A stretch of DNA of 64,000 nt from Defluviicoccus sp. Its GTDB lineage: Bacteria > Pseudomonadota > Alphaproteobacteria > MPNO01. The position numbers and the translations under genes are program-made. The stretch's first letter is position 1. Every line of letters starts with the position of its first letter. This document shows positions 1-64,000 of the stretch, one piece after another. Location of the stretch: NCBI GenBank assembly GCA_028820505.1, contig JAPPIT010000117.1:1-64000 (forward strand), read 5' to 3'. The notes below the pieces were generated by a model. That model did not search any database, was not told the DNA's origin, and worked only from the letters and a program-made list of their open reading frames with translations.

Positions 1-45
1 GAGCCTGTCCGTTTCAGACAGAAGCGCCTTTACCCCGGCTCCTCA

Positions 46-141
46 CCGTCATGGTAGGCGAAGGCCGACCATCCACGAGTTTTTAAGGTGCCGGAAACAA
101 AAAACAAAACGTGGATGGTCGGCCTTCGCCGACCATGACGG
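46..141. repeat. REPIN-like inverted repeat, family A copy 1
   Basis: Two 32-base arms (46-77 and 110-141) are reverse complements with one mismatch, around a 32-base A/T-rich spacer. Each arm contains a smaller palindrome built on GGTCGGC/GCCGACC. The same element recurs at 15979-16075 with a similar spacer, and as one half-unit at 6611-6638. It lies just downstream of the leftward acyl-CoA ligase gene, where the RNA hairpin could also protect or end the transcript (inference). Positions 1-45 hold no recognisable gene. Confidence 0.85.
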
Positions 142-182
142 GGGTGAACGGACGAAACGGTTCCGACTGAAACGGATCCGCA

Positions 183-1751
183 TCAGAGCGTGCTGTCGAA
201 ACCCGGCAGGACCTCGTACTCGCCGTCGCGCAGCAGGCGGCGCAGCAGCTTGCCGGAGGCCGAGCGCGGGATGCTTTGGACGAAGACGTAGGCGCGGGGC
301 CGCTTGAAGCGGGCGAGACCGCCGGCGAGGCAGGCGGCGTCGAGCGCCTTCGCGCTGGCTTCGGGCGCGGCCGGCTCGACGAAGGCGACCACCTTCTGGC
401 CCATGCGGTCGTCCGGCATCCCGACCACCGCCGCCTGGCGGACCGGCGGCAGCGCGTCGAGCGCGTCCTCGACCTCTTCGGGATGGATGTTCTCGCCGCC
501 CGAGACGATCATGTCGTCGACCCGGCCGACGAGGAACAATTCGCCGTCCTCGTCGAAATAGCCGAGGTCGCCGGTGAAGTACCAGCCGCCCCGGATCGCC
601 TTGGCGTCGGCATCGGGCCGCTTCCAGTAGCCCGCGAACGCGTCCAGGCATTCCATCGGCGCGATCACCTCGCCGATCTCGCCCCGCGGCAGAATCCTTT
701 CCGGACCGCTTTTGAAGTCGGGGTCGGCGAAGACAACGCGGAGTTCCTGGCCGGTCGCCGCGCGCCCGGCGCAGCCCGGCTTGTCGACCACATGGTCGCA
801 GGCGGCGAAGGAATAGATTTCGGACGAGCCGTAGAAGTTGACGAAGACTTCCGGCTCGAAGACCTCGTTGCAGGTCCGGGTCAGCGCCGAGGTCATCGAC
901 ATGCCGGCGAAGCCGATATGGCGCACCGGGGAGAGGTCGGCGTCCGCGATGTCCGGATGGTGCACCATGTCGTGGAACATCGTCGGCACCAGGAACAGCG
1001 CGTCGATGCGTTCCGCCCCGATCAGCCGGAGCGCCTCGCCCGCGTCGAAGCCCGGCATGCAGACGAAGGTGCCGTTGAGCGCCGCCGACATCCCGAGCGC
1101 GCGGATGCCCATCGTGTGGAACAGCGGCATCACGCCGAGCTGCACCTCGCCGTACCCGTAGCGGAGCTGCGCGACGCAGTTGAACGAGGCGTTGCGCTCG
1201 GCGTCGTGCGACCGGGGCACGCCCTTGGGCCGGCCGGTGGTTCCCGAGGTGTAGAGCATCAGGCAGGTCGACGCCGGATCGACGGCCCGGGGCTCCGCGC
1301 TCTCCGGTCCGGCCGCGATCTCCTCGTACGTGGCACCCTCCCCTTGGGCGCCGCCGACCCGGACGCGGCGCTCTGCTGGAAAGCCGGTCGCCTTCAGGGC
1401 CTCCGCCGCCGCGCCTTCGGAACGCGGTTCGTAGAAGAACGCCTTCGCCTCGGCATTTTCGATCGCGAAGGCGAAATCCTCGCCGCTGCCGCGCCAGTTG
1501 AAGGGGACGAAGACCGCGCCGATCCGCTGGCACGCCCAGAACAGCGTCGCCGTCTCGACCCGGTTGGACAGAACGACGACGACCGCGTCGCCGGTTCCGA
1601 TTCCGAGGCGTGTCAGCCCGCCGGCGACCCGCCCGATCTCCCCGTCCCACCCGGCGTAGGTCATCCGGACCGCGCCGTCGACCACGGCGAGCGCGTTCGG
1701 GTCCCGCGCCGCCGCGCGCGCGAAGACGGTGCCGAGCGGGATCGCGGTCAC
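183..1751 (-). CDS. AMP-forming acyl-CoA synthetase/ligase
   Basis: A 522-residue ANL-superfamily enzyme that activates a carboxylic acid as acyl-AMP and transfers it to CoA; the substrate cannot be read from sequence. The phosphate-binding loop YTSGTTGRPKG lies near residues 167-177. The core motif YFTGDLGYFDEDGE, the hinge GRVDDMIVSGGENIHPEEVE and the C-terminal lysine motif SASGKLLRR are all present, so it looks intact. The GTG start overlaps the TGA of the upstream iron-sulfur subunit gene (GTGA), which decides the start and indicates translational coupling. It is the last gene of an operon with an FMN reductase and a molybdenum hydroxylase, so it may activate the acid that the hydroxylase makes or uses (inference). 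Confidence 0.9.
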   Translation of the reverse strand: MTAIPLGTVFARAAARDPNALAVVDGAVRMTYAGWDGEIGRVAGGLTRLGIGTGDAVVVVLSNRVETATLFWACQRIGAVFVPFNWRGSGEDFAFAIENAEAKAFFYEPRSEGAAAEALKATGFPAERRVRVGGAQGEGATYEEIAAGPESAEPRAVDPASTCLMLYTSGTTGRPKGVPRSHDAERNASFNCVAQLRYGYGEVQLGVMPLFHTMGIRALGMSAALNGTFVCMPGFDAGEALRLIGAERIDALFLVPTMFHDMVHHPDIADADLSPVRHIGFAGMSMTSALTRTCNEVFEPEVFVNFYGSSEIYSFAACDHVVDKPGCAGRAATGQELRVVFADPDFKSGPERILPRGEIGEVIAPMECLDAFAGYWKRPDADAKAIRGGWYFTGDLGYFDEDGELFLVGRVDDMIVSGGENIHPEEVEDALDALPPVRQAAVVGMPDDRMGQKVVAFVEPAAPEASAKALDAACLAGGLARFKRPRAYVFVQSIPRSASGKLLRRLLRDGEYEVLPGFDSTL

Positions 1752-2236
1752 GACGCGCCTCCGGCGACGTCGAGGATCGCGCGCACCATGCCCTCGTATC
1801 CGGTGCAGCGGCAGATATGCCCGGACAGCATATCGCGCACCTCGGCCTCGGTCGGGTCCGGGTTCGCCTCCAGGAACTGCGTCGCCGAGATCAGGATGCC
1901 GGGCGTGCAGAAGCCGCATTGCAGCGCGTGACGGCGCCGGAACGCCTCCTGGAGCGGGCTCAGCGCCCCGTCCTTCGCCAGCCCCTCGACGGTGCCGATC
2001 TCGGCGCCGTCGACCTGCACCGCCAGGCGCAGGCAGGAGCGCACCGCGCGCCCGTCGATCTCGACCGTGCAGGCGCCGCAGACGCCGTGCTCGCAGCCGA
2101 CATGGGTGCCGAACAGCTTCAGCTCGTGGCGCAGGAAATCGCTGAGCAGCGTCCGCGACTCGGCGAACCCGCTGTGCGGCCTGCCGTTCACCGTGACGGT
2201 GACGCGGTGCCGGGCGCCGGGCGCGATCCTCAGCAT
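1748..2236 (-). CDS. (2Fe-2S) subunit of XDH/CODH-family molybdenum hydroxylase
   Basis: The 162-residue small subunit (CoxS/XdhC type) carries electrons between the molybdenum centre and FAD. Both iron-sulfur clusters have their ligands: the plant-ferredoxin type set at Cys48, Cys53, Cys56 and Cys68, and the C-terminal set at Cys107, Cys110, Cys142 and Cys144 (CGFC and CRC motifs). The length is normal. The start overlaps the end of the FAD-subunit gene by 7 bases, and the stop overlaps the ligase gene by 4. The family includes xanthine, CO, nicotinate, isoquinoline and aromatic-aldehyde hydroxylases; the small subunit does not tell them apart. Confidence 0.93.
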   Translation of the reverse strand: MLRIAPGARHRVTVTVNGRPHSGFAESRTLLSDFLRHELKLFGTHVGCEHGVCGACTVEIDGRAVRSCLRLAVQVDGAEIGTVEGLAKDGALSPLQEAFRRRHALQCGFCTPGILISATQFLEANPDPTEAEVRDMLSGHICRCTGYEGMVRAILDVAGGAS

Positions 2237-3102
2237 GGCGGCGCCCCCGCCCTTTGGAAGGCCCGTTCGAGGACGCGCCGGCCCAGCACGCGGGCGAGCT
2301 GGCGCCGGTAGGCCGCGCTCGCCTTCGGGTCCTCGATGGGGTTGGCCCGGTCGGCCGCCAGCGCCGCCGCATCGGCCGCCGTCCCCGAGGTGGCGGGCGC
2401 GCCGGCGAAACCGGAAAGGTCGGCCAGGACCGGGCGGTCCTCGATCCCCCCGAAGCCCAGCGACAATGCCGACAGGCCGCCGTCCGGCGCGACGCTCGCC
2501 GCCGCCGCGGCCGCTCCGATCGCGAAATCGCCGCGCCGCTGGGCGATCTCGTCGAAGGCATGGCCGGTCCCCGCCCTTCTCACCGGCCAGCGAAGCGCCG
2601 TCACGATCTCCCCGGGCTCGCGCGCGGTCGTGAAGATCCCGTCGAAGAAGTCCCCGGCGGGCACCGTCCGCGACCGCCCCTTGCGCTCCAGCACGATCTC
2701 CCCGCCCGACACGACGAGGGCCAGCGGGATCTCCGCGCTCGGATCGGCGTGGCAGACCGAGCCCCCCAGCGTTCCCCGGTTGCGGGTCTGGAAGTGGCCC
2801 ACGAACGGGAGCGCCTCTGCCAGCAGCGGCACGGTTTCGGCGACGAGCGGGGAGCCGAGCGCGTCGACCTGGCGGCAGAGCGCCCCGGTCTCGACCGCGC
2901 CGCCGTCCGCCGCGATCCCGGCGAGGGTTTCCACGGGGTTGATGTCGACGATCGCGGCGGGCCTGGCGAGCCGCATGTTGAGCATCGGGCCGAGCGACAT
3001 CCCGCCGGCAAGGACCGAGGCGTCGGAGCCGAACTCAGCCATCAGGTCCAGCGCCTCGTCGAGCGTGTCGGCGCGACAGTATTCGAACGGCGCGGGCTTC
3101 AC
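2230..3102 (-). CDS. FAD-binding medium subunit of molybdenum hydroxylase
   Basis: The 290-residue CoxM-type subunit passes electrons from the iron-sulfur clusters through FAD to the final acceptor. The two FAD pyrophosphate-binding motifs are present: LAGGMSLGPMLNMRLARP near residues 31-48 and RNRGTLGGSVCHADPSAE near 102-119. The C-terminal CO-dehydrogenase flavoprotein domain follows. The GTG start at 3102 overlaps the TGA of the large-subunit gene by 4 bases (GTGA). The electron acceptor is unknown; the FMN reductase at the head of the same operon might take part (inference). Confidence 0.92.
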   Translation of the reverse strand: MKPAPFEYCRADTLDEALDLMAEFGSDASVLAGGMSLGPMLNMRLARPAAIVDINPVETLAGIAADGGAVETGALCRQVDALGSPLVAETVPLLAEALPFVGHFQTRNRGTLGGSVCHADPSAEIPLALVVSGGEIVLERKGRSRTVPAGDFFDGIFTTAREPGEIVTALRWPVRRAGTGHAFDEIAQRRGDFAIGAAAAAASVAPDGGLSALSLGFGGIEDRPVLADLSGFAGAPATSGTAADAAALAADRANPIEDPKASAAYRRQLARVLGRRVLERAFQRAGAPPC

Positions 3103-5510
3103 CCGGCCTCTCCGCCCTGTGCGACCAGGTCCCACACCCGGTTGAGGGTGAAGGGCGGCTCCACGTCCTCGCGCCCGAGCGCGTCGGCGACGGCGTTGGC
3201 GATCGCGGTCGGCGCCAGCATCGAGCAGCCGTCGCCCATCCCCTTGGAGCCGAGCGCGGTGTGGGGCGACGGCGTGTCGACATGCCCGATGTCGAGAGTC
3301 GGCATTTCCGGCGCGGTGATGCAGAGATAGTCGGCAAACGTGCCCGACAGCGGGTTGCCGTCCTCGTCGTAGACCATCTCCTCCATCAGCGCGCCGCCTA
3401 TGCCGTGCGCGAACCCGCCGATTATCTGGCCTTCCACGATGAGCGGGTTGAGGATTTTGCCGACATCGTGGACGGAAACATACTTCTTCACTTCGACCCT
3501 GCCGGTCCCGGGGTCGATCTCGACCGCCGCGAGGTCGCAGATGAAGCCGAAGGTGACGGCCGAGCCCACCCGGTCCCGCTCGTCGGGCGGGCCGAGCCCG
3601 GGCGGCGACAGGATGGCCGTTTCGAAGATGCCGGGCGCCATGCCGTCGGGCAGGCCCGCCGGGTGCCAGTGGGTCTTGGCGGCGACGCGCCGGAAGGGAA
3701 GCGACTTCTCCGGCACGCCGACCACGCGCGCGGCGCCGCCGGTGAGCTCGACATCCTCCGGCGCGACTTCCAGGTCCTCGGCGGCCACCGCCCTGACCTT
3801 GTCGGCGACCCCCCGCGCGGCGTCTCCGATCGCGTCGACCACCACCGAGGAGAACCGGTTCGCGTAGTTGCCGGACGCGAGCGACCACGCGCTCGTCAGC
3901 GTGTCGATTTCGGTCACCACGTCGATGTCGTCGGGCGCGAGGCCGAGCGCGTCGGCCGCGATCTGGGCGGCCACCGTCGCATGCCCCTGCCCCGCCGGCG
4001 TAGACACCGTCTTCACCGTCACCGCGCCGGAGGGATCGATCGATATCGTGCAGGTGCCGAGCCCGCCGGACCGCCCGCCCGCGCGGGCGCGTTCCTCCGG
4101 CGTCTGCGCCAGGGTGACGTAGGCCATGTTGGAGCCGGACGGCTCGACCGCCGTCGCCATGCCGATGCCGAACAGCCTTCCCTCCTCCTTCGCCCGGCCG
4201 CGCTCGGCGCGGAGCGCGTCGTACCCGGCGAGGTCGAGCGCCTTGTCGAGCCCCGCCTCGTAGTCGCCCGCGTCGTAGAGCGCGCCCGCCGGCGCGCGGT
4301 AGGGGAACGCGTCCCTCGGGATGAAGTTGCGCCGCCTGATCTCCGCGATGTCGATGCCGAGCGCGCGCGCGCCGGCGTCCATGACGCGCTCGAGCGCGAA
4401 GAAGAACTGCGGCCCTCCGTAGCCGCGGTTGAGCCCGATCGGCAGGCGGTTTGTCGTCACCAGCCGGTTGTCGACATCTATGTTGCCGACCCGGTAGGCG
4501 CCGTTCGACGCGGCATGCATCCGGTAGACGGATGCCGGCTCGGGCGCGCGGATATAGGCGCCGACATCGACGACATTGAGGAACCTGATGCCGGTCAGCG
4601 TGCCGTCGTCGCGAAATGCCGCCTCGACGGCATCCTCCCGGTTGGACGCCGCGGACGAGCCGGTCAGGTGCTCCAGCCGGTCCTCGATCCACTTGAGCGG
4701 CATGTCGAGAAGCCGGCTCGCCGCCGCCAGCAGCACCATGTAGGGGTACATCCCCTGCTTGATTCCGAAGCTGCCGCCGCTCTGCGGCGACGTGATGAGC
4801 CGCAGCCGGTTGCCCGGCACCCCGAGCGCGCCCGACATCAGCGCGTGCAGGATGAAGGGCCCCTGGAAATTAGACCAGATCGTGTAGCGGTCGGGCGCCG
4901 GCTCGAACCGGGCGATGACGCCGCAGGTCTCCATCGGGGTCGAGGAGTAGCGCGGGAAGGTCCAGTCCAGCCGGACCACCCGGTCGGCCTCCGCGAACGC
5001 GGTTTCCGGGTCGCCGTAGCGGAAGCTGCGACGATGGACGACGTTCGAGCCCACCGCCTCGTGCAGCAGCGGCGCGTCGTCTTCCATCGCCGCCTTCGGG
5101 TCGATCACGGGTGGCAGCGGCCGGTATTCGACCTCGATCGCCTCGAGCGCGTCCTCGGCGGCGTAGCGGTCCTCGGCGGCGACCAGCGCCACCGGCTCGC
5201 CCGCATAGCGCACCTTGTCGACCGCCATCGGGTAATAGTCGATCGGCACGCGGACGGCGCTCGGGATGGGGGCGGTCGCCGCCGAAATGTCGACTCCGGT
5301 GACGACTCCGTGGACGCCGGGGTGCGAGACGGCATTCGAAATGTCGATCGACACGATGTCGGCATGGGCGTGGGGCGAGCGCAGCAGGGCCGCATGGCGG
5401 ATTCCCGGCACCGGCTCCATGTCGTCGATGAAACGCGCGCGGCCGGTGAGGAGGGCCTCGTCCTCCTTGCGCGGGACCGGCGCCCCGACCCAGCCTCCGC
5501 CGCCGGTCAT
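3099..5510 (-). CDS. Molybdopterin-binding large subunit, XDH/CODH family, with Asp at the usual catalytic Glu
   Basis: An 803-residue large subunit holding the molybdenum-cytosine-dinucleotide site. The N-terminal segment (VGAPVPRKEDEALLTGRARF), the MoCo loop GGSFGIK and the NRGYGGPQ segment are as expected. The C-terminal motif that normally reads G-x-G-E with the catalytic glutamate reads GSKGMGDGCSM here, so the residue is Asp760 (codon at 3231-3233). Start ATG 5510 overlaps the stop of the FMN reductase gene (ATGA). The order large, FAD, FeS gives a complete three-subunit enzyme. The substrate is unknown, and the Asp suggests a subfamily distinct from ordinary xanthine or CO dehydrogenases. 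Confidence 0.9.
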   Translation of the reverse strand: MTGGGGWVGAPVPRKEDEALLTGRARFIDDMEPVPGIRHAALLRSPHAHADIVSIDISNAVSHPGVHGVVTGVDISAATAPIPSAVRVPIDYYPMAVDKVRYAGEPVALVAAEDRYAAEDALEAIEVEYRPLPPVIDPKAAMEDDAPLLHEAVGSNVVHRRSFRYGDPETAFAEADRVVRLDWTFPRYSSTPMETCGVIARFEPAPDRYTIWSNFQGPFILHALMSGALGVPGNRLRLITSPQSGGSFGIKQGMYPYMVLLAAASRLLDMPLKWIEDRLEHLTGSSAASNREDAVEAAFRDDGTLTGIRFLNVVDVGAYIRAPEPASVYRMHAASNGAYRVGNIDVDNRLVTTNRLPIGLNRGYGGPQFFFALERVMDAGARALGIDIAEIRRRNFIPRDAFPYRAPAGALYDAGDYEAGLDKALDLAGYDALRAERGRAKEEGRLFGIGMATAVEPSGSNMAYVTLAQTPEERARAGGRSGGLGTCTISIDPSGAVTVKTVSTPAGQGHATVAAQIAADALGLAPDDIDVVTEIDTLTSAWSLASGNYANRFSSVVVDAIGDAARGVADKVRAVAAEDLEVAPEDVELTGGAARVVGVPEKSLPFRRVAAKTHWHPAGLPDGMAPGIFETAILSPPGLGPPDERDRVGSAVTFGFICDLAAVEIDPGTGRVEVKKYVSVHDVGKILNPLIVEGQIIGGFAHGIGGALMEEMVYDEDGNPLSGTFADYLCITAPEMPTLDIGHVDTPSPHTALGSKGMGDGCSMLAPTAIANAVADALGREDVEPPFTLNRVWDLVAQGGEAG

Positions 5511-6064
5511 CGCGCGCCGAGGGCCGCCGCCGCCGACAGGTAATCCTCGATCATGGTCCGCAGCATGCCGGCGAGCATCTCGTTGGCGAGCGTCCCGTCC
5601 TCTCCGTAGGCCTGGCCGGCCTGGGCGAGCGCGAACACCTTCGGGTAGCACCAGCAGCCCAGGATCTCGAGCGGGAGGCGGAGGCTCATCAGCCCGCGCG
5701 CGCCGCCGACCAGCGACGGCGAGGCCGACATCAGAAATGCCGACTTGCGGTCGAGCGGCACCGGCTGCATGCGCGACAGCCAGTCGATCGCGTTCTTGAT
5801 CGTGCCGGGCGCGCCCCAGTTGTATTCCGGCGAGGCGAGCAGCCAGGCGTCCGACCCGGCGATGCGCGCGCCGAGCGCCTCGGCGCCGGCGGGAATGCCG
5901 GATTCGTCCTGCAGGTCGCCGTTGTAGAGCGGCATGTCGAACTCGGCGAACTCGGCATGGTCGACCTCGTGACCGCATTCGCGGACAATGTCTTCGGCGA
6001 GCAGCAGGAGACGCCGGTTGATCGATTCCTTCCTGAGCGAAGCAGCGAACGCGAATACCTTCAT
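5507..6064 (-). CDS. NADPH-dependent FMN reductase-like flavoprotein
   Basis: A 185-residue flavodoxin-fold NAD(P)H:FMN reductase. The N-terminal AASLRKESINRRLL matches the GSxRxxSxN phosphate-binding loop, and SPEYNWGAPGTIKNAIDW matches the second flavin/NADPH motif. ATG 6064 is preferred over an upstream in-frame ATG because a purine-rich GGAAAGGA ribosome site lies just before it. It is the first gene of the leftward operon and overlaps the molybdenum hydroxylase large-subunit gene by 4 bases. It could supply reduced flavin or serve as a quinone reductase beside the hydroxylase; the exact role is not shown by the sequence. Confidence 0.88.
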   Translation of the reverse strand: MKVFAFAASLRKESINRRLLLLAEDIVRECGHEVDHAEFAEFDMPLYNGDLQDESGIPAGAEALGARIAGSDAWLLASPEYNWGAPGTIKNAIDWLSRMQPVPLDRKSAFLMSASPSLVGGARGLMSLRLPLEILGCWCYPKVFALAQAGQAYGEDGTLANEMLAGMLRTMIEDYLSAAAALGAR

Positions 6065-6096
6065 GGGCCGATTTTCCTTTCCGGGGGCGCGCCTCG

Positions 6097-6591
6097 ATGT
6101 CGGCGGCAGAAGATAGCGGCGCCGCGCCGGACGGTCCACGCCCGCGCCCGGCCGCCGCCGCCGGATTCGACATCTCGGAGCCCGCCGGCGCCGCCGACAT
6201 GGCGGCCTGCTTCGCCATCCGGCGCGCGGTGTTCTGCATCGAGCAGGGCGTCGCCGAAGACCACGAAATCGACGGCCGCGATCCCGAATGCCGGCACTAT
6301 TTGCTGCGTCTCGGCGGAAGCGCGGTCGGGACCGCGCGCGTCCGCCCGGTCGAACCCGGCATCTCCAAGATCGAGCGCGTCGCGGTCCTCGCCCCGCATC
6401 GCGGCGGCGGGCTGGGCTCGGCGCTCATGCGCCGGGTGCTGCGGGATCTCGACGATGCCGGCTGCGCGACCGCGCTCCTGCACGCCCAGGCGCACAGCGA
6501 GACCTTCTACCGCGCGCTCGGCTTCGCGACCGAGGGCGCGCCCTTCGACGAGGCCGGCATCCCGCACGTCCGCATGGTCCGGCGTGCGTAG
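6097..6591 (+). CDS. GNAT-family N-acetyltransferase
   Basis: A 164-residue single-domain acetyl-CoA-dependent acyltransferase of the GNAT fold, closest in pattern to ElaA/YjcF-type proteins. It has RRAVFCIEQGV near residues 43-53, the central strand KIERVAVL and the acetyl-CoA pyrophosphate loop APHRGGGLGSALM at about 98-110. The C-terminal FYRALGF is also typical. About 25 Pro/Ala-rich residues precede the domain and may be a spurious extension. The gene diverges from the FMN reductase gene with only 32 bases between them, so the two promoters must overlap. The acceptor substrate is unknown. Confidence 0.85.
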   Translation: MSAAEDSGAAPDGPRPRPAAAAGFDISEPAGAADMAACFAIRRAVFCIEQGVAEDHEIDGRDPECRHYLLRLGGSAVGTARVRPVEPGISKIERVAVLAPHRGGGLGSALMRRVLRDLDDAGCATALLHAQAHSETFYRALGFATEGAPFDEAGIPHVRMVRRA

Positions 6592-6610
6592 AGTCTGTCC
6601 GTTCTCTCCC

Positions 6611-6638
6611 GTCATGGTCGGCGGAGGCCGACCATGAC
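6611..6638. repeat. Family A single palindromic unit
   Basis: A perfect hairpin with 12-base arms (6611-6622 and 6627-6638) and a GGAG loop, matching the inner palindrome of the family A elements at 46 and 15979. It sits 20 bases after the GNAT stop codon and may act as a transcript end. Confidence 0.8.
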
Positions 6639-6788
6639 GAAAGGGGAAGACCGGCCGGCGACGCTTCGAACCAAACCGGACAGGCTCCAGGTTTCCGGGG
6701 GAATTGAGTCGCGCGGCCTAATTTGGTCTCATGCGGCATCGCCGAACGGGCGGGACCCGGGCCGGCGCGCACACGAGGAGAAGAACGG

Positions 6789-7805
6789 ATGAGAGGCATC
6801 AAGTTTCTGACGGTCGCGGCCGCCGGCGCGGTCGCGATAGCGGGCGGCGCCCTGGCGCAGAGCCCGGCCGATTTCTACAAGGACCGCCAGGTCACCATCC
6901 TGCACGGGTTCGGCGTCGGCGGGACCTACGGCAAGACCTCGCTCTCGCTGGCCGAGGCGCTCAAGCCGATCCTCGGGACGGACTCCATCATCGTCCAGAA
7001 CCGGACCGGCAGCGGCGGTCTGAAGATGACCAACTACGCCTACAACGTCGCGCCCAAGGACGGCTCGGTGCTCCTGATGCTGCCCGACACGCTGGTGGTC
7101 ACGCAGCTGACGCGCCCCGAGGCGGCGAAGTACGAGGCCGACAAGTTCACCTTTCTCGGCGGGGCCCTCAAGGTCAATTCCGTGCTGGTCGTGCGCGGCG
7201 ACACCGGCGTGAAGAAATGGTCCGACCTCAGGAACAAGGAAGTGCCCATGGCCTCCTCCGGGGTCGGTTCGCAGACCTACCAGGTCCCGGCGATCGTCAA
7301 CGGCCTGCTCGGGACCAAGATGAAGATCGTCAAGGGCTATCGCGGCTCGCGCAAGATGCTGCTGGCGATGGAGCAGGGCGAGGTCGCGGGCATCAACCTG
7401 ACCTGGCTCGCCTTCAAGACGAACCGCGAGGCCTGGTTCAAGAACGGTTTCGCGGTGCCGCTGATCCAGATGGGGCCGAAGCCGGAAGCCGAGCTCGCCA
7501 AGGTGCCGATGCTGACGAATCTCGTCGCCGCCGGGGACCGGCCGATCATCGGCTTCATGTCGACCCTGGTCGCCATCGGCCGCAGCCTGGCCGTCGCGCC
7601 GGGCGTCCCGCAGGACAGGATCGCGTTCCTGCGCGGCGCCTTCGCCAAGGCCGTCGCCACGCCGGCGTTCGCGGCCTCGATGAAGAAGAGCAAGCTCAGG
7701 GTCACCCCGAGCACGGGCGACGAGATCCAGAAGGTGGTGAGCGACAGCCTCAAGATCGACGACGCGACGCTCGCCAAGGCGCGCAAGCTGCTCGCCGCCA
7801 AGTAG
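6789..7805 (+). CDS. TTT/Bug-family periplasmic solute-binding protein (orphan)
   Basis: A 338-residue extracytoplasmic binding protein of the tripartite tricarboxylate transporter (TctC/Bug) family, which binds carboxylated solutes in the periplasm. A Sec signal peptide spans about residues 1-23 (basic start, Ala-rich core, ALAQ cleavage region). The mature part begins DFYKDRQVTILHGFGVGGTY, matching the Bug pattern of ligand-loop glycines, followed by the domain-hinge region. ATG 6789 follows a GAGGAGAA ribosome site. No TctA or TctB membrane genes are nearby, so it may serve a transporter elsewhere or act in sensing, as many Bug proteins do. A strong terminator follows at once, so it looks monocistronic. 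Confidence 0.88.
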   Translation: MRGIKFLTVAAAGAVAIAGGALAQSPADFYKDRQVTILHGFGVGGTYGKTSLSLAEALKPILGTDSIIVQNRTGSGGLKMTNYAYNVAPKDGSVLLMLPDTLVVTQLTRPEAAKYEADKFTFLGGALKVNSVLVVRGDTGVKKWSDLRNKEVPMASSGVGSQTYQVPAIVNGLLGTKMKIVKGYRGSRKMLLAMEQGEVAGINLTWLAFKTNREAWFKNGFAVPLIQMGPKPEAELAKVPMLTNLVAAGDRPIIGFMSTLVAIGRSLAVAPGVPQDRIAFLRGAFAKAVATPAFAASMKKSKLRVTPSTGDEIQKVVSDSLKIDDATLAKARKLLAAK

Positions 7806-7832
7806 CAACGCAGCAGCGGCTTCACGAGACGG

Positions 7833-7867
7833 ACGCCCCGGCCGCTCTGGGCCGGGGCGTTTCGTTT
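7833..7867 (+). terminator. Rho-independent terminator after the Bug-family gene
   Basis: A perfect 11-bp GC-rich stem (7833-7843 with 7850-7860) with a 6-base loop is followed by the T-rich tail TTCGTTT. It lies 28 bases after the stop codon at 7805. Confidence 0.85.
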
Positions 7868-7951
7868 GCGCCCCCGGGCCCTATAGCTCCCCCAGGAAAA
7901 TACGATGAGCCGGGCTCTTTCCACCGCCCCGCGGCGCCCCATATTTTACGC

Positions 7952-8344
7952 ATGCAACGCGAACTCACACTGACGAACGGACCGCTGGGCATGGACCGCG
8001 ACCCCGCCGTCAACCGGCAAAAGCTCGAGGCGGACGAGGCGGTCGTCCGCGGCGGGTTCCGCCGCAAGGTGCGCGCCACGATCGGCCGGGTGCCTTTCGT
8101 CGAAGACGCGGTTGCGGCGTTTTACTGCGCGGTGGACGGCGGCACGCCGCTTTACGTCAAGGCGGTGCTGATGGGCGCGATCGCGTATTTCGTCACGCCC
8201 ACCGACGTCATCCCCGATTTCATCGCCGCGATGGGCTACACCGACGACGCGGCGGTGCTGATGGCGGCGCTCAGGGCGGTGGGAGCCAATCTGAAGCCCC
8301 ACCACCGCGAGCGCGCCCGCCGGTTCCTCGCGGAATTGAAATAG
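7952..8344 (+). CDS. DUF1232 (YkvA-like) small membrane protein
   Basis: A 130-residue protein of the YkvA/DUF1232 family, whose function is unknown. The family core is present near residues 66-98: YFVTPTDVIPDFIAAMGYTD, a hydrophobic segment with the conserved P-x-D-x-I-P-D pattern, then an Ala-rich helix. Two starts are possible: ATG 7952, and ATG 7991 thirteen codons later (117 residues). Neither has a strong ribosome site. It stands alone between a terminator and a repeat cluster. Confidence 0.78.
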   Translation: MQRELTLTNGPLGMDRDPAVNRQKLEADEAVVRGGFRRKVRATIGRVPFVEDAVAAFYCAVDGGTPLYVKAVLMGAIAYFVTPTDVIPDFIAAMGYTDDAAVLMAALRAVGANLKPHHRERARRFLAELK

Positions 8345-8366
8345 CGCCCCTCACGCCGTCCCCCCA

Positions 8367-8430
8367 CCGTCATGCCCGGACTTGTTCCGCTGCCGCCCGG
8401 TTCGGCGTTCGGCGGGCTCTGCGCCGACAG
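8367..8430 (+). repeat. Family D element, copy 1
   Basis: A 64-base repeat that starts with most of a family C arm (CGTCATGCCCGGACTTGTTC) and then switches to a different unit, GGTTCGGCGTTCGGCGGGCT. A nearly identical copy lies inverted at 22745-22807, and a truncated copy lies at 22261-22296. It runs almost directly into the family B element at 8446. Confidence 0.75.
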
Positions 8431-8445
8431 GCGGGACCGTCTCCG

Positions 8446-8547
8446 CCCCTGCTGTCACCCCGGACTTGTTCCGGGGTCCAGGGCCACATGCACCGCTCTG
8501 GCCCGGTTTCCCTGGACCCCGGAACAAGTCCGGGGTGACAGCAGGGG
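8446..8547. repeat. REPIN-like inverted repeat, family B copy 1
   Basis: Perfect 38-base arms (8446-8483 and 8510-8547) flank a 26-base spacer. Each arm includes the palindromic core CCCCGGACTTGTTCCGGGG. Related copies with coordinated base changes in both arms lie at 11788, 22400 and 63508. Confidence 0.9.
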
Positions 8548-8622
8548 ACACGGACGGGCGGTGCAAGCATCCCACAATCCGAGCCTCGACCGGACCGGTG
8601 CGCCGGAAATCCGCCCGCACCC

Positions 8623-8750
8623 CTCGTCATTTCGACCGGAGCGCGAAGCGCGGAGCGGAGAAATCTTTCCGCACAGACGGTTCGGCGCCGAAGCGGGCAG
8701 ATTTCTCCGCTCCGCCGCCCCTTCGGGCCGGCTCCGGTCGAAATGACGAG
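8623..8750. repeat. Family E long inverted repeat
   Basis: Outer arms of 20 bases (8623-8642 and 8731-8750) and inner arms of 16 bases (8651-8666 and 8699-8714) are perfect complements, giving one long interrupted hairpin about 128 bases long. The outer arm reads CTCGTCATTTCGACCGGAGC. Only one copy is in this window. It lies upstream of the ADP-forming acyl-CoA synthetase gene. Confidence 0.85.
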
Positions 8751-8837
8751 AGGGCGGAGTCCGGGCTGACGGTGGGGACCGCGCCTCCGCCCCGGGGCGT
8801 TCTGGACAGGCTCGCGCGCCCTATTCATCATCGGCCG

Positions 8838-10880
8838 ATGCCGTCCTCCCCGCTCTCGCGCCTGTTCGACCCACGCGCCATCGCCGTGGTCGGCGCGTCG
8901 GCGAACGAGGAAAAGCCGGGCTTCCAGATCCTGAGGGCGCTTGAGCCCTTCCACGGCGCGGTTTACCCGGTCAACCCGCGCGGCGGCGCCATCCTCGGCC
9001 GTCCGGTCCATCGGAGCCTCGGCGAGGTGCCCGGACCCGTCGACCTCGTCGCGCTGGTGCTGCCGGCGCGGCATTCGCTGGCGGTGCTGGAGGATGCCGC
9101 TTCGGTCGGCGCCGGCGCCGCGTTCATGGTGAGCGGCGGTTTCGGGGAGACCGGCGATGCCGGGGCCGCGCTGGAAACGGATATCGCGGGCGCCTGCCTG
9201 GCCGGCGGGATCCGGCTTCTGGGACCCAACACCTCGGGATTCCTGCGCCCCTCGCGCGGGCTCGCCTGCACCTTTCTCCCCGCGGCGGCGGCGCTCCGGC
9301 CCGGCCCCATCGGGATCGTCGCGCAGTCGGGCGGGATCAACCTCACGCTGGCGATGATGGCCAACGCGCAGGGGCTGGGCGTCAGCCTCGCGGTCGGGCT
9401 CGGCAACGCGGCCGATCTGGGCGTCGCGGAGACGCTGAACTACCTCGCCGCGGACCCGGAGACGCGGGCCATCGTCCTGCACCTCGAAGGGGTGGCGGAC
9501 GGCAGGGCCGTGTTCGACGCCGTCAGGGCCGCGGTTCCGGTCAAGCCGGTGGTCGCGCTCCCGGTCGGCAGAGCGGACCTCGCGGGTTTCGCGGAGTCGC
9601 ACACCGGCGCGCTGATGGGAAACCACCGCCTGACATGCGCGGCGCTCCGCCAGGCGGGCGCGGCGGTGGTGGAGACGCTCGACGACGCGCTCGACGCGGC
9701 CTACGCGCTCTCGGTGACGCGGCTGAACCCGGCGCGCGACCCGGGGATCGGCGTGCTGACCGGGCAGGCCGGGCCGGGGCTGCTGATGACGGATACGCTC
9801 CGGCAGGCGGGCGTCTCCGTGCCGGAGCTCGCGCCCGCGACGGTGGCGCGGATCGCGGGCCTGCTCCCGCCCTTGACCTACATGAAGAATCCGGTCGACA
9901 CCGGGCGGCCGGACGCGGGCTTCGGCGCCGTCATGGAGGCGCTCGCGGCGGACGGGGGGATCGACGCCGTCCTCGCCTATGCGCTGATCGAGGGCGGCGC
10001 GCTCGACGTCGGCGGTGCCGCGGTCGAAGCGGCGGGCAAGACGTCGAAACCGGCGGTCTTCGCCACCGCGGGCGTGCCGTCCGAGACCGCGGGGCTAGTC
10101 GATGCGCTCCGCCGCGCCGGCATTCCGGTCTTCCTCGCCCCCGACCGTGCCGCGCGGGCGATGGCGGCGATGGTTGCGGACGCGCGCCACCGGGCAGCGG
10201 AGCCGGACGGTCGGGAATCCGCGCCCCCCGGGACCGCGCCGCCCCTGACGCGCGCGGTCGACGAGGACGCGGCGAAGACGCTGGTATCGGCCTATGGGAT
10301 CCCGACGCCGAAACGGGCGGTCTGCCGAAGCCGCGCCGAGGCCGAGGCGGCGCGCGCGGCGATCGCGGGTCCGGTCGTGGCCAAGGTCCTGGACCCCGGA
10401 ATCCTCCACAAATCGGACGTGGGCGGCGTGCATGTCGGGATCGAGACCGCCGCCGCGCTGGAGGAGGCGCTCGACGCTATCGAGCGGATATCGAACGCCG
10501 GCTACCTGATCGAGGCGATGGCGCCCGACGGGCTCGACCTCATCCTCGGCGCGCGGAACGACCCGAGCTTCGGCCCGACCGTGCTTCTGGGCCTCGGCGG
10601 CACCGCGGCGGAGGCCGTCGACGACGTTGCCGTGGCCCTGGCGCCGCTCGGCGCGGGCGAGGTGGACGCGATGATCGACTCGCTCGCCGGCAGCGCGCTC
10701 TTCGGCCCCTGGCGCGGCGCCCCCGCCCCCGACCGCGCCGCCATCCGCGAGGCGGTGCTGGGCCTCGCCCGGCTGATCGCCGAACATCCCGAGATCGCGG
10801 AGATCGACCTCAACCCGGTAAGGGCCTACGCCGAGGGCGCGATGGCCCTCGACGCGCTGATCGTTCTCCGGCGCGCGTAG
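8838..10880 (+). CDS. Acyl/acetyl-CoA synthetase, ADP-forming (fused alpha-beta)
   Basis: A 680-residue single-chain NDP-forming acyl-CoA synthetase that interconverts acyl-CoA, ADP and phosphate with acid, ATP and CoA. Domain order: CoA-binding Rossmann domain (SRLFDPRAIAVVGASAN at the N-terminus), two succinyl-CoA-ligase-like domains, then an ATP-grasp domain at about residues 470-680 (VVAKVLDPGILHKSDVGGVH). The phosphate-carrying histidine is in ESHTGALMG. The C-terminal IAEIDLNPV is typical. ATG 8838 fits the expected start of the CoA-binding domain. It appears monocistronic, between repeats and the HigBA locus. The acid could be acetate or an aryl/branched acid; the sequence does not decide. 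Confidence 0.88.
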   Translation: MPSSPLSRLFDPRAIAVVGASANEEKPGFQILRALEPFHGAVYPVNPRGGAILGRPVHRSLGEVPGPVDLVALVLPARHSLAVLEDAASVGAGAAFMVSGGFGETGDAGAALETDIAGACLAGGIRLLGPNTSGFLRPSRGLACTFLPAAAALRPGPIGIVAQSGGINLTLAMMANAQGLGVSLAVGLGNAADLGVAETLNYLAADPETRAIVLHLEGVADGRAVFDAVRAAVPVKPVVALPVGRADLAGFAESHTGALMGNHRLTCAALRQAGAAVVETLDDALDAAYALSVTRLNPARDPGIGVLTGQAGPGLLMTDTLRQAGVSVPELAPATVARIAGLLPPLTYMKNPVDTGRPDAGFGAVMEALAADGGIDAVLAYALIEGGALDVGGAAVEAAGKTSKPAVFATAGVPSETAGLVDALRRAGIPVFLAPDRAARAMAAMVADARHRAAEPDGRESAPPGTAPPLTRAVDEDAAKTLVSAYGIPTPKRAVCRSRAEAEAARAAIAGPVVAKVLDPGILHKSDVGGVHVGIETAAALEEALDAIERISNAGYLIEAMAPDGLDLILGARNDPSFGPTVLLGLGGTAAEAVDDVAVALAPLGAGEVDAMIDSLAGSALFGPWRGAPAPDRAAIREAVLGLARLIAEHPEIAEIDLNPVRAYAEGAMALDALIVLRRA

Positions 10881-10926
10881 GCGGCGCGGAGAGAGCATGG
10901 TCTTGTGCAGCGATGACTCCGGGTTC

Positions 10927-10967
10927 GCCGGATCGAGATACTGCATTGCGGCAATGCTCGATCCGGC
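10927..10967. promoter_or_regulatory. Nested palindrome upstream of higBA (operator or terminator)
   Basis: Outer arms GCCGGATCGAG (10927-10937) and CTCGATCCGGC (10957-10967) enclose an inner palindrome GCATTGC-G-GCAATGC (10943-10957). It ends 25 bases before the HigB start. HigA antitoxins repress their own operon through palindromes, so this may be the operator. It could instead end the upstream synthetase transcript, although no T-run follows. Confidence 0.45.
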
Positions 10968-10992
10968 GTACCGTTATTCGTTACGTTGAACC

Positions 10993-11274
10993 GTGATCGG
11001 GAGCTTTGCCGACAAGCGCACCGCCGCGATCTTCGTCGGCCGCGCCGTTCGCGGTCTGCCAGCGTCGATCCAGCAGCGCGCCCGGACGAAGCTCCTGATG
11101 ATCGACGCGGCCGGCCGTCTGGACGATCTGCGGGCGCCGCCGGGCAACCGTCTGGAGGCATTGCGGGGTGATCGCCGGGGGCAGCACAGCATCCGCGTCA
11201 ACGACCGATGGCGGATATGTTTCGTCTGGCGCGGCGGGTCGGCCTGGGACGTCGAGGCGGTCGACTACCATTGA
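10993..11274 (+). CDS. higB: HigB-like toxin, RelE/ParE superfamily
   Basis: A 93-residue HigB-type mRNA interferase, predicted to cut mRNA on the ribosome. The family pattern is clear: a basic N-terminal half with GLPASIQQRARTKLLMID, LRAPPGNRLEALRGDR, and the core HSIRVNDRWRICFVWRGG, which carries conserved basic residues of the active surface. The C-terminal DVEAVDYH is typical. It starts with GTG 10993. The toxin comes before the antitoxin, which starts 13 bases after its stop: the usual order for hig loci. Low translation from the GTG would favour excess antitoxin (inference). Confidence 0.88.
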   Translation: MIGSFADKRTAAIFVGRAVRGLPASIQQRARTKLLMIDAAGRLDDLRAPPGNRLEALRGDRRGQHSIRVNDRWRICFVWRGGSAWDVEAVDYH

Positions 11275-11287
11275 GAGGGGGAGCGTC

Positions 11288-11641
11288 ATGACCATCGAAC
11301 GCGAGGAGCTGGACAGGCGGCGGGTGGATTTCTCGGATGTCGCGTCGGAACGGCGGCTGGCGCCGGTACACCCCGGCGAGATCCTGCGCGAGGAGTTCCT
11401 GACGCCCATGGCGCTCAGCGTCTATCGGCTTGCCGGGGCGATCGGGGTCTCGCGGCCGCGGCTGAACGACATCGTGCTCGGCCGCCGGCGCGTGACGGTG
11501 GACACCGCGCTTCGCCTGGGACGCTATTTCGGAACGACGCCGGAGTTCTGGATCAACCTTCAGACCCGCTACGACCTCGACGTCGCCGAACGCACGGTTC
11601 GTCCCGGGATCGAACGGGAAATCGAGCCCCACGCCGCATGA
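11288..11641 (+). CDS. higA: HigA-like antitoxin, XRE family
   Basis: A 117-residue HigA-family antitoxin that binds HigB and represses the operon. The signature VHPGEILREEFLTPMALSVYRLAGAI lies at about residues 27-51 (described by its ends because it is long), followed by the helix-turn-helix SRPRLNDIVLGRRRVTVDTA and then ALRLGRYFGTTPEFWINLQ. The N-terminal 25 residues are longer than in the shortest HigA proteins. ATG 11288 lies 13 bases after the toxin stop. The nested palindrome at 10927-10967 is a candidate operator. Confidence 0.9.
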   Translation: MTIEREELDRRRVDFSDVASERRLAPVHPGEILREEFLTPMALSVYRLAGAIGVSRPRLNDIVLGRRRVTVDTALRLGRYFGTTPEFWINLQTRYDLDVAERTVRPGIEREIEPHAA

Positions 11642-11787
11642 CGATGCGGCCGCCGCCGGGGCCCGGGACGCCGTAACACACGGAAGCCTCAGGACACGAA
11701 CCGGCGCAAAGGTGGGGGATTATAAGGACTACTCGATGCGCGGGCTCGGGACGCGGATTTCGGCGCGCCGGCGTCTGCCCTTTTTGT

Positions 11788-11915
11788 CCCCCTGTTGTCA
11801 CCCCGGCCTTGAGCCGGGGTCCAGGGATACAGGCACCGCCGTCGCCCGGCTTCCCCCGGATCGGGGTCCGGGACGAGCCTGGACCCCGGCTCAAGGCCGG
11901 GGTGACAACAGGGGG
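11788..11915. repeat. REPIN-like inverted repeat, family B copy 2
   Basis: Arms 11788-11825 and 11878-11915 are perfect complements. The core here is CCCCGGCCTTGAGCCGGGG rather than the ACTTGTT form, and both arms carry the change. The spacer is the reverse complement, with small changes, of the spacers at 22437-22491 and 63546-63597, so this copy sits in the opposite orientation. The 552-base gap 11642-12193 holds this and the next repeat and no gene that I can support. Confidence 0.9.
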
Positions 11916-11959
11916 CGGAGACAATGTCGGGCGGGGCGGGCACTCCTCTCCCTCCCAGT

Positions 11960-12072
11960 CGTCATGCCCGGACTTGTTCCGGGCATCCACGCCCCTCCGC
12001 CATCTCGCCTGTGCCCGGCCCGCACAGCGATGCCGCAAGACGTGGATGCCCGGAACAAGTCCGGGCATGACG
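11960..12072. repeat. REPIN-like inverted repeat, family C copy 1
   Basis: Perfect 32-base arms (11960-11991 and 12041-12072) surround a 49-base spacer. The arm contains CATGCCCGGACTTGTTCCGG and ends in ATCCACG, the same ending as family A arms. A second copy is at 22582-22693. Confidence 0.9.
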
Positions 12073-12193
12073 GTGGGGGTGTCGTCGGCCTCCCGCTCGT
12101 CAACCAGTCTTTGTAAGCGCCCAAAGGTGGCCCGTACCCGCGAAACCGGGTATCTTTCGAACAAATCGCGATTCACGCGAGCGGAGACGCGGA

Positions 12194-14380
12194 ATGGAAC
12201 GGAGCTTCGCCAAGGAAGTCGAGCTTCTGCGCCGGGGGGACGGTGAGTATTTCGAGGGCGAGGGCATCCTCGCGATCACCAAGGCGCTGCTGCAATCGGG
12301 CGTGAGCTATGTCGGCGGCTACCAGGGCGCGCCGGTCTCGCACCTGATGGACGTGCTGACCTCGGACTCGAAGGGGCTGATGGCCGAGCTCGGCGTCCAT
12401 ACCGAGGTCTGCGCCAACGAGGCCGCGGCGGCGGCGATGCTGGCGGCCTCGATCAACTACCCGATCCGGGGCGCGGTCACCTGGAAATCGACGGTCGGCA
12501 CCAACGTCGCGGCGGATGCGCTGTCCAACGTCGCCTCGGCGGGCGTGGTCGGCGGCGCGCTGATCGTCCTCGGCGAGGATTACGGCGAGGGCGCCAGCAT
12601 CATCCAGGAGCGCACCCATGCGTTCGCGATGAAGTGCTCGGCCTGGCTGATGGACCCCCGCCCCCACCACCCGCGCATGGTGGAGATGATCGAGAAGGGG
12701 TTCGAGCTGTCGGAAGCCTCGCACACCCCGGTCATGGTGGAGTTCCGCATCCGCGCCTGCCACGTCACCGGCCGCTTCGCGACCAAGGACAACAAGCCCG
12801 GCAAGTTCTCGACCAACGACAAGCTGGAGAAGCCGGTCTTCGATCTCGGGCGCATCGCGCTGCCGCCCGCGACCTACGAGCAGGAGAAGAAGAAGGTCGA
12901 GGAGCGCTTCCCCGCCGCCATCGACTTCATCCGCGAGAACAGGCTGAACGAGGTCTTCCCCGGCAAGTACGACGATGTCGGCATCATCTGCCTCGGCGGG
13001 CTCTACAACTCGGTGATCCGCGGGCTCCAGCAGCTCGGCCTCGCCGACGTGTTCGGCAATTCCGAGATCCCGATCCTCTGCCTCAACGTCACCTACCCGC
13101 TGGTCGACGACGAGATCGCCGAGTTCTGCGCGACCAAGCGGTCGGTCCTGATCGTCGAGGAAGGCTTCCCGGACTACCACGAGCAGGCGATCAACGCGCT
13201 GCTGCGCAAGGCCGACCTCAATACCGAAATCGTCGGCAAGGGGGTGTTTCCCAAGGCCGGCGAGTACCAGGCCGAAGTCATGCTGCGCGGGCTCGCCGGC
13301 TTCATCGAGGGTTCGGTGCCGAAGGGCATCGACCTGCAGCCGGTCTCGGCGGCCGTCGCCGACCTCGACCGGACCAAGGAGACCGCGGCCGAGATGCTGG
13401 GCAAGCCGGTCCCCAAACGGCCGCCGGGGTTCTGCACCGGCTGTCCCGAACGCCCGGTGTTCAGCGCGATCAAGCTGGTCCAGCGCGAGGAAGACATCGG
13501 CGAGGTTCATATCTCGGCCGATATCGGCTGCCACACCTTCGCCGCGCTGCCGCCCTTCGGGCTCGGCAACACGGTGACCGGCTACGGTCTCGGGCTCGCG
13601 AGCTCCGCCGGCGTCGCGCCGCACTTCCAGGGGCGCACGATCTCGATCATGGGCGATGGCGGGTTCTGGCATAACGGGCTGTCGTCCGGGATCAGCGGGG
13701 CGGCCTTCAACGACCACGATTCGGTGCTGGTCGTCATGGCGAACGGCTATTCGTCGGCCACCGGCCAGCAGCGTCTGCCGTCGACCACCGCGGGCGGCAC
13801 CGTGCCGTCCGACACGGTCATGCCGATCGAGCGCGCCATCAAGGGGCTCGGCGTCAAGTGGGTGAGGAAGCAGTACACCTACCGGGTCGGCAAGATGAAG
13901 AAGCTCCTGCATGAGGCGCTGACCACGCCGGAGAAGGGGCTCAAGGTGATCATCGCCGAGGCCGAGTGCCAGATCGCCAAGCAGCGCCGGCTGCGCCCGG
14001 CGGTGCGCAAGGCGCTCGACGCCGGCAACAGGGTCGTCCGCACGCGGTTCGGCGTCGACGAGGACACCTGCACGGGCGATCACTCCTGCATCCGGCTCTC
14101 GGGCTGCCCCTCGCTCACCGTCAAGCCCAACCCGGACCCGCTCCGCAAGGACCCGGTCGCGCACGTCAACAACGGCTGCGTCGGCTGCGGGCTGTGCGGC
14201 GAGGTCGCCGACGCGGCGGTGCTGTGCCCGTCCTTCTACAAGGCGGACGTGATCCAGAACCCGAAGGGCGTCGACCTCTTCCTCGACAAGTGGCGCAAGA
14301 ACGTGATCGGCCGCCTCGGCGGATACGCGAACGGGGCCGCCGCCAACGGCGCGGCGAAGGGCAACGGAGCCGCCGCATGA
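12194..14380 (+). CDS. iorA: Indolepyruvate ferredoxin oxidoreductase subunit alpha
   Basis: A 728-residue thiamine-diphosphate enzyme subunit. With IorB it oxidatively decarboxylates aryl-2-oxo acids (indolepyruvate, phenylpyruvate) to aryl-acyl-CoA, passing electrons to ferredoxin. The pyruvate-oxidoreductase N-terminal domain has GYQGAPVSHLMD. The TPP-binding motif begins GDGGFWHNGLSSGI near residue 488. The C-terminal ferredoxin domain carries Cys clusters CTGDHSCIRLSGC and CVGCGLCGE plus LCPS. The start follows GGAGACGCGGA. The stop overlaps iorB (ATGA). The extra C-terminal tail is Ala/Gly/Asn-rich low-complexity sequence. It probably works in aromatic amino acid breakdown. Confidence 0.93.
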   Translation: MERSFAKEVELLRRGDGEYFEGEGILAITKALLQSGVSYVGGYQGAPVSHLMDVLTSDSKGLMAELGVHTEVCANEAAAAAMLAASINYPIRGAVTWKSTVGTNVAADALSNVASAGVVGGALIVLGEDYGEGASIIQERTHAFAMKCSAWLMDPRPHHPRMVEMIEKGFELSEASHTPVMVEFRIRACHVTGRFATKDNKPGKFSTNDKLEKPVFDLGRIALPPATYEQEKKKVEERFPAAIDFIRENRLNEVFPGKYDDVGIICLGGLYNSVIRGLQQLGLADVFGNSEIPILCLNVTYPLVDDEIAEFCATKRSVLIVEEGFPDYHEQAINALLRKADLNTEIVGKGVFPKAGEYQAEVMLRGLAGFIEGSVPKGIDLQPVSAAVADLDRTKETAAEMLGKPVPKRPPGFCTGCPERPVFSAIKLVQREEDIGEVHISADIGCHTFAALPPFGLGNTVTGYGLGLASSAGVAPHFQGRTISIMGDGGFWHNGLSSGISGAAFNDHDSVLVVMANGYSSATGQQRLPSTTAGGTVPSDTVMPIERAIKGLGVKWVRKQYTYRVGKMKKLLHEALTTPEKGLKVIIAEAECQIAKQRRLRPAVRKALDAGNRVVRTRFGVDEDTCTGDHSCIRLSGCPSLTVKPNPDPLRKDPVAHVNNGCVGCGLCGEVADAAVLCPSFYKADVIQNPKGVDLFLDKWRKNVIGRLGGYANGAAANGAAKGNGAAA

Positions 14381-15966
14381 GCGCGGAGACCGACGGCGCC
14401 GCCAACGGCGCGGACGCGCTGCCGGAGCGCACCTTCACCATGGTCGTCGGCGCGCTGGGCGGCGAGGGCGGCGGCGTGCTGACGAGCTGGATCGTCGCCG
14501 CCGCGGAGTCGCTCGGCTTTCCGTGCCAGAGCACCTCGATCCCGGGCGTCGCGCAGAGAACCGGCGCCACCACCTACTACATCGAGATCTACCCCGCCCA
14601 TCACGACCGCCTCGCCGGACGGTCGCCGACGATGGCGCTCTACGCCACGCCGGGGAACATGGACGTCGTGGTGACCTCGGAACTGATGGAGGCCGGGCGC
14701 GCGCTGGAGCTCGGCTGGGTGACGCCCGACCGGACCACGCTGATCTCCTCGTCCCACCGCGTCTATTCCATTCTCGAGAAATCGGCGATGGGCGACGGCC
14801 GGTTCGAGGCCTCGGACCTGATCGAGACGGCCAACCATCTCGCCAAGCGCGCGATCCTGATCGACATGGACCGCCTGGCGCAGGCCAACGGGACGGTGAT
14901 CAACGCCGTCATCCTCGGCGTGATCGCGGGCTCCGGCGAGGTCCCGATCCCGGCCGAGGCGTTCGAGAAGGCGATCGAGACGACCGGCGTCGCCGTCTCG
15001 GGCAATCTGCGCGGCTTCAAGGCCGGGTACGGTTACGTCCGCGGCGACATTCCGATGCCGGAGGCGCCGCCGGCGGTGGAGCGCCGCGCCCCCGGGAACG
15101 TCGACGCCCTGCTGGCGCGGGTCGAAGCGGGCTTCCCGCCCGAGACCCGCCAGGTCCTGCAGGACGGCGTCCGCCGGACGGTCGATTACCAGAACCTCGC
15201 CTATGGCGGGCGCTACCTCGACAACGCCGGGAAGATCCTCGCCGCCGACAAGGCGAACGGCGGCGCGGAACGGGGTTTCAGGCTGACGATCGAGGGCGGG
15301 CGCCATCTCGCGCTCTGGATGAGCTACGAGGACATCATCCGCGTCGCCGCGCTGAAGAGCCGCCCCGAGCGCATGGAGCGCGTCCGCCGCGAGGTCGGCG
15401 CGAAGGAGAGCGAGCCGGTCGTCGTCACCGAGTTCCTGAAACCCGGCTTCGACGAGATCGCCTCGGTGCTGCCGCCCGCGCTCGGCCGCGCGCTGACGCG
15501 GTGGAAGGAGAGGAAGCCGGGCCGGCAGAAATTCCACGTCGCGATGCGGGTCAAGACCAACACGGTCTTCGGCTATGTCCGGCTGTGGGGGCTCGCCAGG
15601 CTCCGCTTCTGGCGGCCCTACAGCTATCGCTTCGCCGAGGAGTGGTCGGAGATCGGGACCTGGCTCGAAGCGCTCGAAAGCGCGGCGGGCCGGAGCTACG
15701 ACCTCGCGCTCGAGATCGCCGAGCTCCCCAATTTGCGCAAGGGCTATTCGGACACCCACCGGCGCGGCGTCGGCAACTACCGCAAGGTGTTCGAGGAGCT
15801 CGCGCGCCCCGCCGCGATCGCCGCCGGCGACCCGGCCGGCGCGGTGGCTGCCCTCAACGCCGCGCGCACCGCCGCGCTGGCCGACCCGGAAGGCGACGCG
15901 CTCAGAACGGTGCTCGTCGCGCCGGCGGCCGAAGCGCCGGAGAGCCGGGCGCAGGCGGCGGAGTAG
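14377..15966 (+). CDS. iorB: Long-form indolepyruvate oxidoreductase subunit beta (IorB plus C-terminal extension)
   Basis: A 529-residue beta subunit. The first 200 or so residues form the gamma-type pyruvate-ferredoxin domain (VVGALGGEGGGVLTSWIVAA, then STSIPGVAQRTGATTYYIE). Classical archaeal IorB stops there at about 200 residues. Here a further domain of about 300 residues follows, with the segments FRLTIEGGRHLALWMSYEDI and KFHVAMRVKTNTVFGYVRLW, matching the alphaproteobacterial long form (DUF6537-like, from memory of the family). The role of this domain is unknown. The gene is translationally coupled to iorA by a 4-base overlap, and family A repeat 2 follows the stop. Confidence 0.88.
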   Translation: MSAETDGAANGADALPERTFTMVVGALGGEGGGVLTSWIVAAAESLGFPCQSTSIPGVAQRTGATTYYIEIYPAHHDRLAGRSPTMALYATPGNMDVVVTSELMEAGRALELGWVTPDRTTLISSSHRVYSILEKSAMGDGRFEASDLIETANHLAKRAILIDMDRLAQANGTVINAVILGVIAGSGEVPIPAEAFEKAIETTGVAVSGNLRGFKAGYGYVRGDIPMPEAPPAVERRAPGNVDALLARVEAGFPPETRQVLQDGVRRTVDYQNLAYGGRYLDNAGKILAADKANGGAERGFRLTIEGGRHLALWMSYEDIIRVAALKSRPERMERVRREVGAKESEPVVVTEFLKPGFDEIASVLPPALGRALTRWKERKPGRQKFHVAMRVKTNTVFGYVRLWGLARLRFWRPYSYRFAEEWSEIGTWLEALESAAGRSYDLALEIAELPNLRKGYSDTHRRGVGNYRKVFEELARPAAIAAGDPAGAVAALNAARTAALADPEGDALRTVLVAPAAEAPESRAQAAE

Positions 15967-15978
15967 AACTTCCCAGCT

Positions 15979-16075
15979 CGTCATGGTCGGCGGAGGCCGA
16001 CCATCCACGAGTTTTTCTGTGTCGGCGGAACAACAAAAACAAAACGTGGATGGTCGGCCTCCGCCGACCATGACG
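15979..16075. repeat. REPIN-like inverted repeat, family A copy 2
   Basis: Perfect 31-base arms (15979-16009 and 16045-16075) around a 35-base spacer whose ends read GTTTTT and AAAAAC, so the stem can extend partly inward. It lies between the convergent iorB and MetE-like genes and may work as a two-way transcript end (inference). Confidence 0.9.
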
Positions 16076-16093
16076 GTGGGGGCGCAAGTACCC

Positions 16094-17221
16094 CTAAGCC
16101 TCGCCCCACACCTCGCGCGCGAGGTCGATCACGAAGGACAGCTTGGCCGCCTGGTCCTCGACCGCGATCAGGTTGCCGAGATCGACGCTCGCGAAGCCGC
16201 ATTGCGGGCTCAGGCCCAGGCGGTCGAGCGCGACGTGCGCCGAGGCCTCGTCGATCCGGCGCCTGATCTCGTCCCGGTCCTCCATGTCGCCGCGCTTGGT
16301 GGTGACGAGGCCGAGCACCACGCATCGGTCGTCGGGCATGAAGCGCAGGGGCTCGAACCCGCCGGAGCGCGCGTCGTCGTATTCGAGGAACCAGGCATCG
16401 ACCTCGATGACCGGGAACAGGGCTTCGGCCAGCGGCTCGTACCCGCCCTCGGCGATCCAGGCGCTCTGCGCGTTGCCGCGGCAGAGATGGATCGTGAGGT
16501 AGGTGTCGGGGCCGCGTTCCGAGATGCAGTCGTTGAGCAGGCGCGCGTAGCGGTGGATCAGCGTGTCGGGGTCCTCGCCGATGGCCTTCAGATTGTCGCG
16601 CATCCGCGTGTCGACGAAATAGTTGATGACCGGATCGTCGATCTGGATGTAGCGGCAGCCGAGCGCTTCGAGGGCGGCGATCTCGTCGCGGTAGACGCGG
16701 GCGAGATCGTCCCAGAACGCCTCCTTGTCGGGATAGGCCCCGTCGTCCACCGACGCGTCGCCACCGTGGAAGTGAACCCGCGTCGGCGAGGGGATCGTGA
16801 CCTTGGCGGTCTTCGAGGTCCGGGCGTTCAGGAAGGCGAAATCGTCGGCCAGGATGTCGCCCGCCCGGCCCAGCTTCCCCACGGTCCGGACGTTCTTCGG
16901 CACGTAGCCCGACGCGGTGCCGGGCGCCTTCCGGAAACCGGCCGCCTCGTCGGGGCTCGAAATCTCGATCCCCTCGATCGCCGAGATGAAGTCGATCCAC
17001 CAGTTCTCGCGGCGGAACTCGCCGTCGGTCACCGCGCCGAGCCCGAGATCCTCCTGCAGCGTCACGACGTCGGCGATGGCCGCGTCCTCGACCTCGCGGA
17101 GCGCGGCGGCGTCGAGCGCGCCGGACTTCCATTTCTCGCGGGCGGCGAGAAGCTCCGGCGGGCGCAGCAGGCTGCCGACGTGATCGGCGCGGAACAGCGG
17201 TTTCTTCGCGGAAGCGCTCAT
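16094..17221 (-). CDS. MetE-like cobalamin-independent methyltransferase (catalytic domain only)
   Basis: A 375-residue protein matching the C-terminal catalytic half of cobalamin-independent methionine synthase. It has the start FRADHVGSLLRPPEL, GAVTDGEFRRENWWIDF, YIQIDDPVINYF, and the zinc ligands in TIHLCRGN (His-x-Cys) and in LSPQCGFAS. MetE proper is about twice as long because it has an N-terminal duplicate, which is absent here. Such short forms use folate, corrinoid or other methyl donors, so methyl transfer to a thiol is likely but the donor and acceptor are unknown. The gene is alone and converges on iorB across a family A repeat. Confidence 0.85.
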   Translation of the reverse strand: MSASAKKPLFRADHVGSLLRPPELLAAREKWKSGALDAAALREVEDAAIADVVTLQEDLGLGAVTDGEFRRENWWIDFISAIEGIEISSPDEAAGFRKAPGTASGYVPKNVRTVGKLGRAGDILADDFAFLNARTSKTAKVTIPSPTRVHFHGGDASVDDGAYPDKEAFWDDLARVYRDEIAALEALGCRYIQIDDPVINYFVDTRMRDNLKAIGEDPDTLIHRYARLLNDCISERGPDTYLTIHLCRGNAQSAWIAEGGYEPLAEALFPVIEVDAWFLEYDDARSGGFEPLRFMPDDRCVVLGLVTTKRGDMEDRDEIRRRIDEASAHVALDRLGLSPQCGFASVDLGNLIAVEDQAAKLSFVIDLAREVWGEA

Positions 17222-17249
17222 CGGGACTCCTTTCCGGGTTGCCGGCGCG

Positions 17250-17278
17250 TTGACTCGCCCCGGGCGGCACCGAACTAT
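17250..17278 (+). promoter_or_regulatory. Candidate sigma70-type promoter for the hydrolase-ABC operon
   Basis: TTGACT (17250-17255), a 17-base spacer and AACTAT (17273-17278) lie 39 bases before the hydrolase ATG. The -35 box is good and the -10 box is weak. No shorter alternative was seen. Confidence 0.3.
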
Positions 17279-17316
17279 GTACCCTGATCCCCCGGACCCG
17301 TCACTTGCAGAAGCCC

Positions 17317-18116
17317 ATGCGCATCGAGGACTATCCGCCGCAGGAACCGCTGAGCGAGGTGGGCCAGGCCTTCGCCGACGAGGTCATGGCCCGCGGCGAA
17401 GGCGTTTCGGCCGTCGACGTGCAGTACGGCGACGATCCCTACCGGTCGATCGCGATCCAGACCCCCGTTGAGCCCGGCGGCACCGTGCTCGCCATGATGC
17501 ACGGCGGCGGCTGGACGTCGGGCTACAAGGAGCATCTCAACTTCGCCGGGCGGTGCGCGACGGCGCGCGGCGTCGTCTATGCCAGCATCGGCTACCGGCT
17601 GGCCCCGCAACACCTGTTTCCCACCGGTTTCGAGGACAGCGCCGACGCCGTCGCCTGGCTCTACCGGAACGTCGCGGAGATGGGCGGCGATCCGGCGCGG
17701 ATTTTCGTCGGCGGGCACTCGGCGGGCGGACACTATGCGGCGCTGCTCTCGGTGCGGAAAGACTGGCAAGCGAAGCGCGGACTGCCCGACGACGTAGTTC
17801 GGGGCTGCCTGCCGATTTCGGGCGTCTTCCGCTTCGGCGAAGGCAGCGGGCTCAGCGCGCGCCCGCGCTTTCTCGGGCCGGAGTCGAACGACCGCCCGGC
17901 GAGCCCCGTCCTCGACATCCAGGCGACGCCGCCCTTCCTCATCGCCCATGGCGGCGAGGACTTTCCGCACCTGATGACCCAGGCCGACGAGATGGAGGGG
18001 GCGCTCCGCGGCGCCGGGGGCGACGTCACGCGGCTGTCGATGCCGGGGCGCAACCACTTCTCGGCGTGCTACGCGGCGGGCGAGGAAGACGGGCCCTGGG
18101 TCGGCCCCGCGTTCGA

Positions 18117-18135
<19 letters not shown>
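17317..18135 (+). CDS. Alpha/beta hydrolase (acetyl-esterase / BD-FAE-like)
   Basis: A 272-residue serine hydrolase. The oxyanion-hole motif HGGGWTSG (near residue 59) and the nucleophile elbow GGHSAGGHY (Ser near 137) place it in the hormone-sensitive-lipase/kynurenine-formamidase-like group. The C-terminal GRNHFSACY supplies the catalytic His. ATG 17317 is preferred; an in-frame TTG four codons earlier is possible. It is the first gene of a four-gene cluster, and its end overlaps the ABC ATPase start. It may process an ester or amide brought in by the transporter (inference). No signal peptide, so cytoplasmic. Confidence 0.87.
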
Positions 18136-19604
<1,469 letters not shown>

Positions 19605-19606
19605 GC

Positions 19607-20566
19607 ATGAAGCGCACGATCGAAGCGGGAAACGCAGCCCGGCTCGGCTGGCTGGCGGGGCAGATACCGCTGCTCGCCCTCATCGTCCTCTGCCTGATCG
19701 CGAGCGCGCTGTCGGACCGTTTCTTCTCGCCCATCAACATCAACAACGTGCTGATGCAGGGCGCGGTGATGACCGTCATCACCATCGGCATGACCTACGT
19801 CATCATCTGCGGCGGCTTCGATCTCAGCGTGGGCTCGGTGGTGGCGCTGTCGGGCTGCGTCACCGCGATGGCCATGCTGGAAGCCGGCATCGTCGCGGGC
19901 GTCGCGGCCGGCGTGGCGGTGGGCGCGCTGGTCGGCCTCATCAACGGCCTCGTCGTCACCAGGCTCGACGTCAACCCGTTCATCGCGACGCTGGGAACGA
20001 TGGTGCTGTTCCGGGGCGTCACCTTCCTGATCACCGGCGGCCGGCCGATCGTCGGCGAGGACGGCCTGCCGGAGCTCTTTCTCGACTTCGCCATCGAGCG
20101 CCTGTTCGGCATCCCCTATCTGGTGTGGCTGCCGGTGGCCCTGTTCGGCGTCTTCCACCTGCTGCTGCATCACACGGCTTACGGAATCCGCGTCTTCGCC
20201 ACGGGCGGGAACACCGAGGCCGCCTATCTCGCGGGCGTCGCGGTGAGGCGGGTGCGCGCCTCCTCCTATGTCTGGTGCGGCGCGCTCGCCGGGCTCGCCG
20301 GCGTGATGCTCGCCTCGCGGCTGCAATCGGGCCAGCCGACCGCGGGCGCGTTCTACGAGCTCACCGCGATCGCCGCCGTCGTGCTCGGCGGCGCCTCGCT
20401 GTTCGGCGGCGAGGGCAAGCTCTACAAGTCGATCATCGGCGTGTTCATCATGGTGGTGCTGGCCAACGCGCTCAACCTCGCCAACGTCCACTCCTACTGG
20501 CAGCAGGTGGCGATCGGCCTCGTCATCGTCGCCGCCGCCGCTGCCGACCGCCTGCGCCGCCGCTGA
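19607..20566 (+). CDS. CUT2-type ABC importer permease (RbsC-like)
   Basis: A 319-residue inner-membrane permease of the branched-chain/ribose (BPD_transp_2) type with 8-10 hydrophobic segments. Landmarks are the first membrane helix (LLALIVLCLIASALS), GMTYVIICGGFDLSVGSVVA, the NPFIATLGTMVLFRG segment and AVVLGGASLFGGEGK, which is the conserved ATPase-coupling region. It pairs with the ATPase encoded 2 bases upstream. The substrate may be a sugar or another small polar compound, since family members also carry purines, autoinducer-2 or short peptides. The FAD enzyme starts 14 bases downstream. Confidence 0.92.
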   Translation: MKRTIEAGNAARLGWLAGQIPLLALIVLCLIASALSDRFFSPININNVLMQGAVMTVITIGMTYVIICGGFDLSVGSVVALSGCVTAMAMLEAGIVAGVAAGVAVGALVGLINGLVVTRLDVNPFIATLGTMVLFRGVTFLITGGRPIVGEDGLPELFLDFAIERLFGIPYLVWLPVALFGVFHLLLHHTAYGIRVFATGGNTEAAYLAGVAVRRVRASSYVWCGALAGLAGVMLASRLQSGQPTAGAFYELTAIAAVVLGGASLFGGEGKLYKSIIGVFIMVVLANALNLANVHSYWQQVAIGLVIVAAAAADRLRRR

Positions 20567-20580
20567 GAGGCCGCGCCGCC

Positions 20581-22197
20581 ATGACCGACTATGACGGAAT
20601 CGTCCTCGGCGGCGGGCATAACGGGCTGATCCTCCAGGCCTATGCCGCGCGCGCCGGGCTCAAGGTGCTGACGATCGAACGCCGGCCTTTCGTCGGCGGC
20701 GGGCTGGAGACCGTGGACGACCCGCGCCACCCGGGCTTTCGCCACAACACCCACGGCTTCTTCCAGCGCGCGCTGACCGAGATGCCGTGGTACCGCGACC
20801 TCGACATCGCCCGCCACGGCGCGCGCTACATCGAACCCGAGCTGAACGTGGCCCTGCTGCTGGAGGACGGGCGCTCGCTGCAATGGTGGACCGATTTCGA
20901 GCGCACCCACGATTCGTTCGCCGCGCTTTCGAAGCGGGACGCCGCCACGCTGAAGCGCTGGCACGACGCGTTCCGCCCGATCGTGCGCGACATCCTGGTC
21001 CCCGAGGCGACGTCGCCGCCGCTGCCGGCGGCAGAGCGCCGCGCGCTCCTCGAACGGAGCGCCGCCGGGCGCCGGCTGCTCGAAGCGAGCGCCCTGTCGC
21101 CGCTCGAATTCGTGGAGAGCGAGTTCACCCACCCGACGATCCAGGCGGGGCTCCTGTTCTTCAACGGCCTGCGCGAGGTCGATTTGCGGGTGCGCGGCTT
21201 CGGCCACCACATCGCCGCCCTGCTCGCCAGCACGGCGAAGGCGCAGATGACGGTGGGCGGCGCGCACATACTGGCGGTGGCGCTGGAACGCGCCGTGCGC
21301 GAGGCCGGCGGCGACATCCGGGTGGCGACGACGCCGCGCCGCATCCTGGTCGAGCGGGGCCGCGCGGTCGGCGTCGAGACCGACGCGGGCGATATTTTCA
21401 TGGCGCGCCGCTTCGTCGCCTCGTCGCTCAACCCGCACCAGACGTTTCTCGACCTGCTGGATCCGGCGCACCTGCCCGGGGGCTGGCGGCGCAAGGTCGA
21501 GGGGTTCGCCTACAACCTCATCGCGCCGCTGTTCTCGCTCAACCTCAACCTCTCCGAGCCGCCGCGCTACGGCGCCGCCGACGACGACCCCGCGCTGGAG
21601 ACCCCGTTCATGGTCATCATGGGGCTGGAGCATGCCGCGCAGTATCCGGAGATCGTGCGCCACCACGAGGCCGGGACGATCCCGCCGACGGTGATGTGGG
21701 GCGCCTGCCCGACGCAGTTCGACCCCTCGCAGGCGCCGCCCGGCAGGCACACCGCCTTCATGTGGGAAAAGCTGCCCTACCGGCTGGGCGGCGATCCGGC
21801 CGGCTGGGACTCGGCCAAGGACGCGCACGGCGCGGTCATGCTCGATCTGTGGCGCCGCCATGCACCCAATCTCGACGGCGCGGTGATCGACCGGTTTACG
21901 CGCAGCCCGCTCGATGTCGAGCGCGCGCTCCCCAACATGCGGTTCGGCGACCTGCTGGTCGGCGCCTTCACCGGGGGCCAGATCGGCGCCGACCGCCCGT
22001 TCCCCGGCGCCGGGCGCTACCGCGCGCATCTCGACGGGCTCTACCTGTGCGGCTCGGCGTCGCATCCGGGCGGCAACGTCACCGGCCTCCCCGGCTACAA
22101 CGCGGCCCAGGTGCTGCTCGCCGATCTCGGCATCGAGGCCGGCTGGGCGCCGCCGCCCATCGCCAAAAGGCTGGCCGCGCTGGCGGACGCAGGGTAG
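20581..22197 (+). CDS. Phytoene desaturase-like FAD-dependent oxidoreductase
   Basis: A 538-residue flavin amine oxidase/phytoene dehydrogenase-type protein. The dinucleotide-binding motif GIVLGGGHNGLILQAYAARA is at the N-terminus with an acidic ERRP end to the second strand, and the FAD C-terminal motif GLYLCGSASHPGGNVTGLPG is near residue 490. This group includes carotenoid enzymes and many of unknown substrate (pyridine nucleotide-disulfide oxidoreductase domain 2 type). It lies 14 bases after the permease and seems to close the operon, so the substrate may be the imported compound rather than a carotenoid; no crt genes are near. Confidence 0.85.
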   Translation: MTDYDGIVLGGGHNGLILQAYAARAGLKVLTIERRPFVGGGLETVDDPRHPGFRHNTHGFFQRALTEMPWYRDLDIARHGARYIEPELNVALLLEDGRSLQWWTDFERTHDSFAALSKRDAATLKRWHDAFRPIVRDILVPEATSPPLPAAERRALLERSAAGRRLLEASALSPLEFVESEFTHPTIQAGLLFFNGLREVDLRVRGFGHHIAALLASTAKAQMTVGGAHILAVALERAVREAGGDIRVATTPRRILVERGRAVGVETDAGDIFMARRFVASSLNPHQTFLDLLDPAHLPGGWRRKVEGFAYNLIAPLFSLNLNLSEPPRYGAADDDPALETPFMVIMGLEHAAQYPEIVRHHEAGTIPPTVMWGACPTQFDPSQAPPGRHTAFMWEKLPYRLGGDPAGWDSAKDAHGAVMLDLWRRHAPNLDGAVIDRFTRSPLDVERALPNMRFGDLLVGAFTGGQIGADRPFPGAGRYRAHLDGLYLCGSASHPGGNVTGLPGYNAAQVLLADLGIEAGWAPPPIAKRLAALADAG

Positions 22198-22260
22198 GCG
22201 GGGCGCGCCGGCGTCTCCCTTGGCGCCGCCGTCCCTGGTCTCGCCCGTCGCTTCCCTCCA

Positions 22261-22296
22261 CCGTCATGCCCGGACTTGTTCCGCTGCTGTCCGGTT
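22261..22296 (+). repeat. Family D element, truncated copy
   Basis: It matches the first 36 bases or so of the family D element at 8367 (CCGTCATGCCCGGACTTGTT then CCGCTG), then the similarity stops. The gap 22198-22883 holds this and three further repeats, and no gene that I can support. Confidence 0.7.
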
Positions 22297-22399
22297 AAGA
22301 TGGGTTGGACCCGGCGCAAGGCGTCGATACAGGCGGGTTTCCGGCCCGCCCGCCGGATCGGGACACGGATCGCGGCCCGCCCGCATCCGCCCCCCTTGT

Positions 22400-22528
22400 C
22401 CCCCCGCTGTCACCCCGGCCTTGAGCCGGGGTCCAGGCTCGCCCCGGACAACCGATCCGGGGAAAGCCGGGCGACGGCGGTGCCTGACAGGCTGGACCCC
22501 GGCTCAAGGCCGGGGTGACAGCGGGGGG
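22400..22528. repeat. REPIN-like inverted repeat, family B copy 3
   Basis: Perfect 37-base arms (22400-22436 and 22492-22528) with the CCCCGGCCTTGAGCCGGGG core, as in copy 2. The spacer matches that of copy 4 at 63546-63597 closely and carries its own short hairpin CCCCGG/CCGGGG. Confidence 0.9.
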
Positions 22529-22581
22529 CGAGACAAGGTCGGGCGGGGCGGGCATTCTCCGGCACTCCCCTCCCTCCCCGC

Positions 22582-22693
22582 CGTCATGCCCGGACTTGTT
22601 CCGGGCATCCACGCCCCTCCGCCGCCGCGCCCGCGCCCGCTTATACCGCGATGCCGCAAGACGTGGATGCCCGGAACAAGTCCGGGCATGACG
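22582..22693. repeat. REPIN-like inverted repeat, family C copy 2
   Basis: Perfect 32-base arms (22582-22613 and 22662-22693), identical to those of copy 1 at 11960, with a different spacer of similar length (48 bases) whose right end GATGCCGCAAGA is shared. Confidence 0.9.
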
Positions 22694-22744
22694 TGATGGG
22701 GCCAGGTGTCGGAGAACGCGCGCGCCGCCCGATCTTGTCCCCGC

Positions 22745-22807
22745 CTCTCGGCGCAGAGCCCGCCGAACGCCGAACCGGACAGCAAAGGAACGAGTCCGGG
22801 CATGACG
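22745..22807 (-). repeat. Family D element, inverted copy
   Basis: The reverse complement of the element at 8367-8430 with a few substitutions. The GGCGGGCTCTGCGCCGA end and the TCATGCCCGGACT end are both present. Confidence 0.75.
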
Positions 22808-22883
22808 AAACGTGGGGAGAAGGCTCGGTGGGGCGACCGGGCGCCGGCCCGATCGATCGCGAAAGAACTTACGAGACGCAGCG

Positions 22884-24140
22884 TCAGGCCAGCGTCGCGG
22901 CGATTTCCTCGTAGCCGGGTATCGCGGCCTCGGGTCCGAGGATCGCGACCGTGGGCCGGCCCGCCCTGAGGCGCCCGGAGATGCGGCCGACGGCGTCGCA
23001 GTCGACCGCCTCCACCGCTTCGGCGACTTCCTGCGTCGGCAGGACCCGGCCGAAGATCAGCGTGTGGCGCGCGATCTGTTCCGACCGCGCGGCGGTGCTT
23101 TCCAGCGACATCAGGATCCCCGCCTTGAGCTGCGCCTTCGCGCGCCGCAGCTCGGCCTCCGAGATGTCGTCCGCCAGCGTCGTCAGATTGGCGCAGATGC
23201 GTTCGGCCACCTCGGACGCGCTGTCCGCCCCGGTGCCGGCATAGACGCCGAACAGGCCGCTGTCGGCGTAGCTCGAATTGAAGCTGTAGATCGAATAGAC
23301 CAGCCCCCGCTCCTCGCGGATGTCCTGGAACAGGCGCGACGACAGGCCGCCCCCGAGCGCTGCGGAAAACACCGCCAGCGCGTAGTAGTCGGGATCGCGG
23401 TTGGGGATGCCTTCGAGGCCGACGACCAGATGCAGCTGTTCCTGCGTCCGGACGTCCCGGTCGTCCCCGCCGGCGTAGACGGCGGGCTCCGGCGCGAAGC
23501 CCCCGGCGCCCTCCGTCGAGCCGAACGCGTCCTCCACGCGGCGGGCGAAATCGTCATGGTCGAGCTTTCCCGCCGCCGCGACGACGATCCGGTCGGCCGT
23601 GTAGTGGCGGGCGATATAGTCCACCAGGGCGCCGCGTTCGATCGCGCTCACCAGTTGCGGCGTGCCGAGCGTCGGGCGGCCGACGGGCTGGTCGGGAAAG
23701 GCTGTCGCCTGGAAACGGTCGAACACGACGTCTTCCGGCGTGTCGTTGCTCTGGCCGATCTCGCGCAGGATGACCGCGCGTTCCCGTTCGAGCTCCTCGG
23801 CGTCGAGCGCGGCGTGCTGCAGGATGTCCGCGACGATGTCGAGCGCGAGCCCCTCGTCGCCGGCGAGGACGGTGGCGTGGAAGGCGGTGAACTCGCGCGA
23901 GGTGTAGGCGTTCAGGTGCCCGCCGACCGACTCGATCTCCTCGGCGATCGCGCGGGCCGAGCGCCGGTCCGTGCCCTTGAACGCCATGTGCTCGACCAGA
24001 TGCGCGATTCCGTTCACCTCGGCGCGTTCGTGCCGGGTGCCGACATCGATCCAGGCGCCGAGCGAGACCGTCTCCACCGTCGCCATGCGGTGGGTGACGA
24101 CCCGGAGCCCGCTCGGAAGCCGCGTCGAACGGACGGTCAC
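22884..24140 (-). CDS. M16-family zinc protease (mitochondrial processing peptidase-like)
   Basis: A 418-residue pitrilysin-family metallopeptidase. The inverted zinc motif HLVEH is at residues 47-51 with the distal Glu127 (VILREIGQ), and the region around DDYYALAVFSAALGGGLSSR-like sequence near 265-285 forms the second M16 domain. It resembles bacterial PqqL/YmxG and the alphaproteobacterial relative of mitochondrial MPP-beta. The GTG start overlaps the TGA of thrC (GTGA). The thrC-M16 pairing is conserved in alphaproteobacteria. No signal peptide was seen, so it is probably cytoplasmic. Substrates are unknown. Confidence 0.92.
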   Translation of the reverse strand: MTVRSTRLPSGLRVVTHRMATVETVSLGAWIDVGTRHERAEVNGIAHLVEHMAFKGTDRRSARAIAEEIESVGGHLNAYTSREFTAFHATVLAGDEGLALDIVADILQHAALDAEELERERAVILREIGQSNDTPEDVVFDRFQATAFPDQPVGRPTLGTPQLVSAIERGALVDYIARHYTADRIVVAAAGKLDHDDFARRVEDAFGSTEGAGGFAPEPAVYAGGDDRDVRTQEQLHLVVGLEGIPNRDPDYYALAVFSAALGGGLSSRLFQDIREERGLVYSIYSFNSSYADSGLFGVYAGTGADSASEVAERICANLTTLADDISEAELRRAKAQLKAGILMSLESTAARSEQIARHTLIFGRVLPTQEVAEAVEAVDCDAVGRISGRLRAGRPTVAILGPEAAIPGYEEIAATLA

Positions 24141-25543
24141 GCGGCCCCCCTCAGGCCGATCCTCTCGCGCACGAAGGCCTTGATGGGCGCCGGGTCGTTG
24201 GCGAAGGTCCGGACCCGTTCGGGGAGCGTCATCAACGACTCGAGACGGGCCGGCAGGTCCGGCCGCGTGCCGGTCGCGGCCTCCACCGCATCCGGGAACT
24301 TGGCGGGATGCGCGGTCGCGAGCGTGACCAGGGGAACGTTCGGGTCGCGCCTTTGCGCCTGCCCTACCCCGTATCCGACCGCGGTGTGGGGATCGAGCGT
24401 GACGCGCGAGCGCCGGAAGACTTCCGCGACGGTCCGGCGGGTTTCGTCGTCGTCCCGCCGGCCGGCTGCGAACAGGCCGCGAATGCCGGCCATCGTCACC
24501 GCCGCGACCGTCATCCGGCCCGACTGGCGGAAGCGGTCCATCGCCCGGCGCACCGCGGCGGGGTCGCGGTCCACATAGTCGTAGAGCAGGCGTTCGAAAT
24601 TGCTGGACACCTGGATGTCCATGCTGGGGCTGATCGTCGGCACCACCTCGCCGATCTCCATCGCGCCGGTCTCGAGGAAGCGGGCGAGTATGTCGTTGCG
24701 GTTGGTCGCCACGATCAGCCGGTCCACCGTGAGGCCCATGCACCGCGCGGCATAGCCCGCGAACACGTTGCCGAAATTCCCGGTGGGGACCGAAAAGGCG
24801 ACGGGCCTGTGAGGGGCGCCGAGGGCGACTCCGGCGGTCACGTAATAGACCGCCTGCGCGGCGATGCGCGCCCAGTTGATCGAGTTGACGGCGGTCAGCC
24901 GGCAACCGGCGCGGAACCGGGCATCCCCGAACATCGCCTTAACCAGCGCCTGGCAATCGTCGAAGGTCCCTTCCACGGCGATGTTGTGCACGTTGGCGGC
25001 GTCGACCGTGGTCATCTGGCGGCGCTGGACCTCCGACACCCGGCCCCTCGGGTGCAGCACGAAGATCTCCATCCCGGCCCGGTCGCGGCAGGCTTCGATG
25101 GCCGCCGACCCCGTGTCGCCGGACGTCGCCGCGACGATCGTCACCTTCTCGCCGCGCTTCGCGAGCACGTGGTCGAACAGGCGGCCCACGATCTGCAGCG
25201 CGTAGTCCTTGAAGGCCAGCGTCGGCCCGTGAAACAGCTCCAGAAGCCAGTCGTTGGTATCGAGCTGGACCAGCGGCGCGACGACGGGACTTTCGAAACC
25301 GGCATAGGCCGCGGCGGCGATCTCGGCGAGGGTCGCCTCGTCGATCCCGGGCCCGGTGAACGGCGCGATCACGCGCGCCGCAACCTCGTGATAGGGCAGG
25401 GAAGCGAACCCGGCGAGGGTTTCGGCATCGAAACGGGGCCAGGTTTCGGGCAAATAGAGGCCGCCGTCGGGTGCGAGCCCGCTCAGCAGCACATCCTCGA
25501 AACCGATGGGCGGGGCCTCGCCCCGCGTACTCACATACTTCAC
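24137..25543 (-). CDS. thrC: Threonine synthase
   Basis: A 468-residue PLP enzyme that converts O-phospho-L-homoserine to L-threonine. The N-terminal KYVSTRGEAPPIGFEDVLL and the PLP lysine Lys112 in HGPTLAFKDYALQ mark the class that includes E. coli and yeast ThrC. SGDTGSAAIEACRD and PTGNFGNVFAGY bind the PLP phosphate. The length is normal for the long form. It is the first gene of a two-gene operon with the M16 protease and diverges from the LLM monooxygenase gene across 105 bases. Confidence 0.95.
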   Translation of the reverse strand: MKYVSTRGEAPPIGFEDVLLSGLAPDGGLYLPETWPRFDAETLAGFASLPYHEVAARVIAPFTGPGIDEATLAEIAAAAYAGFESPVVAPLVQLDTNDWLLELFHGPTLAFKDYALQIVGRLFDHVLAKRGEKVTIVAATSGDTGSAAIEACRDRAGMEIFVLHPRGRVSEVQRRQMTTVDAANVHNIAVEGTFDDCQALVKAMFGDARFRAGCRLTAVNSINWARIAAQAVYYVTAGVALGAPHRPVAFSVPTGNFGNVFAGYAARCMGLTVDRLIVATNRNDILARFLETGAMEIGEVVPTISPSMDIQVSSNFERLLYDYVDRDPAAVRRAMDRFRQSGRMTVAAVTMAGIRGLFAAGRRDDDETRRTVAEVFRRSRVTLDPHTAVGYGVGQAQRRDPNVPLVTLATAHPAKFPDAVEAATGTRPDLPARLESLMTLPERVRTFANDPAPIKAFVRERIGLRGAA

Positions 25544-25648
25544 CCGGCGTCCCCTGCCCTACGACGAGGGCATATACGCCCCTTCCCGCCCCGGGACAAC
25601 CGAGACCCACTCGTCAGCCGGGTCGGAAGGTCATATTCTCCCGCCGCG

Positions 25649-26749
25649 ATGACCGGCCTCGACCGCAACACGCTCAGCCTGGGTCTTTTCGGCGCCAACT
25701 GTTCCGGCGGTCTCGCCACGTCGACCTTCCCGGACCGCTGGGACGCGACATGGGAGAACAACCTCGCGCTCGCGCGCATGGCGGACGATGCCGGCATGGA
25801 TTTCATGCTGCCGCTCGGGCGCTGGATCGGCTACGGCGGCGAGACCAACCATAACGGCTCCAACTTCGAGACGCTGACCTGGGCCGCCGGCATCCTCGCC
25901 GCCACCAGGCGGATCATGGCCTTCGGCACCCTGCACGTGACCCTGATCAACCCGGTCTTCGCCGCCAAGCAGATGGTCACCTGCCATCACATCGGCGGCG
26001 GGCGGTTCGGGCTCAACATCGTCTGCGGCTGGTACCAGAAGGAGTTCGACATGCTGGGCGTCGACCTCGGCGCCCACGACCGCCGCTACGATCTCGGCCA
26101 GGAATGGCTCGACATCGTCAACCGGGTGTGGACCGAGGACGAGCCGTTCGATTTCGACGGCGAGTTCTTCACCCTGAGATCGACGGTGCTGGAGCCCAAG
26201 CCCTTCGACCGGCGCCGTCCGATGCTGGTGAGCGCCGCGATGTCGCCCACCGGGCGCGCGTTCGCGCTCAGAAATGCCGACATGCTGTTCACCGTGGTCT
26301 GGGATGTCGACGAACTGCCGGCCCAGGCGGCGGAAATCCGCAAAGACGCGCGGGCGGCGGGCCGCGAGGTCGGCATTTTCACCAACGCCTATGTCGTCTG
26401 CCGACCGACGCAGGAGGAGGCCGACGAATACCACCACCACTATGCCGTCGAGCACCGCGACACCGAGGCCGTCGAGACCATGGTGGTGGAGCGCGGCTGG
26501 GACAGGCCGGGCATCCCGGAGGACCGCCGGCAGCTGTTCCGCCTGCGCGCGGCCGGGGGGAACAGCGGGTTCCCGATCGTGGGCGATCCCGACCGGGTGG
26601 CGGAGACCATGCGCCGTCTGTCGGACGGCGGCGTGACCGCGCTCGCGCTGGGTTTCCCCAACTATCTGAAGCATTTCCCGTATTTCCGCGACGAGGTCCT
26701 GCCCCGGCTGGAGCGGATGGGGCTCAGGACGCCCGCCGCGCGCGGCTGA
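25649..26749 (+). CDS. LLM-class flavin-dependent monooxygenase
   Basis: A 366-residue bacterial luciferase-like TIM-barrel monooxygenase using reduced FMN and O2. Landmarks are GLFGANCSGGLATSTFPDRW, LARMADDAGMDFMLPLGRW, TLINPVFAAKQMVTCHHIGG and GGRFGLNIVCGWYQKEFDML, which is typical of the RutA/SfnG/SsuD side of the family. The pattern suggests oxidation of a sulfone, sulfonate or heterocycle, but the substrate is not decided. It depends on a separate flavin reductase; the one at 5507-6064 is distant. The last 26 bases overlap the convergent MFS gene end. Confidence 0.88.
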   Translation: MTGLDRNTLSLGLFGANCSGGLATSTFPDRWDATWENNLALARMADDAGMDFMLPLGRWIGYGGETNHNGSNFETLTWAAGILAATRRIMAFGTLHVTLINPVFAAKQMVTCHHIGGGRFGLNIVCGWYQKEFDMLGVDLGAHDRRYDLGQEWLDIVNRVWTEDEPFDFDGEFFTLRSTVLEPKPFDRRRPMLVSAAMSPTGRAFALRNADMLFTVVWDVDELPAQAAEIRKDARAAGREVGIFTNAYVVCRPTQEEADEYHHHYAVEHRDTEAVETMVVERGWDRPGIPEDRRQLFRLRAAGGNSGFPIVGDPDRVAETMRRLSDGGVTALALGFPNYLKHFPYFRDEVLPRLERMGLRTPAARG

Positions 26750-28046
26750 CGGCGACGCCGGCGGCGAGACGGACCCCGCGGGGCGCCGCCATCCAGATGC
26801 AGAAGATCGAGACCAGCGCCAGCGCCGCGCAGAGCGTGAAGGCGGGCGCGTAGCTGCCGGCGCGGTCGAATATCACCCCGGTGACCCACGGCCCGGCGCC
26901 GGCGCCCAGATTGCCGCCGATGCTGACGAAGCCGAACACCACGGCGAAACGCGGCCCGGAATAGATGTCGGCGACGATGGTGCCGTAAAGCGCGCCGAGC
27001 CCGTAACCGAACAGCCCCTGGCAGGCGACGATCGCGTAGACGACGACCGGCGACGGCACCGTCGGGAGCACGAGAAGCAGGAGATAGCAGAGCGCGAAGC
27101 CGGTCAGCGCGATGGTCCAGCCCCACTCCCGGCCGACGCGGTCGGACAGCCCGCCGACCCCGATCTGCCCGAAGATGCCGCAGAACCCGACGAGACCGAG
27201 CGCGAGCGCGGCGAAATCGGGCGCAAACCCGACATCCAGCAGGTACTTGGTCTGGTGCACCTGAACGGCGTACCAGGCGAACAAACCGGTGAAGAAGCCG
27301 AAGGTCACCCACCAGAACCGGGCGGTCCGCAAGGCGCGGGCCAGCGTCCAGTCGGTGTCGACCCAGCGCCGGTCGACCACCGTGTCGGGCGCGCGGGAGG
27401 ACGGTTTTTCTCCCTTCCGGTTGGACCCGTCGGGCTCGAGCCCGACGGACGCCGGTTCCTTCCGCTGGGCGATGACGTTGAGCGGCACGATGACCGCGAC
27501 CAGAAGCACGGCGAGCGACAGGCAGGCATAGCGCCAGCCCTCGGTCTCGATGACGCGCTGTATCCACGGCAGGATGACGATGGCGCCGAAGCCGACGCCG
27601 GAGAACGCGATTCCCGTCGCCAACCCGCGGCGGCGCAGGAACCAGTTGGGCAGGAACATCGAATGACCGGCATAGCTCATCGAGACGGCGAAGCTCACCG
27701 TCATGATGCCGAGGGTGAGATAGAACCCGACCGGCGTCGTCGCCAGGGTCGCGCAGACCAGCCCGGCCGCGGTGATCGTCGCGCCGGCCGGGATGATCAG
27801 GCGCGGGCCGAAGCGCGTCATCACGAACCCGAGCGTCGGAACCAGCATGATCGACGCCGCGAACCCGATCGAGAAGGCGGCCGCCGTCACGCCGCGTTCC
27901 CAGCCGAACTCGTCGAGAATGGGCGGGAAGAAGAGCGAGAACGAGGTCCGGGCGCTGACCCCGATCGACATGGTCACGAAAGCGATGCCGATAACCACCC
28001 AGCCGTAATAGAACGGCAGCCGGGCGGCGATGGACCGGCCGTTCAT
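26724..28046 (-). CDS. MFS transporter (OFA/monocarboxylate-type)
   Basis: A 440-residue inner-membrane carrier with 12 predicted hydrophobic segments in two halves separated by a charged loop near residues 190-225. The N-terminal FYYGWVVIGIAFVTMSIGVS and SFSLFFPPILDEFGWERG are typical of the oxalate/formate antiporter and monocarboxylate porter group. It begins directly after the stop of the preceding MFS gene with no gap, so the two are co-transcribed. The solute is probably an organic acid anion (family-level inference). Confidence 0.9.
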   Translation of the reverse strand: MNGRSIAARLPFYYGWVVIGIAFVTMSIGVSARTSFSLFFPPILDEFGWERGVTAAAFSIGFAASIMLVPTLGFVMTRFGPRLIIPAGATITAAGLVCATLATTPVGFYLTLGIMTVSFAVSMSYAGHSMFLPNWFLRRRGLATGIAFSGVGFGAIVILPWIQRVIETEGWRYACLSLAVLLVAVIVPLNVIAQRKEPASVGLEPDGSNRKGEKPSSRAPDTVVDRRWVDTDWTLARALRTARFWWVTFGFFTGLFAWYAVQVHQTKYLLDVGFAPDFAALALGLVGFCGIFGQIGVGGLSDRVGREWGWTIALTGFALCYLLLLVLPTVPSPVVVYAIVACQGLFGYGLGALYGTIVADIYSGPRFAVVFGFVSIGGNLGAGAGPWVTGVIFDRAGSYAPAFTLCAALALVSIFCIWMAAPRGVRLAAGVAVSRARRAS

Positions 28047-29309
28047 TCAGGCGCCGGCGGGCGCGGGCGCCGGACTGCCGCCCCGGTTCTCGCGGACGAG
28101 GACGGTGAGCGCCGCGGCCAGGAGCGCGAGCCCGAAGGACACGAACCAGACCCAGTCGTAACGCGCGAAGAGCTCGAACAGATAGCCGCCGAGGAAGGTG
28201 CCGGCCGCCCCTCCGAGCGAGTGCGCGGCGAAGATCAGCCCCATCGTGAAGCCCATGATGTGCCGCCCGATATGGCTCGCGACGAGGCTGGCGACGATCG
28301 GGAAGGTGGCGTAGTCGAAGATGCCGAACAGCACCGCGAAGGCGAAGAGGAGCGTCGAGCTTCCCGCGATCTGCACCAGGACGAGAAACGTCAGCGCCCG
28401 CATGAAATAGATCGAGGCGAGCAGCGCCGGGCGGTGGAACCGGTCGGAGAGGTGCCCGAACGCGATCATCCCCGCGAGGCTGAAGGCGGACATCACCCCG
28501 TAGGCCGTGGCGCTCTCCAGCGGCGGGAAACCGCAGGCCACGGCATAGGGGATCAGGTGGATCTTGATGACCCCCGCCGTCGTGAAGCCGCAGATCGCGA
28601 ACCCGCCGGCGAGCAGCCAGAACGTCCTCTGCCGCGCGAGCCCCGACAGGACGACGCGGAAACCGGCGCGCGAACGCCGGTCGGAGCCCGTGCGCGCGGG
28701 ACCGCGGGGCCGCTCGCGGGCGCCGATCAGGAGATGGACCGCGATCGCGGTGGCGACGATGGAAGCCGCGGCGATCCACAGGCTCGACCGCCAGCCGAAC
28801 GCCCCGATCAGCACCGCAAGCAGCGGCATCAGCGCGAGCTGTCCCGCGGTGCTGCCCGACGTCGCGACCCCGGTGGCGAGGCCGAGACCGCGGTCGAAAC
28901 GGGACGCGACCGTGGTGGAGACCAGCGAGGGCGAGATCGCGGCGAAGCCCACGCCGCCGACGATCCCGTAGAAGAGCACGAGCTGCCAGGGCTCCGACAT
29001 CGACGCCGAGAGCGCGAAGGCGATCGCCGCAAGAGACATGCCGAGCGCGTAGACCAGCCGGGGGCCGTGCCGGTCGAGCATCATGCCGGCGAGCGGCGCG
29101 ACCACGGCCATCGTGGTCAGCATGACCGCGCCGGCGGACGAGACCAGACCGTAGCTCCAGCCCAGATCGTCCTTGAGGAACGGCATCAGCAGGCCGAGCG
29201 AATTGCGCGCGGTGATCACGATGCCGAGCATCAGGAACAGCGCGCCGACGACGACCCAGCCCCTGCCGGTCGAGCGCGCGTCGATGTCGGATGCGTGTCC
29301 TGCGGCCAA
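28047..29309 (-). CDS. MFS transporter, upstream of a second MFS gene
   Basis: A 12-segment major facilitator of about 420 residues. The first helix is GWVVVGALFLMLGIVITARN, then LLMPFLKDDLGWSYGLVSSA, the same layout as the next gene, so the pair may have arisen by an old duplication. No ATG suits the 5' end. TTG 29309 after a GGGGG stretch is my choice; TTG 29345 is an alternative that adds 12 residues. The stop codon directly abuts the ATG of the downstream MFS gene. Organic anion transport is likely, the solute unknown. Confidence 0.82.
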   Translation of the reverse strand: MAAGHASDIDARSTGRGWVVVGALFLMLGIVITARNSLGLLMPFLKDDLGWSYGLVSSAGAVMLTTMAVVAPLAGMMLDRHGPRLVYALGMSLAAIAFALSASMSEPWQLVLFYGIVGGVGFAAISPSLVSTTVASRFDRGLGLATGVATSGSTAGQLALMPLLAVLIGAFGWRSSLWIAAASIVATAIAVHLLIGARERPRGPARTGSDRRSRAGFRVVLSGLARQRTFWLLAGGFAICGFTTAGVIKIHLIPYAVACGFPPLESATAYGVMSAFSLAGMIAFGHLSDRFHRPALLASIYFMRALTFLVLVQIAGSSTLLFAFAVLFGIFDYATFPIVASLVASHIGRHIMGFTMGLIFAAHSLGGAAGTFLGGYLFELFARYDWVWFVSFGLALLAAALTVLVRENRGGSPAPAPAGA

Positions 29310-29430
29310 GCGACCCCCGTGCCCGGCAACCCCCCGGACGGGCAAGCGATAATCGAGGGACCCCGTTAGCGCCGGTTATAGGCGGTTTGGGCGGGGGGGT
29401 TCCAGTGGAGGGTCGGCGTCGACGCCGACC

Positions 29431-29697
29431 TTGCCTGTTCCGGTATCCGCCGGCATTCGGTCGGAAAGTAAGACTTTCCTACCCACCATGCGCGAGGGCG
29501 ACCTCAGGGAGGCGACCCTCGTCGGAGACGGCATCCTCCTTCGACCCAGGGAGGTGGTGGACCGCGATGCGGCCGCCGAACGGATTGCTGCCCTGCTGAA
29601 GCGGATCGAACCTTCGCCGGACGACGCCGGCCGCACCCGGAACGAGATCCTGGAAGACATCCTCGACGACATGGCCGACGCCCGCCGGGCGCGCCGC
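29431..29697 (+). pseudogene. Degraded AbrB/MazE-type antitoxin-like gene
   Basis: The translated segment SESKTFLPTMREGDLREATL followed by VGDGILLRP, then DRDAAAERIAALLKRIEPSP and NEILEDILDDMADAR, resembles AbrB/SpoVT-fold regulators with an Ala-rich C-terminal tail. The usual lysine-plus-helix part between the SK motif and the GD turn (about ten residues) is missing. The reading frame then runs on without a stop into sequence antisense to the next gene. Both suggest a broken gene. No toxin partner is visible. It occupies most of the 411-base gap 29346-29757; the rest holds nothing that I can identify. Confidence 0.45.
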
Positions 29698-29757
29698 CCA
29701 CGATTTCCGCGCCGAGGGCTGAGAGACGCTTCCGTCGGAATGCGGCCCCCCGCCCCC

Positions 29758-31254
29758 CTACTCCGCCGCCTCGCTCGTCCCGCCGGCGGCGGGGGCCATC
29801 GAGGCGGCGAGGTCGTAGCGGTCCATGATCTCGTCGACGAGGCCGGTCGCCGCTTGCCAGTCGTAGGTGCGGTAGGCGTGGCCGCGGGTGACGAACTGCG
29901 CGCCGGCGTAGAACATCTCGTACTGGGCGTGGCGCGAGGCGAATTCCGAGCCGATCGCGTCCCAGGCGAGCTTCAGGAACTTCACCCTGGGCTCCGGATC
30001 CATGACCGGCGATTGCTGCGTGCGCTCGATATAGTCGGCGAGCGCCGGGTTGGCGAAATCCCTCGCCGAGGACGGCAGCATGATCAGCGCGCCGCCGGCG
30101 AGCTCGCGGAGCTTGGTGATGAAGTTCGGATAGAGCTCCTGGGTCAGCACCTGCGAGGAGTACATCAGGTTGCGGTCGGGCACGTAGTAGCCGTGATACT
30201 CGCCGCCGCCCGCCTCCATGCCGTAGACCAGCCCCTTGACCATCGCGGTCTGCGCGGCGAGGTGGCCGAGCTGCTCGCGCACCGAAGGGATGGTCGCGGT
30301 GCCGATGGTCTCGGTTATCTTGTGGGCGACGCCGAGGAGAAACTGCATCTTCACCATCAGGCGGGTCTGCGCCTGGTAGTTCTGCATGTAGTGCGCGTAG
30401 GTATCCGAGAACTGCGCCCGCGCCATGTTCGTGTCGCGGTAGACGAAGACCCGTTCCCACGGGACCTTCACGTCGTCGAAATAGATCAGCGCATCGTTCT
30501 CGTCGAAATGGGTCGACAGCGGATAGTCGTACTCGGTCGTCACCGAGCCCTCGTAGGAGCGCCTCGACATCACCTTGACGCCCTTGTGCGCCATCGGCAC
30601 GGCGAAGGAGATGGCGTATTTCTCCTCGCCCGGCTTGAGCGGCTGGATGTTGGCGCACAGCACCTCGTTCGCCATGATCGAGCCGGTGCCCAGCATCTTC
30701 GCGCCGCGCACCGTGATCCCCTCCGTGTCCTCGTCGACCACGCCGCAGGTCAGGAACTCGTCCCCCTGCTCGCCGGTGTCCTTCGACCGGTCCGCCTGCG
30801 GGTTGATGATGACGTAGGTCATGTAGATGTCGTTGTCCCGGGCCCAGGCGTAGTAGTCGAGCAGCGCCTGCGCGCGCGCCTCGCTGTGCTGCCGGAACAG
30901 GTGGATGCCCATCACCTGCCCCGCCATCGAGGACGCGATGTGGTCGGGGGACCGTCCCAGCCAGCCTCCCGAGAGCCGCATCCAGGCGACGATCGCCTTG
31001 CGCCTCTCGACCAGCTCCTCATAGGACTTCGTGAGCTGCCAGGCGCGGTTGACCCGCTCGCCGCTGGTCGGCGATTCGAACGTCATCAGGTCGAGATTTT
31101 CCGGCCGGCACTGGAAATCGTAGAGCGCGCAGGCCGAGCTCACCGCGTTCCGATAGGCGGGATGAACCGTCACGTCGCCGACGCGGACGCCGTCGAGATA
31201 GACCTCGCGCCCGTCTCTCAGGCTCTCGCGATGCTGGTTTCCGTCCTTCGGCAT
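29758..31254 (-). CDS. HpaB-type flavin-dependent aromatic hydroxylase (4-hydroxyphenylacetate 3-monooxygenase family)
   Basis: A 498-residue oxygenase component of the two-component HpaB/PheA/TftD family, which uses FADH2 from a partner reductase to hydroxylate phenols or open related rings. Landmarks are SLRDGREVYLDGVRVGDVT, MTYVIINPQADRSK, LTCGVVDEDTEGITVRGAKM and WERVFVYRD in the acyl-CoA-dehydrogenase-like fold. The start at ATG 31254 has GAGGAGGGGG upstream. Some family members act on 4-hydroxybutanoyl-CoA, but those carry iron-sulfur Cys ligands, which I did not recognise here. It diverges from the transglutaminase-like gene; a TATGAT box for this strand lies at 31285-31290. No HpaC reductase is adjacent. 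Confidence 0.88.
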   Translation of the reverse strand: MPKDGNQHRESLRDGREVYLDGVRVGDVTVHPAYRNAVSSACALYDFQCRPENLDLMTFESPTSGERVNRAWQLTKSYEELVERRKAIVAWMRLSGGWLGRSPDHIASSMAGQVMGIHLFRQHSEARAQALLDYYAWARDNDIYMTYVIINPQADRSKDTGEQGDEFLTCGVVDEDTEGITVRGAKMLGTGSIMANEVLCANIQPLKPGEEKYAISFAVPMAHKGVKVMSRRSYEGSVTTEYDYPLSTHFDENDALIYFDDVKVPWERVFVYRDTNMARAQFSDTYAHYMQNYQAQTRLMVKMQFLLGVAHKITETIGTATIPSVREQLGHLAAQTAMVKGLVYGMEAGGGEYHGYYVPDRNLMYSSQVLTQELYPNFITKLRELAGGALIMLPSSARDFANPALADYIERTQQSPVMDPEPRVKFLKLAWDAIGSEFASRHAQYEMFYAGAQFVTRGHAYRTYDWQAATGLVDEIMDRYDLAASMAPAAGGTSEAAE

Positions 31255-31306
31255 CCGGGCGCCCCCTCCTCTCGAACGGCGCGCATCATAGCAATATTTC
31301 CCCAAG

Positions 31307-31335
31307 TTGCAGCGCACCGGGCCGCCACCTATGGT
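31307..31335 (+). promoter_or_regulatory. Candidate promoter for the transglutaminase-hydratase pair
   Basis: TTGCAG (31307-31312), 17 bases, then TATGGT (31330-31335), 32 bases before the ATG at 31368. It is a moderate match to the sigma70 consensus, in a divergent intergenic region. Confidence 0.3.
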
Positions 31336-31367
31336 GCCGCCGGCCGCGCGCGGGGGGAGGTGTTGCG

Positions 31368-32087
31368 ATGGAGCATGTCGAGACGGGCTCTCCGGAGCCG
31401 GGCCCGATCTATCTCGAGCCCACCTGGTATTTCGATTACGACACGCCGTCGGTGCGGGAGTTCGCCCTTTCCCGGACCGCGGGCCGCGAGACGCAGGTGG
31501 CGAAGGCCGTGGCGCTCTTCTACGCGATCCGCGACGAGATCCGGTACGACCCCTACACCATTTCCGACGACCGCGCCGATTACCGGGCGAGCCGTGTGCT
31601 TGAGGCGGGGGCGGCCTTCTGCGTGCCGAAGGGCAATCTGCTGGTCGCTTGCGCGCGGGCGCTCGGCATCCATGCCGGGCTCGGGCTGTCGGACGTGACC
31701 AACCATCTCTGCACCGAACGGCTGCTGAAGCTGATGGGCGGCAGCAACCTCTTCATTCACCACGGCTACGCGGTGCTCCGTCTCGACGGGCGCTGGATAA
31801 AGGCGGCGGCGACCTTCAATCTCGAGCTCTGCGAGAAGTTCGACGTGCTGCCGACCGAGTTCGACGGCACGGAACATGCGCTGTTCCAGGAATTCGACAG
31901 CCTCGGCCGGCGGCACATGGAGTACATCCGGGACCACGGGGTCTGGTCGGATTTCGACTTCGACCGCGTGATCGGGGATTTCCGCGACCTCTATCCGGAC
32001 ACGCTGTTCGAGGATTGCGCGACGGAGCGGGCGCGGAACGCGGCGCGGCAAGCCGCCCGCTTCGAGGACGAACGGCCGGTCGTGTGA
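31368..32087 (+). CDS. Transglutaminase-like domain protein
   Basis: A 239-residue protein with a transglutaminase/papain-fold core. Cys85 in GAAFCVPKGNLLVACARALG lies at the start of the core helix and His131 or His132 in LFIHHGYAVLRLDGRW is the second catalytic residue. The third, usually Asp, is not obvious: the matching strand reads KAAATFNLEL. It could be a protease-like or amidase-like enzyme rather than a cross-linker. No signal peptide or membrane segment, so cytoplasmic. Its stop overlaps the GTG of the hydratase gene by 4 bases, so the two are made together. The biological substrate is unknown. Confidence 0.82.
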   Translation: MEHVETGSPEPGPIYLEPTWYFDYDTPSVREFALSRTAGRETQVAKAVALFYAIRDEIRYDPYTISDDRADYRASRVLEAGAAFCVPKGNLLVACARALGIHAGLGLSDVTNHLCTERLLKLMGGSNLFIHHGYAVLRLDGRWIKAAATFNLELCEKFDVLPTEFDGTEHALFQEFDSLGRRHMEYIRDHGVWSDFDFDRVIGDFRDLYPDTLFEDCATERARNAARQAARFEDERPVV

Positions 32088-32875
32088 CCCCCGAGGAGAC
32101 GGCGGCGGCGCTCCTCGGCGAGGCACGCCTGCGCCGCGCGCCGGTGAAGGCGCTGCCCGAGCCGATCCGGCCGGCGGACGACGCGGGCGGCTACCGTATC
32201 CAGCGGGCGCTGCGCGCATGGTTCGCCGAACGGGGCGATCCGCCGCCGGCCGGCTACAAGCTCGGCTGCACCACGCCCGTCATGCAGCAGATGCTGGGCC
32301 TCGACGCGCCGGTCTATGGCGGCGTTCGCGCGGGCGATGTGCACCCAAGCGGGACCGCGCTGCCAGCGTCCGGGTTCAGGGCGCCCGGGATCGAGTGCGA
32401 GATCGCGGTCCGGCTCGGCGCCGACCTCGACGCCCGCGGTCGCCCTCCCTCCCGCGAGGAAGCGGCGGACGCGGTCGCCGAAGTCATGCCGGCGATCGAG
32501 GTCGTGGACAACCGCTACGGCGACTGGTCGGCGCTCGGCCCGCCGACCTTGATCGCGGACGATTTCTTCCAGGCGGCCTGCATACTGGGAGCGTCGGCGG
32601 CGTGCCGCGACCCGATGACGCTCGACGCCGCCACCGGCCGGACCCTGGTCGACGGGGCAGAGACCGGCCGGGGCAGGGGCGCCGACGTGCTCGGCCATCC
32701 GCTGGACGCGGTCTGTTGGCTTGCCGGCGCGCTCGGCACGCAGGGCACGATCCTCCGCGCCGGCGCGCTGATCATGACGGGATCTTTGGTGAAGACGGTC
32801 TGGCTGGAGCGCTTTCCCGCCGCGGCGCGGGTCGAGATCGACGGGATCGGGACGGCGGAAATCAGGCTGGACTAG
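32084..32875 (+). CDS. 2-oxopent-4-enoate hydratase-like (MhpD/FAH superfamily)
   Basis: A 263-residue enzyme of the MhpD/DmpE/DmpH group, which hydrates 2-hydroxypentadienoates or decarboxylates 4-oxalocrotonate in meta-cleavage pathways. The metal-binding glutamates are in the segment FRAPGIECEIAVRL near residues 99-112, with PAIEVVDNRYGDW following, and the C-terminal GTILRAGALIMTGSLVKTV is characteristic. The GTG start overlaps the upstream stop (GTGA). With the divergent HpaB-type hydroxylase it suggests aromatic ring degradation, but no ring-cleavage dioxygenase is near. Confidence 0.86.
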   Translation: MTPEETAAALLGEARLRRAPVKALPEPIRPADDAGGYRIQRALRAWFAERGDPPPAGYKLGCTTPVMQQMLGLDAPVYGGVRAGDVHPSGTALPASGFRAPGIECEIAVRLGADLDARGRPPSREEAADAVAEVMPAIEVVDNRYGDWSALGPPTLIADDFFQAACILGASAACRDPMTLDAATGRTLVDGAETGRGRGADVLGHPLDAVCWLAGALGTQGTILRAGALIMTGSLVKTVWLERFPAAARVEIDGIGTAEIRLD

Positions 32876-32882
32876 CGCCCCG

Positions 32883-33074
32883 TCACCCGGCGAACAGCTG
32901 GACGACCGCGATCGCAAGCATGGCTCCGCCGGCGATTGCGCCTATGGCGCTGAGCAAAATCCACACCTTGAGGTTGAGAAGATCCTCACGGGTGGCGGCA
33001 TGCTCCATGAAGGATTCGATCCGCGCCAGCCGCTGTCCGAATGCGTCTTCCGGGGTGCCGGCCTGGATGGCCAT
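32883..33074 (-). CDS. Small single-span membrane protein
   Basis: A 63-residue protein with an N-terminal charged helix (LARIESFMEHAATREDLLNLK) and one C-terminal membrane segment, ILLSAIGAIAGGAMLAIAVV. This layout (short coiled coil then one helix) is common among small alphaproteobacterial and phage-associated proteins of unknown function, such as DUF1640-like or XhlA-like proteins. It converges on the hydratase gene with 7 bases between stops. No function can be assigned. Confidence 0.6.
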   Translation of the reverse strand: MAIQAGTPEDAFGQRLARIESFMEHAATREDLLNLKVWILLSAIGAIAGGAMLAIAVVQLFAG

Positions 33075-33210
33075 AAGTCAATTCCATCGTTCCCTCAGGG
33101 GAAATATAGCCAGCACGATATAGACGATTCAAGAGAATCTCCGATCGGACAATACTACCTTCGGTTGTCGTTGGCCGAAACCGGTGTCCGGCCAGGGAAC
33201 CGGATGCGAC

Positions 33211-33834
33211 TCAGTCCTCGACCGCGACCGCCTTGCCGCCGACGATCTTCTGGCCGACCGCCGGCACGCCGCCTTCCTCGCCCCAGCGGGGCGCGGATTC
33301 GATGTGGATGCCGAACTGGTCGAGCATCCTCATGCAGCTCTGGTCGACGATGTCCTGCAGCGTCACGGGCCGGTTGTAGAAGGCCGGCACGGGCGGAAAG
33401 ATGACCGCCCCGAGCCGGCTCAGCCGCACCAAATTGTCGAGATGGCCGGAATGGAGCGGCGTCTCGCGAATCGCCACCAGCAGCGTCCGCCGCTCCTTGA
33501 GCACGACGTCGGCGGCGCGGCTGATCAGATCGCCGGTATTGCCCATCGCCACGTTGGACATCGTCTTGATCGAGCAGGGCGCGATGATCATGCCCTTCGA
33601 GTGGAAGGAGCCGGACGAGATCGACGCCCCGATATTGCCGACCTCGTGGACCTCGTGGGCGAGCGCGTTGATGTTGGCGATATCGACATCGTGCTCCATC
33701 TTGAGCGTCAGCTTGGCCGACCGGCTCATCACGAGATGGATTTCGTACGCGTCCGTCCGGCGCAGCATCTCCATCAGCCGCACGCCGTAGATCGTGCCGG
33801 TGGCGCCGGTGATCCCGACAATGACGCGGTCCAT
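33211..33834 (-). CDS. ubiX: UbiX-family flavin prenyltransferase
   Basis: A 207-residue enzyme that joins dimethylallyl phosphate to FMN to make prenyl-FMN, the cofactor of UbiD decarboxylases. The FMN-binding start VIVGITGATGTIYGVRLMEM, the APCSIKTMSNVAMGNTGDLI motif (conserved Ser), and MPPVPAFY-like FPPVPAFYNRPVTLQDIVDQ match the family. The N-terminal motif has ATGTIYG where ATGAIYG is common. ATG 33834 is chosen over TTG 33840 because GGAGGG sits 6 bases before it. No ubiD gene is adjacent. It may serve ubiquinone synthesis or an aromatic-acid decarboxylase elsewhere. Confidence 0.9.
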   Translation of the reverse strand: MDRVIVGITGATGTIYGVRLMEMLRRTDAYEIHLVMSRSAKLTLKMEHDVDIANINALAHEVHEVGNIGASISSGSFHSKGMIIAPCSIKTMSNVAMGNTGDLISRAADVVLKERRTLLVAIRETPLHSGHLDNLVRLSRLGAVIFPPVPAFYNRPVTLQDIVDQSCMRMLDQFGIHIESAPRWGEEGGVPAVGQKIVGGKAVAVED

Positions 33835-33915
33835 GGACAACCCTCCAACGACGCAGTCTGCTATAAAGGCGGCGCCAATCTAGCGAATGAGGCACTTCGC
33901 GAAAAGGATGCCGTG

Positions 33916-34914
33916 ATGCGGTGGCCCGGCCGACGAGGCGAGACCGGAAACGGCGATCGCATATCGAAGCGCAATGGCCGGCGCCTCCTCGCGGGTGCGC
34001 TCGGGGTGGCGGCGCTGCTGGCCGCCGCTTTGGCGGGAGCCGCGGAGAACACGCCCGCGCCGGGCACGTCCGCCTACCCGCCGATGATCGGCAAGGCGAT
34101 TCGCTACCGGGCGAAGCACGAAGACACGCTGATCCGGCTTCCGCGGCGATTCAACGTGGGCTACACCGAGCTCCGCGCGGCCAATCCGCATGTCGATCCG
34201 TGGCTCCCCGGCGCCGGCACCGAGATCCTGGTTCCCACCGCCCATATCGTGCCGGAGGCCGACAGGAAGGGGCTGGTGCTCAACCTGGGGGACCAGCGGC
34301 TCTACTACTTCAAGCCGGACGGCAGAACCGTGGCCTCGTTCCCGGTGGGTATCGGCATGGAAGGCTGGTCGACTCCCACCGGACGCACGAAGGTGGTGCG
34401 CAAGCAGAAGCGGCCGACCTGGTACGTGCCGAAGTCGATCCGGGCCGAGCGCCCGTACCTCCCGAAGGTGGTTCCGCCGGGCCCCGACAATCCGCTGGGC
34501 TCGCACGCGCTCTATCTCGGCTGGCAGTCCTACCTGGTGCACGGGACCAACAAGCCCTACGGGATCGGCCGGCGCGCCTCGCATGGCTGCGTGCGGCTCT
34601 ATCCGGAAGACATCGAACGGCTGTTCGGGGAAATTCCCGTGGGCACCCCGGTCACCGTGGTCGACCAGCCGGTCAAGATCGCCTGGGTGGAAGGAGAGCT
34701 GATGCTGGAAGCGCATCCTACCCAGACCCAGGCGGACCAGGTGGAAGCGGGCGATCGAATGGCACGGGAGAGCGCGCCGGAGGTGGCGTATCGGCTGATC
34801 TACGCCGCACGCAAGAAGGCGGGCCGACTCGACTGGCCGCTGATCCGCCGGACGCTCAAGCGGCGGAGCGGGCTCCCGGTCAGCGTGCTGAAGCCGGGAG
34901 ACGCCGCGGGCTGA
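33916..34914 (+). CDS. L,D-transpeptidase (YkuD/ErfK family) with LysM-like domain
   Basis: A 332-residue cell-wall enzyme that forms 3-3 peptide cross-links or attaches proteins to peptidoglycan. An N-terminal basic stretch and hydrophobic helix (about residues 22-43) direct it to the periplasm as a signal peptide or anchor. A LysM-like domain follows at about 63-112 (YRAKHEDTLIRLPRRFNVGY). The YkuD domain is at about 118-246 with the catalytic motif HGTNKPYG, RRASHGCVRLYPED (His209, Cys225). The long C-terminal tail is basic. Start ATG 33916 has AAAAGGA at a good spacing. It converges on the small lipoprotein gene. Confidence 0.92.
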   Translation: MRWPGRRGETGNGDRISKRNGRRLLAGALGVAALLAAALAGAAENTPAPGTSAYPPMIGKAIRYRAKHEDTLIRLPRRFNVGYTELRAANPHVDPWLPGAGTEILVPTAHIVPEADRKGLVLNLGDQRLYYFKPDGRTVASFPVGIGMEGWSTPTGRTKVVRKQKRPTWYVPKSIRAERPYLPKVVPPGPDNPLGSHALYLGWQSYLVHGTNKPYGIGRRASHGCVRLYPEDIERLFGEIPVGTPVTVVDQPVKIAWVEGELMLEAHPTQTQADQVEAGDRMARESAPEVAYRLIYAARKKAGRLDWPLIRRTLKRRSGLPVSVLKPGDAAG

Positions 34915-34978
34915 CGTCCGGAGGCTGGCGGTTTCGAATGCGAGCGTTCGAGACCGCCGGGCCCCGGCGGAGAGATTC

Positions 34979-35263
34979 CTACTTCTTCATCCCGGCTTGC
35001 ATCATGCGGTCCATCTTCATGGCCGCGTTCTTGGCCTCGTTAGCGGCGCGCTCGGCGGCGGCGGCGGCGCGTTCGGCGGCGCGGGCCGCATCTTCGGCGC
35101 GCTTGCCGGCGGCATCGGCCTTGGCGCCCGCGGCGGCGGCCGCGTCCGCGGCCTGCTTCGCCGTCGCCTCGGTCGCCTGGAACCGGCTCATCGGCACCGT
35201 ATCGCAGGCCGCGACGAACATTGCAGGCAGCGCGACGAGTGCGCAGGTCTTCAAGAGCTTCAT
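34979..35263 (-). CDS. Small Ala-rich coiled-coil lipoprotein (Lpp-like)
   Basis: A 94-residue precursor with a lipoprotein signal peptide whose lipobox FVAAC ends at Cys20. The mature part is almost wholly an alanine-rich helix with heptad-like Ala/Glu/Lys repeats (KQAADAAAAAGAKADAAGKR), like the alanine-zipper murein lipoprotein Lpp. It ends in MMQAGMKK with a C-terminal lysine, the residue that links Lpp to peptidoglycan in enterobacteria. Its neighbour encodes an L,D-transpeptidase, the enzyme class that makes that link, so the pair may work together (inference). GAGGAGA lies at a good distance before the ATG. Confidence 0.82.
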   Translation of the reverse strand: MKLLKTCALVALPAMFVAACDTVPMSRFQATEATAKQAADAAAAAGAKADAAGKRAEDAARAAERAAAAAERAANEAKNAAMKMDRMMQAGMKK

Positions 35264-35482
35264 TCTCTTATCTCCTCGATCGGTCGAATGCGGTTGGCTG
35301 TCCGATGCGTTTCGCCGCGGCTAGGGTTAGCCCGTGAACCCGGCAGGGTCAACGGCGGTTACCGGGCGACCGTACAGTATCGGGGCGAACAACGCCACTA
35401 TTCGCCGCGATTCGCCAAGAATTTGGACACCGGGCGCCGGCTCCGGGGAAGTTCGATGAAATCGCCGCCCGGGACTCGACCG

Positions 35483-35511
35483 TTGGAGCGCGGGCGATGT
35501 CGCGCTACAAT
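35483..35511 (+). promoter_or_regulatory. Candidate sigma70-type promoter upstream of the CFA synthase-like gene
   Basis: TTGGAG (35483-35488), 17 bases, TACAAT (35506-35511), 68 bases before the ATG at 35580. It has a good -10 box and the best spacing in this 316-base divergent gap (35264-35579), which otherwise holds nothing that I recognise. Confidence 0.5.
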
Positions 35512-35579
35512 TTTGCGATACGCTCCGGAATGACCAGTCGACCGCCGGAACCGGCGCAGCTGCGGGAGGGGCCGTATCG

Positions 35580-36818
35580 ATGCTGCTCAACTGGGCGTTG
35601 GGCAAGGTGGCGTCCACTGGACGCCTGACGCTGATCGACGCCAACGGACGCACCCACCGGATAGAAGGATCGCCGGGGCCGGAATGCACGGTCCGGCTGC
35701 ACGACCGGAGGCTGCATGCACAGCTGGTGACCAATCCCTGGCTTCGCGTGGGCGAGGCCTATATGGACGGCACGCTCACGATCGAGGAAGGCACGCTCGG
35801 CGATTTCATCGAATATTGCTGCGTCAATTCGCGGGAGGCGGAGGACAACCCGGTCTTCAGACTGTCGGAATGGCTGAACCGGCGGACCCGCTGGCTGCAG
35901 CAGCACAACCCGATCGGCCGCGCCCGGCGCAACGTCGCCCACCATTACGACCTGTCGGACACGCTCTACGACCTCTTCCTCGACAAGGACCGGCAATATT
36001 CCTGCGCCTACTTCACCGACGACGACAACACGCTGGAAGAGGCGCAGGACAACAAGAAACGGCACCTCGCGGCGAAGCTCCGGCTCGCGCCGGGACAGCG
36101 GGTGCTCGACATCGGGTCGGGATGGGGCGGGCTCGCGCTCTATCTCGCCGGGATCGCGGACGTCGACGTCACCGGCGTGACCCTGTCGGAGGAACAGCAC
36201 AGGGTCGCGGAGCGCCGCGCCGCGGAGGCCGGCCTGTCGGGGCGGGTGCGCTTCATGCTCGAGGACTACCGCCACCGCACAGGCCGGTACGACCGCATCG
36301 TCTCGGTCGGCATGTTCGAGCATGTCGGGGCCCGGCACTACCGGGAGTTCTTCGCCAAGCTGCGCGAGCTGCTGCCCGACGACGGGGTCGCCCTGCTCCA
36401 CTCCATCGGGCGCATGGAGCCGCCGGGGACCACCAGCGCGTGGCTCCGCAAGTACATCTTCCCGGGCGGCTACACCCCGGCCATGTCGGAGGTGCTGGCC
36501 GCGCTGGAGCGGGAAAAGCTCTACGTCACCGACATCGAGATATTGCGGCTCCACTACGCCAAGACGCTGTCCCACTGGCACCGGCGGTTCCAGGACAATC
36601 GCGCGCAGATCGCCGACCTCTACGACGAGCGTTTCTGCCGGATGTGGGAGTTCTACCTGAAGGGCTGCGAGATGGCGTTCAAGTACTGGAACCAGATGGT
36701 GTTCCAGATGCAGATTGCCCGCAACCAGGACGCCGTGCCGCTCACCCGCGACTACATCACCGACTCGGAACGCGCGCAGCGCGCCGCCGAAGACCGCCGG
36801 GACGATATCGCCGCCTGA
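35580..36818 (+). CDS. Cyclopropane-fatty-acyl-phospholipid synthase family methyltransferase
   Basis: A 412-residue SAM-dependent enzyme that methylenates unsaturated acyl chains of membrane phospholipids, or a close relative. An N-terminal lipid-binding-like domain (WLRVGEAYMDGTLTIEEG) precedes the methyltransferase domain. That domain has HHYDLSDTLYDLFLDKDRQY then SCAYF, the SAM loop VLDIGSGWGGLALYLA (near residue 178) and IVSVGMFEHVG. The length fits CfaA-type proteins. A GGAGGGG stretch precedes the ATG. It stands alone, upstream of the dnaB block. Confidence 0.92.
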   Translation: MLLNWALGKVASTGRLTLIDANGRTHRIEGSPGPECTVRLHDRRLHAQLVTNPWLRVGEAYMDGTLTIEEGTLGDFIEYCCVNSREAEDNPVFRLSEWLNRRTRWLQQHNPIGRARRNVAHHYDLSDTLYDLFLDKDRQYSCAYFTDDDNTLEEAQDNKKRHLAAKLRLAPGQRVLDIGSGWGGLALYLAGIADVDVTGVTLSEEQHRVAERRAAEAGLSGRVRFMLEDYRHRTGRYDRIVSVGMFEHVGARHYREFFAKLRELLPDDGVALLHSIGRMEPPGTTSAWLRKYIFPGGYTPAMSEVLAALEREKLYVTDIEILRLHYAKTLSHWHRRFQDNRAQIADLYDERFCRMWEFYLKGCEMAFKYWNQMVFQMQIARNQDAVPLTRDYITDSERAQRAAEDRRDDIAA

Positions 36819-37001
36819 GACCGTCCACACGCCGGGATTCCGGCAGGGGTCTTTCCGAACCGGCAATTGGGCCCGATGTCCCCGTGATTTGGGCGGTGTG
36901 AGTAAGTTTCGCCCCCAACAAACAAGCGGCGCGGTGGCCGCGACGCTACCGATTCGGACCGCGCTCGATTACCGTCCTCGCCGCACCCGGGGGAGTGGCG
37001 C

Positions 37002-38492
37002 GTGGCCGAAACCGTTTCCGTAATCGAGACCGAACGCGAGACCCATCGCAGCCCGCCCGCGAATGTCGAAGCGGAGATGGGTCTGCTCGGCGCGATCCTG
37101 ATCAACAACCGGGCCTACGAACGGGTCTCGGAATTTCTCGCCGCCGAGCATTTCAGCGAGGAGTTCCACCGCCGCATCTACAGCGCCTGCAAGACCCTGA
37201 TCGAGCGCGGCCAGAAGGCCGATCCGACCACGCTCCGGAACTTCTTCGAGTCCGACGAGGTGTATCGCGCGATCGGCGGCGCGCCCTATGTCGCGCGGCT
37301 CGCCGCCAACGCGACCACGGTCATCAACGCCGCCGATTACGGGCGGCTGATCCACGACCTCCACCTTCGGCGCGAGCTGATCGAGCTCGGCACCGACATC
37401 GTCAACGACGCCTTCTCCGGCGATCTGGAGGTGACCGCCGCCGACCAGATCGAGACCGCCGAACAGGGCCTTTACGACCTTGCGACCGCGGGCAGCTACG
37501 AGGGCGGTTTCCGCTCCCTGAAGGAGGCGGTCACCGAGGCGGTGAACATGGCCCAGGCCGCGTTCAAGCGCGACGGCAAGACCGTGGGCGTGCCGAGCGG
37601 TTTCACCCAGATCGACCTGATGCTCGGCGGGCTGCACAAGTCGGACCTGATCGTGCTGGCGGGACGCCCGTCGATGGGCAAGACGGCGCTCGCCACCAAC
37701 ATTGCCTTCAACGTCGCCCGCGCGGTCGGCGCCGAGGCGAAGGAGTCGCGGGAAAGCGCCCCGGTCGTCGGTTTCTATTCGCTGGAAATGTCGGCCGAGC
37801 AGCTGGCGAACCGGATGGTCGCCGAACAGACGCAGATCGCTTCGGACAAGATTCGCCGCGGCGAGCTGAACGAGTCCCAGTTCGAAAAGCTCGTCCGGGC
37901 CAGCGGGGACCTCGAGAGCCTGTCCTTCTACATCGACGATACGCCCGCGCTCACCGTGTCGGCGCTCCGGACCCGCGCGCGCCGCCTCAAGCGCCAGCAC
38001 GGGCTGGCGCTGCTGGTGGTCGATTACCTGCAGCTCGTCTCGGGCTCGAGGAACGCGCGCAACGAGAGCCGGGTCCAGGAGATTTCGGAGATCACGCGCG
38101 GCCTCAAGACCCTCGCCAAGGAGCTCGACGTCCCGGTGCTCGCGCTGTCCCAGCTCTCGCGCGCCGTCGAGAACCGCGAGGACAAACGGCCGCAGTTGGC
38201 CGACCTTCGCGAATCCGGGACGATCGAACAGGACGCCGACGTCGTCATGTTCATCTACCGCGAAGAATACTATCTGGGCCGGCAGGAGCCTTCGCAGCGC
38301 GCCGAAGAGGACCCGGAAAAGTTCGAGAAGCGGATGCAGCAGTGGAAGGACCGGAGCGAAGAGATGTCCGGCCTCGCGGAAGTCATCGTCGCCAAACAGC
38401 GGCACGGCCCGACGGGCCGCATCATGCTCCGCTTCTTCGCCGAGGTGACGAAGTTCGACAACCTGGAAGATCCGGAGGACCACGGCTACTGA
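37002..38492 (+). CDS. dnaB: Replicative DNA helicase
   Basis: The 496-residue hexameric 5'-3' helicase of the replication fork. The N-terminal primase-interacting domain opens at residues 17-44 with PPANVEAEMGLLGAILINNR, and the RecA-like domain has Walker A GRPSMGKTALATN (near 222) and Walker B LALLVVDYLQLVSG. RELSAEQ-like YSLEMSAEQLANRM is also typical. No intein. The GTG start is preceded by GGGGGAG at a good spacing. It begins a long rightward gene series, with alr starting at or just after its stop. Confidence 0.96.
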   Translation: MAETVSVIETERETHRSPPANVEAEMGLLGAILINNRAYERVSEFLAAEHFSEEFHRRIYSACKTLIERGQKADPTTLRNFFESDEVYRAIGGAPYVARLAANATTVINAADYGRLIHDLHLRRELIELGTDIVNDAFSGDLEVTAADQIETAEQGLYDLATAGSYEGGFRSLKEAVTEAVNMAQAAFKRDGKTVGVPSGFTQIDLMLGGLHKSDLIVLAGRPSMGKTALATNIAFNVARAVGAEAKESRESAPVVGFYSLEMSAEQLANRMVAEQTQIASDKIRRGELNESQFEKLVRASGDLESLSFYIDDTPALTVSALRTRARRLKRQHGLALLVVDYLQLVSGSRNARNESRVQEISEITRGLKTLAKELDVPVLALSQLSRAVENREDKRPQLADLRESGTIEQDADVVMFIYREEYYLGRQEPSQRAEEDPEKFEKRMQQWKDRSEEMSGLAEVIVAKQRHGPTGRIMLRFFAEVTKFDNLEDPEDHGY

Positions 38493-38518
38493 ACGCCGGC
38501 CCCACCGACCGCGCGTGG

Positions 38519-39610
38519 ATGACCGTCGACCTCGATGCGGTCGCGGAGAATTGGCGCGCGCTCGCCGGCCGCGCGGCAGGTGCGGAGTGCGCCGCGGTGG
38601 TCAAGGCGGACGCCTACGGGCTGGGCGCCGCCGAGGTCGGCCCCGCGCTGAGCCGGGCTGGATGCCGGACGTTCTTCGTCGCCTGCCCGCGGGAGGGCAT
38701 CGCGCTCAGGCAGGCGCTCGCGGAAGCATCGGCGGAAATCTTCGTCCTGGACGGCCATGTGAAGGGCGAAACGGCGCGCTACGACCGCCACGCGCTGACG
38801 CCGGTCCTGGGCACGCTGGAAGGGGTGGCGATCTGGTCCCGGCACGCGCGCGACCGGGGCGGCCGGCGCGCGGCGCTGATGCTGGACACGGGCATGACCC
38901 GGCTCGGTATCGGCGCGTCGGACGCAGGTCTCTTCGCGGCCGAACCCGACCGGCTCGCGGGAATCGGGATCGCCTGCGCGATGAGCCACCTCGCATGCGC
39001 CGATACGCCGTCCCATCCCCTCAACGCCCGTCAGAAAGCGGCCTTCGACACGATGCGGGCGGCTCTTCCGGCCGCGCCGGCCTCTTTCGCCAATTCCGCC
39101 GGGATCTTTCTCGGACCGGACTTCCATTACGACCTGGTTCGCCCGGGGGCGGCGCTCTACGGGCTCTCCGTCGTCCCGGGACGGCCGAACGCGATGAAGC
39201 GCGCCGTCCGGCTGCAGGCGAGGATCCTGCAGACCCGGTTCGTTGACACCGAAACACCCGTTGGATACGGTGCCGACCGCCTGATCGCCGCCGGCTCCAC
39301 GCTCGCCACGATAGCGATGGGCTACGCCGACGGGCTGCCGCGCGCCCTGGGCGATCGCGGCGGCGGGCGCATCGCGGGCAGGACGGTGCCGCTCGTCGGA
39401 CGGGTTTCCATGGATCTCGCCACCCTTGACGTAACCGGAGCAACGCCCGACCTCGTGCGCCCGGGCCTCGCCGTCGACCTCATCGACGACGATCACGACG
39501 CGGACGCGCTCGCCGCCGAGGCGGGCACGATCGGCTACGAGATTCTGGCGCGGATCGGGGGTCGCGTGCGGCGCGTCTATCGCGGCGGCGGCAACGGTTC
39601 CCACGCATGA
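38519..39610 (+). CDS. alr: Alanine racemase
   Basis: A 363-residue (from ATG) PLP enzyme making D-alanine for peptidoglycan. The PLP lysine motif AAVVKADAYGLG and the second catalytic Tyr in ETPVGYGADRLI are present, with the MLDTGMTRLG strand. The start is uncertain. ATG 38519 leaves a slightly short N-terminus (MTVDLDAVAENWR). An in-frame CTG at 38489 overlaps the dnaB stop (CTGA) and has GGAGGA nine bases before it, which would add LNAGPTDRAW, and many homologues do begin with RAW. The stop overlaps the ABC permease start (ATGA). Confidence 0.94.
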   Translation: MTVDLDAVAENWRALAGRAAGAECAAVVKADAYGLGAAEVGPALSRAGCRTFFVACPREGIALRQALAEASAEIFVLDGHVKGETARYDRHALTPVLGTLEGVAIWSRHARDRGGRRAALMLDTGMTRLGIGASDAGLFAAEPDRLAGIGIACAMSHLACADTPSHPLNARQKAAFDTMRAALPAAPASFANSAGIFLGPDFHYDLVRPGAALYGLSVVPGRPNAMKRAVRLQARILQTRFVDTETPVGYGADRLIAAGSTLATIAMGYADGLPRALGDRGGGRIAGRTVPLVGRVSMDLATLDVTGATPDLVRPGLAVDLIDDDHDADALAAEAGTIGYEILARIGGRVRRVYRGGGNGSHA

Positions 39611-40380
39611 ACGCGGTGGCCTCGGTCGGGCGCGCGACGCTCAATTTCCTCGCCGCCACCGGCCGCCTGACGCTGTTTGCCGGTACGGGCGCCATGCACT
39701 GCGTCCGCCCGCCGTTCCACTTCCGCCTGATCGGCCGCCAGATGATCGAGGTGGGGTATTACTCCCTGCCGGTGGTCGGGCTGACGGCGCTGTTCACCGG
39801 CATGGTGCTGGCGCTTCAGAGTTACAGCGGATTTTCGCGCTTCAACGCCGAGAGCGCGGTCGCGGTCATCGTAGTGCTGTCCATCACTCGCGAGCTCGCC
39901 CCGGTATTCGCGGGGCTGATGGTGGCCGGCCGGATCGGCGCCGCGATGGCGGCCGAGATCGGCACCATGCGGGTCACGGAGCAGATCGACGCGCTGACCG
40001 CGCTCTCCACCAACCCGTTCAAGTATCTCGTGGCGCCGCGTCTCATCGCCGGCACGCTCACCCTGCCGCTCTGCGTGCTGGCGGCCGACGTGATCGGCGT
40101 GTTCGGGGGGTATCTGCTGGCGGTCAACAAGCTCGGCTTCAACACGTCGGTCTATCTCAAGAGCACGTTCCAGTATCTCGAGGTCCTCGACGTGGTTTCG
40201 GGCCTGGTCAAGGCGGCGGTGTTCGGCTTCCTGATCGCGCTGATGGGGTGCTACCACGGCTACCACTCGCGGGGCGGCGCGCAAGGCGTGGGGACGGCGA
40301 CGACCAACGCGGTCGTGTCCGCATCGGTGCTGATCCTCGCGTTCAACTATCTGATCACCGAGGCGTTCTTCGCGCGATGA
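39607..40380 (+). CDS. MlaE-family ABC transporter permease
   Basis: A 257-residue inner-membrane permease of the MlaE family, which moves phospholipids or other lipids between inner and outer membranes. Landmarks are the amphipathic N-terminus, GYYSLPVVGLTALFTGMVLA, SITRELAPVFAGLMVAGRIG, the EIGTMRVTEQIDAL segment and the terminal LILAFNYLITEAFF helix. It pairs with the ATPase gene by a 4-base ATGA overlap and is likewise coupled to alr. No MlaD or MlaC gene follows, so the periplasmic parts must lie elsewhere. Confidence 0.93.
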   Translation: MNAVASVGRATLNFLAATGRLTLFAGTGAMHCVRPPFHFRLIGRQMIEVGYYSLPVVGLTALFTGMVLALQSYSGFSRFNAESAVAVIVVLSITRELAPVFAGLMVAGRIGAAMAAEIGTMRVTEQIDALTALSTNPFKYLVAPRLIAGTLTLPLCVLAADVIGVFGGYLLAVNKLGFNTSVYLKSTFQYLEVLDVVSGLVKAAVFGFLIALMGCYHGYHSRGGAQGVGTATTNAVVSASVLILAFNYLITEAFFAR

Positions 40381-41177
40381 CCGAGGACCGGACGGCGGCG
40401 ACCGCGGCGGCTCCGGCGATCCGGATACGGGGCCTGTGCAAGGCGTTCGGAAACAACCGCGTGCTCCACGGACTCGATCTCGACATCGGACGGGGCGAGT
40501 CCCTGGCGGTGATCGGCACATCGGGAACCGGGAAATCGGTCCTGGTCAAGAACGTCATCGGCCTCATTCGGCCGGACTCGGGCAGCATCGAGATCGACGG
40601 CGTTGAAACCGTCGGACTCACGGGCAGCGCGCGGGACCGGGTTCTCGCCACGTTCGGCGTGCTGTTCCAGGGGGCGGCGCTGTTCGACAGCATGACGGTT
40701 TGGGAGAACGTGGCGTTCGGCCTCGTCCACAACCGCGGCATGCCCCGGCGCGAGGCGCGCGAGGCCGCGATCGCCAAGCTGGCGCAGGTGGGGCTCGGCC
40801 GCGCCCAGGCGGACCGCTACCCGGCGGATCTCTCGGGCGGCATGCAGAAGCGGGTCGGCCTCGCTCGCGCGATCGCCGCCGAGCCGCAAATCCTGTTCTT
40901 CGACGAACCCACGACCGGGCTCGGTCCGATCATGGGCGAAATCATCAACGACCTGATCGTGGAATGCGTGCGGGGCCTGGGCGCGACCGCGCTCACCATT
41001 ACCCACGACATGGCGAGCGCGCGCAAGATCGCGGACCGGATCGCGATGATCCACGGCGGCAGGATCATCTGGGCCGGTTCCGCCGGAGAGATCGAAGAGA
41101 GCGGCAACGCGACGGTCGACCAGTTCATCCACGGCCGGACGGAAGGTCCGATCCGTACCACCGTCCACGCGGCCTGA
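40377..41177 (+). CDS. MlaF-family ABC transporter ATPase
   Basis: The 266-residue ATPase partner of the preceding permease. It has Walker A IGTSGTGKSVL (near residue 47), LFQGAALFDSMTVWENVAFG, which is typical of MlaF, signature DLSGGMQKRVGLARAI, Walker B ILFFDEPTTGL and switch TITHDMASARKI. The complex is expected to drive lipid transport for outer-membrane asymmetry. The location between alr and radA is common in this bacterial group. Confidence 0.94.
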   Translation: MTEDRTAATAAAPAIRIRGLCKAFGNNRVLHGLDLDIGRGESLAVIGTSGTGKSVLVKNVIGLIRPDSGSIEIDGVETVGLTGSARDRVLATFGVLFQGAALFDSMTVWENVAFGLVHNRGMPRREAREAAIAKLAQVGLGRAQADRYPADLSGGMQKRVGLARAIAAEPQILFFDEPTTGLGPIMGEIINDLIVECVRGLGATALTITHDMASARKIADRIAMIHGGRIIWAGSAGEIEESGNATVDQFIHGRTEGPIRTTVHAA

Positions 41178-41201
41178 GACCGGCCGCGGGAGGCATCGAG
41201 A

Positions 41202-42608
41202 ATGGCCCGTCAGGCCAGCCGGTATGTCTGCCAGGAATGCGGCGCCGTCTTCCCCAAGTGGAGCGGCAGGTGCGACGCCTGCGGCGAATGGAACTCCATC
41301 GTCGAGGAGCAGGCCCGCCCCTCCGCGCCCCGCGGTCTGGGCGCGGGGCAGGGAACGGCGATCGACTTCGTTCCGCTCGCCGGAAGCGACTCGGATGCGC
41401 CCCGGCTCGCCAGCGGCATCGCGGAATTCGACCGCGTCACCGGGGGCGGGCTGGTCGGCGGCTCGGCGCTGCTCGTCGGGGGCGATCCGGGCATCGGCAA
41501 GTCGACCATGCTGCTGCAGGTCGCGGGGGCGCTCGCCCGGGCGGTGCCGGCGGTCTACATTTCGGGCGAGGAGGCGATCGACCAGATCCGCCTGCGCGCC
41601 CGGCGGCTCGGCCTCGGCGACGCCCCGGTGGGCCTCGCCGCCGCGACCAGCGTCCGCGACATCGCCACCACCCTCGAGAGCGGCGAGGCGCCGCGGGCGG
41701 TGGTGGTCGATTCGATCCAGACGATGTATGTCGACACGCTGGAATCCGCGCCCGGAACGGTAGCCCAGGTCCGCGCCAGCGCGCAGGAGCTGATCCAGCT
41801 CGCGAAGCGCCGCGGTTTCTGCCTGCTGCTGGTCGGACACGTCACCAAGGACGGATCCATCGCGGGTCCGCGGGTGCTCGAACACATGGTCGACGGCGTG
41901 TTCTATTTCGAAGGCAGGAGCGGACACGAATTCCGCGTGCTGCGCGGCCTGAAGAACCGTTTCGGCCCGACCGACGAGATCGGCGTGTTCGAGATGACGG
42001 GAAGCGGCCTGGTCGAGGTCGCCAACCCCTCGGCGCTGTTCCTCGCCGAGCGCCAGGACGACGTTCCGGGCGCCGCCGTCTTCGCCGGGATGGAGGGGAC
42101 CCGCCCGGTCCTGGTCGAAATCCAGGCTCTGGTCGCCCCCTCGCCGCTCGCCGCGCCGCGGCGCGCGGTCGTGGGCTGGGATTCGGCGAGGCTCGCCATG
42201 GTGCTCGCGGTGCTGGAGACCCGCTGCGGGATCGGTCTTGCCGGCCGCGACGTCTATCTCAACGTCGCGGGGGGCATGCGGATCGCAGAGCCCGCCGCCG
42301 ATCTGGCGGTGGCCGGCGCGGTGCTGTCGGCCGCCTCCGGCCGGCCGCCGCCGCCGGAGGCCGTCATGTTCGGCGAAGTCGGCCTGGGCGGAGAGGTGCG
42401 CGGCGTCGGCCGCCCGGCGCTCAGGCTGCGCGAGGCGGCCAAGCTCGGTTTCTCGCGGGCTATCGCGCCGGCGCGCGGCAACGGCGAGCCGCCGCCCGGG
42501 ACGGGTATCGAGGTCACGCATATCGGCCATCTGAACGACCTCGTGGCGATGTTCGGACCGCCCCGCCCGGCGCGCGACGCGGACTGGCCGCAGCGGCAGG
42601 AGGCTTGA
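41202..42608 (+). CDS. radA: DNA repair protein RadA (Sms)
   Basis: A 468-residue RecA-like ATPase that helps process recombination branches. The N-terminal zinc finger has CQECGAVFPKWSGRCDACGE with four Cys. Walker A is GGDPGIGKSTM (near residue 93). The RadA-specific KNRFG motif is in GLKNRFGPTDE, and a Lon-protease-like C-terminal domain lacks protease residues, as is normal for the family. It lies 24 bases after the ABC ATPase gene and one base before cvpA. Confidence 0.96.
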   Translation: MARQASRYVCQECGAVFPKWSGRCDACGEWNSIVEEQARPSAPRGLGAGQGTAIDFVPLAGSDSDAPRLASGIAEFDRVTGGGLVGGSALLVGGDPGIGKSTMLLQVAGALARAVPAVYISGEEAIDQIRLRARRLGLGDAPVGLAAATSVRDIATTLESGEAPRAVVVDSIQTMYVDTLESAPGTVAQVRASAQELIQLAKRRGFCLLLVGHVTKDGSIAGPRVLEHMVDGVFYFEGRSGHEFRVLRGLKNRFGPTDEIGVFEMTGSGLVEVANPSALFLAERQDDVPGAAVFAGMEGTRPVLVEIQALVAPSPLAAPRRAVVGWDSARLAMVLAVLETRCGIGLAGRDVYLNVAGGMRIAEPAADLAVAGAVLSAASGRPPPPEAVMFGEVGLGGEVRGVGRPALRLREAAKLGFSRAIAPARGNGEPPPGTGIEVTHIGHLNDLVAMFGPPRPARDADWPQRQEA

Positions 42609-42609
42609 C

Positions 42610-43266
42610 GTGTCCCCGCTCGATCTCGCGGTGATCGCGGTCGTCGTCCTGGGCGGGCTGCTCGGGCTGTGGCTCGGCGTGGTCCGCGTGCTGCTGGGCA
42701 TCGGCAGCTGGATCGGCGCGGCGATCCTGACGGTGTACGGCTTGCCGCTGCTTCGACCAACCGCGCGGGGCTGGATCGAAAGCCCCCTCCTCGCCGATCT
42801 CGCGGCCGGCGGCGCCGTCTTTCTGGTCGGGCTTGTGGTCTTCACGATCCTCACGCATATGGTTGCGGAGAGAGTGCGGGGAACCGCGCTGGGCGCGGTC
42901 GACCGCTCCCTCGGCCTGGTGGCCGGGCTGGCGCTCGGAATCGTGATAACCTCGGGCGGTTACCTGGTGGCGGAACGCCTGCTCGAATTTCCGGCCCGCG
43001 AGAGCGAACGCCCGGAATGGCTGCAGGGTTCCCGGACCGCGCCGCTGCTGGGATGGACCGCGCGCTCGCTGATTTCCCTGCTGCCGGAAGAGTGGCGCCA
43101 GGCCAGCGGGACGGCGGACATCGCACCGGCGGCGCCGACCGATGCCGGGGAGGATGCGAAGCGGCTGATGACACCGGTTCCGGAGAAACCGGAGCGGAAG
43201 GAAAAGTCCGGCTACAGCAAGGACGAGCGGCGCGAGATGGACCGCCTCTTCAACGCCAACCAATGA
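42610..43266 (+). CDS. cvpA: CvpA family inner-membrane protein
   Basis: A 218-residue membrane protein with four hydrophobic segments in the first 120 residues (LDLAVIAVVVLGGLLGLWLG first) and a charged C-terminal tail rich in Lys/Glu. CvpA was named for colicin V production in E. coli and is linked to envelope integrity; its molecular function is unsettled. It starts with GTG, and its stop overlaps purF (ATGA), matching the conserved cvpA-purF pairing. Confidence 0.9.
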   Translation: MSPLDLAVIAVVVLGGLLGLWLGVVRVLLGIGSWIGAAILTVYGLPLLRPTARGWIESPLLADLAAGGAVFLVGLVVFTILTHMVAERVRGTALGAVDRSLGLVAGLALGIVITSGGYLVAERLLEFPARESERPEWLQGSRTAPLLGWTARSLISLLPEEWRQASGTADIAPAAPTDAGEDAKRLMTPVPEKPERKEKSGYSKDERREMDRLFNANQ

Positions 43267-44732
43267 CCGTGGCGCGCATGGCCGTTCGCACGGACGAGAC
43301 CGACGATAAGCCGCGCGAGGAATGCGGCGTGTTCGGCGTGTGGAACCACGCGGACGCCGCCGCGCTGACCGCGCTCGGCCTGCACGCGCTCCAGCACCGG
43401 GGACAGGAAGCGGCCGGGATCGTCTCCTTCGACGGCGAGCGGTTCCACAGCCACCACGCGCCCGGCGAGGTGGGCGAGAATTTCAGCGACGAAGCGGTGA
43501 TCCGGCGTCTTCCGGGCGACCGGGCGATGGGTCACAACCGCTATTCGACCACCGGAGAGGCGGTGCTGCGCAACATCCAGCCCTTGTTCGCGGACCTGTC
43601 CTCGGGCGGTTTCGCGATCGGGCATAACGGCAACCTCACCAACGCGCGACGCATCCGCCGCGCGCTGGTGGAGCGCGGATGCCTGTTCCATTCCACCACC
43701 GACACGGAGGTCATCGTCCACCTGATCGCGACCTCGTCGAAGGATTCGCTGGTGGACCGGCTGGTGGACGCGCTGAATCAGATCGTCGGCGCCTATTCCC
43801 TCGTCGCGATGACCAACACGGCGCTGATCGGCGTCCGCGACCCGCTCGGCGTGCGGCCCCTGGTGCTGGGGCGGATCGGGGAGGGCTGGATCCTCGCCTC
43901 GGAGACCTGCGCGCTCGACATCATCGGCGCCGAATATGTGCGCGACATCGAGCCGGGCGAGATCGTGACGATCGGCGCGGCGGGCGTGGAGAGCTTCGCC
44001 CCCTTCGCGCCCCGCCCGACGCGGTTCTGCGTGTTCGAATACATCTACTTTTCCCGGCCCGACTCGACGGTCGATTCGGTCAACGTGTACGAGGCGCGCT
44101 GCCGCATCGGCGAACAGCTCGCCCGCGAGCAGCCGGTCGAGGCCGACCTGGTGATCCCGATCCCGGACTCCGGCGTGCCGGCGGCGCTTGGCTACGCCCG
44201 CGAGGCCGCGATCCCCTACGAGATCGGCATCATCCGCAACCACTATGTCGGGCGCACCTTCATCGAGCCGAGCGACCGCATCCGCCACCTCGGCGTCAAG
44301 CTCAAGCACAACGCGAACCGCAACCTGATCCGCGGCAAGCGGGTGATCCTGGTCGACGACAGCATCGTCCGCGGCACGACATCGACCAAGATCGTCGAGA
44401 TGGTGCGCAACGCGGGCGCGGCGGAAGTCCACATGCGAATCGCGTCGCCGCCGACCACCCATTCCTGCTTTTACGGCGTGGATACGCCGGAACGGAGCGA
44501 GCTCCTCGCGGCGCGCCACGATGTCGAGGAGATGATGCGGCTCATCGGCGTCGACAGCCTCGCCTATCTCTCCCTCGACGGGCTCTATCGCGCGCTGGGG
44601 GAGCCGGGCCGCGACGAGACGGCGCCCAGGTTCTGCGATGCCTGCTTTTCCGGCAACTATCCCATCGCCCTCGTCGACCGCCACGGAGGAGACACCGACG
44701 GCCAGCTCTCGCTGCTCGCGGAGACGCGCTGA
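43263..44732 (+). CDS. purF: Amidophosphoribosyltransferase
   Basis: A 489-residue enzyme for the first committed purine step: PRPP plus glutamine to 5-phosphoribosylamine. The glutamine-amidotransferase nucleophile is Cys21 in EECGVFGVW, so a 20-residue propeptide should be removed, as in Bacillus-type PurF. The C-terminal half has the PRPP loop VILVDDSIVRGTT. Cysteines in FCVFEYIYF, HSCFYGVD and RFCDACFSG match the four ligands of the oxygen-sensitive 4Fe-4S cluster, so this is the iron-sulfur form. ATG 43278 is a possible later start. Confidence 0.96.
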   Translation: MTVARMAVRTDETDDKPREECGVFGVWNHADAAALTALGLHALQHRGQEAAGIVSFDGERFHSHHAPGEVGENFSDEAVIRRLPGDRAMGHNRYSTTGEAVLRNIQPLFADLSSGGFAIGHNGNLTNARRIRRALVERGCLFHSTTDTEVIVHLIATSSKDSLVDRLVDALNQIVGAYSLVAMTNTALIGVRDPLGVRPLVLGRIGEGWILASETCALDIIGAEYVRDIEPGEIVTIGAAGVESFAPFAPRPTRFCVFEYIYFSRPDSTVDSVNVYEARCRIGEQLAREQPVEADLVIPIPDSGVPAALGYAREAAIPYEIGIIRNHYVGRTFIEPSDRIRHLGVKLKHNANRNLIRGKRVILVDDSIVRGTTSTKIVEMVRNAGAAEVHMRIASPPTTHSCFYGVDTPERSELLAARHDVEEMMRLIGVDSLAYLSLDGLYRALGEPGRDETAPRFCDACFSGNYPIALVDRHGGDTDGQLSLLAETR

Positions 44733-45455
44733 ATGGCGGCGCCGCCGCGTCTCGAGGGGCGCGTCGCGCTGATCACCGGCGCATCGCGCGGGATCGGCGC
44801 CGCGGTCGCGCGCCGCTTCGCCGCCGAGGGGGCGAGGCCGGTGCTGGCGGCGCGCAGCGTGGGCGGGCTGGAGGAGGTCGACGACGAGATCCGGGCGGCT
44901 TCGGGCGGCGCCCGGTCGGCCACCCTGGTGGAGGCGGACCTGGCGGAAGCGAGCGCCGCCGACAGGCTGGCCGCCGCCATCTCGGAGCGTTTCGGCCGCC
45001 TCGACATCCTGGTCGCGAACGCCGGGATGCTGGGGACGCTGGGCCCCGTGCACCAGATCGACCCGAAGGAATGGGACCGGGTACTCGCGGTCAATCTCAG
45101 CGCCAATTTCCGCCTGATCCGCGCCTTCGATCCGGTCCTGCGCGCCGTCGAGGCGGGCCGCGCGATCTTCGTCGGCTCCGGCGCGGGCCGGGGCGCGCGC
45201 CCTTACTGGGGAAGCTACGCGGTCTCCAAGGCGGGGCTGGAGACGATGGCGCTTTCCTGGGCGGCGGAGACCGCGAGGACGCGGCTTCGCGTCAACGTCG
45301 TCGACCCCGGCGGCACGCGAACCGCGATGCGCGCCGCGGCCTATCCCGGCGAGGACCCCGAAACGCTCAGGCCGCCGGAAGCGCTCGGCGACATCTTCGT
45401 CGAACTCGCCGCCGCCGACTGCGCGCGGCACGGCGAGGTGGTGCGCGCGTACTGA
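44733..45455 (+). CDS. SDR family NAD(P)-dependent oxidoreductase
   Basis: A 240-residue classical short-chain dehydrogenase. The cofactor motif ALITGASRGIGAAVARRF has the Thr-Gly-x3-Gly-x-Gly pattern, NAG is in VANAGMLG, and the catalytic Ser/Tyr/Lys are in VGSGAG and YWGSYAVSKAG. It starts directly after purF, in the conserved purF-SDR arrangement of alphaproteobacteria. The substrate is unknown; it may be needed for a quinone, lipid or aldehyde step. It converges on der with 15 bases between stops. Confidence 0.92.
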   Translation: MAAPPRLEGRVALITGASRGIGAAVARRFAAEGARPVLAARSVGGLEEVDDEIRAASGGARSATLVEADLAEASAADRLAAAISERFGRLDILVANAGMLGTLGPVHQIDPKEWDRVLAVNLSANFRLIRAFDPVLRAVEAGRAIFVGSGAGRGARPYWGSYAVSKAGLETMALSWAAETARTRLRVNVVDPGGTRTAMRAAAYPGEDPETLRPPEALGDIFVELAAADCARHGEVVRAY

Positions 45456-45470
45456 GCCCGCCGCCGGCGA

Positions 45471-46823
45471 TCACGTCCTCCCTTCCGCCACGTAGGGATT
45501 CCTGCCCTTGCGCAGCGCGATCCGGATCGGGACTCCGGCCAGGCCGAAATCGTCCCGCAAGCCGTTGGTCAGATAGCGCAGGTAGGACTCGGGAACCGCC
45601 GCGGGGCGCGTGGTGAAGAGCGCGAAGGTGGGAGGCCGCGCCTTGACCTGGGTGATGTAGCGCAGCCTCAGCCGGCGCCCGTCGATGATCGGCGGCGGGT
45701 GGCGGTCGACCGCTTCGGCGAACCAGCGGTTGAGCGGTCCCGTGTCGACCCGCCGGTTCCACACCTCGTAGATCTCGAACGCCTTGGGCAACAGCCCGTT
45801 CACCCCGCGCCCGTCGAGCGCGGAGAGGGCGAGCACGGGGATTCCCCGGACCTGGGGCAGCGAACGCTCGAGCCGGTCGCCGATCTGGCGCATCCGGCCG
45901 TTCCGGTCTTCGACCGCGTCCCACTTGTTGACGGCCAGCACCATCGCGCGGCCTTCCTCCGCGATCTGCCGCGCGATGGCGAGATCGTTCTTTTCCAGCC
46001 CCTCGAGCCCGTCCACCAGCAAGACCGCGACATGCGCGAAGCGTATCGCGTTCGCCGTGTCGGCGGCGGTCAGGCGCTCCAGGCGCTCGCTGACCCGGGC
46101 CTTGCGGCGGAGCCCCGCGGTGTCGACCAGCCTTATGTCGCGCTCGCGCCAGGACCAGTCGACCCAGATCGAGTCCCGGGTGACGCCGGGCTCGGGGCCG
46201 GTGAGGACCCGCTCGTCGCCCAGCAACCGGTTGACCAGCGTCGACTTGCCGACATTGGGCCGCCCGACGATCGCGAGGTTGAGCGGGCCGTCCCCGGCAC
46301 CGGCCGCTTCGCCCTCTCCCGGGCCGGCCGCTTCGGCGTGCGGCGCGATGACGTCGTAGAGCGCGGAGAGCCCCTCCCCGTGCTCGGCCGAGATCGGCAC
46401 CGGCTCGCCGAGGCCGAGCCCGTAGGCCTCGATCAGCCCCGCCGCGCCGGCGCCGCCCTCGCACTTGTTCGCCGCCAGCACGACCGGCTTCGAGACTCGC
46501 CGCAGCATGTCCGCGAAATGGGAGTCGAGCGGCGTGACCCCGGCGCGCGCGTCGATCAGCATCATCAGCACGTCGGCTTCGTCGATGGCGCGCGCGGTCT
46601 GGGCCTGCATGCGCCCGGTCAGGGTTTCGCCGCGCTCGTCCTCCAGCCCCGCGGTGTCGATTGCCCTGAAGGACAGGCCTAGGAGGCTGCCCTCGCCCTC
46701 GCGGCGGTCGCGGGTCACGCCGGGCGTCGGGTGCACCAGGGCCTGGCGTCGGCCGACGAGGCGGTTGAAAAGGGTCGACTTGCCGACATTGGGCCGCCCG
46801 ACGATGGCGACGGTGAACGGCAT
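45471..46823 (-). CDS. der: Ribosome biogenesis GTPase Der
   Basis: A 450-residue GTPase with two tandem G domains, needed for 50S subunit assembly. Domain 1 has GRPNVGKSTLFNRLVGRR and DTAGLED with AANKCE as its G4 motif. Domain 2 (from about residue 180) has GRPNVGKSTLVNRLLGDE, DTAGLRRKA and VNKWDA. The KH-like C-terminal domain ends in RKGRNPYV, which is typical. Its start overlaps the stop of the BamB-like gene by one base in a shared ATGA-type junction. Confidence 0.96.
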   Translation of the reverse strand: MPFTVAIVGRPNVGKSTLFNRLVGRRQALVHPTPGVTRDRREGEGSLLGLSFRAIDTAGLEDERGETLTGRMQAQTARAIDEADVLMMLIDARAGVTPLDSHFADMLRRVSKPVVLAANKCEGGAGAAGLIEAYGLGLGEPVPISAEHGEGLSALYDVIAPHAEAAGPGEGEAAGAGDGPLNLAIVGRPNVGKSTLVNRLLGDERVLTGPEPGVTRDSIWVDWSWRERDIRLVDTAGLRRKARVSERLERLTAADTANAIRFAHVAVLLVDGLEGLEKNDLAIARQIAEEGRAMVLAVNKWDAVEDRNGRMRQIGDRLERSLPQVRGIPVLALSALDGRGVNGLLPKAFEIYEVWNRRVDTGPLNRWFAEAVDRHPPPIIDGRRLRLRYITQVKARPPTFALFTTRPAAVPESYLRYLTNGLRDDFGLAGVPIRIALRKGRNPYVAEGRT

Positions 46824-48169
46824 CACTTCAGCGCGAGAAGTTCCGCGTCCTCGGTCAGCAGCAACACCGTCCCGCCGGCGACCGCGGGCGGGATGAATAC
46901 CGCATCGGGCAATTCGACGCGTCCGAGCGGCTCCCCGGTATAGGGCGAGACCGACCAGACCTCGCCGGTGCTGGCGGCGATCAGAAGCCGGTCGCCGGCC
47001 AGCACCGGCCCGGACCAGCCGATGGGCCCGGTCCGGTCCTCCTCGTCCTCGAACCGCGGCAGCGAGCGGACCCAGCGCACCCTTCCGTCGCGGCGCGACA
47101 GGCAGGCGATCTGATTGTCGTTCGAGACCAGATAGACGAACTCGCCCGCGACCCAGGCGGTGTTGGTTCCTCCGATCCGCTGTTCCCACAGCCGGCGCCC
47201 CGTCCTGAGGTCGATCGCCACCGTCCGGCCGCTGTTGCTCACGCCGATGGCGAGGCCGCGGTCGATCACCGGCAGTCCGCGCACATGGGCGAGGCTGGAG
47301 ACCGGATCGGTCCGCCGCAGCGCCACCAGCCGGTCCGACCACACGACCCGGCCGTTGGCCGCGCGCAGGGCGACGATCGCCCCGGAAGAGAACGGCGCCA
47401 CGACGATCCCGCCGTCGACGGCGGGCGACGCGCCGCCGGCCAGCCCCGCCGGCTCGACGATTTCGTCGTGCGACCAGAGAACCCGGCCCGAGGCGGCGTC
47501 GAGCGCGAAGAGCTCGTTCGAGAGGGTGACGACGAACACCCGGCCGCCGCGCGCGGTCGGCGCGGCGCGGATCGGGTTGGACAGCCTGCGCCGCCAGAGC
47601 TCGGTCCCGGTCTCCGCGTCGAGAGCGAAGACGTGAGCGAAACCGGTGGTGACGTAGACCCTGCCCTCGCCGACGGCGAGGCCGCCGCCGAGCGTGCCGC
47701 TTTCGCGGGTCTCGTCCGCCAGCTCCCGATTCCAGAGGAAGGACCCGTCGTCGAGAGCGAAGGCCCGGAGCTCGGCGTCGACGTCGAGCGTGTAGACCCG
47801 ACCCCGGGCGACGATCGGCTGCGCGAGGAGCTGCCCGTCGCTGTCGGAGCCGCGCCCGATGTCGACGCGCCAGCGCGGCTCAAGCGCGCCGGGCGCCGCC
47901 AGATGATGCATCGCGTGGTTGGGGAGGCCTCCGGCCTGAGGCCAGTTCGCGTTAGCCGCCGGCGGCGGAAGCGCCACGCGCAGCCGGGCGAGCCGGGGAT
48001 CGGGGACGAGGGTCTCCTCGAGGCCGATGACGGGAAGCCGCTCGCCGGGAAGCGGGGGGTCTTCCGCTTCGCCGAAGAAACCGTCCCCGCAGGCGGCGGT
48101 CAGCAGCAGCGTCCCGACCGCCGCGAGGCGCAAGGCCCCGCGCTTGGCTGCGGCGCCCGTTCGCGTCAT
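46823..48169 (-). CDS. bamB: BamB-like PQQ-repeat lipoprotein
   Basis: A 448-residue beta-propeller lipoprotein, expected to be the BamB component that assists outer-membrane protein insertion. The signal peptide ends at the lipobox LLTAAC with Cys27. Blades are marked by repeated VYTLDVDAELRAFALDDGSF, VFALDAETGTELWRRRL and LFALDAASGRVLWSH motifs. The context, TPR protein-bamB-der, matches the yfgM-bamB-der order of proteobacteria and supports the symbol. It overlaps both neighbours. Confidence 0.88.
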   Translation of the reverse strand: MTRTGAAAKRGALRLAAVGTLLLTAACGDGFFGEAEDPPLPGERLPVIGLEETLVPDPRLARLRVALPPPAANANWPQAGGLPNHAMHHLAAPGALEPRWRVDIGRGSDSDGQLLAQPIVARGRVYTLDVDAELRAFALDDGSFLWNRELADETRESGTLGGGLAVGEGRVYVTTGFAHVFALDAETGTELWRRRLSNPIRAAPTARGGRVFVVTLSNELFALDAASGRVLWSHDEIVEPAGLAGGASPAVDGGIVVAPFSSGAIVALRAANGRVVWSDRLVALRRTDPVSSLAHVRGLPVIDRGLAIGVSNSGRTVAIDLRTGRRLWEQRIGGTNTAWVAGEFVYLVSNDNQIACLSRRDGRVRWVRSLPRFEDEEDRTGPIGWSGPVLAGDRLLIAASTGEVWSVSPYTGEPLGRVELPDAVFIPPAVAGGTVLLLTEDAELLALK

Positions 48170-48819
48170 GTCCCGGCCGCCAAGTTCAGCAGATGCGAGG
48201 CGCGCAGGCGAACGTTCGGCGGCGCTTCGGCGTCGTCGACGATCCGCTGGAAATAGGTCTTCGCCCGATCGGGATCCCCGGCGCTCCGCGCGATCAGGCC
48301 CAGGGTCTCCAGCGCCAGATGGCGCCACGCGCCGCCCGGCTGCGCCAGCGGCTCGATGTCGGCGGCGATGCTCTGCCCGTCGGCGCCGGGCGCATCGAGC
48401 GCGTTCTGCGCCGCGAGCAGGGTTGCGAGATCGCGCATCGGCCGGTCGATGGAGTCGTCCCCGGCGAGCGCGCGGAAGGCAAGGACCGCGCCCGCCCGGT
48501 CGCCGGACGACGCGCGCAAGGCGGCCGCGTGGAACCGGGCGAGAACCCCGTAGGCGGTTCCGGACTCGGCGCCGAGCGCGGCGAACAGGACTTCCGCGTC
48601 GCCGGTCTTGCCCTCCCGGGCGAGAGCCTTGGCCGCCGCGAACTTCGCCCCCGCCTCGAGCTGCCGGTCGGTCCGGTATTCCTGCCAACCCGTATAGGCG
48701 GCGATCGCCAGCACCACGGCCACCGCGCCGCCGATGGCGTACTTGCCGTATTGCCGCCAGAGCTTTTCCGCCCGTTCCTGGCGCAGTTCCTCGTCGATTT
48801 CGCGAAAGATGTCGGCCAC
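48166..48819 (-). CDS. YfgM-like TPR membrane protein
   Basis: A 217-residue protein anchored by one N-terminal helix (YAIGGAVAVVLAIAAYTGW, residues 27-45) with TPR-like repeats outside. The N-terminal MADIFREIDEELRQERAEKL is typical of the family. YfgM is an ancillary subunit of the SecYEG-PpiD translocon that hands proteins to periplasmic chaperones. It is the first gene of the leftward TPR-bamB-der operon, overlapping bamB by 4 bases. The 178 bases to the divergent DUF2794 gene contain no clear signal. Confidence 0.87.
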   Translation of the reverse strand: MADIFREIDEELRQERAEKLWRQYGKYAIGGAVAVVLAIAAYTGWQEYRTDRQLEAGAKFAAAKALAREGKTGDAEVLFAALGAESGTAYGVLARFHAAALRASSGDRAGAVLAFRALAGDDSIDRPMRDLATLLAAQNALDAPGADGQSIAADIEPLAQPGGAWRHLALETLGLIARSAGDPDRAKTYFQRIVDDAEAPPNVRLRASHLLNLAAGT

Positions 48820-48997
48820 GCTCGGCCCTCCGCCAGGTCCGGTCCATGTCGGCGGCCGGCGCCGCCCGCGGTCCGCAGGGCAATGGGATTACAGCCTCGC
48901 GGCGCAAACCGCAACACGCTCTGGACGCCGCCGCCCGAATGCGCGATATAGATAGGGTCACGAAATTGTCTCGCAAAGGGAGCGTAGCGGCAGAAGG

Positions 48998-49330
48998 ATG
49001 GCGACGGTATTCGACCTTCGTGCCTATCGGCAGGAACCCAGATTCGTCTTTTTCGACCGTCGCGACCTCGACCGCCTCCTGACCCTCTACAGCCGCCGCG
49101 TCACCATGGGCGAATGGAAGGACTACGCCATGGGCACGGGCGACGGCATGGCCATGTTCTCGGTGTTCCGCCGCGCCTCCGACCGGCCCGCCTTTACCGT
49201 CGTCAAGGTGGCCGCGGGCGATCGGGGCGAGCCGGAATACATGGTCTATGACGGTTCGCGGCGCCTTCGGCGGGGCACCACCCTGGGCGCGGTGCTCGAT
49301 CTCTTCGAGCCGAGGCTCCGGCTGGTCTGA
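48998..49330 (+). CDS. DUF2794 family protein
   Basis: A 110-residue cytoplasmic protein matching DUF2794, a family largely limited to alphaproteobacteria and without known function. Landmarks are PRFVFFDRRDLDRLLTLYSR, VTMGEWKDYAMG and VVKVAAGDRGEPEYMVYDGS. The length fits the family. It supports the taxonomic assignment. It diverges from the YfgM-like gene and converges on the NUDIX gene with 6 bases between stops. Confidence 0.85.
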   Translation: MATVFDLRAYRQEPRFVFFDRRDLDRLLTLYSRRVTMGEWKDYAMGTGDGMAMFSVFRRASDRPAFTVVKVAAGDRGEPEYMVYDGSRRLRRGTTLGAVLDLFEPRLRLV

Positions 49331-49336
49331 CGGGCT

Positions 49337-50047
49337 TCACTCGTCGATCGGGAGGTGACCGGTCGGCGTCCATTTGAAATAGGGCACCGGAGCGTCGTCC
49401 CGATTCCTGGCGACATCCCCGAAGGAAGCGCCGAAATGGGTCAGCACCCGCCGGGTGATCTGGGCGAGCTCCAGCGTCAGCGCTTCCTCGACGGTGAACC
49501 ATCTGAGCCCCAGCAGCTCGCCGGACCCCCTGACCTCCCCGGTCACGTGCTCGCGGTCGAGGACGAAGAACCGGGCGTTGAACCTGACCGGGCGGATCGG
49601 CGGGGTCACCGCGCGCGCGATGTAGGAGAGCGCGCCGAGCGCCGGCGCGAACCCGGCGCCGAAGAAACTCTCCCAGCCACGCGGCGGCCGCCGCCCGGGA
49701 TCGGGATCCGGCCCGCCGACGATCAGCCCGGTCTCCTCGAAGGTCTCACGGATCGCGGCCACCGCCATCGCGCGCGCCCGCGCCGGGCTGAGCCGTCGTT
49801 CCAGCCGCGCCGAAGTGCCGGGGGCGAGCGGGCTCGCGCAGCGCACTCTCGAGTCCCGCGCGTCGATCCGCCCGCCGGGGAAGACGAACCGGTGGGGCAT
49901 GAACCGGTGCCTGGCGTGCCGCTCGCCCATCAGCACCTCCGGAACGCCCGCGTTCTCGCGGTAGACGATCAGCGTCGCCGCGTCGCGCGGACGCGCGAGG
50001 GGGTCGCCGGGCGCGCGCACCGGCGGCGGCGGGGGAGCGGCATTCAT
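49337..50047 (-). CDS. NUDIX hydrolase
   Basis: A 236-residue NUDIX protein, predicted to hydrolyse a nucleoside diphosphate linked to another group. The Nudix helix is seen in AAIRETFEETGLIVGG, with the preceding FPGGRIDARDS glycine strand. The insert between the glycine strand and the helix is longer than usual, as in CoA/NADH pyrophosphatase-like and NUDT19-like members. The start overlaps the fni stop (ATGA). The N-terminal stretch is proline-rich. The substrate is unknown. Confidence 0.87.
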   Translation of the reverse strand: MNAAPPPPPVRAPGDPLARPRDAATLIVYRENAGVPEVLMGERHARHRFMPHRFVFPGGRIDARDSRVRCASPLAPGTSARLERRLSPARARAMAVAAIRETFEETGLIVGGPDPDPGRRPPRGWESFFGAGFAPALGALSYIARAVTPPIRPVRFNARFFVLDREHVTGEVRGSGELLGLRWFTVEEALTLELAQITRRVLTHFGASFGDVARNRDDAPVPYFKWTPTGHLPIDE

Positions 50048-51147
50048 CGGCGCAGCGCGCGGCGGGTTATCGCGACCGTCCCGGAAATCGCGGACGGGAG
50101 CGCGGGCACGGCTTCCCAATCGGATGCGCGTCTCAGGACCGCGCGCCTGAGCGCGCCGATATCCGGCGCCCCGACGCAGAAGGCGGCGATCCTGAACTCT
50201 TCGATCATCCGCGCCATGCGTTTCTCCGCTGCCCCGGCCGCGTCGACCCCGTGCTCCAGCATCGGCGCCGCCGCGCCGACCAGCGAGGCCCCGAGCCGGA
50301 TCGCCTTGGCGGCGTCGATACCGTCGCGGATGCCGCCGCTCGCGAAGACCGGGCTGTCGGGGATCGCCCGCACGACGTCGATCAGGGCCGCCGCCGTCGG
50401 GATCCCCCAGCCGGCGAAGTTGTGCGCCACGGCCCGGATTTCCGGGTCGGTCTGGCGGTGGGCCTCGACCTCGCTCCAGCTCGTGCCGCCGGCGCCGGAG
50501 ACGTCGACCCCGGCGAGGCCGCAATCGATCAGGCGCGCCGCCGTCTCCGCCCCGATGCCGTTGCCGACCTCCTTGCCGACGATCGGAACGTCGAGCGATG
50601 CGGCGAGTTCCTCGACCTTGCGGTAGAGCCCGGCCCAGTTGCGGTCCCCGCCCGCCTGGACCGCTTCCTGCAGGGGATTGAAATGGAGGAACAGCGCGTC
50701 CGCGCCGATGGTCTCGACCGCGCGCCGCGCCTCGTCCGCGCCATAGCCGCAATTGAGCTGGACGGCGCCCAAATTGGCGAAAAGCAGGATGTTCGGGGCG
50801 ACGTCGCGCACCCGGTAGGTGTCGGCGAGCGCCGGGTTCTCGATCATCGCGCGCTGGGAGCCCACGCCCATCGCGATGCCGAGCGTTTCGGCGGCGGCGG
50901 CGAGGTTCCGGTTGATGTCGCGCGCCCGAGCCGTTCCTCCCGTCATGCTCGCGATCAGGAGCGGCGCCTTGAGCGAGCGTCCGAACAGCCGCGTCGACAG
51001 GTCGACCGCGTCGAGATCGGTCTCCGGCAGCGCGGCGTGCTCGAAGAAAAACCGCTCGAAGCCCGTCGATACGCCCTTGGCGGAGACATCCTCCCCGAGG
51101 ACGGTATCGATATGCTCCCCCTTGCGGGCTTCGATGTCGCGGCTCAT
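50044..51147 (-). CDS. fni: Isopentenyl-diphosphate delta-isomerase, type 2
   Basis: A 367-residue FMN-dependent isomerase that interconverts IPP and DMAPP using reduced flavin, Mg2+ and NADPH. It has the N-terminal RKGEHIDTVL, LIASMTGGTARARDINRNLA, FANLGAVQLNCGYGADEAR, FLHFNPLQEAVQAGGDRNW and SGAGGTSW motifs. Type 2 enzymes often occur with the MEP pathway, where they are not essential. It lies 6 bases after the DUF3891 gene and is coupled to the NUDIX gene. Confidence 0.95.
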   Translation of the reverse strand: MSRDIEARKGEHIDTVLGEDVSAKGVSTGFERFFFEHAALPETDLDAVDLSTRLFGRSLKAPLLIASMTGGTARARDINRNLAAAAETLGIAMGVGSQRAMIENPALADTYRVRDVAPNILLFANLGAVQLNCGYGADEARRAVETIGADALFLHFNPLQEAVQAGGDRNWAGLYRKVEELAASLDVPIVGKEVGNGIGAETAARLIDCGLAGVDVSGAGGTSWSEVEAHRQTDPEIRAVAHNFAGWGIPTAAALIDVVRAIPDSPVFASGGIRDGIDAAKAIRLGASLVGAAAPMLEHGVDAAGAAEKRMARMIEEFRIAAFCVGAPDIGALRRAVLRRASDWEAVPALPSAISGTVAITRRALRR

Positions 51148-51153
51148 CGCGCC

Positions 51154-51963
51154 TCAGCCGGCGACAAGGTGCACCGTCTGCCACTCCGCGTCGATCGCAT
51201 CGAGGTCCACGTTGGCCGCGTCGCGCATCGGCGCCAGGTAGCGCCCCGCGAACGACACTTCGAGCCCGTCCTCGGCGAACGGGTAGGGATCGAGCGCATA
51301 GATCGCATCGTCCCGCGGCGTGAGCGCGATGGTGGCGTCCTCGTCGCGCGACATCGGCACGTGGGTGAAGGTCTGGGGCTTGCGGTCGGCGGCGCCGTTG
51401 CAATTGAAGTAGAGCGCCATGGTGTCGAAGAACTGGAGCTGCTTGTAGTTCTGCATCACCTGCGCCTCGTCCACCCATGAAGCGGTGTCGGGGTTCTCGG
51501 CCAGCGCGTGCTTGAGGCGGGCCTGGCGGTCCAGCTCGCCGTTCAGCATGCCCTCCGCCGTCGACCGGTTCTCCGCCGCGAGGCCGTCGAGCAGGACATG
51601 GTCCGACATGCCGTAGCGGCCGTTATAGAGGCCCCAGCTGTGCATGCTGGACAACAGCCCGCAATAGGCGTGGCGGCGGCTGTTGAATTCGGGCGAGGCG
51701 GCGGAGGTCTTGACGATCTCCGCGAACGGCGTCTGGACGAGGTTGTAGGGCAGGCCGGTGGCCGGGTCGATCCGTCCCTCCCCGTCGAGGTCGGCCCAGC
51801 CGGCGTCGTGGTTGTCGACGATGTAGAGAACGACGTCGCGCGGCTCGACCGGCTCGAACGCGTCGTTGCCGAAGGCGCGCGCGAGGCGTCCGGCGAAGGT
51901 CGTGTGCTGGGCCATCGTGATGACGAAACGCGGCTCATCCGGGGGTGCGCTCTGCACGATCAT
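51154..51963 (-). CDS. DUF3891 family protein
   Basis: A 269-residue protein matching DUF3891: AQHTTFAGRLARAFGN, VVLYIVDNHDAGWADLDG, DPATGLPYNL, and LLSSMHSWGLYNGRYG. The HD-like His-Asp pairs (NHDAGW, SMHSWG) suggest a metal-bound phosphohydrolase-like fold, but no activity is established for the family. It lies 116 bases after the molybdenum hydroxylase gene and 6 bases before fni, so it may start the DUF3891-fni-NUDIX transcript or be read through from upstream. Confidence 0.78.
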   Translation of the reverse strand: MIVQSAPPDEPRFVITMAQHTTFAGRLARAFGNDAFEPVEPRDVVLYIVDNHDAGWADLDGEGRIDPATGLPYNLVQTPFAEIVKTSAASPEFNSRRHAYCGLLSSMHSWGLYNGRYGMSDHVLLDGLAAENRSTAEGMLNGELDRQARLKHALAENPDTASWVDEAQVMQNYKQLQFFDTMALYFNCNGAADRKPQTFTHVPMSRDEDATIALTPRDDAIYALDPYPFAEDGLEVSFAGRYLAPMRDAANVDLDAIDAEWQTVHLVAG

Positions 51964-52079
51964 CTTTCGGGCCTCCAGATCGGGTTTGCCCGGACTATAG
52001 CATGGCGCGGCGTGGCCGGTATTCGGCGTCCTTCCGGCCGATCCATCGCCTGTCGCCCTCCCCCGACCCGGGATCCGGC

Positions 52080-54443
52080 CTACCCGGCGCGCGCCGCGGC
52101 GATCGCCTCCAGGATGGACTCGGGCGTGATGGGGAGGCTCGTCACCCGCGCCCCCAACGGCCTGAGCGCGTCGTTGACCGCGAGCATGATCGCCGCCGGC
52201 GCGCCGACCGTGCCGGCCTCGCCCGCCCCCTTGGTGCCGAGGGCGGTCTCCTCGATCGGGGTCTCGACATGGCCGACATGGATGTCGGGCAGGCCCGCCG
52301 CCATGGGAACGAGATAGTCGGCGAAGCTCGCGTTCAGCATCTGGCCGTCCTCGTCGTAGCGGCACTCCTCGAACAACGCGCCGCCGATGCCCTGGACGAC
52401 GCCGCCCCGGATCTGCTCCTCGACCAGCAGCGGGTTGACGATCCGCCCGCAATCCTCGACCACCCAGTGATCGAGCAGCCGGATTTCGCCGGTCTCGACG
52501 TCGACCTCGAGCGACGATCCCTGCACCCCGTTGGCGAGCGCGAACGGCGCGGCGTCGGGGACATAGTGCCGGGTGACGGCGAGCTCGGGCTGGATGCCGG
52601 GTGGCAATGTGTCGTGGCGGAAATGGCCGATGCGACCGATCTCGGAAAGGGCGATCCGGGGCTCCCCGGTTGCCCGGTCGCAGACCGCGCCGCCCGCGAG
52701 GTCGAGGTCGGCCCGATCGGCCTGCAGGATCGAGCCGGCGAGCTCCAGGATGTTGGCGCGCAGCCCCCCGGCCGCCCGCCACACCGCCTCGCCGCCGATG
52801 GTCAGCCCGCGCGAGGCCCACGCGCCGCCGCCATAGGGCGTCGTCGCGGTGTCGCCCCCCACCACGCCGACATCGTTCGCGGCGACGCCGAGCCGGTCGG
52901 CGACGATCTGGGCGAGCGCGGCATGGGTTCCCTGCCCCAGCTCGATCACCGAGGTGACGCAGCGAACCGCGCCCGAGGGCTCGAGCCGGACCGTCGCGCC
53001 GTCCTGGGTGCTGATATGGGCGCCGGACGGGCCGTAATAGGCGGGCCCGACGGAGGTCATTTCGAGGAAGGTCGCGACCCCGATGCCGCGATGGATTCCG
53101 GCCTTCCGCAGGTCCGCCTGCTCGGCGCGGAGCGACTCGTAGCCCATCATCCCGACCAGCTTGTCGAGGCAGCGCCGGGGGCTGAGCCGGTTTATCGCGA
53201 GCCCGCCCGGGGTCCTCAGCGGATAGTCGTCGTCGGTCCAGTAGTTGCGCCGCCGCAATTCCACCGGATCGATTCCGGCCGCGCCGGCGGCCCAGTCGAG
53301 AAGCTGCTCCGCCACCGCGCAGGCGATCGGCTGGCCGACGGCGCGGTACATCCCGGACGGCGGCTTGTTCTGGAAGGCGACGCGCAGCCGGGCGTCGTAA
53401 TGCGCGTTGGCGTAGGCGCCGGCCGCCATCATGATCGTCATCATGCCTTCGCTGATCGGCGGACGTCCGAGCGAGCCATAGGCGCCGAGCGAGGTCAGCG
53501 CATCCACCGAAAGCCCCCGGATCCGGCCGTCGCCGTCGACCCCCAGCCGGGCCGCGACCGCCTGGTCGCGGGCATGGACGTCGCTGACGAAGGCCTCCAT
53601 CCGGTCGACGACGTACTTGACCGGCCGACCGAGGATTTTGCTCACCGCGGAGACGGCGATCTCGTCGCCGTAGATGTGGAGCTTGATGCCGAACCCGCCG
53701 CCGATGTCGGGCGCGACGACCCGGACCAGGTGCTCCGGAATGCCGAGATGGCGCGACAGCGTGTCCTGCTGGTGCCACGGCGACTGGTGGCTGCCGTGCA
53801 CGGTGAGCGTGCCCTCGCCCGGGTCGTAGTCGGCGATGACGGTGCGCATTTCGAGCGGGATGCCGCTGTGGCGGGCGAAGGAGAAGCGGCCCTCGACGAC
53901 ATGCGTGGCCCCGTCGAGCGCGGCTTCGGAATCCCCCGTGCCGAGCGCGGTCGAAAAGCAGAGATTGCTGCCGAGCTCCGGGTGGACCAGCGCGGCGTCC
54001 TCGTCGAGCGTCCGGTCGCGCACCGCCGCGGCGGGCAGCGGCTCCCACGCGACCGCGACTTCGTTCGCCGCGTCCTCGGCCTTGGCGCGGCTCGCGGCGA
54101 CCGCGGCGGCGACCGGCTCGCCCTGCCAGACCGCGCGGTCGACCGCGACCGCGTGCTGCGGCGGCGAGACCATCGTCGGCAGGTGGTCCATCGTCCCCTG
54201 CCACGGCTTGCAGACCGTGGCGATCTCGGCGCCCGTTATCACCCGCGCGCCGGGAACCGCCGCCAGCGCCGGGGCCGGATCGATACCGAGGATCCGAGCA
54301 TGCGCGTAGGGGCTTCTGACGAAGGCGAGATGCAGCAGTCCCGGAAAGCGGAGGTCGTCGGAATACTTGCCCCGGCCGAACGCGAGCCGGCGGGCGCCGC
54401 TGCGGGGTAACGGGCGCCCGACCGCGCCCCCGGGATCAGCCAC
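52080..54443 (-). CDS. Molybdopterin-binding large subunit, XDH/CODH family (second set)
   Basis: The 787-residue large subunit of a second molybdenum hydroxylase. The MoCo loop is GGGFGIK, the YRAVGQPIACAVAEQL segment is present, and the catalytic glutamate is kept in TKGAGEAGTVGAPAA, unlike the first set at 3099-5510. CODH-specific CSFR is not seen, so CO oxidation is unlikely. The start overlaps the end of the FeS subunit gene by 8 bases. The order FAD, FeS, large differs from the first operon. Substrate unknown; nicotinate, purine or aromatic N-heterocycles are possible. Confidence 0.92.
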   Translation of the reverse strand: MADPGGAVGRPLPRSGARRLAFGRGKYSDDLRFPGLLHLAFVRSPYAHARILGIDPAPALAAVPGARVITGAEIATVCKPWQGTMDHLPTMVSPPQHAVAVDRAVWQGEPVAAAVAASRAKAEDAANEVAVAWEPLPAAAVRDRTLDEDAALVHPELGSNLCFSTALGTGDSEAALDGATHVVEGRFSFARHSGIPLEMRTVIADYDPGEGTLTVHGSHQSPWHQQDTLSRHLGIPEHLVRVVAPDIGGGFGIKLHIYGDEIAVSAVSKILGRPVKYVVDRMEAFVSDVHARDQAVAARLGVDGDGRIRGLSVDALTSLGAYGSLGRPPISEGMMTIMMAAGAYANAHYDARLRVAFQNKPPSGMYRAVGQPIACAVAEQLLDWAAGAAGIDPVELRRRNYWTDDDYPLRTPGGLAINRLSPRRCLDKLVGMMGYESLRAEQADLRKAGIHRGIGVATFLEMTSVGPAYYGPSGAHISTQDGATVRLEPSGAVRCVTSVIELGQGTHAALAQIVADRLGVAANDVGVVGGDTATTPYGGGAWASRGLTIGGEAVWRAAGGLRANILELAGSILQADRADLDLAGGAVCDRATGEPRIALSEIGRIGHFRHDTLPPGIQPELAVTRHYVPDAAPFALANGVQGSSLEVDVETGEIRLLDHWVVEDCGRIVNPLLVEEQIRGGVVQGIGGALFEECRYDEDGQMLNASFADYLVPMAAGLPDIHVGHVETPIEETALGTKGAGEAGTVGAPAAIMLAVNDALRPLGARVTSLPITPESILEAIAAARAG

Positions 54444-54915
54444 CGAAGCGGCTCTCCATCGTCGTCTCGACCGCGTCCACGATGGCGTGGTAGCCGGTGC
54501 AGCGGCAGTAATTGCCGGACAGGAACTCGCGGATCTCGGCGCGCGTCATCTTGCGCCCGGCCTCCAGCATCTCGGCCGCGGTGAGCAGCATGCCCGGCGT
54601 GCAATAGCCGCATTGCAGCGCGTTGCGGTTAATGAACGCCTCCTGGAGGTCCTCGATCTCGCCGGAATCCGAGACCCCTTCGATGGTCCACACGTCGGCG
54701 CCGTCCGCCTGGATGGCGAGCATCAGGCAGCCGCGCACGATCGAGCCGTCCACCTTCACCGTGCAGGCGCCGCAGACGCCGTGCTCGCAGCCCAGATGGG
54801 AGCCGGTGAGGCCGAGCTCGATCCGCAGGAAGTCCACCAGGTGCTGGCGCGCCTCGACTCGTTTGGCGATCTTCTCGCCGTTGACGGTGAGTTCGATGTC
54901 GGCGAATTCGTCCAT
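54436..54915 (-). CDS. (2Fe-2S) subunit of the second molybdenum hydroxylase
   Basis: The 159-residue CoxS-type subunit. Ligands for cluster 1 are Cys43, Cys48, Cys51 and Cys63 (GCEHGVCGAC), and for cluster 2 Cys102, Cys105, Cys137 and Cys139 (CGYC, CRC). Complete and of normal length. It lies 12 bases downstream of the FAD-subunit gene and overlaps the large-subunit gene by 8 bases. Confidence 0.94.
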   Translation of the reverse strand: MDEFADIELTVNGEKIAKRVEARQHLVDFLRIELGLTGSHLGCEHGVCGACTVKVDGSIVRGCLMLAIQADGADVWTIEGVSDSGEIEDLQEAFINRNALQCGYCTPGMLLTAAEMLEAGRKMTRAEIREFLSGNYCRCTGYHAIVDAVETTMESRFGG

Positions 54916-54927
54916 CGTTCCGCCCCC

Positions 54928-55788
54928 TCAGCCTGCCGCGACCATGCGGTCGATCGCGCGTCCGGTCAGCACCCGCGCGAGGTGCAGCCGCGTTGCGGCG
55001 GACGCATGGAAATTCCCGATCGGGTCGAGATCGCCGCCGAGCGCTTCCTTGACCGCGTCCTTGACGTCGTCGGACCACGCCTTGCCCTCGGCGGCGGCGG
55101 ACGCGGCATCGGCGAAGCGGGGCCGGTCCTCGCTCCCGAAAAAAGCGAGGCGGACGTCGCTCAGCACGTTTCCGTCGACCTTCGCGTGGCAGCACACGCC
55201 GGCGAGCGCGAAGTCGCCATGGCGCCGGGCGAGCTCCATGAAGGACGACCGGTAGCCGGGTTCGATCGCCGGGATGCGGGTCTCGATCAAGAGCTCGTCG
55301 TCGCCGCGCTCGGTCTCGTAGAGCCCGTTGAAGAAGGACCGCGCGGCGACACTCCGCCGGCCGCGCGCGCTCGCCAGCACGAACTCCGCGCCGAGCGCGA
55401 CCGCGCAGGCGGGGAGCTCGGCGGCGGGGTCGGCGAGCGCGATGCTGCCGCCGAAGGTGCCGCGGTTGCGGATCGCGACATGGGCGACATGCGGCATCGC
55501 CTCGGCGATCATCGGCAAATGCTCGGCCACGACGGGCGAATCCATCACCTCTGCGTGGCGGGCGAGCGCGCCGATCCTGACCGTCCCGTCCTCGAAGGAT
55601 ATGCCCTTGAGTTCCTCGATCCGGTTGATGTCGATCAGGAGACGCGGCCGCGATAGCCGCATGTTCAGGGTCGGCATCAGGCTCTGGCCGCCGGCGAGGA
55701 TGCGGGCCTCCTCGCCGTGCTCGGCGAGGAGCTCCAGGACTTCGTCGAGGCTTTCCGGCCTGATATAGGCGAAGCGCGGCGCCTTCAC
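54928..55788 (-). CDS. FAD-binding subunit of the second molybdenum hydroxylase
   Basis: A 286-residue CoxM-type subunit with both FAD loops: LAGGQSLMPTLNMRLSRPRL near residues 32-51 and RNRGTFGGSIALADPAAELP near 107-126. The GTG at 55788 is chosen because GGAGG lies 6 bases before it and the protein then begins VKAPRFAYIRP, the normal family start; an ATG 20 codons earlier would add an unrelated leader. It is the first gene of the second operon, 69 bases after the dehydratase-like gene on the same strand. Confidence 0.92.
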   Translation of the reverse strand: MKAPRFAYIRPESLDEVLELLAEHGEEARILAGGQSLMPTLNMRLSRPRLLIDINRIEELKGISFEDGTVRIGALARHAEVMDSPVVAEHLPMIAEAMPHVAHVAIRNRGTFGGSIALADPAAELPACAVALGAEFVLASARGRRSVAARSFFNGLYETERGDDELLIETRIPAIEPGYRSSFMELARRHGDFALAGVCCHAKVDGNVLSDVRLAFFGSEDRPRFADAASAAAEGKAWSDDVKDAVKEALGGDLDPIGNFHASAATRLHLARVLTGRAIDRMVAAG

Positions 55789-55857
55789 TCCCAGCCTCCC
55801 GTCTTCGTTGTCAGGAAGACACTCTAGCCAAGGCCGCGGATTCGGCAAGAGGCCCGA

Positions 55858-57024
55858 TCAGCCCATCAGCGCGCCAAGCACGGCCATCGCGTTCGCCTTG
55901 CCCTCGAAGCCAACGCCGGGCAGATCGCCGGGCGCGACACGCCCCCCGTCGACCGTCCACCCGTCCGGCAGGCCGCCGAGCGCGAAGCTCGCGTCGGGCG
56001 CGATCTCGTGGCCGCCGAGACCGAGGCCGGCGACGACGTTGAGCGCGAACAGGTGTCCGGCATGGGGCACGAGCCGGCGGCGCGACCAGCCGGCTCGCTC
56101 GATCTCGGCGACGATCCGCAAATATTCCGGGATGCCGTAGGAGAGCGAGACGTCGAACTGGAGCAGGTCGCGGTCCTTCCTGAGGCCCCCGTAGCGCAGC
56201 AGGTTGCGCGCGTCCGCCGCCGAGAAAAGGTTCTCCCCGGTCGCCAGCGGGCCCGGATATGCCGCCGCGATCTCCCGCGTCAGCGCGAAGTCGAGCGGAT
56301 CGCACGGCTCCTCGAACCAGGCGAGGTCGTAATCCGCCAGCATCGCGGCCATACGAAACGCGCTTTCGCGGTCGAGAACCGCGTTGGCGTCGACCGCGAT
56401 GCGGCCCCCCTCCCCCGCCGCGTCGAGCGCGACCTCGATCCGGGCCCGGTCGGTCTCGGGCGGCGCGCCGGCGACCTTGATCTTGAAGGTGCGGAAGCCC
56501 TGCGCCATGCCGTCCCGCACCTCCCGGGCCAGCGCCCCGACCGGGTCGTCCGGCCGGTAATGGCCGCCCGAAGCGTAGATCTCGACCGTCCCGTCCGCGC
56601 CGCCCCCGTTGAAGCGGTCGGCGAGCAGGCGCCAGAGCGGCACGCGGGCGGCCTTCGCCGCCGCGTCCCACAGCGCTGCGTCGAGCACGCCCACGGCGGC
56701 GGACCGTTCGCCGTGGCCGCCCGGCTTCTCGTTCCGCATCAGGACGGGCCAGGCGCGCATCGGGTCGACCAGGCCCGTCTCCGGGTCCGCGATCTCCACC
56801 GCCGCCGCGGCCTCCAGCCGGGGGATGAACCGCTCGCGCAGCAGCCCGCCATGGGCGTAGCGGCCGACCGAATCCAGCGCGTAGCCGATCACCGGCGCCC
56901 CGCCGACCCGCCGGTCGGTGCGGACCGCCACGGCGCTCGCCGTCATCTCGTCGAACCCGATCGCCGCGTTGGCCATGGCGGCGGCGACCGGGATCGCGGT
57001 TTCCCTGACTTCCAGGACGCGCAT
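55858..57024 (-). CDS. D(-)-tartrate dehydratase-like enolase-superfamily enzyme
   Basis: A 388-residue member of the mandelate racemase subgroup, very like the D-tartrate dehydratase of Bradyrhizobium as I recall it: NEKPGGHGERSAAVG, FKIKVAGAPPETDRARIE, ATGENLFSAADARNLLRYGG and DLPGVGFEGKAN. Catalytic residues fit: Lys183 (KIK), metal ligands Asp212, Glu238 or Glu239 and Glu264, and His321 in VPHAGH. The reaction would be loss of water from a sugar-acid-like substrate to give a 2-oxo acid. It diverges from the VOC gene with 64 bases between and may share a transcript with the second molybdenum hydroxylase operon (69-base gap). Confidence 0.87.
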   Translation of the reverse strand: MRVLEVRETAIPVAAAMANAAIGFDEMTASAVAVRTDRRVGGAPVIGYALDSVGRYAHGGLLRERFIPRLEAAAAVEIADPETGLVDPMRAWPVLMRNEKPGGHGERSAAVGVLDAALWDAAAKAARVPLWRLLADRFNGGGADGTVEIYASGGHYRPDDPVGALAREVRDGMAQGFRTFKIKVAGAPPETDRARIEVALDAAGEGGRIAVDANAVLDRESAFRMAAMLADYDLAWFEEPCDPLDFALTREIAAAYPGPLATGENLFSAADARNLLRYGGLRKDRDLLQFDVSLSYGIPEYLRIVAEIERAGWSRRRLVPHAGHLFALNVVAGLGLGGHEIAPDASFALGGLPDGWTVDGGRVAPGDLPGVGFEGKANAMAVLGALMG

Positions 57025-57088
57025 GCGATGGACAGTTCCCGACCCGGCGGCCAGAATGCCACAATGGCGGCAACAGGGGAGCACGGCC

Positions 57089-57490
57089 ATGGGCAGGCTT
57101 CGCCACATCGCGATGCAGGTGCCCGATCTGGAGAAGGCCGCTTCGTTCTACGAGGCGGTGTTCGGGTTCGACCGGGTGTCGGAGGCGGAAAGCCCGATCG
57201 GCAACGCGATCATGCTGTCCGACGGCGTGATGAACCTCACGCTGCTCAACTTCCCGGAGGGGACGATCGGCGGCAAGAACGGGCCGGACTGGGCCGGGCT
57301 GCACCATTTCGGCATGGTGGTGGACGACAAGGAAGCGACCGCGGAACGGATCGAGGCCGGCGGCGGCCGCTTCTTCATGGAGCTCCCGGGCGACTATCCC
57401 GGCGTCGAGGCCGAGACCAAGTTCAAGGACCCGAATGGGATCGTCTTCGACGTCTCGGAGCACGACTGGACGCTCAAACGCAAGGGCTGA
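57089..57490 (+). CDS. VOC (glyoxalase/dioxygenase superfamily) protein
   Basis: A 133-residue vicinal-oxygen-chelate protein with two beta-alpha-beta-beta-beta modules. Module 1 begins LRHIAMQVPDLEKAASFYEA (His near residue 6) and module 2 LHHFGMVVDDKEATAERIEA (His near 72). The acidic metal ligand is in FKDPNGIVFDVSEHDW. Such proteins act as glyoxalases, epimerases, resistance enzymes or ring-cleavage dioxygenases; the exact one is not decided. GGGGAG lies 7 bases before the ATG. The DUF1989 gene follows after 5 bases. Confidence 0.85.
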   Translation: MGRLRHIAMQVPDLEKAASFYEAVFGFDRVSEAESPIGNAIMLSDGVMNLTLLNFPEGTIGGKNGPDWAGLHHFGMVVDDKEATAERIEAGGGRFFMELPGDYPGVEAETKFKDPNGIVFDVSEHDWTLKRKG

Positions 57491-57495
57491 GCGCC

Positions 57496-58116
57496 ATGGA
57501 GATCGTCAGGGAATTCACCATCCCGGCCCGCGAGGGCCGGGCTCTCGTCGTCGAGAAGGGGCAGGTGCTCCGGATCCACCAGATCGTCGGCGGCCAGGTC
57601 GGCGACTGCGTCTTCTACAACGCCGACGACCATCGCGAGTGGTTCCATGTCGGCCAGAGCTGGGCGACCAACGTCATCCTCGGCACCGGCACGTCCAAGT
57701 CGTTCAAGCACTTCTACTCCAAGCCGCCGCGCGAGAACGCGATGCTGACGACGGTCGCGGACACCTACGCCAATCACTGGGGCAACATGGGCGGGCGCTG
57801 CTCGACGAAGCTCTACGAGCGCCGCGACAATCTCGGCGAACACCGCTCCTGCCAGGAGAACCTGACCGAGGCGCTCGCGCCTTGGGGGCTGACCGGCGAC
57901 GAGGTGATGGACGTGTTCAACGTCTTCATGAACGTCGCGCTCGACGCCGAGGGCGGGTTCACGATCCTGCCGACGACGGTGGGCGCGGACGATTACATCG
58001 ACCTGCGCGCGGAGATGAACGTGCTCGCCGCCGTCTCTGCCTGCCCGGCCGACACCTCCCCCACCAACGCCGGCAGGTCCGCGCCGCTCGGGATCAAGGT
58101 GTTCGCGCCCGGCTAA
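57496..58116 (+). CDS. DUF1989 (urea carboxylase-associated) family protein
   Basis: A 206-residue protein of the DUF1989 family, whose members occur beside urea carboxylase/allophanate hydrolase and glycine-cleavage-like genes; their own activity is not established. Landmarks are QVGDCVFYNADDHREWFHVG, the GGRCSTKLYERRDNLGEHRS segment, NVFMNVALDAEGGF and VSACPADTSPTNAG, with several conserved Cys, His and Asp that look like metal ligands. No urea carboxylase gene is nearby. It is co-directional with the VOC gene, 5 bases apart. Confidence 0.84.
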   Translation: MEIVREFTIPAREGRALVVEKGQVLRIHQIVGGQVGDCVFYNADDHREWFHVGQSWATNVILGTGTSKSFKHFYSKPPRENAMLTTVADTYANHWGNMGGRCSTKLYERRDNLGEHRSCQENLTEALAPWGLTGDEVMDVFNVFMNVALDAEGGFTILPTTVGADDYIDLRAEMNVLAAVSACPADTSPTNAGRSAPLGIKVFAPG

Positions 58117-58126
58117 TCCTCAACCG

Positions 58127-59380
58127 TCACCCCGGCCCCTCCCCTTCCAGCGCGCGCGTCATGGCCTCCCTTCGGGAGCGGGTCCAGAGCCAGACGCCGA
58201 GGCAGATCGCGGCACCGCCGATGACCGGCCATTGCAGGCCGATCCAGCCCGACAGGGTTCCCATGATCAGCGCGCCGAGCGCCGGGGCGCCGCGGTTGAT
58301 CATGCCGTAGAGGCTCATCACCCGGCCGCGCAGCCCGGGATCGACGGCGTTCTGCAGCAGCGTCTGCTCGCCGACGCCGACGACGATCAGGGCGAATCCG
58401 GCGGCCGCCGCGCAAGGCAGGGCGAGCCAGAAAATGTCGGTCGCGGCGAAGCCGATCAGCATCGCCCCGAGGAGCGCGATGGCGGAGACGGTGGTCGCGG
58501 TCAGCCCGGCGACGGCGCCCCGCTGGGCGAGCCAGAGCCCACCCAGCATGGCGCCCACCCCGGCGGCGGAGGTGAGCCAGGCGAGCCCGTCGGCGCCGCG
58601 CCCGAACACCGCGTCGGCGAAGCCGGGCAGCAGCTCCAGGAACGGGCGTCCGCAGATCGCGATCAGGGTGAGGATCGCGAGCATCGGGCCGATCCCCGGG
58701 TGGCGCGCGGCATAGGCGTAGCCTTCGGCGATCTCGCCCGGCATGTTGCGGACGGCGCGCGCCGCCGCACGCCGCTCCCGGTGTTCGAGGCGGATGCGGG
58801 ACAGGACGGCGAGAAATGCGACGAAGCTTGCCGCGTTGAAGACGAACGACCAGCCGACGCCGAAGCGGAGGATCAGCAGCGCCGCGATCATCGGCCCGAC
58901 GACGCGCGCGCCGTTGAAGATCAGCGCGTTGATCCCGATCGCGGCCGACAGGTCGCGGCGCGCCACCAGGCTGGGCACGATGGCGAGCCTGAGCGGCTGG
59001 CCGAAGGCGAGGACCGCCCCGCCGACCGCCGTCAGCACCAGCAGGATCTCGATGGTGATCGCGCCGGTCAGGGTGAACCACGCGAGCGCCGCGGCCTGCA
59101 CCAGGTTCAGGGCCTGGACCGCCCGCAGGGCCCGCAGCCGGTCCACCCGGTCGGCCACCGCGCCGGTGATCGGCGCGAGCAGCACGGTCGGAAACATGTC
59201 GGCGAAGGCGATGATGCCGAGCCAGGTGCCCGAATGGGTGAGCTCCCAGGCGAGCCAGCCGACCGACATCCGCTGCACCCAGGTACCGATGTTGGAAACC
59301 GCGGTGCCGCTGGTGAACAGCCGGAAGTCGCGATGCGCGAACGCGCTTCGAAGCGGATCGAGGCGGGCGGAAAACGTCAT
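58127..59380 (-). CDS. MFS transporter (EntS/DUF894-like exporter)
   Basis: A 417-residue 12-segment major facilitator of the EntS/transmembrane secretion effector type. It begins FSARLDPLRSAFAHRDFRLF and has MSVGWLAWELTHSGTWLGII, then GAVADRVDRLRAL with the family A-motif pattern. Such proteins usually export small molecules or drugs. It converges on the DUF1989 gene with 10 bases between stops and diverges from the aminotransferase gene across 130 bases. No regulator is adjacent. Confidence 0.86.
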   Translation of the reverse strand: MTFSARLDPLRSAFAHRDFRLFTSGTAVSNIGTWVQRMSVGWLAWELTHSGTWLGIIAFADMFPTVLLAPITGAVADRVDRLRALRAVQALNLVQAAALAWFTLTGAITIEILLVLTAVGGAVLAFGQPLRLAIVPSLVARRDLSAAIGINALIFNGARVVGPMIAALLILRFGVGWSFVFNAASFVAFLAVLSRIRLEHRERRAAARAVRNMPGEIAEGYAYAARHPGIGPMLAILTLIAICGRPFLELLPGFADAVFGRGADGLAWLTSAAGVGAMLGGLWLAQRGAVAGLTATTVSAIALLGAMLIGFAATDIFWLALPCAAAAGFALIVVGVGEQTLLQNAVDPGLRGRVMSLYGMINRGAPALGALIMGTLSGWIGLQWPVIGGAAICLGVWLWTRSRREAMTRALEGEGPG

Positions 59381-59510
59381 GAGCGGGTCTTCGCGAGGGA
59401 GCGCCGACGATAGCAGAGCGGCGGGGGCCATGCACCGCCGTCGCGCCTTGCCGGTCTCCGGGCCGCTTGTTAGCTTGGCGCTCATCCGCCACGCCGCACG
59501 GGAGGTTGCC

Positions 59511-60836
59511 ATGCCGGACGAGGGCCGCGCCACGGTCAACACGCTCGAACCCTATTTCATGCCGTTCACGGCGAACCGGCAGTTCAAGTCGGCGCCCAGG
59601 ATCGTGGTGGCGGCGGAGGGCATGCACTACACCACCGACGACGGTCGCAGGGTGCTCGACGGCTCGGCCGGGATGTGGTGCGTCAACGCGGGCCACGGCC
59701 GCGAGAAGATCGTCCGCGCGATCCAGAAGCAGGCGGCCTCGATGGACTACGCGCCCGCCTTCCAGTGCGGCCACCCGGGCGCGTTCGACCTGGCGGCGAG
59801 GCTGGCGACGCTGATGCCGGGCGACCTCGACCACGCGTTCTTCTGCAACTCGGGCTCGGAGGCGGTCGATACCGCGCTCAAGATCGCGCTCGCCTATCAC
59901 CGCCAGAACGGCGAGGCGGCGCGGACCCGGCTGATCGGGCGCGAGCGCGGCTATCACGGGGTCGGCTTCGGCGGCACCGCGGTGGGCGGCATCTCCAACA
60001 ACCGCAAGCAGTTCGGCAACCTCGTCTCCGGCGTCGACCACCTGCCGCATACCCACGATCTGGAGAAGATGGCGTTCTCGCGCGGCCAGCCCGAATGGGG
60101 CGCGCATCTGGCGGACGCGCTGGAGAGCGTCTGCGCGCTGCACGACCCGTCGACGATCGCCGCCGTGATCGTCGAGCCGGTGGCGGGCTCGACCGGCGTG
60201 CTGGTGCCGCCGAAGGGCTATCTCGCGCGTATCCGGGAGATCTGCGACCGGCACGGCATCCTGCTGATCCTGGACGAGGTGATCACCGGGTTCGGGCGCG
60301 TGGGCGAGGCGTTCGCCGCCGAGCGGTTCGGCATCGAGCCCGACATGATCACCATGGCCAAGGGGCTGACCAACGCGACGGTGCCGATGTCGGCGGTTGG
60401 GGTGAGCAAGAGGATCCACGACACGCTGATGGCGGGCCCGGCGGGGGTGGAGCTGTTCCACGGCTACACCTATTCGGGGCACCCGCTGGCCTGCGCGGCG
60501 GGTCTGGCGACGCTGGAGGTCTATGCCGAGGAGGGTCTGTTCGAGCGCGCCCGGACGCTCGAACCGGTGTGGGAGGACGCGCTGCATTCCCTCCGCGACC
60601 GGCGCAACGTGATCGACATCCGCAATATCGGCCTGATGGGCGCGGTCGAGCTCGCGCCCAGGCCGGGGGCGCCGGGCGCGCGCGCCTTCGACGTCTATCT
60701 CGGGTGCTTCCAGGGCGGGCTGATGACGCGCCAGACCGGCGACACCATCGCCCTCTCGCCGCCGCTGATCATCACGGAAGCGCAGATCGGGGAGCTCGCC
60801 GACATCCTCGGTGCCGCCATCGACGCGGCGGATTGA
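59511..60836 (+). CDS. Class III PLP-dependent aminotransferase (omega-amino acid:pyruvate type)
   Basis: A 441-residue aminotransferase moving the terminal amino group of an omega-amino acid or amine to pyruvate or another oxo acid. The PLP lysine is Lys284 in TMAKGLTNATVPMSAV, the cofactor aspartate is in LLILDEVITGFGRVG (Asp255), and FFCNSGSEAVDTALKIA binds the phosphate. The N-terminal PYFMPFTANRQFKSAPRIVV is typical of beta-alanine:pyruvate aminotransferases. GGAGG precedes ATG 59511. A perfect hairpin follows the stop at 60864. The amine donor could be beta-alanine or an aminophosphonate/aminosulfonate (inference). Confidence 0.92.
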   Translation: MPDEGRATVNTLEPYFMPFTANRQFKSAPRIVVAAEGMHYTTDDGRRVLDGSAGMWCVNAGHGREKIVRAIQKQAASMDYAPAFQCGHPGAFDLAARLATLMPGDLDHAFFCNSGSEAVDTALKIALAYHRQNGEAARTRLIGRERGYHGVGFGGTAVGGISNNRKQFGNLVSGVDHLPHTHDLEKMAFSRGQPEWGAHLADALESVCALHDPSTIAAVIVEPVAGSTGVLVPPKGYLARIREICDRHGILLILDEVITGFGRVGEAFAAERFGIEPDMITMAKGLTNATVPMSAVGVSKRIHDTLMAGPAGVELFHGYTYSGHPLACAAGLATLEVYAEEGLFERARTLEPVWEDALHSLRDRRNVIDIRNIGLMGAVELAPRPGAPGARAFDVYLGCFQGGLMTRQTGDTIALSPPLIITEAQIGELADILGAAIDAAD

Positions 60837-60863
60837 GGGCAGGCCGACAGGCGCCCAACATTT

Positions 60864-60908
60864 CCCAACGCGTCATGCCCGGACTTGTTCCGGGCATGAC
60901 GCGTTGGG
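60864..60908. repeat. Perfect palindromic unit of the family C type, likely transcript end
   Basis: A 19-bp perfect stem (60864-60882 with 60890-60908) around the loop ACTTGTT, containing CATGCCCGG. It is a single family C arm folded on itself, 27 bases after the aminotransferase stop. No T-run follows, so it may stabilise the RNA end rather than be a classical terminator. Confidence 0.85.
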
Positions 60909-61215
60909 GGCGCTGTGCGACAGCACACGGACTTCGGCGACGGAGCGATGCGGACTCTGCGAAACGCCAGGAACAGGCTCGGTGCCGTCGTGCGCGCGGC
61001 CCTGAACCGCCGCCGTCGGCCCGCTGAAGCGGCGCGCGGCTCCTTTGTCGACCATCTTCTCGCTTTCCCCGGCGCGATCGAACGTGCCGGAGGGCGCCGG
61101 CGGAAGCCCCTCGATCTCCGGAAGGTTCCGCGCTGACCCGCAAGCGCGTTTCCCACCCTTGGCCGCCCCGCCCCGAACGGGCATGCTTGAACCTCGATCG
61201 AGGGGGAGCTTGACC
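60909..61215. other. Intergenic stretch without a supported gene
   Basis: About 307 bases between the palindrome and the HD-domain gene. A 73-codon GTG frame at 60915-61136 on the plus strand is Arg/Ala-rich with no recognisable motif, and frames on the other strand are no better. The promoter of the HD-domain operon must lie in its right part. I see no clear -10/-35 pair. Confidence 0.5.
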
Positions 61216-61848
61216 ATGGATAGCGGCACCGCGGGCGCGTCCGATTCCGCCAACGGCACCGACAGCCGGCTGCTGCGCGACGACTGGGATTATGTCGGGG
61301 CGATCCCGCTCGACGATTTCGAGGCGAGCGACTTCGCCCTTCTCGACGCCCAGCGCCCGACCTTCACCGCCGAGCGCCAGGCCGGGCAGATCCTCCGCAT
61401 CATGCGCGGCATGGCGGACGACCCGTCCTTCGGCTACCGGATCAACACCTACCGGCACTGCCTCCAGTCGGCGACGATGGCGCACCGCGCGGGCAAGGAC
61501 GAGGACTATGTCGCGATGGCGTTCCTGCACGATATCGGCTTCGACATCGCGCCGGCGACGCACGGTTCCTTCGTCGCCGCGCTGGTCGGCCCCTATGTCT
61601 CGCCCGAGATGGAATGGCTGCTCGCCAACCACGCCGAGTTCCAGAACCTCCACTGCCGCAACCACCCGACGATCGACCGCTTCGCGCGGGAGAAGTGGCG
61701 CGGCCACCCCGCGTTCGCGATGACGGCGGAGTTCTGCGCCAGGTTCGACCAGAACGCGATGGACCCGGACTACGACAACATGCCGATGGAGGCGTTCGAG
61801 CCGATGGTCCGCCGCCTTTTCGCCAGGACGCCGCGCGAGGCCGCCTGA
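61216..61848 (+). CDS. HD-domain protein resembling PhnZ/TmpB diiron oxygenases
   Basis: A 210-residue HD-fold protein. Candidate metal ligands are His81 (RINTYRHCLQSATMAHRAG), His105-Asp106 (AFLHDIGFD), His116 (PATHGSF), His139 (LLANHAEF) and Asp178 (CARFDQNAMD). The His81-His105 spacing of 24 and the His116-His139 spacing of 23 are close to the diiron oxygenase PhnZ as I recall it. The loop before His116 is shorter and Asp178 comes sooner. PhnZ-type enzymes split hydroxylated organophosphonates with O2; hydrolytic HD phosphatases are the alternative. GGGGGAG precedes ATG 61216. It heads a three-gene operon with an AhpD-like and a 2OG-Fe(II) oxygenase gene. Confidence 0.75.
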   Translation: MDSGTAGASDSANGTDSRLLRDDWDYVGAIPLDDFEASDFALLDAQRPTFTAERQAGQILRIMRGMADDPSFGYRINTYRHCLQSATMAHRAGKDEDYVAMAFLHDIGFDIAPATHGSFVAALVGPYVSPEMEWLLANHAEFQNLHCRNHPTIDRFAREKWRGHPAFAMTAEFCARFDQNAMDPDYDNMPMEAFEPMVRRLFARTPREAA

Positions 61849-61855
61849 TCCCGCG

Positions 61856-62461
61856 ATGAGCTGGATCCGCCGCATCGAGTACGAGGAGTCCGCGGGCGCG
61901 CTCCGGGCGCTCTACGACCGGGTCAAGGGGCCGGCCGGCAATATCGACAACGTGATGAAGGCGCACAGCCTGCGCCCGCACACGATGGAGGGGCACAGCG
62001 CCCTCTACAAGGCGGTGCTGCACCACACCGGCAACGCCTTGCCCGGATGGTTTCTGGAGACGGTCGGCATCCATACCAGCCTGATCAATCGCTGCGCCTA
62101 CTCGGTCGCGCATCATTTCGCGGGGCTCGCGCGGCTGCTCGACGACCGGGGGCGCGCGGAGGAGATATTGGCCGCGCTGGAGGCCGGCGCGCCGGAACGC
62201 GTCTTCGGGGCCAAGGAGAGCGCGCTGCTCGCCTACGCCGCCAAGCTCACCCGCGCGCCGGGCGAGATGGTGGAGGCGGACATCGAAACCGCGCGCGAAG
62301 CCGGCGCGTCGGACGGGGAGATCTTCGAGGTCAACCAGGTCGCGGCCTATTTCGCCTATTCCAACCGGCTCCTCAACGGGCTCGGCATCACGACCGACGG
62401 CGACGTGCTGGGCGAATCCCCGCCGACCAGCGCCGACCTCGACGACTGGCGGCACCGGTGA
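61856..62461 (+). CDS. AhpD/carboxymuconolactone decarboxylase-family protein
   Basis: A 201-residue alpha-helical protein of the AhpD/CMD superfamily (uncharacterised peroxidase-related group). The usual redox motif Cys-x-x-Cys-x-x-x-His reads C80-A-Y-S83-V-A-H-H87, so the second cysteine is Ser. A thiol-disulfide peroxidase cycle through these two residues is therefore not possible, although the first Cys and the His remain. It starts 7 bases after the HD-domain gene and overlaps the 2OG oxygenase gene by 4 bases. It could protect against peroxide made by the oxygenases or act as a decarboxylase-like enzyme (inference). Confidence 0.82.
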   Translation: MSWIRRIEYEESAGALRALYDRVKGPAGNIDNVMKAHSLRPHTMEGHSALYKAVLHHTGNALPGWFLETVGIHTSLINRCAYSVAHHFAGLARLLDDRGRAEEILAALEAGAPERVFGAKESALLAYAAKLTRAPGEMVEADIETAREAGASDGEIFEVNQVAAYFAYSNRLLNGLGITTDGDVLGESPPTSADLDDWRHR

Positions 62462-63432
62462 CCGGGCGCCGGGGCTTCGACCGGATCCCGGTGATCGACG
62501 CCGGGCCGCTCGCGGGCGATGACGGGGCGGCGATCCGCGAGACGGCATCCGCCATGCGCGCGGCGTCGGAGACCGCGGGGTTCTTCTGCATCGCCAACCA
62601 CGGCGTCGCGGAGAACATCCAGCAGGCCGCGCTCCGCGCCTCGCGGGAATTCTTCGCCCGGCCGCTCGCGGAGAAGCGCCGCGTGGCCGTGAACGCGCTG
62701 CACCGCGGCTATATCGAGATGGGCGAGGCGACGCTCCGGGGCGGGGTCGAGAGCGACCGCAAGGAGAGCTTCGTCTGGGGGCTGGAGCTCGGCCCCGACG
62801 ACCCGGACGTGGCGGCGGGGAAGCCGCTGATGGGGCCCAACCGGTGGCCCGGCGACATGCCGGAGATGCGCACCGCGCTCTACGGCTGGTACGAGGCGGT
62901 AGGGACCTGCGCGCGCAACGTGCTCAAGGGCCTCGCCGTCGGGCTCGGCCTCCCGGCGGACTATTTCGCGCCCCGCTTCGCCAAGCCGCTCGCGCGCGGA
63001 TCGCTGGTCCGCTACCCGCCGCACCCGGCCGACGCCGGACCGCGCACCTTCGGCACCGCCGCCCATACCGATTACGGCGGCATCACGCTCGTCTGGCAGG
63101 ACGATTCGGGCGGGCTCGAGGTCGAGAACCGCGCCGGCGACTGGGTGCCCGTCCACCCGGTCCCGGACACGCTGGTAGTCAATATCGGCGACCTGATGGC
63201 GCGCTGGACCAACGACGTCTTCGCGTCCAACCCGCACCGGGTGATCAACCGCTCGGGCGGCGAGCGCTACTCGATGGCGGTGTTCTTCGACCCCGACTAC
63301 GACACGCGCATCGAGACCCTGCCGACCTGCCTCGCCCCCGGCGAAGCGCCACGCCACGCGCCGACCGCCTGCGGCGACTATATCCGCGAGCGCTTCGACG
63401 CGGTGTTCCGCTACCGCGGCGGGACGGGTTGA
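62458..63432 (+). CDS. Isopenicillin N synthase-family 2-oxoglutarate/Fe(II) oxygenase
   Basis: A 324-residue non-haem iron oxygenase. The iron triad is His203 and Asp205 (AAHTDYGGIT) and His260 (NPHRVIN), and the 2-oxoglutarate carboxylate is held by Arg270 and Ser272 (GERYSMAVFF). The N-terminal DIOX domain IPVIDAGPL and GFFCIANHGV is typical. The presence of Arg-x-Ser fits either a 2OG-dependent hydroxylase or an IPNS-like oxidase. GTG start, overlapping the previous stop (GTGA). With the HD-domain protein it makes a hydroxylase plus diiron-oxygenase pair. Confidence 0.9.
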   Translation: MTGRRGFDRIPVIDAGPLAGDDGAAIRETASAMRAASETAGFFCIANHGVAENIQQAALRASREFFARPLAEKRRVAVNALHRGYIEMGEATLRGGVESDRKESFVWGLELGPDDPDVAAGKPLMGPNRWPGDMPEMRTALYGWYEAVGTCARNVLKGLAVGLGLPADYFAPRFAKPLARGSLVRYPPHPADAGPRTFGTAAHTDYGGITLVWQDDSGGLEVENRAGDWVPVHPVPDTLVVNIGDLMARWTNDVFASNPHRVINRSGGERYSMAVFFDPDYDTRIETLPTCLAPGEAPRHAPTACGDYIRERFDAVFRYRGGTG

Positions 63433-63507
63433 GGGGGGCTGGGGCGGTCCGGTGTCCGGTATAGAGTTTCGACACGGATTTCGTGCCGATAGGCGAGACC
63501 GTCTCCG

Positions 63508-63635
63508 CCCCCTGGTGTCACCCCGGACTTGATCCGGGGTCCAGGCTCGCCCCGGACACCGATCCGGGGAAAGCCGGGCGAGGGCGGTGCCTGTGGCCCT
63601 GGACCCCGGATCAAGTCCGGGGTGACACCAGGGGG
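63508..63635. repeat. REPIN-like inverted repeat, family B copy 4
   Basis: Perfect 38-base arms (63508-63545 and 63598-63635) with the core CCCCGGACTTGATCCGGGG, a third variant present in both arms. The spacer matches that of copy 3 (22437-22491). The GATAGGCGAGACCGTCTCCG just to the left also resembles the junction between the family D and B elements near 8425-8445. Confidence 0.9.
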
Positions 63636-63866
63636 GACAAAGACAACAGTGGAACGAGTCCCGGCATGACGACAAAGGGGATGGTCGTCGGCTTCCCGCT
63701 CGGCAACCTGGCTTCATTCGAACGCAGGATATGATTTAATCGTATTATCGGAATATCAATTCGGGTATCATGCCGACGAAGGCCCGTCCAAGGCTGGAAA
63801 TAGACTTCGAAGTGAGCATGAAGGCGTCAAGTGAAGGTTGCCGGTTACTTTCGTATGTAATCCCCG

Positions 63867-63912
63867 AAAAAAACCGCCGGACTTCCCCAATGTGGGGGAA
63901 GCGCGAAGGCGG
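63867..63912 (-). terminator. Minus-strand hairpin with T-run at the right edge
   Basis: On the minus strand, CCGCC ... GGCGG (63912-63908 pairing with 63878-63874) encloses a second stem CTTCCCC/GGGGAAG and is followed by seven T (63873-63867). It would end a leftward transcript coming from beyond the window, either a gene or a structured RNA. The stretch 63640-63866 to its left is less GC-rich than the rest of the window and holds no gene that I can support. Confidence 0.5.
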
Positions 63913-64000
63913 CCTGTCCCCATAGGTTCCGCGCCGTTCGTGCTTCCGCCCGGAAGCGCGGCGGGGATTCCGGGGGAGGGTCGACAGGCGGTGCGGATCG

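Follow-up and report, generated by a model that had tools for sequence, protein, structure and literature searches.

Known HD-domain oxygenases are listed as three, MIOX, PhnZ and TmpB (PMC8177086), and close variants of PhnZ are on record (PMC10574752). PhnY/PhnZ acts on 2-aminoethylphosphonate and TmpA/TmpB converts 2-trimethylaminoethylphosphonate to glycine betaine, whereas MIOX is a diiron HD oxygenase that cuts a C-C and not a C-P bond. A related logic has been demonstrated for methylguanidine demethylation by MgdH/MgdL, in which a 2-oxoglutarate (2OG) oxygenase forms a hydroxylated intermediate and a second protein, a dedicated lyase modelled as a beta-barrel, breaks it (PMC12508155). 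In this work, we describe a three-gene operon that looks like an undescribed version of this "hydroxylate, then cleave" chemistry; in the open-licence literature searched, we found no published description of the gene combination.

The operon lies within the window, that is, the whole stretch of 64,000 nucleotides analysed here, and is made up of three genes on the plus strand. The first (61216..61848) encodes an HD-domain protein of 210 aa, predicted to be a diiron oxygenase of the PhnZ/TmpB/MIOX structural class, the second (61856..62461) an AhpD-like (TIGR01926) single-cysteine protein of 201 aa in which CxxC has become CxYS, and the third (62458..63432, GTG start) an IPNS-type 2OG/Fe(II) oxygenase of 324 aa. 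As the first-pass annotation had described, they are tightly packed, with a 7-base gap between the HD and AhpD-like genes (61849-61855) and a 4-base GTGA overlap between the AhpD-like and oxygenase genes (62458-62461). The same annotation took the third gene for a complete oxygenase of the IPNS type standing in place of the usual hydroxylase, and we agree: both domains (DIOX_N and 2OG-FeII_Oxy) score above the Pfam cut-off, and the iron triad H203-D205-H260 and the 2OG-binding RxS (R270, S272) are conserved. It also placed an omega-aminotransferase gene just upstream. This gene (59511..60836, plus strand) is indeed AptA-like, matching NF052567 at 714 bits (cut-off 500), and its position beside the operon is retained in a second locus, L001, but it is not tightly coupled to the operon, as 379 bases with a REP-like palindrome lie between. 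Fifteen matches to such REP-like elements, which are built on CCCGGACTTGATCCGGGG, were found in the window, against 0.23 expected, mostly as inverted pairs; they stand at 8375-12065 and 22269-22686, and on either flank of the operon, at 60878 and 63522-63621.

With TmpA/TmpB the operon shares a 2OG hydroxylase adjoining an HD protein, the fold class and ligand motif of the latter, and a link to trimethylated amines. It differs in its oxygenase, which is of the IPNS and not, as in TmpA, of the gamma-butyrobetaine-dioxygenase type, in the additional AhpD-like gene, in an HD-to-next-His stretch 11 residues shorter in a profile alignment, and in having neither a YxxE loop nor a phosphonate context. 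Likewise, as in MgdH/MgdL, a 2OG oxygenase is accompanied by proteins that may break a hydroxylated intermediate; here, however, these partners are AhpD-like and HD proteins, and a riboswitch like that of the methylguanidine operon was not found, as 56-64 kb of the window gave no Rfam match (PMC12508155).

The six ligand-like residues of the HD protein pointed out by the first-pass annotation (H81, H105, D106, H116, H139 and D178, in the order H...HD...H...H...D) are all present and invariant in 35 relatives, as are F142, Q143 and H164. Taken as a single sequence, the protein shows weak similarity to PhnZ (E 0.0025) and TmpB (E 0.006). The stretch of PhnZ that holds its first His and its HD pair aligns without gaps to H81 and H105-D106. 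A profile of the 35 relatives searched against all PDB sequences matched only TmpB (6.9e-13) and PhnZ (5.5e-12); H116 and H139 map onto TmpB in this alignment, and D178 does so too, but in a weak second segment. An AlphaFold2 model, built from ten input sequences (mean pLDDT 77, above 90 across much of the core), gave 10 PDB matches at E<=0.001 in Foldseek, every one of them PhnZ or TmpB. MIOX was the next and third-ranked solved fold, a weak structural match (probability 0.99; E 0.12) that has no recognisable sequence similarity, and inositol genes were not noticed near the operon. Ranks 1-11 thus belong to PhnZ, TmpB and MIOX, and no phosphohydrolase was significant in this PDB search. Profile and fold searches therefore support the class of the HD oxygenases over that of the phosphohydrolases, as had been proposed, and the moderate-confidence model does not group the protein with mononuclear phosphohydrolases. 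We predict that it is oxygenase-like, of the PhnZ/TmpB/inositol-oxygenase kind.

This protein belongs to a wider HD family that reaches no curated family cut-off among those checked, and whose relatives outside the class are more distant (about 34-43% identity in a phylum survey). Two more distant paralogues are found in the window's own genome (L004, G000:C5:49139-49345; L005, G000:C206:58927-59112), both with weak matches to Phn-HD. Relatives also occur in small genomes of 1.2-1.3 Mb (L055:7839-8396(+) and L056:7878-8438(-)), in a conserved and apparently housekeeping neighbourhood, with a PurF-like protein adjoining, as judged by eye.

Among 385 sampled genomes of the class, the HD family was found in 109, the oxygenase (E<=1e-70) in 43 and the AhpD-like protein (E<=1e-25) in 30. 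The oxygenase gene lies <=7 kb from the HD gene in 8 of the 15 best HD matches, the window's own genome included, a proximity whose chance we roughly estimate at about 0.5% per genome. Chance does not explain the arrangement, which is found again in L001 and, in rearranged form, in seven further genomes of the class. The order is HD-AhpD-oxygenase in L001 and L035, oxygenase-HD in L036 and AhpD-oxygenase-HD in L042; the AhpD gene is divergent from HD-oxygenase in L038, and the HD gene from AhpD-oxygenase in L050. On the HD tree, the partnered proteins of several families form a single clade (93/84 support) with one unpartnered row, L002, and this clade is reconstructed with one later loss of the partners. 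Partnership changed twice on the tree, against a mean of 8.3 for shuffled labels, and none of 500 shuffles was as low. Members of the clade carry residues of their own, namely Q46-R47, Y26, F/Y109 (F109 in the window protein) and P151. TauD-type (taurine dioxygenase-like) genes of two lineages were also seen near HD genes (L001:10377-11480(-), L002:1116-2234(-) and L042:11168-12043(-)), that of L002 occupying the place expected for the lost AhpD/oxygenase pair.

The three genes are nevertheless separable. In the genus of the window, all three are present in one genome (G387) and none in two others (G386 and G389), while a fourth (G388) has the HD gene at 90% identity and no AhpD or oxygenase orthologue anywhere in its genome. 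Four clusters (L092, L093, L095 and L098, the last ending at a contig edge) have the AhpD-like and oxygenase genes without the HD gene. The HD-less cluster includes a polar amino acid ABC transporter, a creatininase-family protein, an XRE/cupin regulator and a conserved protein of ~361 aa; in L111 the same cluster has the AhpD-like gene and lacks the oxygenase. The ~361-aa protein (L092:4904-5992(-), L093:4473-5558(-), L095:9108-10229(+) and L111:7193-8416(+)) is encoded next to the AhpD-like protein at all four loci and next to the oxygenase at three of them. Neither Pfam nor NCBIfam matches its L093 copy, and the protein is a candidate for a further, as yet unnamed pathway enzyme. Since the pair is found without the HD gene and G388 keeps the HD gene without the pair, AhpD and oxygenase look like an older core unit to which HD was added in particular lineages. 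The three-gene unit of the first-pass annotation is therefore real and maintained in one clade, but it is not obligatory and can be divided; the HD-less pair had escaped that annotation.

The AhpD-like protein matches TIGR01926 above its cut-off (87.5 versus 81.8 bits), in agreement with the name it was first given, but the absence of the resolving cysteine had been overlooked. In place of the AhpD CxxC pair we found C80-A-Y82-S83, C80 being the sole cysteine of the protein. Ser stands at the second position in 21 of the 27 rows, that of the window among them; five rows have Cys, and a single divergent one has Ala. CxYC is confined to one separate clade of five (100/100 support) without catabolic-cluster neighbours, and CxYS occurs in every examined relative from oxygenase, transporter or sarcosine-oxidase clusters, including those of Leisingera and Paracoccus, where the CxYS AhpD is kept and a Rieske oxygenase takes the place of the 2OG enzyme. 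The spacing E68-C80-Y82-S83-H87 equals that of Glu74-Cys86-Tyr88-Cys89-His93 in the R. eutropha protein YP_296737.1 (PMC4674687). We rejected a normal CxxC peroxidase, as the resolving cysteine is replaced by Ser. Sestrin2 likewise retains only the first cysteine, the second being Leu there and Ser here, and still reduces alkyl hydroperoxides, so that removal of a peroxide by the single-cysteine protein is possible (PMC4674687). In contrast to the Sestrin-A/AhpD alkylhydroperoxidases, however, the protein described here is found in catabolic clusters, and our preferred reading is that it acts on a hydroxylated intermediate. No AhpD relatives were found in viral contigs.

In the window, the genes next to the operon do not include any for a sarcosine oxidase, a Rieske oxygenase or an ABC transporter, and information on the substrate comes from the neighbourhoods of relatives of 45-72% identity. 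The L036 locus includes soxA and soxB of the heterotetrameric sarcosine oxidase, both above cut-offs, with more sarcosine-oxidase loci recognised by homology, and a GbcA-like Rieske oxygenase is a neighbour in L035. Other neighbours are family-3 solute-binding proteins, polar amino acid permeases, the creatininase family, a HisC-like aminotransferase and a sulfopyruvate-decarboxylase-like protein. A histidine-related substrate might be suggested by hut genes, which flank L035, L095 (the latter assigned by eye) and the Leisingera cluster but are absent from most clusters. In another branch of the HD family, on a P. aeruginosa plasmid, an HD gene adjoined by a TmpA-like dioxygenase gene is followed by genes for choline transport and choline dehydrogenase. 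In the window's own genome, soxA was found above cut-off on another contig. Taken together, these neighbourhoods point to N-methylated or quaternary, amino-acid-like compounds as substrates, and so they favour the quaternary amines that had been proposed among the candidates. DUF1989 genes were also seen, one in the window (57481-58116(+)), 3 kb upstream of the operon, and DUF1989-like ones immediately 5' of HD relatives in L062 and L065.

Based on these data, we give about even chances to the operon serving the breakdown of an imported, amino-acid-like compound that is N-methylated or quaternary, with the HD protein carrying out an oxidative cleavage. From the genes, ligand sets, fold class, co-conservation and neighbourhoods described above, we infer the metal, the activities, the substrate and the order of steps as follows. 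The 2OG oxygenase would hydroxylate a carbon of the substrate, and the single-cysteine AhpD-like protein would process the hydroxylated intermediate, which may be hemiaminal-like or peroxidic. Acting as a diiron oxygenase in a mixed-valent state, the HD protein would bind a carbinol intermediate and cut the adjacent C-C or C-N bond in a four-electron oxidation that leaves a carboxylate. The methylated amines produced would then pass to the sarcosine oxidase encoded elsewhere in the genome. A bolder version, which we think less likely than not, is that the protein represents a further kind of HD diiron oxygenase, with a non-phosphonate N-methylated substrate, oxidative C-C or C-N cleavage and a relay of three enzymes, the single-cysteine AhpD fold serving catabolism and not as a peroxidase.

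The first-pass annotation had also counted phosphonates among the possible substrates. In favour of a pathway that cleaves phosphonates as PhnY/PhnZ or TmpA/TmpB do, but with unusual partners, one might cite the nearest structures and family models of the HD protein, which are those of PhnZ and TmpB, and a TmpA-like dioxygenase gene adjoining one distant HD relative on the P. aeruginosa plasmid NZ_CP115240.1 (L114:5935-7660). This gene (347 bits, cut-off 400) stops one base before the HD gene, downstream of which are choline transporter, choline dehydrogenase and aldehyde dehydrogenase genes. In PhnZ and TmpB, a YxxE loop serves both as a gate to the iron and to bind the amine of the substrate (PMC8177086). 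The HD protein has no such loop, S71 and Y74 aligning without gaps with Tyr24 and Glu27 of PhnZ, and it scores far below the cut-offs of TIGR03276 (31.2 versus 214.6 bits), NF049941 (25.5 versus 300) and NF052439 (15.4 versus 300). Where PhnZ and TmpB have His directly after HDxG, the partnered clade has F/Y and the wider family D/Q, and the Lys found in both enzymes four residues past the last His is an invariant Gln in the HD family; we take these two positions to be phosphonate contacts in PhnZ. Moreover, the neighbourhoods inspected showed neither phn genes nor genes for phosphonate transport. Because YxxE is absent, both phosphonate models are far below cut-off and the neighbours of relatives are of the amine type, the operon is most likely not for phosphonates, and we consider such a pathway very improbable.

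An ordinary metal-dependent phosphohydrolase, brought near the pair by regulation or nucleotide housekeeping, is slightly less improbable. Many HD relatives lie in non-catabolic neighbourhoods, and the six-residue motif alone is no proof of an oxygenase, because the hydrolase YqeK shares it (PMC8177086). On the other hand, HD genes stand in tandem with two unrelated families of 2OG oxygenases, and the fold search puts all three known HD oxygenases first and the hydrolases far behind; fold ranking and oxygenase partners together tip the balance to an oxygenase. A more serious competitor, though still a rather doubtful one, is that the oxygenase and AhpD-like pair works alone in a hydroxylate-then-release N-dealkylation like that of MgdH/MgdL, with the HD protein catalysing a separate neighbouring reaction elsewhere in the pathway or merely hitchhiking. 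It would account for the HD-less pair of the conserved transporter/creatininase cluster, for the CxYS AhpD being kept with a Rieske oxygenase, and for G388, where HD stands apart from the pair, and it follows the demonstrated logic of a 2OG dioxygenase with a dedicated lyase. Yet the HD genes found close to the pair make up one clade that survived reordering and has its own residues, Q46-R47 and F/Y109 among them, and the AhpD-like protein falls outside the MgdL lyase family, because MgdL was modelled as a beta-barrel (PMC12508155), a fold unlike that of the AhpD-like or the HD protein.

For the wider HD family, the partnered clade provides a conserved oxygenase partner, predicts a class of chemistry and narrows the range of substrates, so that the HD function can be tested directly. 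The CxYS subfamily of AhpD-like proteins would add a second new type of enzyme to the pathway. Further upstream in the window, we observed a gene triplet for a molybdenum hydroxylase of the xanthine-dehydrogenase type (52080-55848(-)), and a second molybdenum-hydroxylase set was recognised by eye past the end of the window (L075:8018-11669(+)).
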